Source: a virus. From it: a DNA stretch of 34,175 bases. Made by a program: the position numbers and the translations under genes. The stretch covers positions 1-34,175 of the IMG/VR virus record IMGVR_UViG_3300032307_000109; one strand, given 5' to 3'. The notes beneath the pieces are model-generated. The model searched no databases. It was given only the letters and a program-made list of their open reading frames with translations, and had not been told where the DNA came from. This document shows, piece by piece, positions 1 through 34,175 of this stretch. Position 1 is the stretch's first letter; the number at the start of each line of letters is the position of its first letter.

Positions 1-123
1 CAGCACGATGGTCATACACTGAGGCGAGTTCTTGATCTGACCAGCCAACAGATTTTGCGTATTCACGGATTTCTTTCCGAATCGCATCACCTTTTGGCGT
101 AGCCAGTTCTGGGATAACAGACG
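1..123. repeat. Terminal direct repeat, left copy (circle junction)
   Basis: Bases 1-123 are identical to 34053-34175. The reading frame of the scaffold-like gene continues through the join without a break, so the repeat behaves as an assembly overlap of a circular or terminally redundant genome. The length gives no decision between circular permutation (headful packaging) and a true short terminal repeat. Confidence 0.95.
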
Positions 124-733
124 CGAGCTTTTCAGATTCAGACTTGAGGTGGTTTTGAAGTTGCTGCTGTTGCTCCGCTTGTTGCTGTTGGGCAATGCGT
201 TGCTGTTCAGCACGAACAACTGCTAACTGCTTCTCACGCTGGCTCTGTTCTGCTACCTTAACGGCATAACCGATAGGGTCTGTTTCTTTCAGAACTTCCA
301 AATCCTCACCCTTATTCTGTTGGCTCAAGAAGCTATCGAGTGCCTTCAGTTTCTGGGCGTAGGCCATACGCTCTTGTTTAACTTGCTCAAGATGTTCACG
401 CTCGGCTTCAATAGCCTTACGCTGTTCAGCAAGAGCCTGAGATTTTTGTGTGTAATCCTTGCTGCGCTGATAGCCGTTGATAAGTTCGTCAAGTTCTACC
501 TCGACTTCCTCACCACCGACTTTTGCCTTGTATCGGGGTTTTACTTCCTCTACAGACTCTGATTCGTCTGAATACTCAGCTTCTTCAGATTCAGCTTCGC
601 CACTTGCTTCTTGTTCAATTTGTTCTTCAGGTTGGCCTTCATCGGCTCCATCGTTACCCATCAAACCCAGAAACGCGTTAGCGGCTTGGTTTACGTTCAG
701 GCTTTCACTCCCCGAGGGGTTGGTGTTTTCCAT
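1..733 (-). CDS. Scaffolding-like head assembly protein, N-terminal part (gene crosses the circle junction)
   Basis: The frame opens with ATG at 733 and stays open to base 1, then continues in the same frame at 34052 down to a stop at 33844, giving about 313 residues. The N-terminal 70 residues are very acidic (runs of E, D and S). They are followed by a long charged coiled-coil region with a glutamine-rich stretch (around residues 170-190, including RIAQQQQAEQQQQ). It sits directly upstream of the major capsid gene and downstream of the portal, the standard place for a scaffold protein. Acidic, helical, Q/E/K-rich composition and position support the scaffold call; no enzymatic motif is visible. 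Because it has no stop inside the window on this side, it is easily missed. Confidence 0.75.
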   Translation of the reverse strand, partial: MENTNPSGSESLNVNQAANAFLGLMGNDGADEGQPEEQIEQEASGEAESEEAEYSDESESVEEVKPRYKAKVGGEEVEVELDELINGYQRSKDYTQKSQALAEQRKAIEAEREHLEQVKQERMAYAQKLKALDSFLSQQNKGEDLEVLKETDPIGYAVKVAEQSQREKQLAVVRAEQQRIAQQQQAEQQQQLQNHLKSESEKLASVIPELATPKGDAIRKEIREYAKSVGWSDQELASVYDHRA

Positions 734-783
734 GTGTTATCTCAGTTTTCGCTGGAGACCGTCCAGACAGCGGGTGAGTTTCC

Positions 784-1023
784 TCACAGAATCTTCCACT
801 TTTTATCCTGAATCTTGGTCTCTGCGGCTATGCCTTGCAGGTGTCCCAAGAACAGATCAAGCGTCTTAATGTGGCTGTAAGCGGCTTCACGCTCCTCAAC
901 CTCATCTCGATTTGTGTTAATTATCACACTAATCTGCTGATTTTTCAAATCATCCATGACTTTCTTGAAAAAGTCGTCATTCAGGAGGTTGTTTGCCCAC
1001 TGTGCTTGAAGTTTTTTATCCAT
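784..1023 (-). CDS. Small helical protein between head genes, function unknown
   Basis: The gene encodes 79 residues from the ATG at 1023, which overlaps the stop of the upstream 442-residue gene (ATGGATAA). A longer frame starting with TTG at 1044 is possible, but the overlapping ATG is preferred. The protein is charged and probably all helical (KKLQAQWANNLLNDDFF, then EVEEREAAYSHIKTLDLFLGHLQG). It lies between the 442-residue protein and the scaffold, so a head or connector role is likely by position only. I do not recognise a family. Confidence 0.7.
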   Translation of the reverse strand: MDKKLQAQWANNLLNDDFFKKVMDDLKNQQISVIINTNRDEVEEREAAYSHIKTLDLFLGHLQGIAAETKIQDKKWKIL

Positions 1024-2344
1024 ACTGGCTTTGTATTCCTGCAATGATGCTATTCAGTGTTACTGGCGATCCATCAAGATTGCCAATGGTGTCATCCATG
1101 CCAACATTTGAGCTGGTTTGGAACTGCTGAAGAATATCAGGCACAGAGAAAGACTGATCTGGCATTTGGTACTGCTGTTGCACAAAAGGAACAGACTGGT
1201 AGTTCAGTGTGTTGATTACATCACTCAGGCTGTAAAACGATGGCGCAGCCGCTTGTGGTTGTCGTGCGAACTGCGTACCAGCCAGCATTTCAGGCGAACC
1301 AAAGTCAATTGGTGCTGATGGCGTAAATGCCATGTTGTATTCAGGTGATTTCCAATCCTCTGGAATCGGAACAATAGCAAAGCCAGAAGCCGCACCATCA
1401 CCTCTTGACTGGTCATAAGCCTGTTTTGTCAAAGCAGCCAAAGCGTAAGGCGTTAAGGCTTTTGCAATATCAAGGCCAGCCAGTTTCCTGTTCAATTCTT
1501 CTTCATTGGTGCTTTGCAGTTCACTCAATGAAAGCTGAACATCAACGACAGGTTTATTGATAAACGATTCTGGATCACCGAGCGATGCCACATAAGAGTT
1601 GGGAACAAATCCACCCTCTGTAATGTAGCCATCCGTTGTTTTGATAACGATGCCTTGACCACCGCCCATTGAGTCCATGTTTGGCGTATTTGGCATTTGC
1701 AAGCCAAGGCCATCAAGCAATTCACCTAGCGAATAATCAAACGATCCGACTTGATATTCAGTGTCAATTGGGGCAACAGCCAGACCCGGAGCGCCAGAAG
1801 TACCACTGCCCAAAGAGTAATCAGGGGTGAATGTTGTGTCGCCAATCTGAAACGATGCAGGGTTTAAGTCTGCAAAGTCACTCATGTCAGGAGGCAAATC
1901 ACTGTATTCGCCATAACCTCCTGGAAGATTGTTTAGATATTCATCAGCGGCTGCAAGTCTTGCTTCATTGATCCCTGCGCCGATGCCACCAAGCAACCCA
2001 CTTCTTAAAACGTCTTCAGCATCACCACCAGAAACCAACGCTTCGGCTGCACTACCAGCAGCAGAACCAGCAATCTGGCTACCAGTCGCCTCAGCCACCG
2101 TACTTCCTACGGCATTGGCAATAGTGCCCCCAACATACGTTGTGACACCGCCTTTTACTGCGGATTCAAGAACATCACTTACGTCACCGCCTTGAATGGC
2201 TGTCATGCCACCAGCAACAATCCCTGTGCCAATGGCAGTAGCGGCCAAAGTGCTAACAGTACCCAAACCAACAGCGGCAGCGGCAGCAGTGCCAATAGCA
2301 GCAGAAGCACCAGAAACAGCGGCAATTATTGGGACTGCTGGCAT
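1016..2344 (-). CDS. Ala/Gly-rich putative virion protein, 442 aa
   Basis: The first 130 residues are dominated by A, G, V, S and T with several membrane-active stretches (VPIIAAVSGASAAIGTAAAA, then SQIAGSAAGSAAEALVSGG). The rest is low in charge, proline and glutamine rich, and ends in IIAGIQSQYG. It starts directly at the stop of the preceding gene (TAA-ATG) with GGAG six bases upstream. A glycine/alanine-rich amphipathic N-terminus in a gene just after the portal fits an internal or membrane-interacting ejection protein, but that is an inference; no named domain is recognised. Confidence 0.8.
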   Translation of the reverse strand: MPAVPIIAAVSGASAAIGTAAAAAVGLGTVSTLAATAIGTGIVAGGMTAIQGGDVSDVLESAVKGGVTTYVGGTIANAVGSTVAEATGSQIAGSAAGSAAEALVSGGDAEDVLRSGLLGGIGAGINEARLAAADEYLNNLPGGYGEYSDLPPDMSDFADLNPASFQIGDTTFTPDYSLGSGTSGAPGLAVAPIDTEYQVGSFDYSLGELLDGLGLQMPNTPNMDSMGGGQGIVIKTTDGYITEGGFVPNSYVASLGDPESFINKPVVDVQLSLSELQSTNEEELNRKLAGLDIAKALTPYALAALTKQAYDQSRGDGAASGFAIVPIPEDWKSPEYNMAFTPSAPIDFGSPEMLAGTQFARQPQAAAPSFYSLSDVINTLNYQSVPFVQQQYQMPDQSFSVPDILQQFQTSSNVGMDDTIGNLDGSPVTLNSIIAGIQSQYG

Positions 2345-2755
2345 TTAAAACTCCATGATGTAAACATTGACAGATTTACCGTCAACTTCTGCTTGTTTCT
2401 TTTGAACAGGCAAACCAGTCATCTTTGCCAGCCTGTCAAACTTGTTGTCTTCACTGTAGGTATAAGCAACCTTGACTTTGATGTTTTTAAGATAGTTCAC
2501 CAAATCAACAAAGTTTTTAGCCATGTTTCTGGGGCTTGGCTCAGTGCCAATCGTGTGAACTTCAACAACACCTTCCCCACGAACCAACACAAGAAACAGA
2601 ACATTGCCCAAGTGAACCAGCTTTGCGCCGTCTTCTTGAATCAAGGTTGCCAGCTTGCCCATCGCCTCATCAGCGGCCTCTTGAGAGCCTAACTCTTGCA
2701 AGAAATACTGGTTAGCAATTCTGACAACTTCTTGCTGTTCTGCTTGGTCAATCAT
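2345..2755 (-). CDS. Small protein after portal, GNAT-like fold possible
   Basis: The gene encodes 136 residues; its ATG overlaps the portal stop (ATGA). The pattern is alpha/beta: an N-terminal helix pair, two strand-like runs (GNVLFLVLVRGEGVVEVHTIG), a helix (NMAKNFVDLVNYLKNI), a strand (VKVAYTYSE), then DNKFDRLAKMTGLPVQ and a final strand. The layout strand-helix-strand-N-x-K/R-x-x-R-L-A-x-x-x-G-L resembles the C-terminal half of GNAT acetyltransferases, as described for some podovirus virion proteins such as T7 gp13. The acetyl-CoA loop is not clear, so activity is doubtful. The call is tentative. Confidence 0.55.
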   Translation of the reverse strand: MIDQAEQQEVVRIANQYFLQELGSQEAADEAMGKLATLIQEDGAKLVHLGNVLFLVLVRGEGVVEVHTIGTEPSPRNMAKNFVDLVNYLKNIKVKVAYTYSEDNKFDRLAKMTGLPVQKKQAEVDGKSVNVYIMEF

Positions 2756-4887
2756 CCTGGAATCTCCACGTTAGAAGTGATGCCAGCACCGACCTTCATG
2801 GCTTTAAGCTGTGCCTCTGCTTGGAACTCTTGCTCTTTCATGGCAAAGTGCATATTCATCTTCTCACGCTCAATCTGAAGTTTTGAGGCTTCTTTCTCGC
2901 GCATCAGTTGAATTTCGGCAGCGGCCTTGTCACGCTGGAGTTGCAGCTCAAGTGCGGCTTTCTGGCGCTCAAACTCCAGATCAGCTTCCATCTTAGCCTG
3001 TTGCATTTGCATATCGGCTTGGAATTTGGCTTGCTGCCCTTGAATCTCTGCCTGTGTCCTTGCCATTAGTGCCTGAACCTCTGGAGGCATTTGTGGCTCT
3101 TGTGGTGCAGGGTTAGACAGTTGCTGGTCTTGCTCAGGTGTAATCGGCTTGAAGAACTCAGCAGAATCCTTGAAGCCAGCAGCCTCAACCATGCGACCAA
3201 GAGAAGCACGATACTGACCAAACGAGACAAACGGGTTAGCGGGGCCGAACTGACCCAACATTTGCTCTTGCTTTGCCAACACCATTTGCAGCATTGCCAT
3301 TTGCTGGTCACGGTTGCCGTTACCCAGACCGACATTCACTGTCAGGTCATACTTGTTGGCCCAAGTGCGGGGGTCAATAGCAACGTAAGTGCCACGCAAG
3401 CGGATGATTCGCTCTTTCTGCTGGTACTTAGTAACCAGGTGCAAGATGCCATAGAACAGGTCACGGACACCAGTATCAGCAAAGATACGGGCAATCATTT
3501 CAATCTTTCCGGCTCCGGCTTGCTGCATCGAGGCCACGGCTGCGGCTGTCACGTTCTGCAAGATAGAAGCGTCAAGGCCTTGGCTTGCGTCAGTCACGCC
3601 AGTGCGCTTAGATTGGACTCGATCCAAGTATTCCAGCATCGGGAACGATTGTTGAGCCACGTTCTGAACTGTCAACTGAGTAACAGCACCTTGCGTCTTT
3701 GCCCGAATCACGCCACCAGCAGTAGAGGTCAGCAGGTCATCCAGGTTAACTTGTCCTTCAACAGCCACCACACGAGCGTTGTTGGTCAGGTACAGGTTAT
3801 CCAGCATTTGACGGGTAACAGTGGTCTTAATCAGTTGCAGGTCAACAGTGCGATCTGCCAGTGAGTTGCCAAAGAACTTGTGCGGAATTGGAATTGGGCA
3901 GACTGAGTAGAACGGAACATAGTCCGCTTCTTCATTGCTCAGAATCTCGTTGCTCGCGTAGAAGACTTGGCGCAGTTCAGCGATACCGTCTTCATCCTCA
4001 TCCACACGGACGTAGCACTCAAAGACTTCAATCTCTTGCATTGCCCAGTCTTCTGCCTGAGTGTCATACGGCTGCTCACCGGGGCTAAAACGTGCAACTC
4101 GTTCAGGCGTGTAGGCCAGAGCATCACCAGAAGCCAAGCCGTTAACGATTTCCTCATCAAAGCCCATTGCCACCAAGTCGCTGCGGGTAATCATCCGGCG
4201 GTGTGCAACAAAAGGTGATGTTTCAATCTTCACACCACGCTTGGAAATCAAGAACTCCTCTGGAGGCACGTTCTCAACGACAACCTTCCCAGACTTTGTG
4301 CGCTTGCTCACCTTAACATCATGAACACCAAACATGGCTTGTGTACCGTCTTCATTGAAAACAGGCATACCCATTGGGTCAAGAATAGGGAATTCCTGAG
4401 TATCTTGCTCAACAATTTCAAGGTCTTTGTCTTGCATCATCAAGGCAAGTTCGTCATCAGACAGACCCTGATAAGTCTCCTTGGTAACGTCTTCCTTGTC
4501 TTCCCAGTACGCCTTAACGATGCCGTTCTTTTGAAGCAAGGCATCTTTAAACCAGTCGTGCATGATTATCACGCCGGGGTTGTCGTTCAGGAAAATATAG
4601 TTCAGGTAGTCTGTGACTTGTTTAGCGCCAGCCTCATCGCCGGGGCCAGTTGGGTTTGCCACCACAACCTCGTCAGAACTTGCAAAGATTCGCATCAATG
4701 CTGGCATTGCGCCATCAATGGCTTCTGCTACCTCACCAGTAACGATCGAAGATTTGCCTTCGACCTCGTTCCCGTAAGGTTGGCGCAAGTAGGCTTGGAG
4801 TGCTTGCTTGCGCTGCTCTACGGTTTCGCTCTCAATGAAACCGATGGAGTTGTCGATTTCAGCCTGGAGGATCGCTTTTAAGTTCAT
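2752..4887 (-). CDS. Portal (head-tail connector) protein
   Basis: This 711-residue protein has the length and position of P22-type portals and directly follows the terminase. The portal forms the dodecameric channel through which DNA is packaged and ejected. The N-terminus has a helical 'ALQAYLRQPYGNEVEG' segment and the phrase VTGEVAEAIDGAMPALMRIF, typical of podovirus portals in this group. Residues of about 600-711 form a long K/E/Q-rich coiled coil (many repeats of QAK, ERQKAALELQLQ, IQLMREKEAS), which matches the barrel helices of P22-type portals. The start is ATG with AGGTG about six bases upstream. Its 5' end overlaps the small gene 4859-5029 by 29 bases. Confidence 0.88.
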   Translation of the reverse strand: MNLKAILQAEIDNSIGFIESETVEQRKQALQAYLRQPYGNEVEGKSSIVTGEVAEAIDGAMPALMRIFASSDEVVVANPTGPGDEAGAKQVTDYLNYIFLNDNPGVIIMHDWFKDALLQKNGIVKAYWEDKEDVTKETYQGLSDDELALMMQDKDLEIVEQDTQEFPILDPMGMPVFNEDGTQAMFGVHDVKVSKRTKSGKVVVENVPPEEFLISKRGVKIETSPFVAHRRMITRSDLVAMGFDEEIVNGLASGDALAYTPERVARFSPGEQPYDTQAEDWAMQEIEVFECYVRVDEDEDGIAELRQVFYASNEILSNEEADYVPFYSVCPIPIPHKFFGNSLADRTVDLQLIKTTVTRQMLDNLYLTNNARVVAVEGQVNLDDLLTSTAGGVIRAKTQGAVTQLTVQNVAQQSFPMLEYLDRVQSKRTGVTDASQGLDASILQNVTAAAVASMQQAGAGKIEMIARIFADTGVRDLFYGILHLVTKYQQKERIIRLRGTYVAIDPRTWANKYDLTVNVGLGNGNRDQQMAMLQMVLAKQEQMLGQFGPANPFVSFGQYRASLGRMVEAAGFKDSAEFFKPITPEQDQQLSNPAPQEPQMPPEVQALMARTQAEIQGQQAKFQADMQMQQAKMEADLEFERQKAALELQLQRDKAAAEIQLMREKEASKLQIEREKMNMHFAMKEQEFQAEAQLKAMKVGAGITSNVEIPG

Positions 4888-5029
4888 TTGACACCTTTGG
4901 AGGTCGCCCGACCTTTGGGCGTTCCTGTGATTGTAATGCCTTTACCACATTTTCAAGCATTTCAATACGCTTTTCAAGATCGTCAATACGTTTTGCGCTT
5001 GCCAAGTCGCCTTGTCTCATCATGAACAT
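4859..5029 (-). CDS. 56-residue coiled-coil protein with a basic GRPPK tail, between terL and portal
   Basis: The ATG at 5029 follows the terminase stop directly (TAA-ATG), and the frame ends inside the portal gene. The sequence starts MFMMRQGDLASAKRIDDLE and continues with heptad-like residues (KRIEMLENVVKALQ). It finishes with RPKVGRPPKV, which resembles an AT-hook (G-R-P-P-K). The layout suggests a small dimerising DNA-binding or packaging accessory protein. No family is recognised and no strong ribosome binding site is seen, so expression may rely on coupling to the terminase. Confidence 0.55.
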   Translation of the reverse strand: MFMMRQGDLASAKRIDDLEKRIEMLENVVKALQSQERPKVGRPPKVSNELKSDPPG

Positions 5030-6280
5030 TTAGACCACCCATTTCGGAATTACGTTAATAGACTTGCCCCAAGAACCAGTGTTTTCATCGAGTGCTACGG
5101 CAACATATCGCCAAGCATCGGCAGCGTGTGAGTGCTGGTCATGCAATGGCTTATTGGAGAACATCTTAGTGTTTGGGTCAACGTCATAGCGGTAATGACG
5201 CAGGTTCTGGAGGCCATCAGCGCAGCGAGTCTCGTCAATGAAACACCTGTTCATCAGTGTTCGAGCCGCATTGATACCGTCAGCAACCGACAGTTTTGGT
5301 GTGATTCTGATGGGTTTGCCCATGCCTTCAAGAATGTCCTTAACCGATTTCCCGGTCATATTCTTGTTCTCAGCATCGTGCGGAAGCCACCAATCTTTGT
5401 AGATATAGCCCTTGTCCTGCAAAACCTGAGCGTAATGGTCGATGGTTTTTTGGCAGTTTTGGTAGAAATCAATCACCCTGATCTCGCCACCAGCAATCAC
5501 CTGGACGAACCAAATCGAGGTCATGTCTGCCCATCCCAAGTCCCAGAAGGTTTGAACAGGGATGTTCTTGTCAATAATTAACTCACGGATGCGGCCCTCT
5601 TCCTGAGCCTTACGCAGTTCATTGGCGTACACAGCACCATCCAGCATTTGACGGGTGTGGCCCTCCCAGACGTTTAGGTAAGCATCCACGTTCTTGGCCT
5701 TCAGGTCTTCCAGCTCGTCTTTCAGGACTTGAGGGAACCACGGGTTATCCGACCAGTTCATCTTGACGATCTTGGCGGTTGCTGGAGGGTTGACCACAAA
5801 CCGCTTATAAGTCTCGTCAGTGTCAAGATCAGGGTTAAACGTCACCCATATCTCAGAATCAGGCTTACGGATTGTTGGAATCAGTGTCTCCCATGAGACT
5901 TTGGATACCGCTTGGCCTTCTTCAATCCAGCAAATGTCCACGCCCTCGAAAGACCTGATTGAGGTGACGTTTTGCTTTAGACCCGCAAAACTGAACTCAG
6001 ACCCGTTCTTTCCGTAGATAGCTGTGCGCTGTACGTCAAAGAAAGACTCAAGCCCCATAGCCTTGATCTGGTCGCCCAATAGAGCAATCACAGAGTCGGA
6101 GATACTGTTCTGCAACTCACGGGCGCACAAGATACGGGTTTGCTTCTGGACTGCAATGGCAATCAAAGCACGAGCAACCGACCAAGACTTGGCAGACCCT
6201 CGCCCACCATAAAGAATCTTGTATCGGTGCGGCTCAAACAGGAAACCCAATTTCTCGGGAAAGTCCAGTTCAAGATTCAT
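5030..6280 (-). CDS. terL: Terminase large subunit (PBSX/Terminase_3 type)
   Basis: The large terminase is the ATP-driven packaging motor and nuclease that cuts concatemeric DNA and pumps it through the portal. The 416 residues show a Walker A motif GGRGSAKS (25-32), a Walker B-like DICWIEE (115-121) with the catalytic glutamate, and a coupling motif VTFNPD (146-151). The C-terminal nuclease has acidic candidates at D247 (WDLGWAD), D302 (PHDAENKN) and D388 (HSHAADAWRY). Length is normal for the PBSX family. The start overlaps the end of the small subunit by 11 bases and the stop abuts the 56-residue gene, consistent with one operon. Confidence 0.95.
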   Translation of the reverse strand: MNLELDFPEKLGFLFEPHRYKILYGGRGSAKSWSVARALIAIAVQKQTRILCARELQNSISDSVIALLGDQIKAMGLESFFDVQRTAIYGKNGSEFSFAGLKQNVTSIRSFEGVDICWIEEGQAVSKVSWETLIPTIRKPDSEIWVTFNPDLDTDETYKRFVVNPPATAKIVKMNWSDNPWFPQVLKDELEDLKAKNVDAYLNVWEGHTRQMLDGAVYANELRKAQEEGRIRELIIDKNIPVQTFWDLGWADMTSIWFVQVIAGGEIRVIDFYQNCQKTIDHYAQVLQDKGYIYKDWWLPHDAENKNMTGKSVKDILEGMGKPIRITPKLSVADGINAARTLMNRCFIDETRCADGLQNLRHYRYDVDPNTKMFSNKPLHDQHSHAADAWRYVAVALDENTGSWGKSINVIPKWVV

Positions 6281-6608
6281 TCGGCTTGACCAGTTTGATT
6301 TGGATTGCCTGAATATCTACAGGGCCACCGTCTTCACCAGTAACCTCAGTACGATTCAGCTTAGGTGTGGCGTATTCAGCCATTTGAGCCAGCAAAGTCA
6401 GAGCAGCCCTTGGGTCAGGCTTCAGCTCTTTTGCTGTGTCTCCCTCTGCAACTTGTTTTAGCCATTTAGAGACGTTTTCAGCGTTATCCTCTAGTAGCCT
6501 AGTCACTGTCTCTCTAAACGTCTTGGTGGCCTTATTAACGCTTCCCGGTGGCCTTCCCCTGCCACGGTTGGTTAAATTCTCAGATTTTCCGGCCTGTAAA
6601 TTATTCAT
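6270..6608 (-). CDS. terS: Terminase small subunit-like protein
   Basis: This 112-residue protein precedes and overlaps the large terminase. It starts with a basic, AT-hook-like segment (NRGRGRPPGSVNKATKTF), followed by helices (RETVTRLLEDNAENVSKWLKQ and DPRAALTLLAQMAEYATPKLNR). The pattern of a basic N-terminus and a helical oligomerisation core, together with the gene order, fits DNA recognition for packaging. The start is ATG at 6608 with GGGAG ten bases upstream. A short inverted repeat (GCAGA/TCTGC, 6644-6659) lies in the 54-base gap before it. Confidence 0.82.
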   Translation of the reverse strand: MNNLQAGKSENLTNRGRGRPPGSVNKATKTFRETVTRLLEDNAENVSKWLKQVAEGDTAKELKPDPRAALTLLAQMAEYATPKLNRTEVTGEDGGPVDIQAIQIKLVKPNES

Positions 6609-6662
6609 CTTGGTTTGACTCCCGTAGGTTGGTCAAGGTTAGTGCAGACTTACATCTGCGGG

Positions 6663-7571
6663 TTAATCTAGCAATCCACCATTGCGTCTGAGGATTGTAA
6701 GCAAATCTTCGTTGCCGGGGAAGATAACAAAGTTTGTTGGCATATCTTCTCTGCCGCCCTGAAAGTGTCTTATGCCAGGGATTCCAGCTTGCCGCATCAT
6801 TTCAGCGCCTTCTGGCCTCTTTGCTCCCATTGCGGCAATCAAATCACCTCCAAGATGGTCTGGATCAGTCAATCCGTACTGCTTTGCAAGTGCTTGTATT
6901 TCTGGGGATTGATCTTTTAGAGGGCGATCAAAATCCAGCATCTTGGCAATTTGTTCGTCAGGAAGGTCGATTTCGTACATAAATGAAGGAGGTACATTTT
7001 TCCCTTCATACTCAGAAATTCTCTTAATCAAGCCTTCTGGATCAGAAAAAGCCTCTGGCCTTCTTTGGATCAACTCGGCAAGTTTTGCCGTATCACCACC
7101 AGTGAATTGCTTTGCGTTCATCATAATGAGCGCATCTTTTGTGACTTGATCTGAGGTTTCTTTTGATGTAACCCTCATCCTTTTTGATGGGTTTTCAGCC
7201 ATTTCCTTGTAGGAAGTTGCAATGGCAGGTGACTCGGTTACGTAATGTCCATATCCATACTGCTGCGAACCCTCACCAGAACCGATCTTTGTGCGGTCAA
7301 AGCGATTGAACTTAGCAGGGCTACCGTGAAACACTGTCAAACCCATAGGGTTGTACGCATCAGCCATCAGACCAGCCAAACGCTGCGTTGCAGGCCCGTA
7401 GTTCACGCCTTCCCTTGCGGCTGCGGCTGTCATTTCGTTGAGGTTACGCGCTCTGTCGTTCAGGTTTCCGACCATTTGCTGTGCGCTCAATACTGGATTA
7501 CCGAGCAAATCGCGCAGTTTTCTCTTGGCTACGTTGCCAGCACTAAAAACATCACCAAGCAATCCAGCCAT
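6663..7571 (-). CDS. ADP-ribosyltransferase-like (ART-PolyVal-type) protein
   Basis: The 302-residue protein has an N-terminal helical part (1-75), then a segment with the typical look of ADP-ribosyltransferase domains found in phage polyvalent proteins: LTVFHGSPAKFNRF (78-91), IGSGEGSQQYGYGHYVTE (96-113), FMYEIDLPDEQI, and a C-terminal GIPGIRHFQGG followed by TNFVIFPGNEDLLTI. The H-G-S and YGYGHYVTE segments correspond to the first two parts of the H-Y-E type NAD-binding site. The third catalytic residue is not obvious. Such enzymes can modify host or phage proteins. It is encoded just upstream of terS, with GAGG ahead of its ATG, so it may be expressed late or packaged. The target is unknown. 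Confidence 0.75.
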   Translation of the reverse strand: MAGLLGDVFSAGNVAKRKLRDLLGNPVLSAQQMVGNLNDRARNLNEMTAAAAREGVNYGPATQRLAGLMADAYNPMGLTVFHGSPAKFNRFDRTKIGSGEGSQQYGYGHYVTESPAIATSYKEMAENPSKRMRVTSKETSDQVTKDALIMMNAKQFTGGDTAKLAELIQRRPEAFSDPEGLIKRISEYEGKNVPPSFMYEIDLPDEQIAKMLDFDRPLKDQSPEIQALAKQYGLTDPDHLGGDLIAAMGAKRPEGAEMMRQAGIPGIRHFQGGREDMPTNFVIFPGNEDLLTILRRNGGLLD

Positions 7572-7579
7572 GATTTACC

Positions 7580-7831
7580 TCACCACTTAACCTTATTTGC
7601 CCAGAAAGCTGCGCTCATCTTGCCCTTGGCGATGTTTTCTGCGTGTCTAGCCTTAAATGCCTCGTTGCGCTTAGAGCCATCAGGCGAACCCTTCACGCCT
7701 TGTTGACCAAAGCGGATCAGCTTCACATCGTCACCAGACTTTGCCAACACAGCATGGCTCTTTGTCGGGTGGTTTGGAGTGCGTTTGGGCTTGTTGTAGC
7801 CCGAAAATGACTCTGTGCCGCGCTTAATCAT
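7580..7831 (-). CDS. Small basic conserved-type phage protein, 83 aa
   Basis: The protein is strongly basic and rich in K, G and S, with phrases such as VKLIRFGQQGVKGSP, RNEAFKARHAENIAKGK and AFWANKVKW. I recall near-identical small proteins from many phages next to terminase genes, without a known function. Its ATG overlaps the stop of the 51-residue gene upstream (ATGA). A nucleic-acid or virion-core association is plausible from charge only. Confidence 0.75.
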   Translation of the reverse strand: MIKRGTESFSGYNKPKRTPNHPTKSHAVLAKSGDDVKLIRFGQQGVKGSPDGSKRNEAFKARHAENIAKGKMSAAFWANKVKW

Positions 7832-7983
7832 TTTTTGGCAGTCTTGGCAGCAGCTTTGAAGGCGGCAGCAGTCGGGGCGCCTTTTGAGCCTGGTTTACGC
7901 ATCTTTTCTGGAGTTTTTCCAGCAGCCTTCTGCTTTTCAATGCGTTCACGTTTGGCATGAATGTTGGCATACAAGCCTTTCAT
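7828..7983 (-). CDS. 51-residue very basic protein
   Basis: The frame starts at ATG 7983 and stops at 7828, joined to both neighbours by 4-base overlaps. The sequence begins MKGLYANIHAKRERIEKQKA and continues with EKMRKPGSKGAPTAAAFKAA, ending TAKK. Small proteins of this form recur in phage genomes beside the genes found here. It is almost pure K/R/A/G and probably disordered. The function is unknown; tight coupling and charge suggest it works with the two neighbours. Confidence 0.75.
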   Translation of the reverse strand: MKGLYANIHAKRERIEKQKAAGKTPEKMRKPGSKGAPTAAAFKAAAKTAKK

Positions 7984-8165
7984 TTCTTGCCCCTGTTGGT
8001 TGCTGTACGGCTACCGCGCTTGGGCATAGACCTAGCCTCGCTCATGGCAATGGCAATGGCCTGATCCCGGCTTTTGACCTTTTGACCAGAGGAAGACTTC
8101 AGAGAGCCTTCCTTATATTCACCCATGACTTTGCCAATTTTCTTGGCTGATTTACTCAGATTCAT
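7980..8165 (-). CDS. DUF6496-like small basic protein
   Basis: The 61 residues follow the pattern KKIGKVMGEYKEGSLKSSSG then KVKSRDQAIAIAMSEARS, which matches my recollection of DUF6496 proteins (common small phage and bacterial proteins of unknown role). The SRxQAIAIA-SEAR helix is the most recognisable part. It overlaps both neighbours (14 bases with the upstream gene, 4 bases with the downstream one). Confidence 0.75.
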   Translation of the reverse strand: MNLSKSAKKIGKVMGEYKEGSLKSSSGQKVKSRDQAIAIAMSEARSMPKRGSRTATNRGKK

Positions 8166-8598
8166 CTTCGCTCTCCTCAGTTACGGGGCCACCAACAATC
8201 CAAGCGGCACAAGTACGCTTGGCAGCACATTTGAAGTGGAACATATCGCAATAACCGAGGTCGCCAGCATCAATGACTTCCCAAGCATCAGGCTCACCCA
8301 AGCCCTTTTCGATGCAGTCCATCATGGATTCGGTCTGGATAAAGGCAGCGCAGTTCCCACAGAGAGACTTTTTGGCCTGACCCGGAGCAAGTCGCCACCC
8401 GTTAGCCAGCTTGCGCCAGTAATCTGTGTTTGGCTCGTTAGGGTTCATTGGGCCGTAGCTGGCCTTGTCAATCGCCTTTTGACGATTCTTCAGGTTTTCT
8501 TCTACGTCTTGAGTTGCCAGAGGACAGGCTTCGCCTTCTTCCTCTTGGCTCTTTATCTCAATTTCAATCTCGACCTTCGGCGCAAGTAGTCCACCCAT
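8152..8598 (-). CDS. Cysteine-rich putative metal or Fe-S binding protein, 148 aa
   Basis: The ATG at 8598 has GGAG six bases upstream and is preferred over a GTG at 8628. The N-terminus is acidic (VEIEIEIKSQEEEGEA). The C-terminal half has a cysteine cluster: CGNCAAF, MDCIEKG, GDLGYCDMFHFKC and RTCAAWI. The spacing CxxC...C...GYC...FKC...C resembles small HiPIP-like or zinc-binding modules seen in phage structural regions. It is the first gene of the leftward late block. Metal binding is inferred; the role is unknown. Confidence 0.75.
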   Translation of the reverse strand: MGGLLAPKVEIEIEIKSQEEEGEACPLATQDVEENLKNRQKAIDKASYGPMNPNEPNTDYWRKLANGWRLAPGQAKKSLCGNCAAFIQTESMMDCIEKGLGEPDAWEVIDAGDLGYCDMFHFKCAAKRTCAAWIVGGPVTEESEDESE

Positions 8599-8656
8599 AA
8601 CATTCTCCAGTTTTCCAGATTTTAGCACCCTACCACACTTTTTACCAGTTGTGAAC
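8599..8656 (-). promoter_or_regulatory. Possible start region for the leftward late block
   Basis: The leftward strand of this divergent gap carries TGCTAAAAT (8618-8626), which resembles an extended -10 element (TGN-TAAAAT), 20 bases before the ATG at 8598. No good -35 is seen at the usual distance. Whether late transcription starts here or is driven by readthrough is not shown by sequence alone. Confidence 0.3.
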
Positions 8657-8699
8657 TAGGGTAAGTCCCTATGGATAACTTTGTGTATATCTAGACAAT
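8657..8699 (+). promoter_or_regulatory. Promoter module A (16-base box plus -10) for the 8731 gene
   Basis: The box TAGGGTAAGTCCCTAT (8657-8672) contains an inverted repeat (TAGGG/CCCTA). After 21 bases comes GACAAT (8694-8699), a -10-like hexamer, then 31 bases to the ATG. No TTGACA-like -35 is present between them. The leader CTATCAACAACGCAA and the GGAGTAA binding site are almost the same as at module B. The box also lies between two divergent blocks and could influence the leftward late gene starting at 8598. Confidence 0.75.
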
Positions 8700-8730
8700 A
8701 GAGCTATCAACAACGCAACGGAGTAACAAA

Positions 8731-8937
8731 ATGACACGTTACACAGACCGCACAATCCGCGCATCAGGCCAGTGGATCAAGATCACTCGGGATAACAAGG
8801 AGCGCACATTTACCTTTGCTCGTGGTTACGAAAACGAACTCCAAGCGCACGAAATTCAAACATTGCCTTTCAAATGGGTCGCAAACTGGACAGAAGCCAC
8901 AGATAAAGCAAACCGCACAATCGCCACATACGCTTAA
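8731..8937 (+). CDS. Small early protein, 68 aa, function unknown
   Basis: It is the first gene behind promoter module A, with GGAG seven bases before its ATG. The protein is basic and rich in T, R, K and W (for example TRYTDRTIRASGQWIKITRD, then LPFKWVANWTEATDKAN), with a compact beta-like pattern. Position behind a dedicated strong promoter suggests an early host-interaction or regulatory role. I do not recognise a family. Confidence 0.75.
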   Translation: MTRYTDRTIRASGQWIKITRDNKERTFTFARGYENELQAHEIQTLPFKWVANWTEATDKANRTIATYA

Positions 8938-8943
8938 TCAACC

Positions 8944-8957
8944 GGGGCTTCGGCCCC
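8944..8957 (+). other. UUCG-type RNA hairpin between two rightward genes
   Basis: The sequence GGGGCTTCGGCCCC forms a perfect 5-bp stem closed by the extra-stable cUUCGg tetraloop. It starts six bases after the 8731 gene stop. No T-run follows, so it is not a classic terminator; it could protect the upstream mRNA 3' end or moderate the downstream gene. Confidence 0.6.
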
Positions 8958-8975
8958 ATCTAAGGAGTCTCACCC

Positions 8976-9083
8976 ATGAAAAAATCTCTCAGCGAATCCA
9001 TCAAAGACGTTTTGTTTGCCACAGTTCTCGGCCTCATACTGGCTGCATTTGCTCTGGAATGGTTTGATATTTTGAGGTTTTGA
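8976..9083 (+). CDS. 35-residue single-span membrane peptide
   Basis: The ATG at 8976 has a good AAGGAG eight bases upstream. The peptide has a short polar start (MKKSLSESIKD) and a hydrophobic run (VLFATVLGLILAAFALEW) long enough for one membrane span, ending DILRF. The last 50 bases overlap the end of the opposite-strand gene 9034-9537. Its task is unknown; small inner-membrane peptides behind early promoters often act on the host. Confidence 0.65.
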   Translation: MKKSLSESIKDVLFATVLGLILAAFALEWFDILRF

Positions 9084-9537
9084 TAGGTCTTGCCTTCATG
9101 CTTCTGACCTGCTTATTCATATAGGCAGTCATTTCCTCTAGTTCTTTGACTGTGCTTTGCTCCAGTTGGGCATCGTGAATCTCCATTGCGAGGTTCACGG
9201 CTTGCATTTCAGGCCCACGGAATAAAAACTTATCTGTCTCCAGACCACGGCAAGCCATGTCATAGATAGCGTCTTGACCTTGCTTGATCTCTGGCAACCA
9301 GTCTTTCCCCTTCCCGTGAATGGCATAAGCCTCTGTCATATTCATGGCAGCGATCAGAACGTCTAGTTGGTCGCGGTTTCCCCTGCCTTGAACCACCTCT
9401 GTCAGTGCTGAATGATTCTTGGCCTTCAGTACGGTTAGAGCATCACCTACCTGAGAAATCGGTTTTAGACCCGCTAAGACCCAATTCAATGCGTCCAGGC
9501 GCACTCCTCTTGGCTTGTAATTGCTTTTCTTCCTCAC
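9034..9537 (-). CDS. Hypothetical phage protein, 167 aa
   Basis: It starts with GTG at 9537, overlapping the stop of the 32-residue gene (GTGA). The protein is helical: a basic N-terminus (RKKSNYKPRGVRLDALNWVL), several helices, and a basic tail (RSMKARPIKTSKYQTIP). I recall similar proteins in phages and prophages of beta-proteobacteria, without function. It is the last gene of the leftward middle block. Confidence 0.75.
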   Translation of the reverse strand: MRKKSNYKPRGVRLDALNWVLAGLKPISQVGDALTVLKAKNHSALTEVVQGRGNRDQLDVLIAAMNMTEAYAIHGKGKDWLPEIKQGQDAIYDMACRGLETDKFLFRGPEMQAVNLAMEIHDAQLEQSTVKELEEMTAYMNKQVRSMKARPIKTSKYQTIPEQMQPV

Positions 9538-9632
9538 GCCTTATCCTTTTTCCACAGTGCGTAGCCAACCAGTAATCCATGCACCCAAGTGATGCCAAGC
9601 ATTAGCCATGTGTCAGGGTCTATTTCTCGCAT
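9534..9632 (-). CDS. 32-residue membrane peptide
   Basis: The ATG at 9632 has AAGGA seven bases upstream; an in-frame ATG 18 bases earlier is less well placed. The peptide begins MREIDPDTW and has a hydrophobic core (LMLGITWVHGLLVGYAL) and a basic end (WKKDKA), giving one span with the positive end probably inside. It overlaps both neighbours, typical of this operon. Confidence 0.6.
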   Translation of the reverse strand: MREIDPDTWLMLGITWVHGLLVGYALWKKDKA

Positions 9633-9847
9633 TTCTGATTCCTTATCCATGCTGCCCAACTTGCACAAGTGTCAACGCCAAATGCGCCCTTGAAGTCTTG
9701 TTCGATCTTGGTGGCGATCTCGTCCAGCGTTGCGTTGCGCTGTTCAGCACGAACAAGCTCGGCAAAGCGTTCAAGGCATCTCCATGATCCACCACAAGTG
9801 CAGTCTCGTATGCCAGCCTCCCTCGCCATTTCAATTACGGTCTTCAT
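9620..9847 (-). CDS. Small hypothetical protein, 75 aa
   Basis: The protein reads MKTVIEMAREAGIRDCTCGG and continues with a helix (LERFAELVRAEQRNATLDEIA). The phrase LERFAELVR is frequent in small phage proteins of this Ead-like kind. Cysteines at CTCGGSWRC might bind a metal. Its ATG overlaps the previous stop (ATGA). The function is unknown. Confidence 0.65.
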   Translation of the reverse strand: MKTVIEMAREAGIRDCTCGGSWRCLERFAELVRAEQRNATLDEIATKIEQDFKGAFGVDTCASWAAWIRNQKCEK

Positions 9848-10116
9848 GTGTTCTTCTCCAACAGGCTCTTGACCTGCTCGTACACATCGTTTCTCACGTA
9901 GTTGTCAGCTTCTCGTTTGTCCCATCCTGCAAAGCGCATCTCAGCTTCGCAACATTGCAACAACTCATACATTTGACGCAAGCAGTCCGCAGACTTTCCG
10001 TGCAAGGGCCACTGCATTGTTTTTTCCAACATGGCGGCAAGGCGTAGAGGCTTTGGTAGCTTACTCACGCGCATCAGTTCTGCGGCATCTTCTTCGGTTG
10101 CGTATTTATCAGTCAT
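9844..10116 (-). CDS. Hypothetical protein, 90 aa
   Basis: The ATG at 10116 overlaps the stop of the upstream gene (ATGA) and is preferred to the ATG at 10149, which would overlap it by 37 bases. The protein is helical and charged (TDKYATEEDAAELMRVSKL, then EAEMRFAGWDKREADNYV). No domain is recognised. Confidence 0.65.
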   Translation of the reverse strand: MTDKYATEEDAAELMRVSKLPKPLRLAAMLEKTMQWPLHGKSADCLRQMYELLQCCEAEMRFAGWDKREADNYVRNDVYEQVKSLLEKNT

Positions 10117-10472
10117 TGGTTTCTCTCTTTCAATTTTTCTTGCGCCCATAAAACAGCGCGTTTATACATTTCAGGGTTGTAAAAGTTGATTGCTCTTGCT
10201 TCAATCTCCTCATCCGTCAGCCCAACCCACGGCTTGCTTGCTGGGGATGTGTAGAGCATGGACTGATCGGCTGGCTTGTTGAACCACATAACCTGACCGC
10301 GCCCATAGGCTTCCTCTTGCAGTTGACCAACAGGCTCCTGCTGCTGTGCTGGCTGCTCTGCCAGTGCCTTCATTGCATCCAGCGCGGGATTTGCGAGTTC
10401 AGCGGCTTTATCACCCAACAGCCAAAGTTTTTGCAGTTGTTCGTGAATTAGATTCATTGCTTCTTTGTTCAT
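10113..10472 (-). CDS. Modular Ead/Ea22-like hypothetical protein, 119 aa
   Basis: The N-terminus MNKEAMNLIHEQLQKLWLLG is related to the start of the 10977-11306 protein (SKEAMKLALEALE). A QQQEPVGQLQEE linker follows and then PWVGLTDEEIEARAINFY. Mixed shared and unshared parts are typical of the lambda Ea22-like accessory genes that are shuffled between phages. The function is unknown. Confidence 0.65.
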   Translation of the reverse strand: MNKEAMNLIHEQLQKLWLLGDKAAELANPALDAMKALAEQPAQQQEPVGQLQEEAYGRGQVMWFNKPADQSMLYTSPASKPWVGLTDEEIEARAINFYNPEMYKRAVLWAQEKLKERNQ

Positions 10473-10499
10473 GTGTTCTCCTTGATGCCGTGGGCGGCT
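10468..10499. repeat. 32-base direct repeat, copy 1
   Basis: This stretch is identical to 10976-11007. On the minus strand it covers the last codons of the modular gene (ending in HGIKENT), its stop, and the start region of the next gene including GGAG. It marks a recombination or duplication joint between modular genes. Confidence 0.9.
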
Positions 10500-10801
10500 T
10501 CGATGGCTCGGGCAATGTCAATTCTGTAATCGCCACCACGGATGTACAGGCACGGGTCAGAAGTGATTTTTACAATTGCCTCATCCGTCAGCGGCTTGCG
10601 CTGTGCTGGCTGCGGGGTGGTGCATGGAAGCGGCACAACTTGAAACCACTTGCTCGATTGGCGAGGTGGTTTGTAATCAGCAATCTTCCAAATACCCCAC
10701 TTGCCGTGTTGCCCATCATCAGGGTCAAACGCTCTCCATGCCCACGCCACCGGCTCCTGCTTTGCCAGCGGAGCGTTCAGTGCTTCTGTTTGTTTGGTCA
10801 T
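10469..10801 (-). CDS. Modular Ead/Ea22-like hypothetical protein, 110 aa
   Basis: A middle module has AKQEPVAWAWRAFDPDDG and a W-rich stretch. The C-terminus carries QRKPLTDEAIVKI and ends EAAHGIKENT, almost the same end as the 10977-11306 protein (AAHGIKENT). At DNA level the shared end belongs to a 32-base direct repeat. The structure suggests gene duplication or recombination between modules. No function is assigned. Confidence 0.65.
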   Translation of the reverse strand: MTKQTEALNAPLAKQEPVAWAWRAFDPDDGQHGKWGIWKIADYKPPRQSSKWFQVVPLPCTTPQPAQRKPLTDEAIVKITSDPCLYIRGGDYRIDIARAIEAAHGIKENT

Positions 10802-10980
10802 GCTTCAATCCTTTGAGGCTTCTCACCAATTACTTTGGCTGTTGCTCTTAGTTCTTCGAGTCTGTCCATTGCGTGCACCCAATCCACTGCATAAAACTCA
10901 AACTGAAACGTGCCCTCTTGTGTGTAGTATTCAACCAAGAAGGGCGACCACTTCACGCCGTTGATGATTACTTCTTTCAT
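10798..10980 (-). CDS. Small hypothetical protein, 60 aa
   Basis: The protein reads MKEVIINGVKWSPFLVEYYT and then QFEFYAVDWVHAMDRLEELR, a beta-then-helix pattern. It is coupled to both neighbours by ATGA overlaps, with GGAG from the 32-base repeat acting as its ribosome site. I do not recognise it. Confidence 0.65.
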   Translation of the reverse strand: MKEVIINGVKWSPFLVEYYTQEGTFQFEFYAVDWVHAMDRLEELRATAKVIGEKPQRIEA

Positions 10981-11007
10981 GTGTTCTCCTTGATGCCGTG
11001 GGCGGCT
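10976..11007. repeat. 32-base direct repeat, copy 2
   Basis: This is the second exact copy of 10468-10499, about 508 bases away. It spans the 3' end of 10977-11306 and the start of 10798-10980. Homologous exchange between the copies would delete one gene pair. Confidence 0.9.
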
Positions 11008-11306
11008 AAAACTTTCCGAACGTGCGCCTCCAGTGATTGATGTGCTGTGTCAACCTCAACGTAACGGCTCCAGTATTCAAGGTCTTCGACAAGGGCTTCA
11101 TACTCATCATCCGTCAGCGGCTTGCGCTGGGGTGGCTGCTTTGCCAGTGCTTCGCGGATGGCGGTGATGGCCTTGTTTGTTTGTTGGTAATGGTCTCGGT
11201 CTTCTGCTTTCCAGTAACCAGAATCACCAAAATCAGCCAACGATTTCCACTCATCGTTGTTTAACTCCAACGCCTCCAGCGCCAGCTTCATTGCTTCTTT
11301 GCTCAT
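10977..11306 (-). CDS. Modular Ead/Ea22-like hypothetical protein, 109 aa
   Basis: The ATG at 11306 follows GGAGG by five bases and overlaps the stop of the 40-residue membrane gene (ATGA); an earlier ATG at 11345 is rejected on these grounds. The N-terminus is MSKEAMKLALEALELN, with an EALAKQPPQRKPLTDDEYE linker in the middle and an AAHGIKENT end shared with 10469-10801. This is a member of the same shuffled family. The function is unknown. Confidence 0.7.
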   Translation of the reverse strand: MSKEAMKLALEALELNNDEWKSLADFGDSGYWKAEDRDHYQQTNKAITAIREALAKQPPQRKPLTDDEYEALVEDLEYWSRYVEVDTAHQSLEAHVRKVLAAHGIKENT

Positions 11307-11425
11307 GCCAGCCTCCACATAAAAGCCAGTATCTGTACCAACCAATACAGAACAGCAGCAGACAAAAACAATGAAGCCAATACAGACAACATCAGCAAGA
11401 TCAGTTCTTTTTTGTCAATATCCAT
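11303..11425 (-). CDS. 40-residue membrane peptide
   Basis: The ATG at 11425 has GGGAG seven bases upstream and overlaps the end of the preceding gene. The peptide starts MDIDKKELI and has a long hydrophobic run (LLMLSVLASLFLSAAVLYWL), ending AFMWRLA. One membrane span is predicted by eye. The role is unknown. Confidence 0.65.
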   Translation of the reverse strand: MDIDKKELILLMLSVLASLFLSAAVLYWLVQILAFMWRLA

Positions 11426-11636
11426 TTGCTATCTCCCATCCACGCTCCCAAAAGCCTTTCTCGGCTTCCATCTCAAGTTCTGCAATCTGCTCTTTGGTCA
11501 GAATAGGCGTTACGTCTTGGCACTCGTAGAAAACGCCATGAAAACTTGGGTAAAAACCATCATCGTCTTCTTTCACGGTAAGCCATACCGATACGACAGC
11601 GCCGTTCAGTGTTGTGGTGTATTCAAAATCTGTCAT
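11415..11636 (-). CDS. Small acidic protein, 73 aa, first gene behind promoter module D
   Basis: The ATG at 11636 has AGGAG five bases upstream; a GTG six bases earlier is less likely. The protein is acidic and beta-rich at the start (MTDFEYTTTLNGAVVSVWLT) with a helical C-terminus (LTKEQIAELEMEAEKGFW). It leads the leftward sub-operon 11636-9034. The function is not known. Confidence 0.7.
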   Translation of the reverse strand: MTDFEYTTTLNGAVVSVWLTVKEDDDGFYPSFHGVFYECQDVTPILTKEQIAELEMEAEKGFWERGWEIANGY

Positions 11637-11660
11637 GGACACTCCTTAGTTGATGGCTTA

Positions 11661-11704
11661 ATTGTCTAGCAGACTTTTACGTTTGTGTATCAGTGAAAAC
11701 CCTT
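11661..11704 (-). promoter_or_regulatory. Promoter module D (degenerate box plus -10) for the 11636 gene
   Basis: On the minus strand AAGGGTTTTCACTGAT (11704-11689) is a weaker form of the 16-base box. After 22 bases comes GACAAT (11666-11661), inside CTAGACAATTAAG, which closely matches CTAGACAATAGAG of module A. The ATG follows 24 bases later. The right arm of the inverted repeat is degraded here. It overlaps the end of the YbcO-like gene. Confidence 0.6.
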
Positions 11705-12025
11705 AGGTAGTGGCACATCGTCAGGCCATAGGCCACGCAGTCTTAGGATAGTTACCGTCAGCCTGTGTGCGTCTTCCCACATTTCCATGCGCTCGGCTTT
11801 GGTCATTGTTGCGCCCTGGTCAAGCTGGCTGTGACAGTGAAAACATAGACTTGCGATCAGGTTGTCATCAGCCTTAATCCCTCTGCCCTTACCACCACCC
11901 CAATTTGTGTGAGCCGCCACAACAGTCCCGTCATCAGCAAGGCAATGCTGGCAAGGTATCTTTCTTGCGTTCTCCAACAGCTTTTTGCTGCGGATGTAGT
12001 TATGCTTCGGGAATTTCAACGCCAT
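11690..12025 (-). CDS. YbcO-like (DUF1364) His-Me finger nuclease
   Basis: The 111 residues show CQHC (25-28), VVAAHTNWGGGKGRG (35-49) with H39, and LCFHCHSQLDQG (60-71) with CxxCH. This cysteine/histidine arrangement is that of the YbcO/DUF1364 family, small metal-dependent nucleases encoded in lambdoid nin regions next to NinB and RusA, as here. It probably acts in phage recombination or DNA processing. The start overlaps the ninB stop by 26 bases. Confidence 0.8.
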   Translation of the reverse strand: MALKFPKHNYIRSKKLLENARKIPCQHCLADDGTVVAAHTNWGGGKGRGIKADDNLIASLCFHCHSQLDQGATMTKAERMEMWEDAHRLTVTILRLRGLWPDDVPLPKGFH

Positions 12026-12410
12026 TTTGTGCTGCCCATGCTAATAGCCATTCAGTAAACTGGCTTGCCTCGTCTTTTTTGAACTTCCTTGTCTGCAAAC
12101 CTAACTGGACAATCCCAGTGCCATCCAGACTAGGAACCAGCTTGCCAGTGCTGATCCCCACTTCTTTTGCAAACTGCCAAACAAGAAACCGCTTCCAATC
12201 CTCTTGTGACCACTTGGCTCCGAGGTGACTTGCTTGCTTTGCAATTTGACCAATGATTGCGTGATACATCTCTTCCTGGTCGCGGCTCTTAGATTCTTTC
12301 TCAACAGTCAGAACTAGCTTATTCCCTGCCAGCAGGTAAGGCTTGGCCTTTGCCCAAATGTCTTTCAGAACAGTGTGACCCTGCTGTGCGTTGTGAAGGG
12401 TCACTTTCAT
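12000..12410 (-). CDS. ninB: NinB (lambda Orf-like) recombination protein
   Basis: The 136-residue protein shows the NinB pattern: LVLTVEKESKSRDQEEMYH, then IIGQIAKQASHLGAKWSQED, then VPSLDGTGIVQLGLQTRKFK and a final helix. Lambda Orf helps load recombinase on SSB-coated DNA, replacing RecFOR. Length is normal for the family. It is coupled to rusA by ATGA and followed by the YbcO-like nuclease, the classic nin-region order. Confidence 0.88.
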   Translation of the reverse strand: MKVTLHNAQQGHTVLKDIWAKAKPYLLAGNKLVLTVEKESKSRDQEEMYHAIIGQIAKQASHLGAKWSQEDWKRFLVWQFAKEVGISTGKLVPSLDGTGIVQLGLQTRKFKKDEASQFTEWLLAWAAQNGVEIPEA

Positions 12411-12820
12411 GGCAACTCCTCACGGACGCAAACATGGACGCTGGCGATAGTTTCGTATCGCTTGGTAACGTGAAGGCTAACCACCTGAACGTCATCCTTG
12501 TAAACAATCCCGTTCATGGCATCCAGATACGCTTTGGCGCAGTTATCTAGATCAGGCTTCTTAGGACGCTCCAAACGATTTAAACAGGCTTCACGGCGTT
12601 TTTTACTGTATGACGCTGGTACGGCATGGTTGATGTAAATATAGACCGATACAGGCGTTTCTAGTGGCTCTGATGACCCCATTGCTGAACGTGCTTTGTC
12701 GGCAATCTGCTTTTCGTAGTCAACCGTCTTTTTTGGGGTGTAGGTTCTGCCACGGGCAAACTTTGGGCGCTGCTTGCCAACAGGGTCGCCCTCTACGCTG
12801 TAAATTACTTGGAACGTCAC
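12407..12820 (-). CDS. rusA: RusA Holliday junction resolvase
   Basis: RusA cuts four-way junctions as a dimer. The 137 residues contain GDPVGKQRPKFARG (11-24) and RPKKPDLDNCAKAYLDAMNG (86-105) with acidic residues D90, D92 and D100, then YKDDVQV with D109/D110. These match the conserved catalytic acids of the family. It starts with GTG at 12820, overlapping the previous stop. Confidence 0.93.
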   Translation of the reverse strand: MTFQVIYSVEGDPVGKQRPKFARGRTYTPKKTVDYEKQIADKARSAMGSSEPLETPVSVYIYINHAVPASYSKKRREACLNRLERPKKPDLDNCAKAYLDAMNGIVYKDDVQVVSLHVTKRYETIASVHVCVREELP

Positions 12821-13029
12821 TCTAGCTTGCCTTCTTTCATTTGTTGCATATACGAACGAATACGGTCAACACAGCCCTTGCCATATCGTCTTTCAAGGTA
12901 TTCAATTCGCTCGGCGGTAAGGACACTTTTCTTCAGCGTCTCGTAAGTGCGATACAACTCACGAGCCTCGCCAAGTTCAATCATGTACCTATCGCCTTGG
13001 TCAGAGATCGTCTTCCTGCTGTAACTCAT
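12817..13029 (-). CDS. Small helical protein, 70 aa
   Basis: The protein begins SYSRKTISDQGDRYMIELGE and continues with helical segments rich in R, K and E (LTAERIEYLERRYGKGCVDR), ending in MKEGKLE. A DNA-associated role would fit its basic helices and its place before rusA. No family is recognised. Its first 29 bases overlap the 43-residue gene upstream. Confidence 0.65.
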   Translation of the reverse strand: MSYSRKTISDQGDRYMIELGEARELYRTYETLKKSVLTAERIEYLERRYGKGCVDRIRSYMQQMKEGKLE

Positions 13030-13132
13030 CTAAGTCCCCTGTCAGTCTCAGTGCCTGGTCAATGATGTGCTTTGGGTACGGTACACCCTCACGCACTTTG
13101 TCCAAGATTTGCATGGCTTGTTGGTGGCTCAT
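13001..13132 (-). CDS. 43-residue protein between the methyltransferase and 12817-13029
   Basis: The ATG at 13132 overlaps the stop of the methyltransferase (ATGA), which decides the start over an ATG at 13150. The peptide reads MSHQQAMQILDKVREGVPYP then KHIIDQALRLTGDLDELQQE. It is helical and acidic at the end. No function is recognised; similar small proteins occur beside phage methyltransferases. Confidence 0.6.
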   Translation of the reverse strand: MSHQQAMQILDKVREGVPYPKHIIDQALRLTGDLDELQQEDDL

Positions 13133-14049
13133 GTTGTCAACAATCTCCATGCTGTTGCTGCACAGAGTGGGACTTGTCCGTTACCAATGGCTTTAAGTCT
13201 GTCCACCCTAGCGGCCACCCCATCAGCCACTCGACCCACGTTGGGTTCAGCTTGCCACCATTCCCGGCTCCCATTTGTCTGGCTTCGTCCACTGTTGTGT
13301 TCTTGTTGAGCAAATCCCATGACCCACTGCCGCCACACATCCCCTTTGTCCGAGGTGTGGGCCAATGAACCTGCGTCCCAAGGTTTGGCGATTTCCTGTT
13401 GCCTTGGCTTGCTCCGCTGTCCTTCCAATCCCGAGCGTTCGGACTTGCCCACATCCTTTTCCCTACAACCGTCTCCAGATTTGGATTCCTTTTTTCGTTC
13501 CAGGCTGATTCTGGAGTTATTGTTGCCGCCATCGCCGAGCAGCTTCTTGGAGTTGGCCAACTTTCCGACAATCCACATTCTGTCCCGTTTGTGGTTGGCT
13601 CCAACGTCTGCAGCTCCCATAACCGTCCAGCGACAGTCATACCCCATTTCGGCAAGATCGCCAACGACTCTTGTTCCTCCTCGAGTAGTGAGCATTGGGG
13701 AGTTCTCCACAAAGACGTATTGGGGTCGTACTTCGCCAACCACCCTCGCCATGTGTCGCCACATTCCTGATCGCTCTCCATCAAGGCCATCGCCTTTTCC
13801 TGCTGCTGAAATGTCTTGGCATGGAAACCCGCCAGATACAACGTCAACAATTCCTCTCCACGGTTTTCCGTCAAAGGTTTGTACGTCATCCCAAATCGGG
13901 AAAGGCGGGAGAAGACCGTCATTTTGTCGGGCGCACAGTACGCTTGCTGGATAGGGTTCCCACTCAACGGCGCAGACGGTTCGCCATCCGAGGAGGTGTC
14001 CCCCAAGTATTCCTCCACCAGCACCCGCGAATAAAGCCAACTCATTCAT
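13129..14049 (-). CDS. DNA (cytosine-5-)methyltransferase
   Basis: The protein transfers methyl from SAM to cytosine C5, probably to hide phage DNA from restriction. Counted from the ATG at 14049 (a TTG at 14058 adds three residues), motif I is LALFAGAGGG, motif IV has GGFPCQDIS with the catalytic C77, motif VI is ENS (115-117), motif VIII is KRDRMW, and motif X ends IGNGQVP (near 288-294). The middle (about 163-265) is K/S/R-rich and short for a target-recognition domain. No restriction partner is nearby, so it is an orphan enzyme. A second long frame overlaps almost all of it. Confidence 0.92.
   Translation of the reverse strand: MNELALFAGAGGGILGGHLLGWRTVCAVEWEPYPASVLCARQNDGLLPPFPIWDDVQTFDGKPWRGIVDVVSGGFPCQDISAAGKGDGLDGERSGMWRHMARVVGEVRPQYVFVENSPMLTTRGGTRVVGDLAEMGYDCRWTVMGAADVGANHKRDRMWIVGKLANSKKLLGDGGNNNSRISLERKKESKSGDGCREKDVGKSERSGLEGQRSKPRQQEIAKPWDAGSLAHTSDKGDVWRQWVMGFAQQEHNSGRSQTNGSREWWQAEPNVGRVADGVAARVDRLKAIGNGQVPLCAATAWRLLTT
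13137..14045 (-). CDS. Overprinted open frame inside the methyltransferase gene, 302 aa
   Basis: This frame is on the same strand as the methyltransferase, shifted by one base, and stays open for 302 codons. Its ATG at 14045 lies four bases after the methyltransferase ATG, so both could use the same initiation region. The product looks protein-like: MSWLYSRVLVEEYLGD, FSRLSRFGMT, DPNTSLWRTPQCSLLEEE, repeated WPTPR, WASPNARDWK and LNPTWVEWLMGWPLGWTDL. I recall proteins of this type annotated in many phages with cytosine methyltransferases. Part of the likeness could be passive, because the other frame is conserved. Whether it is translated is not shown. Confidence 0.45.
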   Translation of the reverse strand: MSWLYSRVLVEEYLGDTSSDGEPSAPLSGNPIQQAYCAPDKMTVFSRLSRFGMTYKPLTENRGEELLTLYLAGFHAKTFQQQEKAMALMESDQECGDTWRGWLAKYDPNTSLWRTPQCSLLEEEQESLAILPKWGMTVAGRLWELQTLEPTTNGTECGLSESWPTPRSCSAMAATITPESAWNEKRNPNLETVVGKRMWASPNARDWKDSGASQGNRKSPNLGTQVHWPTPRTKGMCGGSGSWDLLNKNTTVDEARQMGAGNGGKLNPTWVEWLMGWPLGWTDLKPLVTDKSHSVQQQHGDC

Positions 14050-14058
14050 CTGCGCCAA

Positions 14059-14262
14059 TTAAACGCTTTTCAAAAAAGCGGCTTGTGACATTTGCTCAAG
14101 CTGCTGACCTGTGTAGCCATTGATTTTTTTAGACTTGGCTTTTTTTGCAAGAACAGAGAGATCAGAAGCATTGTGAGCGTATTGCTTTTTTACGTTCTCA
14201 AGAGATACACCAAAAAATTTAGCAACTTGGTCAGGCGTGAATTTGATGGATTGTGTGGTCAT
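14059..14262 (-). CDS. 67-residue HTH-like protein, first gene behind promoter module B
   Basis: The ATG at 14262 has GGAG seven bases upstream in a leader almost the same as that of 8731; a longer frame from 14301 would run through the promoter. The sequence KFTPDQVAKFFGVSLENVKK looks like a helix-turn-helix core, followed by a basic stretch (LAKKAKSKKINGYTGQQLE). It may be a small DNA-binding regulator and is one candidate for the protein that acts at the repeated box. The methyltransferase follows directly. Confidence 0.65.
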   Translation of the reverse strand: MTTQSIKFTPDQVAKFFGVSLENVKKQYAHNASDLSVLAKKAKSKKINGYTGQQLEQMSQAAFLKSV

Positions 14263-14293
14263 TGCGTTACTCCATTGCGTTGTTGATAGATGA

Positions 14294-14336
14294 ATTATCA
14301 ATAGATTTTTTTTGTTTGGTATAGGTGTTTACCCTA
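14294..14336 (-). promoter_or_regulatory. Promoter module B (16-base box plus -10) for the 14262 gene
   Basis: On the minus strand the box TAGGGTAAACACCTAT (14336-14321) is extended by one base into a longer inverted repeat (ATAGG/CCTAT). After 21 bases comes GATAAT (14299-14294), then 31 bases to the ATG, the same spacing as module A. The leader CTATCAACAACGCAATGGAG nearly repeats that of module A. A run of eight A residues separates box and -10. Confidence 0.78.
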
Positions 14337-14377
14337 TGCTTTCCTAAAAACTTGCTTGATCTGCTGTCTTGTAGGCT

Positions 14378-14614
14378 TCATCGCTGGCCCCTTGCTCGAA
14401 TAGCAGATTCGCATTGAGTAGCACCCCATTGAGCCATGCTTGTCATGTCCTTGCCAATATCAGCACAAACATTTGCACACGCATCTTTTTCAGCAGCCTC
14501 AACTTTTTCAGAAACATTAAAAATCAACATAGCAAGACGCTCGTCCACATCTTTAATTTGCACAACTTCTGCAATGGATTTTTCCAGTAATGGTGTCAAT
14601 TTTTCCCAATTCAT
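14378..14614 (-). CDS. Small hypothetical protein, 78 aa
   Basis: The protein is helical and acidic in the first part (MNWEKLTPLLEKSIAEVVQI), then carries KDACANVCADIGKDMTSMAQ and ends in AIRARGQR. The start overlaps the stop of the DUF1376 gene (ATGA). At its own stop another ATGA opens a 15-codon frame (14381-14334) whose TAG is the first three bases of box B. That mini frame may be meaningless. The function is unknown. Confidence 0.65.
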   Translation of the reverse strand: MNWEKLTPLLEKSIAEVVQIKDVDERLAMLIFNVSEKVEAAEKDACANVCADIGKDMTSMAQWGATQCESAIRARGQR

Positions 14615-15405
14615 TTCGCAATACTCCTACGCAATGCAGCCATTTTTTCAAGCTGCTCAAGTGATGGTGGAACTGCCTTTGATCGCTCTTGCTCAAGTTT
14701 GATAAGCACAGGGTCACGACCAGTGTGTTGGGCAGGGACTGTTGAACGGGCAACGTCAGCAGCTTGTTGGGCAAAGTTTGGTTTAGGCGCAATCCACTCA
14801 GCTTTAAGTCCTTGGCTTCCACGGGTACACCACTCAACCAAAAACTTTTCTAAAGGCCAATCCAGTTTGAAGGCTTCTTTCCTTGCGCCTTCAAGAACAG
14901 TCTGAGTAACAGCAGCCTTCTTTGACTTCCTGAGTGACAGCCAGTCTTGCCAAACTTGTTCAGAAACATCAAGTGGGCAAGCAACGACAGTTGCGCTCTC
15001 TCTCTTTGGTTTATGGTTATTGGTTAGTGGTTCTTGGTTAGGTGGCGCTTCGTCAACGACTGGTACACGGTTCGTGCTTTTATTCTTACGCTTCGCTTCT
15101 CTTTCAATAGCGATTCGTTTATTTGTGTCGGCGTTTGCATGGTAGTGAAGCAGCTCTTGAAGAATCCTGTCTTGCACATAACAGCCATCTTTGTCTAACA
15201 CAAAGAACCTGCTTAGAACAAATTTAACAGCTTCAATTTCAGCTTCAGTTGAAGCCCAAGTCCATTCAATGGCTTGTTCAAGTGTCGGAAATGTCTCACG
15301 GTCATAGCACGAATCAATAAGAAGCGTGTACGCTCCGTGCTGAAGCATTGTCAAACGACCAGTTTTTTTGGCATAGTCGCCAAGATTTCTCTTGTAATAG
15401 TGCAT
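14611..15405 (-). CDS. DUF1376 (YdaU-like) replication-associated protein
   Basis: The N-terminus (1-85) carries the DUF1376 pattern: YYKRNLGDYAKKTGRLTMLQ, HGAYTLLIDSCYDRE, and a helix ending FVLSRFFVL with DGCYVQDRI. A linker rich in N, P and K follows (100-140). The C-terminal part (VWQDWLSLRKSKKAAVTQTV, GSQGLKAEWI) resembles the end of phage replication-initiation or helicase-loading proteins. In phages this architecture usually stands where lambda O/P stand, so it is probably the replication initiator or loader, with host helicase and polymerase doing the synthesis. RBS GGAG lies eight bases before ATG 15405. Confidence 0.8.
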   Translation of the reverse strand: MHYYKRNLGDYAKKTGRLTMLQHGAYTLLIDSCYDRETFPTLEQAIEWTWASTEAEIEAVKFVLSRFFVLDKDGCYVQDRILQELLHYHANADTNKRIAIEREAKRKNKSTNRVPVVDEAPPNQEPLTNNHKPKRESATVVACPLDVSEQVWQDWLSLRKSKKAAVTQTVLEGARKEAFKLDWPLEKFLVEWCTRGSQGLKAEWIAPKPNFAQQAADVARSTVPAQHTGRDPVLIKLEQERSKAVPPSLEQLEKMAALRRSIAK

Positions 15406-15465
15406 TGAAGCAACTCCGCAAATCTCCCAGAAAGAAACGCTCGGCAGGTGGGGAGTTCACTTTTC

Positions 15466-15487
15466 GCTAGGCTCATGACTTCCTAGC
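15466..15487. other. Inverted repeat in the gap before the DUF1376 gene
   Basis: GCTAGG (15466-15471) and CCTAGC (15482-15487) are separated by ten bases, and the right arm continues into the palindrome CTAGCTAG. There is no T-run on either side, so a terminator is unlikely. It lies in the 105-base gap 15406-15510, the only sizeable gap in this operon, and could be an operator or part of a replication start. A GATA-N4-TATC palindrome (15501-15512) is next to it. Confidence 0.4.
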
Positions 15488-15510
15488 TAGCCGGGTTTCA
15501 GATAACTATA

Positions 15511-15732
15511 TCACTTTTTCGGCGGTCTGCCAAAGTATTGTTTAGTTCCATCGCCGTTGTCTTTTCGCAACACTGTCCACAGGTGATCTCGCTCAAGTCG
15601 AGCCAGCTTACTGTGAGGGCTTGTTGTCGGCAGGTAACTGGCGATCTCCGCTGCTGACGCTCCCTGTGACCTGGTTAACAGGTGTTTCAGACGAGCCATC
15701 TGGCCCACGGGTTTCTTGAACATTGTTAGCAT
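15511..15732 (-). CDS. Small winged-helix-like DNA-binding protein, 73 aa
   Basis: The ATG at 15732 has AAGGA seven bases upstream. The sequence QMARLKHLLTRSQGASAAEI then ASYLPTTSPHSKLARLERDH has the look of a winged-helix or replication-type HTH, followed by a strand-turn-strand (WTVLRKDNGDGTKQYFG) and a basic end (RPPKK). It overlaps the previous gene by 125 bases in another frame. A regulator role is inferred. Confidence 0.65.
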   Translation of the reverse strand: MLTMFKKPVGQMARLKHLLTRSQGASAAEIASYLPTTSPHSKLARLERDHLWTVLRKDNGDGTKQYFGRPPKK

Positions 15733-15823
15733 TTGACTTTCCTTTAGAAAAGATGGCTTCCCATCGGGTTGAAAAATCCTCTGCGGTGACAGAGAACGGT
15801 CTTGGCGAACTCCCTTTACTCAT
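15608..15823 (-). CDS. Small protein with SVTAEDFSTRWEAIF motif, 71 aa
   Basis: The start overlaps the preceding stop (ATGA). The first 35 residues (SKGSSPRPFSVTAEDFSTRW, EAIFSKGKS) resemble small phage proteins with an F-x-V-x-x-x-x-F/Y-x-x-x-W-x-x-I/A-F signature. The remainder is polar and probably disordered, and is read from the DNA that also encodes the start of 15511-15732. The function is unknown. Confidence 0.6.
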   Translation of the reverse strand: MSKGSSPRPFSVTAEDFSTRWEAIFSKGKSNANNVQETRGPDGSSETPVNQVTGSVSSGDRQLPADNKPSQ

Positions 15824-16011
15824 TTTGGTGATCTCTTAAATGTGCGTTGTTTTGGTGTGGCATGACCAACGTGCCAGAAATTACAGTGAGGGCAGCGATA
15901 TGCCTCCATTGGGCTGTCTCTACGGCGACCGACAATGACCAATGCAAGGTCTTTTGTCGGCAGCTTGTCTTTGCCTTCACATTGTGATTTAGCGTCTGTT
16001 TTGTATGTCAT
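15820..16011 (-). CDS. Zinc-ribbon-like small protein, 63 aa
   Basis: The C-terminal half has AYRCPHCNFWHVGHATP, a CxxC plus H-x-x-x-H arrangement that can bind zinc. The rest is basic (QCEGKDKLPTKD, QRTFKRSPK). Small proteins of this type are frequent in early phage regions. A nucleic-acid binding role is likely from the motif. Confidence 0.7.
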   Translation of the reverse strand: MTYKTDAKSQCEGKDKLPTKDLALVIVGRRRDSPMEAYRCPHCNFWHVGHATPKQRTFKRSPK

Positions 16012-16235
16012 GCTTCTCTAGCTTTCAGCATGGCGTTAGCCATTTCGTAGGAAAATCTTGCAATGTCTTCTTGGTCTGGGCTAGTTGTAGGCCAAGCCCC
16101 GCCAATCATTCCATTCATCGCCTTGGCTGCAAAGTAGTCGCGCAAGTCCATACCGTGTATTTCTTGGTTGTCTGACCAGCCATTGGTGTAAACAACGTGG
16201 TGCGGAAACGCTGGCCCACCTGTGTTTTTAATCAT
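16008..16235 (-). CDS. Small conserved-type phage protein with GMDLRDYFAAKAM motif, 75 aa
   Basis: The ATG at 16235 is chosen over a TTG at 16241. The protein starts MIKNTGGPAFPHHV and contains IHGMDLRDYFAAKAMNGMIG and IARFSYEMANAMLKARE. I recall this signature in many phages and prophages, with no known function. It is compact and helical at the end. Confidence 0.75.
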   Translation of the reverse strand: MIKNTGGPAFPHHVVYTNGWSDNQEIHGMDLRDYFAAKAMNGMIGGAWPTTSPDQEDIARFSYEMANAMLKAREA

Positions 16236-16237
16236 GC

Positions 16238-16624
16238 TCAAGCCCTCGAATAGACAATTACTTGAACGGGTGTGTTGTAGTTGCTTGGTCTGCCTTTGTT
16301 GTAAACAGCAGCCAGCTCAGATTTGGTGAACACACCCTTGGCGATAGACAGATCAAACGCATTGCCACGGCTCTTAGGTGTTCCGTCTTCCCATGTGCTT
16401 GGGGTCTCGACTGGAATTTCCTTGCCTGTCACGGTGTAAAAAACCACACTTCTTTTGGTTTTGTCAAAGGCTACATGAGACTGAGCAATCACTCCATCAC
16501 GCAGCAATTCATCACGAATCATGGTTGTAGATACAGACCAGTTGCCTAGCTTGCTGATCTGGCGGTGCGACTTGCCCTTCATTGTTTCTTCAATGTACCG
16601 CTGCTTATCGTGTAATTTGCTCAA
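16238..16624 (-). CDS. Helix-turn-helix protein, 128 aa
   Basis: The start is TTG at 16624 with AGGAG eight bases upstream; no ATG is available at that point. Residues 5-45 (QRYIEETMKGKSHRQISKLG, STTMIRDELLRDGVIAQ) look like a helix-turn-helix or winged helix. The C-terminal part (FDLSIAKGVFTKSELAAVYN) could be a second helical domain. It is an early-operon regulator candidate and a possible binder of the repeated box. Confidence 0.65.
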   Translation of the reverse strand: MSKLHDKQRYIEETMKGKSHRQISKLGNWSVSTTMIRDELLRDGVIAQSHVAFDKTKRSVVFYTVTGKEIPVETPSTWEDGTPKSRGNAFDLSIAKGVFTKSELAAVYNKGRPSNYNTPVQVIVYSRA

Positions 16625-16784
16625 TGTAGATTCTCCTGTTGAAAAGTTGTTCTAAGCTGGCGACCAGGAGAGCCTTTGTAGCGGCCTCCACATCTTCAGG
16701 CTCTGTGTATTGAACCACCAGCGAGGTTGCGTAGTCTAGCAAGGGCTGAATGTTCAAAATTTCATGTTGTTCATGTGTGTTCAT
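16605..16784 (-). CDS. 59-residue acidic helical protein, first gene of the leftward block
   Basis: The ATG at 16784 opens a frame reading MNTHEQHEILNIQPLLDYAT, then EPEDVEAATKALLVASLEQL, and ends RRIYIEQITR. It is the first gene left of the divergent gap holding module C and overlaps the next gene by 20 bases. No good SD precedes it. The function is unknown. Confidence 0.5.
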   Translation of the reverse strand: MNTHEQHEILNIQPLLDYATSLVVQYTEPEDVEAATKALLVASLEQLFNRRIYIEQITR

Positions 16785-16820
16785 GCCGCAAAGATTACAC
16801 GAAAAAAAAGTGTCGTCTAT

Positions 16821-16864
16821 TAGGGTTTGTACCTATACACAACCGCTTTTTATGGGTTAACAAT
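16821..16864 (+). promoter_or_regulatory. Promoter module C (16-base box plus -10) for the 16891 gene
   Basis: The box TAGGGTTTGTACCTAT (16821-16836) is followed after 22 bases by AACAAT (16859-16864), within GTTAACAATAGAG, which shares ACAATAGAG with module A. The ATG is 26 bases further, preceded by TCAACAACTTAGGAG. No -35 hexamer is visible. It lies in the divergent gap and may also act on the leftward gene at 16784. Confidence 0.75.
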
Positions 16865-16890
16865 AGAGGCTCAACAACTTAGGAGTAATG

Positions 16891-17046
16891 ATGGAAATCC
16901 AATTCACCAAGCAAGAAGTCGAGAAAATCCTGCTCGATTACGTCAACAAGATGATTGAGGGCTACGGCTTTAACAACGTCACTGGAGGCTCATACCGTGA
17001 GCTACCACCCACAGTAAAGTTGAACAAAGTGGAGGAGGCAGAATGA
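16891..17046 (+). CDS. 51-residue protein, first gene of the rightward recombination block
   Basis: Two ATGs stand in tandem (16888 and 16891); the second has GGAG five bases upstream and is preferred. The protein reads MEIQFTKQEVEKILLDYVNK and continues MIEGYGFNNVTGGSYRELPP, ending KVEEAE. It is short, helical and acidic at the end. The function is unknown. Confidence 0.65.
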   Translation: MEIQFTKQEVEKILLDYVNKMIEGYGFNNVTGGSYRELPPTVKLNKVEEAE

Positions 17047-17198
17047 ACACAGCTTTCCTCAAGCGAGTCCGCAGGTTGTATTGTGTGGATGGTGTGCCAG
17101 CGCACATTCAACGTCATAACTGCCGCCAGTGGGTCAAGTCGATCCGCTTCCTTGGTGACAAGTGGTTGCTTGCAAAACAGATCGAGAGAACACAATGA
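17043..17198 (+). CDS. 51-residue basic protein
   Basis: It overlaps both neighbours by ATGA. The sequence is highly basic: MNTAFLKRVRRLYCVDGVPA, then HIQRHNCRQWVKSIRFLGDK and a helix ending QIERTQ. C and H residues (C14, H21, H25, C27) could bind metal. A nucleic-acid role with the ERF gene downstream is plausible. Confidence 0.6.
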   Translation: MNTAFLKRVRRLYCVDGVPAHIQRHNCRQWVKSIRFLGDKWLLAKQIERTQ

Positions 17199-17803
17199 AC
17201 GTCTATCAAAAACTCAATGCTGCTCGGGCTAAGTTCCACAGTATCGAACTCAAGAAGTCAGGCCACAACAAGTTTGCTGGTTACAAATACTTTGAACTTG
17301 CTGACTTCATTATCCCTGCTTTGGAAATCTTCAAAGAGCATGGTCTGACAGGCATCATCAGCTTTGGCAAGGAAACTGCTGATCTGCGGATCATCAACAA
17401 CGAAAATCCAGAGGAGGTGATTGTCATTGAGTCACCCATGTCCAGCGCAGCTTTAAAGGGCTGTCACGAGGTGCAAAACCTTGGGGCAGTGCAGACATAC
17501 CTGCGCCGTTATTTGTGGGTTGCAGCCCTCGAAATCGTTGAGCATGACGCTATTGATTCAGCGCCAGCAAAAGAGAAGGTTATCATCACTCCCTCACAGG
17601 GTATTGCAGACTCTATTCCTCAAGAGGAAATGCAGTACCTTCAAGAATTGGCGGTCGAGTTGATCGCTGATGTAGCTGAAGGCAATCCAAAGCAAGCCCT
17701 TGAAAGACTTGATTCGGAAAACCTAGAGGCTGACCAAAAGGTTGCATTGTGGTCACTGCTTGACAGCAAGACCCGTTCGGCAATCAAAAAAGCAAAGGAA
17801 TGA
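17195..17803 (+). CDS. erf: ERF-family single-strand annealing recombinase
   Basis: The ATG at 17195 overlaps the previous stop; an upstream start at 17162 would intrude into the gene before. The 202 residues show the ERF core: MNVYQKLNAARAKFHSIELK, then GHNKFAGYKYFELADFIIP (24-42), and QNLGAVQTYLRRYLWVAALE (94-113). P22 Erf-type proteins form rings that anneal complementary single strands, promoting circularisation and recombination of phage DNA. The C-terminal part (about 135-202) is acidic and helical as usual. The SSB-like gene follows, forming a natural pair. Confidence 0.9.
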   Translation: MNVYQKLNAARAKFHSIELKKSGHNKFAGYKYFELADFIIPALEIFKEHGLTGIISFGKETADLRIINNENPEEVIVIESPMSSAALKGCHEVQNLGAVQTYLRRYLWVAALEIVEHDAIDSAPAKEKVIITPSQGIADSIPQEEMQYLQELAVELIADVAEGNPKQALERLDSENLEADQKVALWSLLDSKTRSAIKKAKE

Positions 17804-17805
17804 AA

Positions 17806-18057
17806 ATGCAATACGACAACAGCAACCGAGGCGCACTCTTCAAAAATGAAGAAAAGACGCAAGACAACTTTCCAGACTACAAGGGCAGTATCAACGTCAA
17901 TGGAGTTGACTTGTGGATTTCTGGATGGCTTAAAACAAGCGAGAAGACGGGTAAAAAGTTCATGAGCCTGTCTGTCAAGCCTAAAGACGCAGCCCCCGTT
18001 AAAAAGGCTTCTAAGCCTTCCAGCGGGTTTGATGATGTGGACGATTGCCCCTTCTAA
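17806..18057 (+). CDS. SSB-like small single-strand DNA binding protein, 83 aa
   Basis: The ATG at 17806 is six bases from AAGGA; the ATG at 17800 overlaps the ERF stop but is too near this site. The protein reads MQYDNSNRGALFKNEEKTQD, then GSINVNGVDLWISGWLKTSE and KFMSLSVKPKD. A beta-rich core is followed by a flexible S/P/K linker and ends DDVDDCPF, like the acidic tail of bacterial SSB (DDxPF). This supports ssDNA binding beside ERF. It is shorter than host SSB. Confidence 0.65.
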   Translation: MQYDNSNRGALFKNEEKTQDNFPDYKGSINVNGVDLWISGWLKTSEKTGKKFMSLSVKPKDAAPVKKASKPSSGFDDVDDCPF

Positions 18058-18066
18058 GGAGACAAC

Positions 18067-18216
18067 ATGAAAAAAGTATTCGCAGCCATCGCACTGGCAA
18101 CAGCCGCCACAGCAGTTTGGGCATCTTGCACCACCCACACAGTTATGTCTGGCGGTCGCATTGTGACTTGCACAACCTGTTGCAATTTTGGAAACTGTGT
18201 AACTAACTGCTTCTGA
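18067..18216 (+). CDS. Secreted cysteine-rich peptide, 49 aa
   Basis: AAGGAG stands five bases before ATG 18067. Residues 1-19 form a clear signal peptide (MKKVFAAIALATAATAVWA) with an A-type cleavage site. The mature 30 residues hold six cysteines (C21, C35, C38, C39, C44, C48) in CTTCCNFGNCVTNCF, which could form three disulfides in the periplasm. There is no lipobox. Its place in an early block suggests host-envelope action such as superinfection exclusion, but this is an inference. Confidence 0.75.
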   Translation: MKKVFAAIALATAATAVWASCTTHTVMSGGRIVTCTTCCNFGNCVTNCF

Positions 18217-18242
18217 TTTCTGGCTGAAAGCGGATGCTGTGT

Positions 18243-18258
18243 CCCGCGCCATTGCGGG
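18243..18258 (+). other. Short RNA hairpin in the 18217-18327 gap
   Basis: CCCGC (18243-18247) pairs with GCGGG (18254-18258) around a six-base loop, and CGGCT-N5-AGCCG follows shortly after. No T-run follows, so neither is a clear terminator. Nothing else is seen in this 111-base gap. Confidence 0.4.
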
Positions 18259-18303
18259 TATGGCGGCGGCTAATTAAGCCGTTCACAGACGCAGCGAGTA
18301 GGC

Positions 18304-18323
18304 CAATCTTTTAACCTAGAGAA
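18304..18323 (+). repeat. Leader/RBS direct repeat, copy 1
   Basis: This 20-base stretch matches 18593-18612 at 18 of 20 positions and ends in the ribosome binding site before the ATG at 18328. Both copies have the form CAAT-T-rich-AACCT-GAGAA. Confidence 0.7.
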
Positions 18324-18327
18324 TCAG

Positions 18328-18393
18328 ATGGACGATCTAGTAAACCTTCAACAAAATCATGCGTTGGAAAACAAACAAAACAAGCCCTCCTAA
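18328..18393 (+). CDS. 21-codon leader-type open frame
   Basis: The ATG at 18328 is placed behind the repeated leader (AGAGAA four bases upstream). The peptide MDDLVNLQQNHALENKQNKP ends within the next gene, whose ATG at 18359 has no good SD of its own. It could be a coupling leader peptide for 18359-18565. Real translation is uncertain. Confidence 0.35.
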   Translation: MDDLVNLQQNHALENKQNKPS

Positions 18394-18565
18394 GGGCGAA
18401 GACAAGCGGGTTCGCTATGTCTTCGCATGGAAGCCTACGGAGGTGGGCAAGTACACTGTCTGGCTAGAGCGATACGCGGTCGAGGAGTCCTTCTTCCAGC
18501 CTGCGGGTGGAAACCCTGGTTGGTGGTTCCATACAGGGACTTACACGCTCGATTACTACTGCTGA
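18359..18565 (+). CDS. Small aromatic-rich protein, 68 aa
   Basis: The protein reads MRWKTNKTSPPKGEDKRVRY, then FAWKPTEVGKYTVWLERYAV and GGNPGWWFHTGTYTLDYYC. It is rich in W, Y and T with a beta-sheet pattern, as in small phage proteins I recall with 'FAWKPTxV...WLExY'. It is probably translated by coupling to the 21-codon frame. The function is unknown. Confidence 0.65.
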   Translation: MRWKTNKTSPPKGEDKRVRYVFAWKPTEVGKYTVWLERYAVEESFFQPAGGNPGWWFHTGTYTLDYYC

Positions 18566-18592
18566 CCGCTAGACAAAACATCTAAGCAACAA

Positions 18593-18612
18593 CAATTTTT
18601 TAACCTGGAGAA
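18593..18612 (+). repeat. Leader/RBS direct repeat, copy 2
   Basis: This is the second copy, ending three bases before the ATG at 18616 with GGAG. Sharing of leader and ribosome site suggests copying of an expression cassette or co-regulation at translation level. Confidence 0.7.
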
Positions 18613-18615
18613 AAC

Positions 18616-18777
18616 ATGACTTTTAATCTTGAACCCAATGAAGCCGCTTTTATCGTCCGAGTTTTGGGACAGCTTCCAACAGAATCAGGCGCATATCCCT
18701 TGCACGTTAAACTTGTTCAGCAGTTCAAAGAGCAAGAAAACGAACAAGAGGTGATGGAAGTCGGAGGAACTGACTAA
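18616..18777 (+). CDS. 53-residue protein before the MazG-like gene
   Basis: GGAG lies eight bases before ATG 18616. The protein reads MTFNLEPNEAAFIVRVLGQL, then PTESGAYPLHVKLVQQFKEQ, with an acidic end. It resembles small phage proteins with NEAxxIxxxLGxLPxxxxxxxLxxKL. Its stop overlaps the next ATG (TAATG). Confidence 0.7.
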   Translation: MTFNLEPNEAAFIVRVLGQLPTESGAYPLHVKLVQQFKEQENEQEVMEVGGTD

Positions 18778-19091
18778 TGAAAGAAACCCAATCCTTTGAT
18801 ATGACCCAATTACAGGTCATTCGCTGGTCTGAACCCAGAGGCATCTACAAACACGGAACAGCACTAGGACAAGCCAGCAAGACGCTAGAGGAAGCCTGTG
18901 AATTGCTGATTGCTGTTGCAAAAAACAACAGGGCAGAAATACGTGATGCCATTGGTGATGTGATGGTTACGCTGGTTAACGTAGGCGTATTAACCGATAA
19001 CGATCCTTGTCAGTGCTTTTATGAGGCTTACAAAACCATAGAACCGAGGCAAGGCTACATGAATGAAGATGGCATTTTTGTTAAACAATGA
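18777..19091 (+). CDS. MazG-like nucleotide pyrophosphohydrolase
   Basis: The 104 residues contain LGQASKTLEEACELLIAV with the EExxE acids (E38, E39, E42) and NRAEIRDAIGDVMVTLVNV with E54, D57 and D61. This ExxE-ExxD arrangement coordinates Mg in the all-alpha NTP pyrophosphohydrolases (MazG/dUTPase-like). Phage versions may trim non-canonical nucleotides or alter the (p)ppGpp response. It lies in a chain of 1-4 base overlaps. Confidence 0.8.
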   Translation: MKETQSFDMTQLQVIRWSEPRGIYKHGTALGQASKTLEEACELLIAVAKNNRAEIRDAIGDVMVTLVNVGVLTDNDPCQCFYEAYKTIEPRQGYMNEDGIFVKQ

Positions 19092-19312
19092 TTGATCCAG
19101 ACGTAATCAGGTGCGACCCTGAATATCCAGATCACTATTGTTGGAATTGCCGCAGATTTATCAAGCACCCTCAACAAGTGCTTAACGAGCGTACATCAGT
19201 GGTGACAGTAGAAACAAGCAGGTCAGAAGCCTGTATGTATATGCCAATCACACTGCAAGGACAGCGCGGTAGCGCCTCTCCCGGTCTTCAAGGCCGATCG
19301 TTCCACCGTTGA
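19088..19312 (+). CDS. Small zinc-finger-like protein, 74 aa
   Basis: The start overlaps the MazG-like stop (ATGA). The protein has CDPEYPDHYCWNCRRFIKH with candidate metal ligands (C9, H16, C18, C21) and a later EACMYM. Its last 65 bases run over the 3' end of the opposite endolysin gene, so the C-terminus (from about residue 54) may be non-conserved. Confidence 0.6.
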   Translation: MIDPDVIRCDPEYPDHYCWNCRRFIKHPQQVLNERTSVVTVETSRSEACMYMPITLQGQRGSASPGLQGRSFHR

Positions 19313-19898
19313 TTTTTTTGGTTAGTGCAACAAAATCACCAGACTCAGCCAAGGGGCCGCATTTGTTTGTATGCCAGAACCAGGCTGCTGACAGTGCGGC
19401 GTCCTTTGGTTTGAGCAGAAGGTCAGGGTCTGCCACCAAGTCAACACCGATAGCCGAACCACAGCGGGTGTAATTGTCTTTGCCTGTCAGTTGTTTAAGA
19501 CCACGGCCACGATATTTCCAGCCTTCACCAGACTCAAGTGGCCCATTACCCATGCGGCCAGAGTAAACAGTATTGGCGATAAGTTCAGGCTTGCGATGCA
19601 GGGCAAGAGCGAACTTGTTTGGTTGGTTCTTCCCGTCTTTCTTCACTGGCTTTCCATCAGGGCCAAGAATCGCAAACCTCTTAGGCCAAACCACGGACAT
19701 TGTGGCTGCTGAGTAGTTCAGGTTTTCTTCCAGCATTGTGAACCCACCAGATTCATGGGCGCACTGAGCGATAAACGCAGCCTCTTGATTCTTGGTGTTG
19801 ATTTGGTAGCGGTCACAAGCTTGCTGGACAAAAGGAAGCCATACTTCAGCCACATTAGCCTTCACGCCAGCAGCGACCAACTTGTCCAGCGTAATCAT
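19248..19898 (-). CDS. Endolysin, glycoside hydrolase family 19 (chitinase-like lysozyme)
   Basis: The 216-residue enzyme cuts peptidoglycan glycan strands to release phage. Key parts are FIAQCAHESGGFTMLEENLN (42-61), with the catalytic acid E49 and a second acid near E58, and WKYRGRGLKQLTGKDNY (127-143), the substrate groove of GH19. No signal peptide is seen, so it depends on a holin. Its ATG overlaps the stop of the holin gene (ATGA). Length is normal for phage GH19 endolysins. Confidence 0.92.
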   Translation of the reverse strand: MITLDKLVAAGVKANVAEVWLPFVQQACDRYQINTKNQEAAFIAQCAHESGGFTMLEENLNYSAATMSVVWPKRFAILGPDGKPVKKDGKNQPNKFALALHRKPELIANTVYSGRMGNGPLESGEGWKYRGRGLKQLTGKDNYTRCGSAIGVDLVADPDLLLKPKDAALSAAWFWHTNKCGPLAESGDFVALTKKINGGTIGLEDRERRYRAVLAV

Positions 19899-20374
19899 TT
19901 CTTGTCATCCTTTGCTCGACTGCCTTGAGACGAACCATAGAAGAAGCTCAGGAGTGTCGTAATCACACCACCAATAACAACGCCAAGGATAGTGTCAACG
20001 AAGCGCAGATTCTTTTCTGGAATGTCGGCAAAGGTAATGAAACCAATATACGCACAAGCCATGACAGCCCAGAAGGCAGCGAACAGATAAACAAAACGTC
20101 TCACAAGCCAATCCTCTGATTTCATTGCTGTCATTTGCATATCAGTGGCCCTCTGCCTGGACTTCTCGTCAAGTTCTGCCATGAACTCCTCATGTTTGGC
20201 AGCTTCAGCGTTCCACTTCTCGTAGTCCTCTTTGGTCGCTTCACCCTCGGGCTTTAGCTTGATGCCCATTTTCTGTTCAACGTAATCAACGCCCTTGTCC
20301 ATTACGGCATCAGCGACTTTGTGCATATTGTTCTGGATCAAGCCAGAAACGATTGAGGCAATGACGGGCAGCAT
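19895..20374 (-). CDS. Holin of the 3TM-like superfamily
   Basis: The 159-residue protein has a helical N-terminus (LPVIASIVSGLIQNNMHKVA), a charged middle (EGEATKEDYEKWNAEAAKHE), and two hydrophobic segments near 94-116 (VYLFAAFWAVMACAYIGFIT) and 126-146 (ILGVVIGGVITTLLSFFYGS), ending basic (RAKDDKK). This matches the Holin_3TM-type phage holins and it precedes the endolysin. It would permeabilise the inner membrane at lysis. Confidence 0.82.
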   Translation of the reverse strand: MLPVIASIVSGLIQNNMHKVADAVMDKGVDYVEQKMGIKLKPEGEATKEDYEKWNAEAAKHEEFMAELDEKSRQRATDMQMTAMKSEDWLVRRFVYLFAAFWAVMACAYIGFITFADIPEKNLRFVDTILGVVIGGVITTLLSFFYGSSQGSRAKDDKK

Positions 20375-20661
20375 TATTCATTCTCCTCTTGGGCTTTTTT
20401 CTCAGCATAAGACGATACAGCTTTGCGACCAGAGATGCCGCCAAGAGTACCCACACCCATAAATGCCACGGCTTTAAGGATTTCAAGGAACACAGCGTCA
20501 ATCGGAGCCAGCACCTCAGACTGTTCCTCAAAGGCAATGGCGTACAAAACACCAAAAGCGATACCTAGAACCAGAAGGGTCACAGACTTGACCACAAAGG
20601 CCCAGACTCGGACTTCAATCTCATCAGGGGTCAAGCCCTCATAACTGTGTTTGCGAAACAT
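20374..20661 (-). CDS. Two-span membrane protein, second holin or antiholin candidate
   Basis: The 95 residues show spans near 24-46 (SVTLLVLGIAFGVLYAIAF) and 57-79 (AVFLEILKAVAFMGVGTLGG) and a charged tail (AEKKAQEENE). It is coupled to the holin gene by TAATG. Size and position suggest an accessory holin or antiholin. Confidence 0.7.
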   Translation of the reverse strand: MFRKHSYEGLTPDEIEVRVWAFVVKSVTLLVLGIAFGVLYAIAFEEQSEVLAPIDAVFLEILKAVAFMGVGTLGGISGRKAVSSYAEKKAQEENE

Positions 20662-20671
20662 GATTTTCCTT

Positions 20672-20824
20672 TCAAAGTCCTATGTAATCAAAGAAGCCTT
20701 CAACGATCTTGTCTGCAATCTCTACCGGGAGGTATGGCAGTAAGCTGAACACAAACCACCCACACCAAATATAGCAAGAGAGTGTCATCCACCTCATAAG
20801 ATTCTTGATGAACTCTTCCCACAC
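20672..20824 (-). CDS. 50-residue membrane peptide
   Basis: A GTG at 20824 follows two bases after the previous stop; an internal ATG at 20797 is the alternative start. The peptide begins MWEEFIKNLMRWM, has a hydrophobic stretch (SCYIWCGWFVFSLLPYL) and ends EGFFDYIGL. It is one of several tiny membrane proteins of this lysis region. Confidence 0.5.
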   Translation of the reverse strand: MWEEFIKNLMRWMTLSCYIWCGWFVFSLLPYLPVEIADKIVEGFFDYIGL

Positions 20825-20825
20825 A

Positions 20826-21323
20826 TCACTTCCAGCAACTTGGAGAACCTGTCTTGCAGCTATCCATCAGTTCAAAAAACCCCCAAGTGAAGAAAATGCC
20901 AAGAACAGCAGCAATTCCGATGGCAATGAAAACTTCTGTTATTTCTTGATTGCGAATCTCACGCTGTCTTTCTCTGGCTTTCTCACGCCTGGCTTCTGCA
21001 ATATCCTCGGCGTTCATCTCAGCAACGCGCTTTTGGATATTGTTCCAAACGTCCATATTGTTAGACGAGAAGAACAAGCCTTTTAGTTGTTCTTCAAAGT
21101 CCTTTTGAGCCTTGATAGCCAGTTCAATCTCAATGGCCTTGCCCATGTTTGAGCCGCCAGCTTTCTTGGCTTCACGGGCTGCTTTAGTGGCGTTGTGTTT
21201 GGCATCAAAGTATTTGCCAATTAGAGGGCCAAGGCTTGCCACATCGTCAACAGTGGACGATGCCTTCTTTATCATGTCCACTGCCGCACTGACAGCAGCC
21301 ATAGCGGTCATTGGATCGATCAT
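20826..21323 (-). CDS. Membrane-anchored helical phage protein, 165 aa
   Basis: The N-terminus MIDPMTAMAAVSAAVDMIKK is amphipathic; the middle is charged coiled coil (EARREKARERQREIRNQ) and a single span comes near the end (VFIAIGIAAVLGIFFTWGFF), with two cysteines behind it. I recall similar proteins near lysis genes of podoviruses and other phages, without proven function. A spanin-like or internal role is possible. Confidence 0.75.
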   Translation of the reverse strand: MIDPMTAMAAVSAAVDMIKKASSTVDDVASLGPLIGKYFDAKHNATKAAREAKKAGGSNMGKAIEIELAIKAQKDFEEQLKGLFFSSNNMDVWNNIQKRVAEMNAEDIAEARREKARERQREIRNQEITEVFIAIGIAAVLGIFFTWGFFELMDSCKTGSPSCWK

Positions 21324-21326
21324 ACC

Positions 21327-21401
21327 TCACCCCACTACAACAAGGGCAACCTGAAGAAGCCACCACAAAACAACGATGCCAATGGCTATTTTAACTTTCA
21401 C
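21327..21401 (-). CDS. 24-residue membrane peptide
   Basis: The GTG at 21401 overlaps the previous stop (GTGA) with GAGG five bases upstream. The peptide MKVKIAIGIVVLWWLLQVAL is nearly all hydrophobic. It may be a real micro-protein of the lysis block. Confidence 0.45.
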   Translation of the reverse strand: MKVKIAIGIVVLWWLLQVALVVVG

Positions 21402-21490
21402 ACTATTACCTCGACCATAACTTTTACAGTCCAGATAACAATGCCAACTATGAAGACCGCCGCGACCAAAGCCTCGGCGTAGTCTCTCAT
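21398..21490 (-). CDS. 30-residue membrane peptide
   Basis: The ATG at 21490 overlaps the stop of the 59-residue gene (ATGA). The peptide MRDYAEALVAAVFIVGIVIW has one hydrophobic span and ends VKVMVEVIV. It is tightly coupled to both neighbours. Confidence 0.5.
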   Translation of the reverse strand: MRDYAEALVAAVFIVGIVIWTVKVMVEVIV

Positions 21491-21666
21491 TTGAGTATCC
21501 AGACAGCAGAAAAGATAGTCCCGCCCATAGACAGGAGCATCACCCCTGCTGTCTTCAGCATAATGCCTTCAATACGCTTGAGGCGAGCATTGATTTGCTC
21601 ATAACGGATGGCACAGACTTCTTCATGTGTTGATAGTCGTGCGTCTGTTGCATCAATGTTCGCCAT
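21487..21666 (-). CDS. Small coiled-coil plus membrane span protein, 59 aa
   Basis: GGGAG stands six bases before ATG 21666. The first half is a coiled coil (DARLSTHEEVCAIRYEQINA, RLKRIEG) and the end is a span (GVMLLSMGGTIFSAVWILK). This architecture, common as a small phage protein near lysis genes, has been linked to holin-like function (hemolysin XhlA-like). Confidence 0.72.
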   Translation of the reverse strand: MANIDATDARLSTHEEVCAIRYEQINARLKRIEGIMLKTAGVMLLSMGGTIFSAVWILK

Positions 21667-21669
21667 TTA

Positions 21670-21975
21670 TCACTCCCAGGGTGTGCCGCTTGCCACTTTA
21701 GGAGCTTTCTGGTCAGCAATGTTAGCCGCCAGAGCAGCATCCACAGCAGCCACGCCTTCTTCGCCCAAAGAGTCCTTGACCCACTGAACAACAGCGGCTT
21801 CTGTCAGTTGAGAATAAGGGACGTAGTTGATACCGTCTTCTTTGGTGAAGCTGGCTGTGCTGTATGTTGAGGCAGTGTGTTCACCGTCAACTTGGCTTGC
21901 GTTCCAGTGGACTACACGGACAAATCCTGAGTCAGTGTCACGGTCGAGGTTTGAGATTTTCCAAGTGGTGGTCAT
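21670..21975 (-). CDS. Tail-fibre-associated small protein, 101 aa
   Basis: The protein begins MTTTWKISNLDRDTDSGFVR and contains VVHWNASQVDGEHTASTYS and PYSQLTEAAVVQWVKDSLGE, ending ASGTPWE. Similar proteins occur behind tail-fibre genes of cyanophage- and marine-type phages. A chaperone or accessory role is inferred from position only. Confidence 0.7.
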   Translation of the reverse strand: MTTTWKISNLDRDTDSGFVRVVHWNASQVDGEHTASTYSTASFTKEDGINYVPYSQLTEAAVVQWVKDSLGEEGVAAVDAALAANIADQKAPKVASGTPWE

Positions 21976-21984
21976 GGTGGTTCC

Positions 21985-23895
21985 TTAGTTAGATTCGAGG
22001 GCTGCGACACGGGCAGTCAGCGCTGTAATGATGGCTTGCTGTTCTTGGACGGCTGCGGTCAGGGTAGCCACAAGGAAGCTGGTGTCCACCATCTGCGGCT
22101 TGATGGAGCCATCTTTGTTCACTGCATCTTTGTCACCATGAACAGCATCTGGGCAGACTTCTGCCAATTCATGGGCAATAAAGCCTTGACCATCAGAACC
22201 ATCAGCTTTCCATTTCCATGTAACTGGTTTCAAGGCTTGAACTTTTTCCAATGCGCCTGTCATCGGAACGATTTCATCCTTGAGTCGATAATCCGAACCA
22301 GAGCCATAAGTGGTAGTAGTCCCGGATATGGTGATAGAACCTGCCTGAGCACCAGCAGAATTCACAAACTGAATCATTGCTTGGTTGCCAAAGACATCTC
22401 TTATGGCAATGCCCCACAGACCGGAAGCTGTCACTGTATTGATCCGTCCGTTATTGAAAGTCGTAGACCCCACCAGCAAGTTACCGCTGGTGTCGATGAC
22501 TGCGCGAGTAGCTCCACCGGCTGTGGCAATCTGAAAACCGCCACCAGTCACGCCGCCAATGAAGAAATCACTGGATGTGTTTGTGTCGTTGATGCGAATA
22601 CCGCCAAGCAAAAAGTTGCTCGCACTGTTGCCAACAACATGGATTGGAGAACTTGGCGATGTAGTACCAACCCCAAGCCGCCCACTCGCATCCAGCGTCA
22701 TTGCCTGAGTGAAGCTAATAGCGTTACCTGCTGTGCCGGAGGGGGCGGTGAACCACTGGTGTTGGCCGTTGAAAGCAGCAACGTACAATCCTGCTGCTGC
22801 GGTGCTGATGTACTTCCACCCTGAATTAAATTGTGCGTTTTGCGAAATAATTGAAGAACTGTCTCCGGCACTTACAAAGCCTGCGCGTGTTCCGATCTGA
22901 AACGCTTTCCAACTACTATCCCAAGCACTCGGAGTAACTCCCAAGCCGAGGTTGCCGGAGGAGTTGAATGTCATTACATCACCAGTGCCGTGCTGAATAA
23001 TGCCCAGCCCTGTCCCGTTTGGCGTCAACGTCAAGTAAACGTTTTGGTTTGCACCAGTAGTTCCAACCTCAAGCTGACCATAAGACGATTGAGCAAAGAA
23101 CTTGGCAATTTTCTGGCTTGCCCCAATAACGTCCAACTTCACTCCCGGCGAACTCGTCCCAATACCCAGACCTGTGGAGGTCAGGCGCATTTGTTCGTTT
23201 AGGTTTATATTGAATGAAATCGGGTGATTTGAAACCGAGCCAATCCCGACAACTCCAGATGAAAATTGGTTTGCGCCAAAGATTGCATCAGTTGTACTAA
23301 CAACACTGCGGAATGAGCCAGCATTTCTAACGCCTCCGGTTGTTGCCAAATCAACACCATCAAACGTCAGCGCACTCCCCGTAGTCAGGACTTTGGAGCC
23401 GTTCAGGTAGGCCACACCGTTAGCTGTGCCAGCGTTATGCGTAACAGCACCAGAGGTTGTCAGTGTGGTGAAAGCACCAGTGTTTGCTGTTGTAGCGCCA
23501 ACAGTACCATTAATGTTGATAGAGGCAGTGCCTGTCAGGTTTGTCACAACACCTGATGAAGGAGTGCCAAGAGCAGGAGTCACCAGCGTTGGGCTGTTTG
23601 ACAGCACCATGTTGCCAGTACCAGTTACTGCGTTGCTTAGGGTTACGCCACCGTATGTCAAAGCACCAGTGGCCGACAAGGTAGTGAAAGCACCAGCAGC
23701 CGCTGTAGTAGTACCCACAGGGCCGTTAAACGAGTCACCAGCAGTGCCAGCTTGGAAGTCCTTGAGTTGGGACATTAACTCACGGATAGCGTTGTTAATG
23801 CCGCTTGGAGCGCATCCTTCAGCAATGTTGATGCCGTCAATGTCAGTGTTGTTTCCAGGTGTGCTGGAAAATTCTGAAATCTTTGTCTTTGCCAT
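21985..23895 (-). CDS. Tail fibre or spike with S74 intramolecular chaperone
   Basis: The 636-residue protein starts MAKTKISEFSSTPGNNTDID and has a region of beta repeats with phrases such as TTAAAGAFTTLSATGAL, GTPSSGVVTNLTGTAS and TTANTGAFTTLTTSGAV (about 55-170), typical of trimeric fibre shafts. The last about 100 residues (SDYRLKDEIVPM from 534, ending VAALESN) form a peptidase S74 chaperone with the expected cleavage at Ser534. It binds the host receptor and the chaperone assists trimer folding. GGAG is near ATG 23895. Confidence 0.9.
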   Translation of the reverse strand: MAKTKISEFSSTPGNNTDIDGINIAEGCAPSGINNAIRELMSQLKDFQAGTAGDSFNGPVGTTTAAAGAFTTLSATGALTYGGVTLSNAVTGTGNMVLSNSPTLVTPALGTPSSGVVTNLTGTASININGTVGATTANTGAFTTLTTSGAVTHNAGTANGVAYLNGSKVLTTGSALTFDGVDLATTGGVRNAGSFRSVVSTTDAIFGANQFSSGVVGIGSVSNHPISFNINLNEQMRLTSTGLGIGTSSPGVKLDVIGASQKIAKFFAQSSYGQLEVGTTGANQNVYLTLTPNGTGLGIIQHGTGDVMTFNSSGNLGLGVTPSAWDSSWKAFQIGTRAGFVSAGDSSSIISQNAQFNSGWKYISTAAAGLYVAAFNGQHQWFTAPSGTAGNAISFTQAMTLDASGRLGVGTTSPSSPIHVVGNSASNFLLGGIRINDTNTSSDFFIGGVTGGGFQIATAGGATRAVIDTSGNLLVGSTTFNNGRINTVTASGLWGIAIRDVFGNQAMIQFVNSAGAQAGSITISGTTTTYGSGSDYRLKDEIVPMTGALEKVQALKPVTWKWKADGSDGQGFIAHELAEVCPDAVHGDKDAVNKDGSIKPQMVDTSFLVATLTAAVQEQQAIITALTARVAALESN

Positions 23896-23911
23896 GATTT
23901 ACTCCGTTAAT

Positions 23912-25687
23912 TTATGGGCGATAGGTCAGCGACTCATTGACCAGCTTTTGCAACGCTTTTTGTCTTGCCGATTCTTCTGCGTACCTTGTTGCAGAACCAA
24001 CACCGGGAATACGAGAAAGAGGAGACTTGTTGACGTTCTCAAGAGCGCGAATCAATGCGCTGGATGTGTTTGAATAATTGGCAGTGCCGGGAACAGAACT
24101 GTAAACATCAAGCATCACATCGCGCAAATTTCTGATTTCTTCAGCGCCTTTCTTGCCAAAGATGTAATCCAATTTCCCATCAGCATCCAAGTCTCTGACG
24201 ATTGTGTTCATTCGTGCAGCAGAAGGAATTGGCGCACCATTCGCATCACGCTGAGTGCTTCTTGTCACTTGGTCACGAATGTAATCAAGCGTTTGGCCCT
24301 GCAACTCTCTCCATGCCTGTTGACCTTGTGTGCCGCCCTTTTTGAGCAGTACAGCAATGTTGCGAGTGTCATCAAAGCTACCCTTAAGGACAGCAAACTC
24401 AAACACATCCTCAAGAGCAACAGCACGATCTGTAGTTCCAGGCTTTTTACTAAGCAACCTATCTACAGCGGCTGCATCCTCAAATTGACGAGCGTACTGA
24501 ACACGCATTTGACGAGCTTGACGATACAAGTCGCCGCCAGCACCTTCTGTGCTTTGGTTTATCAAAGCCTTCAAGTCTTTACCTTGCACCTCGTTAGGCG
24601 TGTTTGGTTGAGCGTTCCTGTTGATAAACTGGTACACATCCTCAAGCGCATCAATTGTCACCATGCCAGTGTTGCTAGGATCATTCTTCTTAAGCTGATC
24701 TTCAACAGCACCAAGAATTGGAGCCAACTTTTCTTTTACAGTTGGCCCTTGCTCGTTAATGTAAGCAATCAGGTTGTCATAAGGAACCATTGCTTTTGTT
24801 TCGCCAGATTGTCTTGCCAACTCATAAGCATCGTTGACCTTCTTTTTGGCCTCTTTTGCTTGTTTGACAAGCGCGGCGTCAACAATTTTGCCAACAGGAC
24901 GCAGCAAACCAGACATTTCAGCGCCAGTTGCAGTCGTGTATGCGTCAAAGTTTCTCAGAATGTTCTGGTTAGTTTCGATCTGGCGTTTCAGCAGTGGAGA
25001 GCCAACAGTCTCTGGGTATGTCTTTGCTGTTTCAATTTCAAACTGTTGTGCGCCTGGCTGACGAGTTGCTTGACCCTTTGTCAACTCCACAGGAACTCGC
25101 AACTCTTGGCCGCGAATCTGTCTTTGAATGGCTTTGCCAGTTTCAGCAGAACCCATGCCAATCATTGGTTGCACTGGCTCTTGCGAACGGATGACGTTCA
25201 AAACCTCGTTAAGAGTTGTTGGCGCTCTAGCAGCTTGTGTAGAAACAGCCTGTCCAGCCTGTCGTGTGGTTCCAGTAGCCAATGGCTGAAAAGACACAGC
25301 ACCCGGCATAAAAGGAGGAATCTTTGTTGCTTCAGCACCACGACCAACAGCCTCCAAAACATTCTGTGCTGTTTGAGTGCGAGGCTGATATTGGATGTTC
25401 GAGGCGACTTGTCTTTGGAACTCAGGGCTAACAGCGCCAGCCAAATATGTCAGAGGGCCAGTTGCGATGTTTGCCGCAAGTGCGAAAGGCGTTTCAACTA
25501 GACCACGAACTCTGTCAGCCACAGTTTGCTCAGGTTCAACCGTAGGCGCTGTTACAGCACCAGGCTCAACAGGGATTTGCCCAGCACTGCCAGCGGAAAG
25601 CATCCGCAAGGCGGCATCAGACATAGATGCGAAATCGTTATTCGCAAGCGCCCTTAAGTCTTTATCTGACAGTTTGCTCAAGTCCAT
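23912..25687 (-). CDS. Putative internal virion/ejection protein, 591 aa
   Basis: The protein starts MDLSKLSDKDLRALANNDFA and is highly helical. It includes an A/G/P-rich segment (residues 60-100: ALAANIATGPLTYLAGAVS) and a long K/E-rich region. There is no enzymatic motif. Large helical proteins between hub and fibre genes in podoviruses are usually internal core or DNA-ejection proteins. It starts within the stop of the preceding gene (TAATG). Confidence 0.75.
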   Translation of the reverse strand: MDLSKLSDKDLRALANNDFASMSDAALRMLSAGSAGQIPVEPGAVTAPTVEPEQTVADRVRGLVETPFALAANIATGPLTYLAGAVSPEFQRQVASNIQYQPRTQTAQNVLEAVGRGAEATKIPPFMPGAVSFQPLATGTTRQAGQAVSTQAARAPTTLNEVLNVIRSQEPVQPMIGMGSAETGKAIQRQIRGQELRVPVELTKGQATRQPGAQQFEIETAKTYPETVGSPLLKRQIETNQNILRNFDAYTTATGAEMSGLLRPVGKIVDAALVKQAKEAKKKVNDAYELARQSGETKAMVPYDNLIAYINEQGPTVKEKLAPILGAVEDQLKKNDPSNTGMVTIDALEDVYQFINRNAQPNTPNEVQGKDLKALINQSTEGAGGDLYRQARQMRVQYARQFEDAAAVDRLLSKKPGTTDRAVALEDVFEFAVLKGSFDDTRNIAVLLKKGGTQGQQAWRELQGQTLDYIRDQVTRSTQRDANGAPIPSAARMNTIVRDLDADGKLDYIFGKKGAEEIRNLRDVMLDVYSSVPGTANYSNTSSALIRALENVNKSPLSRIPGVGSATRYAEESARQKALQKLVNESLTYRP

Positions 25688-27081
25688 TAACGACCTCCCC
25701 TTTGACGGCGTGCAAGCTCGGCAGCGGCTTGGGCTGCCAAATCACCAGCAGCAGGAGGCGCTGGAACTTGCCCTTGGTCAATAAACTTACCGCCAGGGCC
25801 AGCAGAAATCCTCATACCTTTAATCGCTGCTTCTCGTGCCAATTGCTTTTGACGCACAACTTCTGGTGGCTCACCAGGAGCAGGGAAGTAAGTTTTCTCA
25901 GCCGTTGCGTATTCAGTTGCAGCGATAGACGCGCCAGATTCCTTGCGCAAAAGTGCTGTAATGAAGTTTGTGCGAGCCTGAATGACTTTTTGTTGCTCTG
26001 GACTCAATCCACCCAAAATGCTTGGCAATACGTTGAAGACGTTATCAGAGCCACGACCAAGAGACTCGCCAATCAAAGGAACAGCACTAAGTGTTCCAGT
26101 AACGCCAGCGCGAATCTTGCCAGTATCTTTCAAACCAGCATCCTCTAATGGCTTAAGAATCTGATCGGCTTGCACCATCCTCAAACCATAAGTTACGGCA
26201 TTGCCTTGGCCCTCCGTCAGTGCGCCAGAACCTTTGCCCATAACTGGTTTGCCGTTCTGCATCAATGGCGACAAAGCGCCAGTGCGAGGGTTCAACAGTT
26301 GAACACCATTCTCTGTCTCAACAGTTTGCAATGAAACTGGCCCTTCAGGTGCGCGGCCTTTTGGCAACCGCAAAACCTCTTTGCCATCTTGAATCCCAAT
26401 AACCACGTTGCCCAAATCTTGGAACTGAATCGGCTGACGTTTTTGAGCGCCGACAGCAACTTGCCTTGTTTCGCCAGTAAACGGATCACGCTCAAACTGT
26501 GTAGCGCCTTCAGCAAGTGAGAAGGTTTCAGGGCGCATTGCCTTTTGCGCTGCAACCAAGTCAGTCAAGGTTTTACGGCCTTGTGGGCTTGCCATCAAAG
26601 CAGGAGCCAGAGACTGAAGATCAAGGCCAGCAGCACGAGCCTGAACAGGAGCCGTAGCACCAGGCATCATGTTGCCCTCATCGTCCATGATCGGCATCTG
26701 AGTTGCTTCACCATAGAACTGAGCAGGAGCAGCGGCCTGAGCAGGTTGGAACGATGCAGCCACAGCACGGTCAATCAGTTGCTGACGGGCCAAGGCATCT
26801 TCTTCCAGCTTACGTTTACGCAATGCGTCTTTCAGTTGTACGCCTTGGAACTGCTCTTGCAGTTGGTTTTGCATGGCGTTTTTGTACGCTTGGCTACCTT
26901 GCTGTAGGCCACGCACGATTGACAGCCCTGTAGGGCCACCAGACAGCAAAGAACCAGCCAAGGAATACAAAGCCTGAGCCTGAGCATCATCACGGCTACG
27001 CTGGATGGCCTCTGGACTCATTCCCAAGAGACCAAGCGTATCAGTTCCGCTTGTGCCAAAAATGTCGAGTAGTCCGTTCAT
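25687..27081 (-). CDS. Putative internal virion/ejection protein, 464 aa
   Basis: The protein begins MNGLLDIFGTSGTDTLGLLG and has a segment SLAGSLLSGGPTGLSIVRGL, a helical Q-rich part, and a C-terminal ARTNFITALLRKESGASIAA followed by TEYATAEKTYFPAPGEPPEV. I recall this last signature in ejection-type proteins of marine and freshwater podoviruses. No transglycosylase catalytic motif is clear. Confidence 0.75.
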   Translation of the reverse strand: MNGLLDIFGTSGTDTLGLLGMSPEAIQRSRDDAQAQALYSLAGSLLSGGPTGLSIVRGLQQGSQAYKNAMQNQLQEQFQGVQLKDALRKRKLEEDALARQQLIDRAVAASFQPAQAAAPAQFYGEATQMPIMDDEGNMMPGATAPVQARAAGLDLQSLAPALMASPQGRKTLTDLVAAQKAMRPETFSLAEGATQFERDPFTGETRQVAVGAQKRQPIQFQDLGNVVIGIQDGKEVLRLPKGRAPEGPVSLQTVETENGVQLLNPRTGALSPLMQNGKPVMGKGSGALTEGQGNAVTYGLRMVQADQILKPLEDAGLKDTGKIRAGVTGTLSAVPLIGESLGRGSDNVFNVLPSILGGLSPEQQKVIQARTNFITALLRKESGASIAATEYATAEKTYFPAPGEPPEVVRQKQLAREAAIKGMRISAGPGGKFIDQGQVPAPPAAGDLAAQAAAELARRQRGGR

Positions 27082-27090
27082 AGTCAGTCC

Positions 27091-28302
27091 TTAACCGAAT
27101 TCCGACATACCAGAAAAATCGTATGGCGTATTAGTCATTCCAAAGCCACTAGAAGGCTGCGAGCGAAATCCAGTTAGGAAGTTGCGACCAGCGTTCCACA
27201 AGTTTCCTACGCCTTGAGCGCCACCAAGGTTTCGATACAAACCGCCAATCGTTGCAGCAGTTCCCAAGAGGTTTTGAAGACCTGATGTGTCTTGGTAGCC
27301 AGCAGTTGTCTGTTGGCCTTGACGGGTCAATGGGTTGCCATAGACGCTTGACAAGAAGGTAGCCAGATTCTGCTGCGGAGCGTTCTGTTGGAAGTTGAAA
27401 CGAGCAATGTCAGACTGAAGCTGTTGGCCTGTGTATCCCTCACGCAGTTGACCAGCGTTCAGCAGGTTCTGAATGTCTTGATAGTCAGCTTGCGACAAAC
27501 CGGGAGCCATTTGAGCCGCTGTAAGCTGACGAGCCACATCAGAAGCAAAGGTTTGACCAACACCACCAGTTGCAGCCAGTTGAGTCGCCAAGGCTTGCTG
27601 GTAGTTTTGACCCAAGCCAGTTGCGCCAGCCATTTGGTTAGCAATGTTCTGTTGAGCCAAAGCACCCAAGCGACCCTGTGCGGCTTCTTGCATACCACGC
27701 TCGGCTGCATAGTTTTGGAAAGCCAGTTGACCAGCAGTGTTAGCCAGTTGCTGTGCCAGTTGGTTGGAGGCTTGGCCTTGCAGGTTTTGCATCGCACCCG
27801 AACCAAATCGACCAGCACGAGAGGCTGCGCTAGAAACGTCACCAATGGCTCTTTGGAACTGCTGTGTAGCCGCCTGAGCAGCTGGGGCAAAAGCACCTTG
27901 AAAGAATGGGTTGCCACTCAGAAACTGACCACTTGCAGTCGCTTGTGTGCCAGCCATCGCTGGATTCACACTGCCACCCATCAAACCTGTAAAGAACTGG
28001 TTTGTAGGGCTTGAGGCTGCTTGACCATAGATGTTCTGATACATCTGAGCCGCAGGGCTTTGTTGGCCTTGAATAGCACCACCGACAGCACTTTGAGCAG
28101 CACGAAGCAGAGGATTGCCCTGCATGGCACGTTGTTCTAGGGCTTGCAGACCTGTTTGAGTAGTTTCAGAGGGGCGAACAAATGTGTCGCCAGTGAAGAA
28201 CTGAGGGCCACCAGCCTGGTAAAGACGTTGCGCCTCACCTAGTCCAAAGGACAAGAATGGCTGAATGGTTGGATCAACTTGTGTGGTTTGCGTAACCGCC
28301 AT
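27091..28302 (-). CDS. Gln/Ala/Gly-rich putative virion protein, 403 aa
   Basis: The protein has a DPTIQPFLSFGLGEAQRLYQ start and a long region rich in Q, A, G and N with helical repeats (AAQSAVGGAIQGQQSPAAQM, GASNQ-type runs). Similar proteins precede ejection proteins in Pelagibacter-type podoviruses. A structural or ejection role is inferred. AGGAG lies before ATG 28302. Confidence 0.75.
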   Translation of the reverse strand: MAVTQTTQVDPTIQPFLSFGLGEAQRLYQAGGPQFFTGDTFVRPSETTQTGLQALEQRAMQGNPLLRAAQSAVGGAIQGQQSPAAQMYQNIYGQAASSPTNQFFTGLMGGSVNPAMAGTQATASGQFLSGNPFFQGAFAPAAQAATQQFQRAIGDVSSAASRAGRFGSGAMQNLQGQASNQLAQQLANTAGQLAFQNYAAERGMQEAAQGRLGALAQQNIANQMAGATGLGQNYQQALATQLAATGGVGQTFASDVARQLTAAQMAPGLSQADYQDIQNLLNAGQLREGYTGQQLQSDIARFNFQQNAPQQNLATFLSSVYGNPLTRQGQQTTAGYQDTSGLQNLLGTAATIGGLYRNLGGAQGVGNLWNAGRNFLTGFRSQPSSGFGMTNTPYDFSGMSEFG

Positions 28303-28352
28303 GATTAACTCCTAAAAGTTGTGGATTCCATAGCGGGTGATCCGATGGAACC

Positions 28353-28379
28353 ATTATAGACATTTTTAGCCAATAACAA
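28353..28379 (-). promoter_or_regulatory. Candidate leftward promoter before the 28302 gene
   Basis: The minus strand of the 63-base gap has a perfect TATAAT (28358-28353) and TTGTTA (28379-28374) at 15 bases, four of six matches to a -35. The start codon is 51 bases downstream. This would add transcription of the ejection, fibre and lysis genes. The short spacer lowers confidence. Confidence 0.4.
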
Positions 28380-29157
28380 CATAGGCATACGTCTTGTTTG
28401 CTGTTGAATTTGCGAAATGGGTCAGGGTTGCTTCACCCTTAGTCTGTGCGCTGACATACACATGGGTATCAGCAGCAGGGGCAACGTACTGAGCTGTAAG
28501 AATCACGGCAGGAATTGCTGGCCTTGGAATACCTGTGTCGGCAGCGAAATGCTCCAAACTCACCCCAACATTAGAAACAGCGCCAGCGATCTCAACGTAA
28601 TCATTAGCCGCCAAGTCCAAAAAGATGTTCATTGAGCCAATCAGGTGGCTTGGGTCTCCAGTGCTTTTCCTTGCTGGCAAACCAAAACGACTTCCAGAGC
28701 GAACCACATCAGTGCCATTTATACGAAACCAAACATCAGCATACTGCCCATCGTTTGTGTTGTTTTGCAGTTGCAACGAATACTGGAAGTTGTAAATTCC
28801 AGCGTTTCTTACATTGATCCGTGTGGTGTTTGACAGGTAAACACCATTGCTTTCTTCTGTTGTGTCAAAAAGAACAACCGCTGTTGTCCCTGCACTTGGA
28901 GCAAGTTGGTCAGTGTTGTTTGAAAATGCCCCATAGGGCGCAGAATCAGCAAACGCCGCAGCACTGTAAGGCACAAGAATAATCTTACTGTCTCCACCAA
29001 TACGGCTGTCATAAATGGTTGTCGTTGTGGCATTACCTGTCGCCAGAGTGACAGTTCCAGTGTTGTTGGTCTTGCCGTTCATTATCCCGTTAACAACTTC
29101 AGCAATGGCCCGAGGGTCACTGCCAAAAGTCGGGAGTGTTCTAAACTGGACAGTCAT
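28366..29157 (-). CDS. Virion protein with jelly-roll-like domain, 263 aa
   Basis: The N-terminus carries TFGSDPRAIAEVVNGIMNGK and TNNTGTVTLATGNATTTTIY. The part from about 80 to 210 (GIYNFQYSLQLQN, YADVWFRINGTDVVRSGSRF, ANDYVEIAGAVSN) resembles C1q/TNF-like jelly-rolls of phage head or tail decoration. It probably binds the tail or host surface. Its ATG shares one base with the previous stop. Confidence 0.7.
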   Translation of the reverse strand: MTVQFRTLPTFGSDPRAIAEVVNGIMNGKTNNTGTVTLATGNATTTTIYDSRIGGDSKIILVPYSAAAFADSAPYGAFSNNTDQLAPSAGTTAVVLFDTTEESNGVYLSNTTRINVRNAGIYNFQYSLQLQNNTNDGQYADVWFRINGTDVVRSGSRFGLPARKSTGDPSHLIGSMNIFLDLAANDYVEIAGAVSNVGVSLEHFAADTGIPRPAIPAVILTAQYVAPAADTHVYVSAQTKGEATLTHFANSTANKTYAYVVIG

Positions 29158-30605
29158 CAGCGACCACCTTGTCCAGAAACATCAACGTCCAGAGCCAAAG
29201 CAGTTTTCCAGTTGGCTCCAGTAGGCGTGATCTTGAAACGATGGTAATTTCCATTCGATCTCAAAGACACCCTGTTTTCACTGTCAGCAGCCACGGGCGC
29301 ACTGAATGACAAGTCTTGGTTTAGCAATACCCGAGAGGCAACAGAAACATTGGCAGAACCATTGTCAATCTGAGGGCGAGCAAGCGTAACCACAGAACGA
29401 GCGCCAGGCGCAAAGTCACCAGTAACAATCTCACCCACAGCAGGAGCGCCGTTGTAAGTCACCACATAAGCGCCAGAAGTACCGCCAAGGAAGTATTTGC
29501 CGCCCATGTAGAGAATCGAGTCAAGACTGACTGTCAGCGCATCAATGCTGGTTGAGATTGAATCCAAGCCCTCAAGCGTTGTGGCAGCGGTAGAGGCATC
29601 AGAGATGTAATCTGTGCCAGCATCACCGTAAGTCCACTTCTGTGTCTTGAAGTTGTAGATGATTAGCTGGCGCTGTGCAAACAGGTTCTTGAAGTTCCAG
29701 ATAACCAGCTTACGGACAGGATCAACCGCCGCGCTCATGGTGTTAAAGGCGCTTTCGTCTGCGTTGGCAAAGAACCAGCGATCTACCTTCTCTGCGCCAA
29801 TCGCAATGACGTTTTGCCCATCGCAAGAGTAAAAGCCATCATCAGACAGGAAGAAACTCATACCCTGAGTCTGAGCGATAGAACCCGCTGCAATACAACC
29901 CTTGCCACGAGAGATGTTGTCAAACTGGAAGATAAAAGGCGTTCCGATGTAAGTCATTCGGTGGATGCCTTTTTCAAGGAACACCAAACCAAACTCACCA
30001 CCACGGATGCCAACAATCTGACCACCATCGGGAATGTCTTGGAAGTCAGCCTGAGTTACTTGGCTAGAACCCCATGTAGTCTCATCGTTGATTCCAGACC
30101 AGCGAACCCGTGAAGGATATGTGGCGCTGCTTTCGGTAGTAAATGCTGTGACCACGAAGTCACGAACAACCGTCAGAAACTTGCAGATAGGAGCGCCAGC
30201 AGCAAGGTCAGCAAAAGCCGTAGAAGTCCCCAATGTGTATGCTTGCACCGGGTCACTGAAGTTTGTGCCAATGATGACGTTGCCAAACTGAGTAAACCTG
30301 AAGCGGTCAGCATCGGCGTTAGGCGTATATCCACCAGACTTAGATACGTTAGTCAACGCACCAACACCAGACACATCAAAAATCTTGGTAGAGCCAGCAG
30401 CGAACAGCTTTGTCGCATTAACTGGTGTTTTCCCTGCAACAAGTGTTGTAAGGTTTTGGTCAGCAGCCACAGAGAAGTTAGCAGCAGTCGGCAAAGGGCC
30501 ATAACCAACAGCCTGAGAAACCACGTTCTTGGCATCCATCAGCGCACCCGTCAAACCAGCCTGATCGGGCATCCATTCGCCAAAGTTTATGCGTTGAGTT
30601 GCCAT
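29157..30605 (-). CDS. Tail hub / stabilisation protein (beta-propeller type)
   Basis: The 482 residues start MATQRINFGEWMPDQAGLTG and show repeated beta motifs: SGINDETTWGSSQV, GIRGGEFGLVFLEKGIHRM, FFLSDDGFYSCDGQNVIAI, VDPVRKLVIWNFKN and KTQKWTYGD. This matches P22 gp10-like and related propeller proteins that close the portal and join the tail. Length is near P22 gp10 (about 470). It overlaps the preceding gene by 19 bases. Confidence 0.75.
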   Translation of the reverse strand: MATQRINFGEWMPDQAGLTGALMDAKNVVSQAVGYGPLPTAANFSVAADQNLTTLVAGKTPVNATKLFAAGSTKIFDVSGVGALTNVSKSGGYTPNADADRFRFTQFGNVIIGTNFSDPVQAYTLGTSTAFADLAAGAPICKFLTVVRDFVVTAFTTESSATYPSRVRWSGINDETTWGSSQVTQADFQDIPDGGQIVGIRGGEFGLVFLEKGIHRMTYIGTPFIFQFDNISRGKGCIAAGSIAQTQGMSFFLSDDGFYSCDGQNVIAIGAEKVDRWFFANADESAFNTMSAAVDPVRKLVIWNFKNLFAQRQLIIYNFKTQKWTYGDAGTDYISDASTAATTLEGLDSISTSIDALTVSLDSILYMGGKYFLGGTSGAYVVTYNGAPAVGEIVTGDFAPGARSVVTLARPQIDNGSANVSVASRVLLNQDLSFSAPVAADSENRVSLRSNGNYHRFKITPTGANWKTALALDVDVSGQGGR

Positions 30606-31474
30606 GAGTTATTTCCCGTTGATTGCGTTGTCCATGTGTTCTGTGTAAATGTCTCATCAGTCCAAGTGTTAGACGATGGGCTTATCACAGTCCATGTGTT
30701 ACTGTTTTCCGAGTCTTCAGTCCAAGTGTTATCGCCAAACACCTCGTCTTGCCAACTTCTTCCGTTTGAACCAGCGCACGAAATCAGAGCAGAGCCAAAT
30801 ACCGCAGCATCACCAGCATAAATCGCACTTGCAGAAGCCGCGAAATCAGCCGTTGCAACCACACTGGCAGCACCATCAGCAATGACACCACCCAATACGG
30901 AGAAGGTTGCTTCTGCTGTAATCTGAGCGTCAGCCTGTCTTACACGAATGGCATCAGCAGAGACAGTTGCATCAGCAGTGATTGAGGCCACGCCATTCGC
31001 AACAATTCCACCAAGGCAGTGAACATCAGCACTGGCTGAGATTGAGGCATCAGCAAACTGAACCCGAGTGCCAGCACAAGACACATTCGCATTTGCCGAA
31101 ACGTCAGCAGAGGCGTTCTGGACACGAATACCAACACAAGAAACATCAGCCGATGCGCTTATCTGTCCAGAGGCGTTCTGAACCCTGATTGCGTCACAAG
31201 ATGCAGACGCACTCGCGGTAATTGAGGCACTGGCGAACTGGACTCTTACAGCAACAGCGTCAAACGTGCCAGAGGCCGACACCTGAGCATCAGCCAACCG
31301 AACACGAACAGCAGCAGCGTCAAAAGATGCAGAGGCGTTTACTGAGCCGTAAGCATCCCAGAGAGTTACAGAAGTTTCATATAACTCGCTGTCCAGCGTG
31401 AGCGTAAGATCATCAATGCTCGACTTTAACTGGTCGAGCGAGTCTATCGTCCACGGTGGCAGCAGGTCAGCCAT
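30587..31474 (-). CDS. Repeat protein with 20-residue beta repeats and a Trp-repeat tail
   Basis: After a helical start (1-40), residues from 45 to about 225 form nine tandem repeats of exactly 20 residues of the form V-x-A-S-A-x-F/V-x-C/A-x-A-I/V-R-V-x-x-A-x-A-x (for example ISASADVSCVGIRVQNASAD). The C-terminus has five 10-residue units with a W each (DNTWT, SNTWT, SNTWT, QNTWT, NNSWQ). The regular 20-residue period suggests a beta-solenoid or fibre-like surface protein. It lies between a tail protein and the hub and is coupled to both. Confidence 0.8.
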   Translation of the reverse strand: MADLLPPWTIDSLDQLKSSIDDLTLTLDSELYETSVTLWDAYGSVNASASFDAAAVRVRLADAQVSASGTFDAVAVRVQFASASITASASASCDAIRVQNASGQISASADVSCVGIRVQNASADVSANANVSCAGTRVQFADASISASADVHCLGGIVANGVASITADATVSADAIRVRQADAQITAEATFSVLGGVIADGAASVVATADFAASASAIYAGDAAVFGSALISCAGSNGRSWQDEVFGDNTWTEDSENSNTWTVISPSSNTWTDETFTQNTWTTQSTGNNSWQLNA

Positions 31475-31860
31475 TACGCCAGAGTAACGCTAAGAGAGCC
31501 GATAGCCACACGGAAAACGTCACCAGTGGCAATCGTTTTAGATGCGTCTAGTGGTGTGTGAAACAGCATATTTCCAGTTGTCAGAGCGTCACGGATAGCA
31601 ACGTGCGTCACAGTACCCCAAGAGCCAGTGGCTTGTGGAAACTCAATCGCTGCTGTGTTTGTGCTGACACCGTTAGATGGCGCACCGAAGGTGATTGCTT
31701 GACGGGCGTAAGCATTACCAGTGACTTCAGTGCCAGAGTCGGCATCAGTTGGGTCAGAGGTGTACAAAGCAAGATACACGGTCGCTGGACTTGTGTAACT
31801 TGTATTGCGGAGAACAGCGTTAATCAGTGCGTTCTCAAGATAATTCGACATTTCAGCCAT
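31474..31860 (-). CDS. Small structural (tail/connector) protein, 128 aa
   Basis: The protein begins MAEMSNYLENALINAVLRNT and continues YTSPATVYLALYTSDPTDAD, followed by beta strands and SWGTVTHVAIRDALTTGNML. This is a recurrent phage structural protein, with a 'xVYLALYTSDPTxAD' signature I recall from many tailed phages. It probably belongs to the tail. TAATG couples it to the next gene. Confidence 0.78.
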   Translation of the reverse strand: MAEMSNYLENALINAVLRNTSYTSPATVYLALYTSDPTDADSGTEVTGNAYARQAITFGAPSNGVSTNTAAIEFPQATGSWGTVTHVAIRDALTTGNMLFHTPLDASKTIATGDVFRVAIGSLSVTLA

Positions 31861-31868
31861 GATTCACC

Positions 31869-32486
31869 TCACAAGGTTGTTTTGATTGACAGGGGGACAC
31901 CTGAATACTGACCTTGCTGGTCAGAACGAGTAATGGATGACATTGCACGATCAAACATAGTTCCCCATGTGTTGATTCGAGCATCGTTCATTAGGTAAGG
32001 CTCGGCCTCAAGCAAAGCCCCATACAGCAAGGCATCAGGAGTGTTTGCCAAAAATACGTTGCTTGTATTTGAATCACTCAAGAAGGCAGGAGCAGCAAAG
32101 TAGAAAAGCTGAACCGTGTAAACAGAATCAGGAATCGGCGACAGTTGGAAGTCGTTTGCCAGCACCGTATAACTGTTAGGCTTGCCGCTTTCCCATGTGC
32201 GGGTATTGCGATTGAAGGCCGATGGGCTGAAGTAACTCAGGGGCTGAATCGGGTTTCCAACCACAACAAAGTCACGCACTTCAAGGAAATCGCTAGGCAA
32301 CTCCACGGTACTGTCAGCAGCAACTGTCGCAGTGGTGACAGATTTGAGCATTTGACGGATACGCAAATCACGGCGCAAACGAGTTTCTGCCAAACGAATA
32401 AAGTCTGGAATCTGCGCTGTCAGGTCAGAGCGAGCAAGATAACCAGCGATGGTCGTCTTTAGATCAGAGTAACTTGTGAAACTCAT
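31869..32486 (-). CDS. Head-tail adaptor protein (SU10/P22 gp4-like)
   Basis: The 205 residues contain SFTSYSDLKTTIAGYLARSD, IPDFIRLAETRLRRDLRIRQ (26-45) and VELPSDFLEVRDFVVVG, then a tail-interacting end. The 'xxYxxLxxxIxxxLxRxDL..IPxFIxLAExRLxRxLR' signature is that of SU10-type phage adaptor proteins that attach below the portal. AGGAG stands before ATG 32486. Confidence 0.82.
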   Translation of the reverse strand: MSFTSYSDLKTTIAGYLARSDLTAQIPDFIRLAETRLRRDLRIRQMLKSVTTATVAADSTVELPSDFLEVRDFVVVGNPIQPLSYFSPSAFNRNTRTWESGKPNSYTVLANDFQLSPIPDSVYTVQLFYFAAPAFLSDSNTSNVFLANTPDALLYGALLEAEPYLMNDARINTWGTMFDRAMSSITRSDQQGQYSGVPLSIKTTL

Positions 32487-32798
32487 TTAGATTACTCCTG
32501 GTCGTGTGCGCCATGCTCGATTGTCTGGATTGTTGAGCCACATCGCAAACCGAGCGTTATCAATGATGTGAAAGCCGCGCAGAATTCCTTGCTTGTTCAG
32601 ATCATCAATCACAGTTAATGGAACAGAGCCAATTTTGTTGCCATACAGCTCATCAGACCACTTGGCACGCTCGTCATAACTGTTGAATTCTTGCTTGTTT
32701 CTTTCAACAATAGCCGATACATCTTGAACAGTTTGAATGACCAAACCGCCCTCTCCATCAGCGTGAGCAACAGATTTGCGAAATGTAGGGTTTTCCAT
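32487..32798 (-). CDS. Small structural-region protein, 103 aa
   Basis: The ATG at 32798 is chosen because the upstream start at 32843 would lie in the terminator hairpin. The protein reads MENPTFRKSVAHADGEGGLV, IVERNKQEFNSYDERAKWSD, and ends NPDNRAWRTRPGVI. I recall this family in podoviruses between capsid and adaptor genes. The function is not known. Confidence 0.72.
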   Translation of the reverse strand: MENPTFRKSVAHADGEGGLVIQTVQDVSAIVERNKQEFNSYDERAKWSDELYGNKIGSVPLTVIDDLNKQGILRGFHIIDNARFAMWLNNPDNRAWRTRPGVI

Positions 32799-32828
32799 AA
32801 TTCCGATTCTATCATTGGCATAGTAAAT

Positions 32829-32862
32829 AAAAAAGCCCCCCAAGGTTTCCCAAGGGAGGCTT
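32829..32862 (-). terminator. Rho-independent terminator after the major capsid gene
   Basis: On the minus strand a long stem (AAGCCTCCC pairing with GGGGGGCTT, loop around TTGGGAAACCTT) is followed by TTTTTTA. It starts 20 bases after the capsid stop (32882). It is a typical intrinsic terminator and would limit transcription of genes downstream of the capsid. Confidence 0.88.
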
Positions 32863-32881
32863 AAATCTAACTTACGCTAGA

Positions 32882-33826
32882 TCAGCTCAAATCTGCAATG
32901 ATGCCGTGAGCAGCTTCATTCTTGACTTCCAGAGTCAATTCAGCCAGCAACTGAGTCTTCTCGGCGTCACCAGTCTTAGCCAATTCAATGGTCTCGAAAG
33001 GACGCAGGTAAGCCACAGCAGCCATGTCAGGATCGACCACAAAAGCAGTCTCGTTACCGCTGTTAGTGCTGTTCATAAAAATATTCGGAACAATTGAGAT
33101 TACTCCGAAGTCACTCATGTAGAGGTCAGCCGCGCCCACAATAGTAGTAGGTTCGTTTGCAGGAGCCATGTAACGCTGTGCAGCGATACCAGCAAATGCC
33201 GACACGGTTTGCTTGTGAGCAGGGTTGACCATCAGCACTTTTGGCGAGCCACCAGCGGTGTAAACCTCAGCAACCACAGTTTTCAGGATTGCTTCAGTGA
33301 AGGTGCGGTTTGTGCCGTTGGTACGGGCAGTAGTACCGCCAGAACCAGCAACGCCATCAGTACCAAAGTCGCCGTTGGTGGACAACCAGGTTTGCAGACC
33401 GCCCATAGTGCGAGCAGTGCTAGAGTTGCCAACAGCAGCCACTTGGTTAGACAGCAAAGTCAGTTCGATGTTGCGCTTCAGTTCAGCCGAAACTTTAGCC
33501 ATCTGGTAAGCCTTTTCAGACTTACGGCCAGCCTTGTCAACAGCTTCCAAAGTGCCAGCCACAGCCACAGACTTGGTGAAAATCTGAGTGCGGTTACCGA
33601 TACGCGATGTTGGCGAGGCAGTGATGCTAGAGGCATCAGCACCTTCAACAGCGCCACCCAGAGCTGGAGCAGCCAGAGCGTCAGTTTGCCACTCGTGATA
33701 AGTAGCAGTGGCCTTTGTCTTGCCGATAGACGACATGAAAGGTGTGGAAGTTGGGCTGATGTTATAGATAACATCGGTGAGGTCTTCACGCTGGCCGATG
33801 GCCGTATAGGTTTGATAGGTAGGCAT
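32882..33826 (-). CDS. Major capsid protein (SU10-like, DUF5309 family)
   Basis: The 314 residues open with MPTYQTYTAIGQREDLTDVI and SPTSTPFMSSIGKTKATATY, then EWQTDALAAPALGGAVEGAD, the signature of DUF5309/SU10 major capsid proteins with an HK97-like fold. Later parts include VLMVNPAHKQTVSAFAGIAA and a beta-rich end. It makes the shell of the head. GGAG lies seven bases before ATG 33826, after the scaffold gene. Confidence 0.92.
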   Translation of the reverse strand: MPTYQTYTAIGQREDLTDVIYNISPTSTPFMSSIGKTKATATYHEWQTDALAAPALGGAVEGADASSITASPTSRIGNRTQIFTKSVAVAGTLEAVDKAGRKSEKAYQMAKVSAELKRNIELTLLSNQVAAVGNSSTARTMGGLQTWLSTNGDFGTDGVAGSGGTTARTNGTNRTFTEAILKTVVAEVYTAGGSPKVLMVNPAHKQTVSAFAGIAAQRYMAPANEPTTIVGAADLYMSDFGVISIVPNIFMNSTNSGNETAFVVDPDMAAVAYLRPFETIELAKTGDAEKTQLLAELTLEVKNEAAHGIIADLS

Positions 33827-33843
33827 TTCAAAACTCCAAAAAT

Positions 33844-34175
33844 TTAAAGGAACCGTTCAAATGCAGCAGCAGCATCACGGACTTTGCCGGATTGACGCAG
33901 CCTTTGCATCACTTGTTTTTCTTGCGTTGACTTAGTGTCTGGCGTTGAAGTTCCGGGTTTGAGCATCTTTGGGGCTTGCTGGACTTTCTTCAAAGTCTCC
34001 GGCTTACCCTTTTGAAGTTGCTCAAACTTCATCGCTTTATACAAAGTCAGCACAGCACGATGGTCATACACTGAGGCGAGTTCTTGATCTGACCAGCCAA
34101 CAGATTTTGCGTATTCACGGATTTCTTTCCGAATCGCATCACCTTTTGGCGTAGCCAGTTCTGGGATAACAGACG
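33844..34175 (-). CDS. Scaffolding-like head assembly protein, C-terminal part
   Basis: This is the 3' end of the gene that starts at 733; bases 34053-34175 repeat 1-123. The C-terminal part is basic and helical (for example FEQLQKGKPETLKKVQQ and RLRQSGKVRDAAAAFERFL). Basic C-terminal helices are how known scaffolds bind coat protein, which fits the capsid gene starting 18 bases downstream. An ATG at 34071 exists inside the frame, but it is internal to the longer gene. Confidence 0.75.
   Translation of the reverse strand, partial: SVIPELATPKGDAIRKEIREYAKSVGWSDQELASVYDHRAVLTLYKAMKFEQLQKGKPETLKKVQQAPKMLKPGTSTPDTKSTQEKQVMQRLRQSGKVRDAAAAFERFL
34053..34175. repeat. Terminal direct repeat, right copy (circle junction)
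   Basis: This is the exact second copy of bases 1-123. Removing one copy leaves about 34,052 bp of unique sequence. It lies inside the scaffold-like coding sequence, which is an unusual place for a natural physical end, so an assembly overlap is the simplest reading. Confidence 0.95.

What the first reader, a model, noticed from the sequence alone, without database searches (positions are those of the whole stretch)
6663..7571. ADP-ribosyltransferase-like gene in the packaging block
A protein with H-G-S and YGYGHYVTE signatures and a GIRHFQGG...FPGNEDLLT end fits phage ART (polyvalent-type) domains. Position just before terS means late expression or packaging into the virion, so it may modify host proteins at the start of the next infection or protect phage products. 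The catalytic third residue is not clear.
Basis: partly seen in the sequence, partly recalled or inferred. Interest (0 to 1): 0.6.

Follow-up and report, generated by a model that had tools for sequence, protein, structure and literature searches.

The report
Swappable phage effector with ART fold
A phage gene next to the DNA-packaging genes encodes an ADP-ribosyltransferase-fold protein that is one allele of a slot in which related phages keep the same front end but swap the enzyme behind it, and even swap pieces inside the enzyme, which suggests a modular, possibly injected, weapon against bacterial hosts.

Summary
The ORF is real (6663-7571, minus strand, 302 aa) and has the ADP-ribosyltransferase (ART) fold. 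It hits Pfam ART-PolyVal below the cut-off. The AlphaFold model's best PDB neighbours are nearly all ARTs (low significance); predicted phage ART-PolyVal structures match significantly. His82 and Tyr110 sit where expected. The third residue resolves: the strand-5 position of the PARP glutamate is Asn280, Asn in 85/85 relatives. This member also lost a near-invariant Asp in the preceding loop, so transferase activity is unproven.

The surprise lies around it. The 76-aa N-terminus is a constant module. At the same locus (before TerS-TerL-portal) relatives join it to ART, GNAT, LPD23/HExxH metallopeptidase-like, ParB-like or unknown domains, with sharp DNA breakpoints, and often end in [GS]LL[DG]. 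Within the ART, two helical cassettes are exchanged independently among 85 homologues: 47 and 48 classes in 77 combinations; every recurring class occurs with at least two partners. I read it as an allele of a non-MuF polymorphic effector slot, probably virion cargo that modifies host targets chosen by the cassettes. Fold, slot polymorphism and cassette exchange are shown; packaging, injection, catalysis and targets are inferred.

The parts
6663..7571 (-). ART-fold effector gene, 302 aa, ATG 7571-7569, stop 6665-6663
7344..7571 (-). N-module, aa 1-76: constant front end, joined in relatives to different catalytic domains
   Evidence: AlphaFold low confidence, helical
7209..7343 (-). ART scaffold S1, aa 77-121 (strands 1-2; HGSP, IGSGEGxQxYGYGHY)
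   Evidence: a single cluster in 85 homologues
7326..7328 (-). His82, strand 1 NAD-binding His position
   Evidence: H in 74/77, Q in 3
7242..7244 (-). Tyr110, strand 2 Tyr position
   Evidence: 77/77
6981..7208 (-). V1 cassette, aa 122-197, helical insert between strands 2 and 3; exchanged between homologues
   Evidence: boundaries approximate
6909..6980 (-). Scaffold S2, aa 198-221 (FMYEIDLPDEQIAKMLDFDRPLKDQ), hyperconserved joint between the two cassettes
6786..6908 (-). V2 cassette, aa 222-262, helical insert between strands 3 and 4; exchanged between homologues
   Evidence: same V2 class as L003 and L088
6681..6785 (-). Scaffold S3, aa 263-297: strand 4, loop before the catalytic strand (ARTT-loop position), strand 5, strand 6
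   Evidence: the loop lacks the Asp kept in 75 of 76 aligned sequences
6732..6734 (-). Asn280, at the PARP catalytic Glu position in strand 5
   Evidence: N in 85/85 and 77/77
6666..6680 (-). C-terminal tail GGLLD, motif [GS]LL[DGE] shared by slot proteins with unrelated catalytic domains
   Evidence: 33/68 slot proteins, 0 of about 160 neighbour genes
7580..7831 (-). 83-aa gene (phrog_7595) directly upstream; not tied to one type of slot allele
6270..6608 (-). TerS-like gene downstream of the slot
   Evidence: position before TerL
5030..6280 (-). TerL
   Evidence: PF04466 3e-38
2752..4887 (-). SU10-type portal protein
   Evidence: PF23899 8.7e-218
17162..17803 (+). ERF-superfamily annealing recombinase, candidate driver of cassette exchange
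   Evidence: PF04404 8e-10; the role is inferred
12407..12820 (-). RusA resolvase; NinB lies at 12000-12410
   Evidence: PF05866 3e-31, PF05772 6e-18

Best explanation
The gene is one allele of a polymorphic effector slot in a family of uncultured short-genome phages (about 33-37 kb, SU10-type capsid and portal). A constant N-module (and often a constant [GS]LL[DG] tail) acts as the delivery handle, most likely for loading into the virion with the packaging machinery; the C-terminal part is the exchangeable payload. Here the payload is an ART-fold domain. Its scaffold binds NAD+ through His82 and Tyr110, and because the catalytic Glu is replaced by an invariant Asn it most likely acts, if active, as a mono-ADP-ribosyltransferase whose chemistry is completed by the target (as in H-Y-phi mono-ARTs). 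The V1 and V2 helical cassettes, which flank the conserved joint VDLPDEQIAKMLDWDKPL, are recombined independently and most likely set target choice or escape from host inhibitors. Shown: ORF, fold by prediction, residue identities, slot polymorphism, cassette exchange. Inferred: late expression, packaging and injection, NAD+ use, targets.
For: Fold: PF18760 and DUF3990 hits; AF2 core pLDDT above 90, strand order of an ART, 23 best PDB matches of the trimmed model are ARTs, BFVD ART-PolyVal models. Slot: N-module plus GNAT, LPD23/HExxH, diverged ART, ParB-like or unknown domains, at p8152-(p7580)-slot-TerS-TerL-portal; DNA of window vs L016 is 92-95% alike up to codon 77 and resumes at the last codons; two complete public genomes MW202710/MW202462 share the N-module at 78% but differ in payload. 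A second, unrelated N-module carries the same kinds of payload. Cassettes: 47 V1 and 48 V2 classes, 77 combinations in 85; all 18 recurring V1 and all 19 recurring V2 classes have at least 2 partners; L063/L079 are 98.8% identical in DNA on both sides and differ only across V1; synonymous similarity is highest in S2 (0.61 vs 0.41-0.53), as expected if S2 is a crossover site. Literature: ARTs near terminase and portal genes are predicted head cargo (PMC9503650); substrate-assisted catalysis in mono-ARTs lacking Glu (PMC9189837).
Against: No PDB match reaches E<0.001. No acid at either candidate third position (Asn280; position 285 is Pro; the loop Asp is deleted), so this member may be inactive. 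No virion proteomics, no host, no target. No named cultured phage carries the N-module. The [GS]LL[DG] tail could reflect shared 3' recombination ends rather than a signal.
Confidence: 0.55

Rival explanations
1. A catalytically dead ART-fold protein that binds NAD+ or ADP-ribose or a host protein (decoy, inhibitor or sponge), for example against NAD-based anti-phage defences.
For: Asn instead of Glu in 85/85, loss of the loop Asp in this member, while His and Tyr stay.
Against: Strong conservation of the His-Tyr pocket, and swapping with enzymatic payloads (GNAT, HExxH metallopeptidase-like), fit an enzyme better; active mono-ARTs without Glu exist.
Confidence: 0.25
2. A non-virion late or early factor acting inside the infected cell (host takeover or superinfection exclusion), placed by TerS only because that is a permissive insertion point between early and late genes.
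For: The slot lies at the junction of replication-type genes and packaging genes; variable accessory genes are common at such places.
Against: Conserved N-module and tail across unrelated payloads; payload types match the polyvalent virion effectors of PMC5512222; an LPD23-containing homologous region lies in a 15-kb 'structural protein' gene of phage 8P.
Confidence: 0.25
3. Cassette combinations are partly metagenome assembly chimeras joined at the conserved S2 stretch.
For: Most sequences are metagenomic contigs; S2 is about 70 bp of high DNA similarity.
Against: The pattern recurs across dozens of samples and lineages; L063/L079 would need two chimeric joins within 98.8% identical DNA; slot-level swaps are also seen between separately deposited complete genomes.
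Confidence: 0.06
4. A toxin-antitoxin or interbacterial polymorphic toxin with an immunity gene.
For: Best PDB fold neighbours include TA toxins ParT and RES; polymorphic toxins share the constant-N/variable-C layout.
Against: No linked immunity gene: the gene after the slot is TerS, and upstream p7580 is absent or displaced in many loci whatever the payload. No integrase was seen among the window proteins scanned.
Confidence: 0.04

Closest known systems
ART-PolyVal (PF18760), ARTs of phage polyvalent proteins (Iyer et al. 2017, PMC5512222)
   Same: Fold, HGS and YGxGxY motifs, GI.GI.Y.D and NFVVF end; domain repertoire (ART, GNAT, MPTase, ParB, LPD); head-gene neighbourhood.
   Different: Small single-payload proteins with a constant N-module in one slot, not giant multidomain proteins; VDLPDEQIAKMLDWDKPL joint; independent V1/V2 cassette exchange; Asn280 with Pro285; this member also lacks the loop Asp.
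MuF polymorphic toxins (Jamet et al. 2017, PMC5576092)
   Same: Constant N-terminal module plus variable effector (ART among them), beside portal/terminase genes, proposed injection with DNA.
   Different: No MuF domain; lies upstream of TerS instead of downstream of portal; no small immunity ORF; further modularity inside the effector domain.
T4 Alt (and ModA/ModB)
   Same: Phage ART; Alt is packaged in the head and injected, as proposed here.
   Different: Different ART clade (Alt is an R-S-E type, from general knowledge); window protein has H-Y-N; packaging not shown.
Type I restriction HsdS target-recognition domains (analogy only)
   Same: Two variable recognition cassettes exchanged independently between conserved joints.
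   Different: No homology; role of V1/V2 in recognition is inferred here.

Membership tests
ART superfamily | Split beta-sheet ART fold | tested here: met
   AF2 strand order 78-84, 109-112, 197-203, 266-270, 279-283, 292-296; best PDB neighbours all ARTs, but at E 0.08-5; significant to predicted phage ART-PolyVal models.
ART superfamily (H-Y-E/D clade) | His in strand 1 and Tyr in strand 2 | tested here: met
   H82, Y110; 74/77 and 77/77.
ART superfamily (H-Y-E/D clade) | Acidic third residue in strand 5 (Asp in polyvalent ARTs per PMC5512222) | tested here: not met
   N280, N in 85/85; position 285 is P; loop Asp deleted in this member. Filed as an ART-fold homologue with an H-Y-N site, not as a proven H-Y-D transferase.
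ART-PolyVal PF18760 | Score over the Pfam gathering threshold | tested here: not met
   25.4 bits vs 31.2, only positions 7-50 of 140; L272 28.9 bits.
ART superfamily | NAD+-dependent ADP-ribosyl transfer | not testable with these tools
   needs an assay
Polyvalent proteins | Two or more effector domains in one polypeptide | tested here: not met
   Window protein has one payload; relatives L006, L008, L271 and the 0.9-1.6 kaa L024, L069, L077 have several.
MuF polymorphic toxins | MuF domain (PF04233/PF06152) | tested here: not met
   no Pfam match at E<0.1
MuF polymorphic toxins | Constant N-terminus with variable C-terminal effectors | tested here: met
Head-packaged injected effector (Alt-like) | Protein present in virions | not testable with these tools
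   no proteomics; only gene position

The most novel reading that the evidence does not exclude
A non-MuF polymorphic virion-effector system with two levels of modularity: payload enzymes exchanged behind dedicated N-terminal (and [GS]LL[DG] C-terminal) loading tags, and within the ART payload two independently exchangeable target-recognition cassettes around an H-Y-N active site, giving combinatorial target choice.
Probability: 0.35. Interest if true: 0.85.

Novelty: new variant of a known kind. Interest (0 to 1): 0.62.

Why it matters
If right, these phages diversify an injected enzyme the way bacteria diversify type I restriction specificity: by shuffling two recognition cassettes and, one level up, the whole enzyme. 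It offers natural chimeras (near-identical proteins differing only in V1 or only in V2) that make the question 'what decides the target of a phage ART' directly testable, a candidate loading tag for targeting proteins into phage heads, and a test of whether ARTs with Asn at the Glu position are enzymes.

Tried and rejected
phmmer and profile search of PDB sequences found no ART relative (only weak Nsp1 nucleoporin coiled-coil chance hits). NCBIfam: nothing. Phage GenBank search: one distant hit, Sulfitobacter phiGT1 gp5 in the head block; N-module none. Genome contigs: 8 hits, mostly on short MAG contigs, no host assignment possible. p7580 as immunity gene: rejected, not tied to payload type. 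Promoter/terminator scan: not above shuffles. The apparent Q271-for-D271 substitution in the alignment is better read as a deletion of the Asp (RHF-QGGR vs RYLDQGSR). One first full-length structure search diluted by the N-module was repeated with the trimmed domain; E-values improved only slightly.

Full report
1. The observation. The ORF at 6663-7571 is on the minus strand and codes for 302 aa. The quoted motifs are present. The start codon follows a GAGGT stretch that overlaps the end of the 83-aa ORF at 7580-7831. Downstream on the same strand lie a TerS-like gene, TerL (PF04466) and an SU10-type portal (PF23899); the major capsid protein at 32882-33826 is SU10-type too. The window is a virus record of 34,175 bases. 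Its nearest named relatives by TerL are unclassified 'Manatee Spring' phages of 33-37 kb (85-87% aa identity).

2. The fold. Pfam gives ART-PolyVal (2.8e-5) and DUF3990 (5.5e-4), both under their gathering scores. With an alignment of 45 relatives AlphaFold2 gave a confident core (blocks above pLDDT 90) and a low-confidence N-terminus; the trimmed domain with 77 relatives reached pLDDT 84, pTM 0.73. The best PDB fold neighbours are ARTs without exception down to rank 23 for the trimmed model (ParT, RES toxins, PE-like toxins, NatT, exotoxin A domain III, tankyrase), though none passes E<0.001. Against predicted viral structures 32 matches pass 0.001, many called ART-PolyVal-like. I take the ART fold as well supported.

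3. The active site. H82 lies in strand 1, Y110 in strand 2. Strand 5 (279-283) reads TNFVI; laid beside PARP1 NEYIVYD (from general knowledge) N280 takes the place of the catalytic Glu. N280 is Asn in 85 of 85 cores although the search pattern allowed D, E, Q, S and T, and 77 of 77 in the alignment. Iyer et al. describe polyvalent ARTs as H, Y and an Asp in strand 5; I could not tell which column they mean. The two candidates are the Asp of YLD after strand 4 (75 of 76 rows; missing only in the window protein, which reads RHF-QGGR for RYLDQGSR) and the residue after NFVVF (Asp in several distant relatives such as L264, L265 and phiGT1 gp5, Pro in the window). The window protein has neither. 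Mono-ARTs lacking the Glu do exist and use substrate-assisted catalysis, so activity is possible but not given.

4. The slot. In loci that hold the downstream genes, the ART gene usually sits immediately before TerS-TerL-portal, across lineages with different N-termini. The first 76 aa form a module. A search with it alone found 24 IMG/VR loci in which the module is followed by an ART (window type, L272/L274, L007), a diverged ART (L276, L277), that ART plus a GNAT (L271), GNAT alone (L016/L267, L288), an LPD23 domain with a HELQH/HEIQH stretch (L268, L269, L270, L275, L286; PF18838 above cut-off in the three scanned, DUF6782 metallopeptidase in L269), a ParB-like DGNHRTDLAL domain (L279; by eye, no Pfam match), and two unknown domains (L281/L282; L283/L285/L287). 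Most stand at the same place in the genome. The L281-L287 group has no TerS nearby; L282, L284 and L285 lie next to homologues of the window's 25687-27081 protein instead.

5. Breakpoints. Window versus L016: 92% DNA identity upstream, 94.6% through codon 77, nothing across the payload, 89.6% again from the last codons on. L274 versus L271, L272 versus L276 and L282 versus L285 behave alike. A second N-module (that of L058) is likewise followed by ART, other ART types, HEIQH/LPD23-like and unknown payloads (PHROG links). In the public complete genomes, MW202710 (HEIQH type, ends RRGLLGR) and MW202462 (another payload) share an N-module at 78%.

6. The tail. [GS]LL[DGE] occurs in the last 12 residues of 33 of 68 distinct slot proteins, in none of about 160 distinct neighbour proteins, and in 8 of 501 other ORFs of at least 150 codons. 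It is found on ART, GNAT, LPD23 and ParB-like payloads. Sequences are related, so this is a description, not a significance test.

7. Cassettes inside the ART. I cut 85 unique cores at conserved anchors. The scaffold pieces S1 and S3 each form one cluster; V1 (between strands 2 and 3) falls into 47 classes and V2 (between strands 3 and 4) into 48. Pairs sharing V1 number 70, sharing V2 78, sharing both 9. All 18 V1 classes with at least two members occur with two or more V2 classes, and all 19 such V2 classes with two or more V1 classes; 77 combinations occur, with one complete two-by-two set; in the largest lineage the count of pairs sharing both (5) is near that expected under independence (3.5). 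At DNA level, L046/L255 are 100% alike in S1 and V1 but 49% in V2; L026/L218 are 100% alike in V2 but 44% in V1. L063/L079 are 98.9% and 98.7% identical on both sides and differ only across about 270 bp of V1. Given identical amino acids, codons agree most often in S2 (0.61 vs 0.41-0.53), as expected if S2 serves as a crossover point. The phage encodes an ERF annealing protein, RusA and NinB, a plausible engine; that link is inferred.

8. Mechanism. Cassettes are helical in the model and flank the cleft-forming strands; in characterised ARTs such regions and the loop before the catalytic strand contact the target (general knowledge). Hence I infer target choice, or escape from host inhibitors, as the reason for exchange. 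Payload types are those of polyvalent proteins, which are thought to be injected, and ARTs beside terminase genes are predicted head cargo. The N-module is the natural candidate for the loading tag. None of this has been shown for these phages.

9. Known or new. The domain family and the idea of packaged ARTs are known. MuF polymorphic toxins show the constant-N/variable-C principle, but MuF is absent here and the location differs. I found no paper on independent cassette exchange inside a phage ART or on this slot; only open-licence papers were searched. I rate it a new variant of a known kind.

Noticed in passing
window 13137-14045 (-) versus 13129-14058 (-): A 302-aa ORF overlaps the C5-cytosine methyltransferase ORF almost completely on the same strand in another frame, and tblastn finds that second frame conserved (25-46% identity, mostly full length) in 70 phage records such as Paenibacillus, Vibrio, Salmonella and Acinetobacter phages, over the methyltransferase gene. 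Possible fully overlapping gene pair.
   Followed up: partly
window 7580-7831 (-): The 83-aa ORF upstream of the slot (phrog_7595) also matches phrog_220, a minor head protein/DNA pilot family of over 1300 positions, and sits between ART and TerS in L011-L014.
   Followed up: partly
window 25687-27081 (-): A late-block protein begins MNGLLDIFGTSGTDTLGLLGM, echoing the GLL motif of slot proteins; N-module genes with other payloads lie beside its homologues in L282, L284 and L285.
   Followed up: no
L018, L088, L062, L069, L272: A third variable insert of about 40 aa lies between YLD and TSNF (ARTT-loop position) in several homologues; the window protein has the shortest loop seen.
   Followed up: no
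IMGVR_UViG_3300047553_000096 (L305, L338): One 60-kb contig holds two N-module genes about 35 kb apart, one with ART and one with an HEIQH/LPD23-like payload, perhaps two strains joined head to tail.
   Followed up: no
L068: An ART of this family is fused to an N-terminal part similar to the window's 23912-25687 late-block protein (phmmer 3e-6).
   Followed up: no
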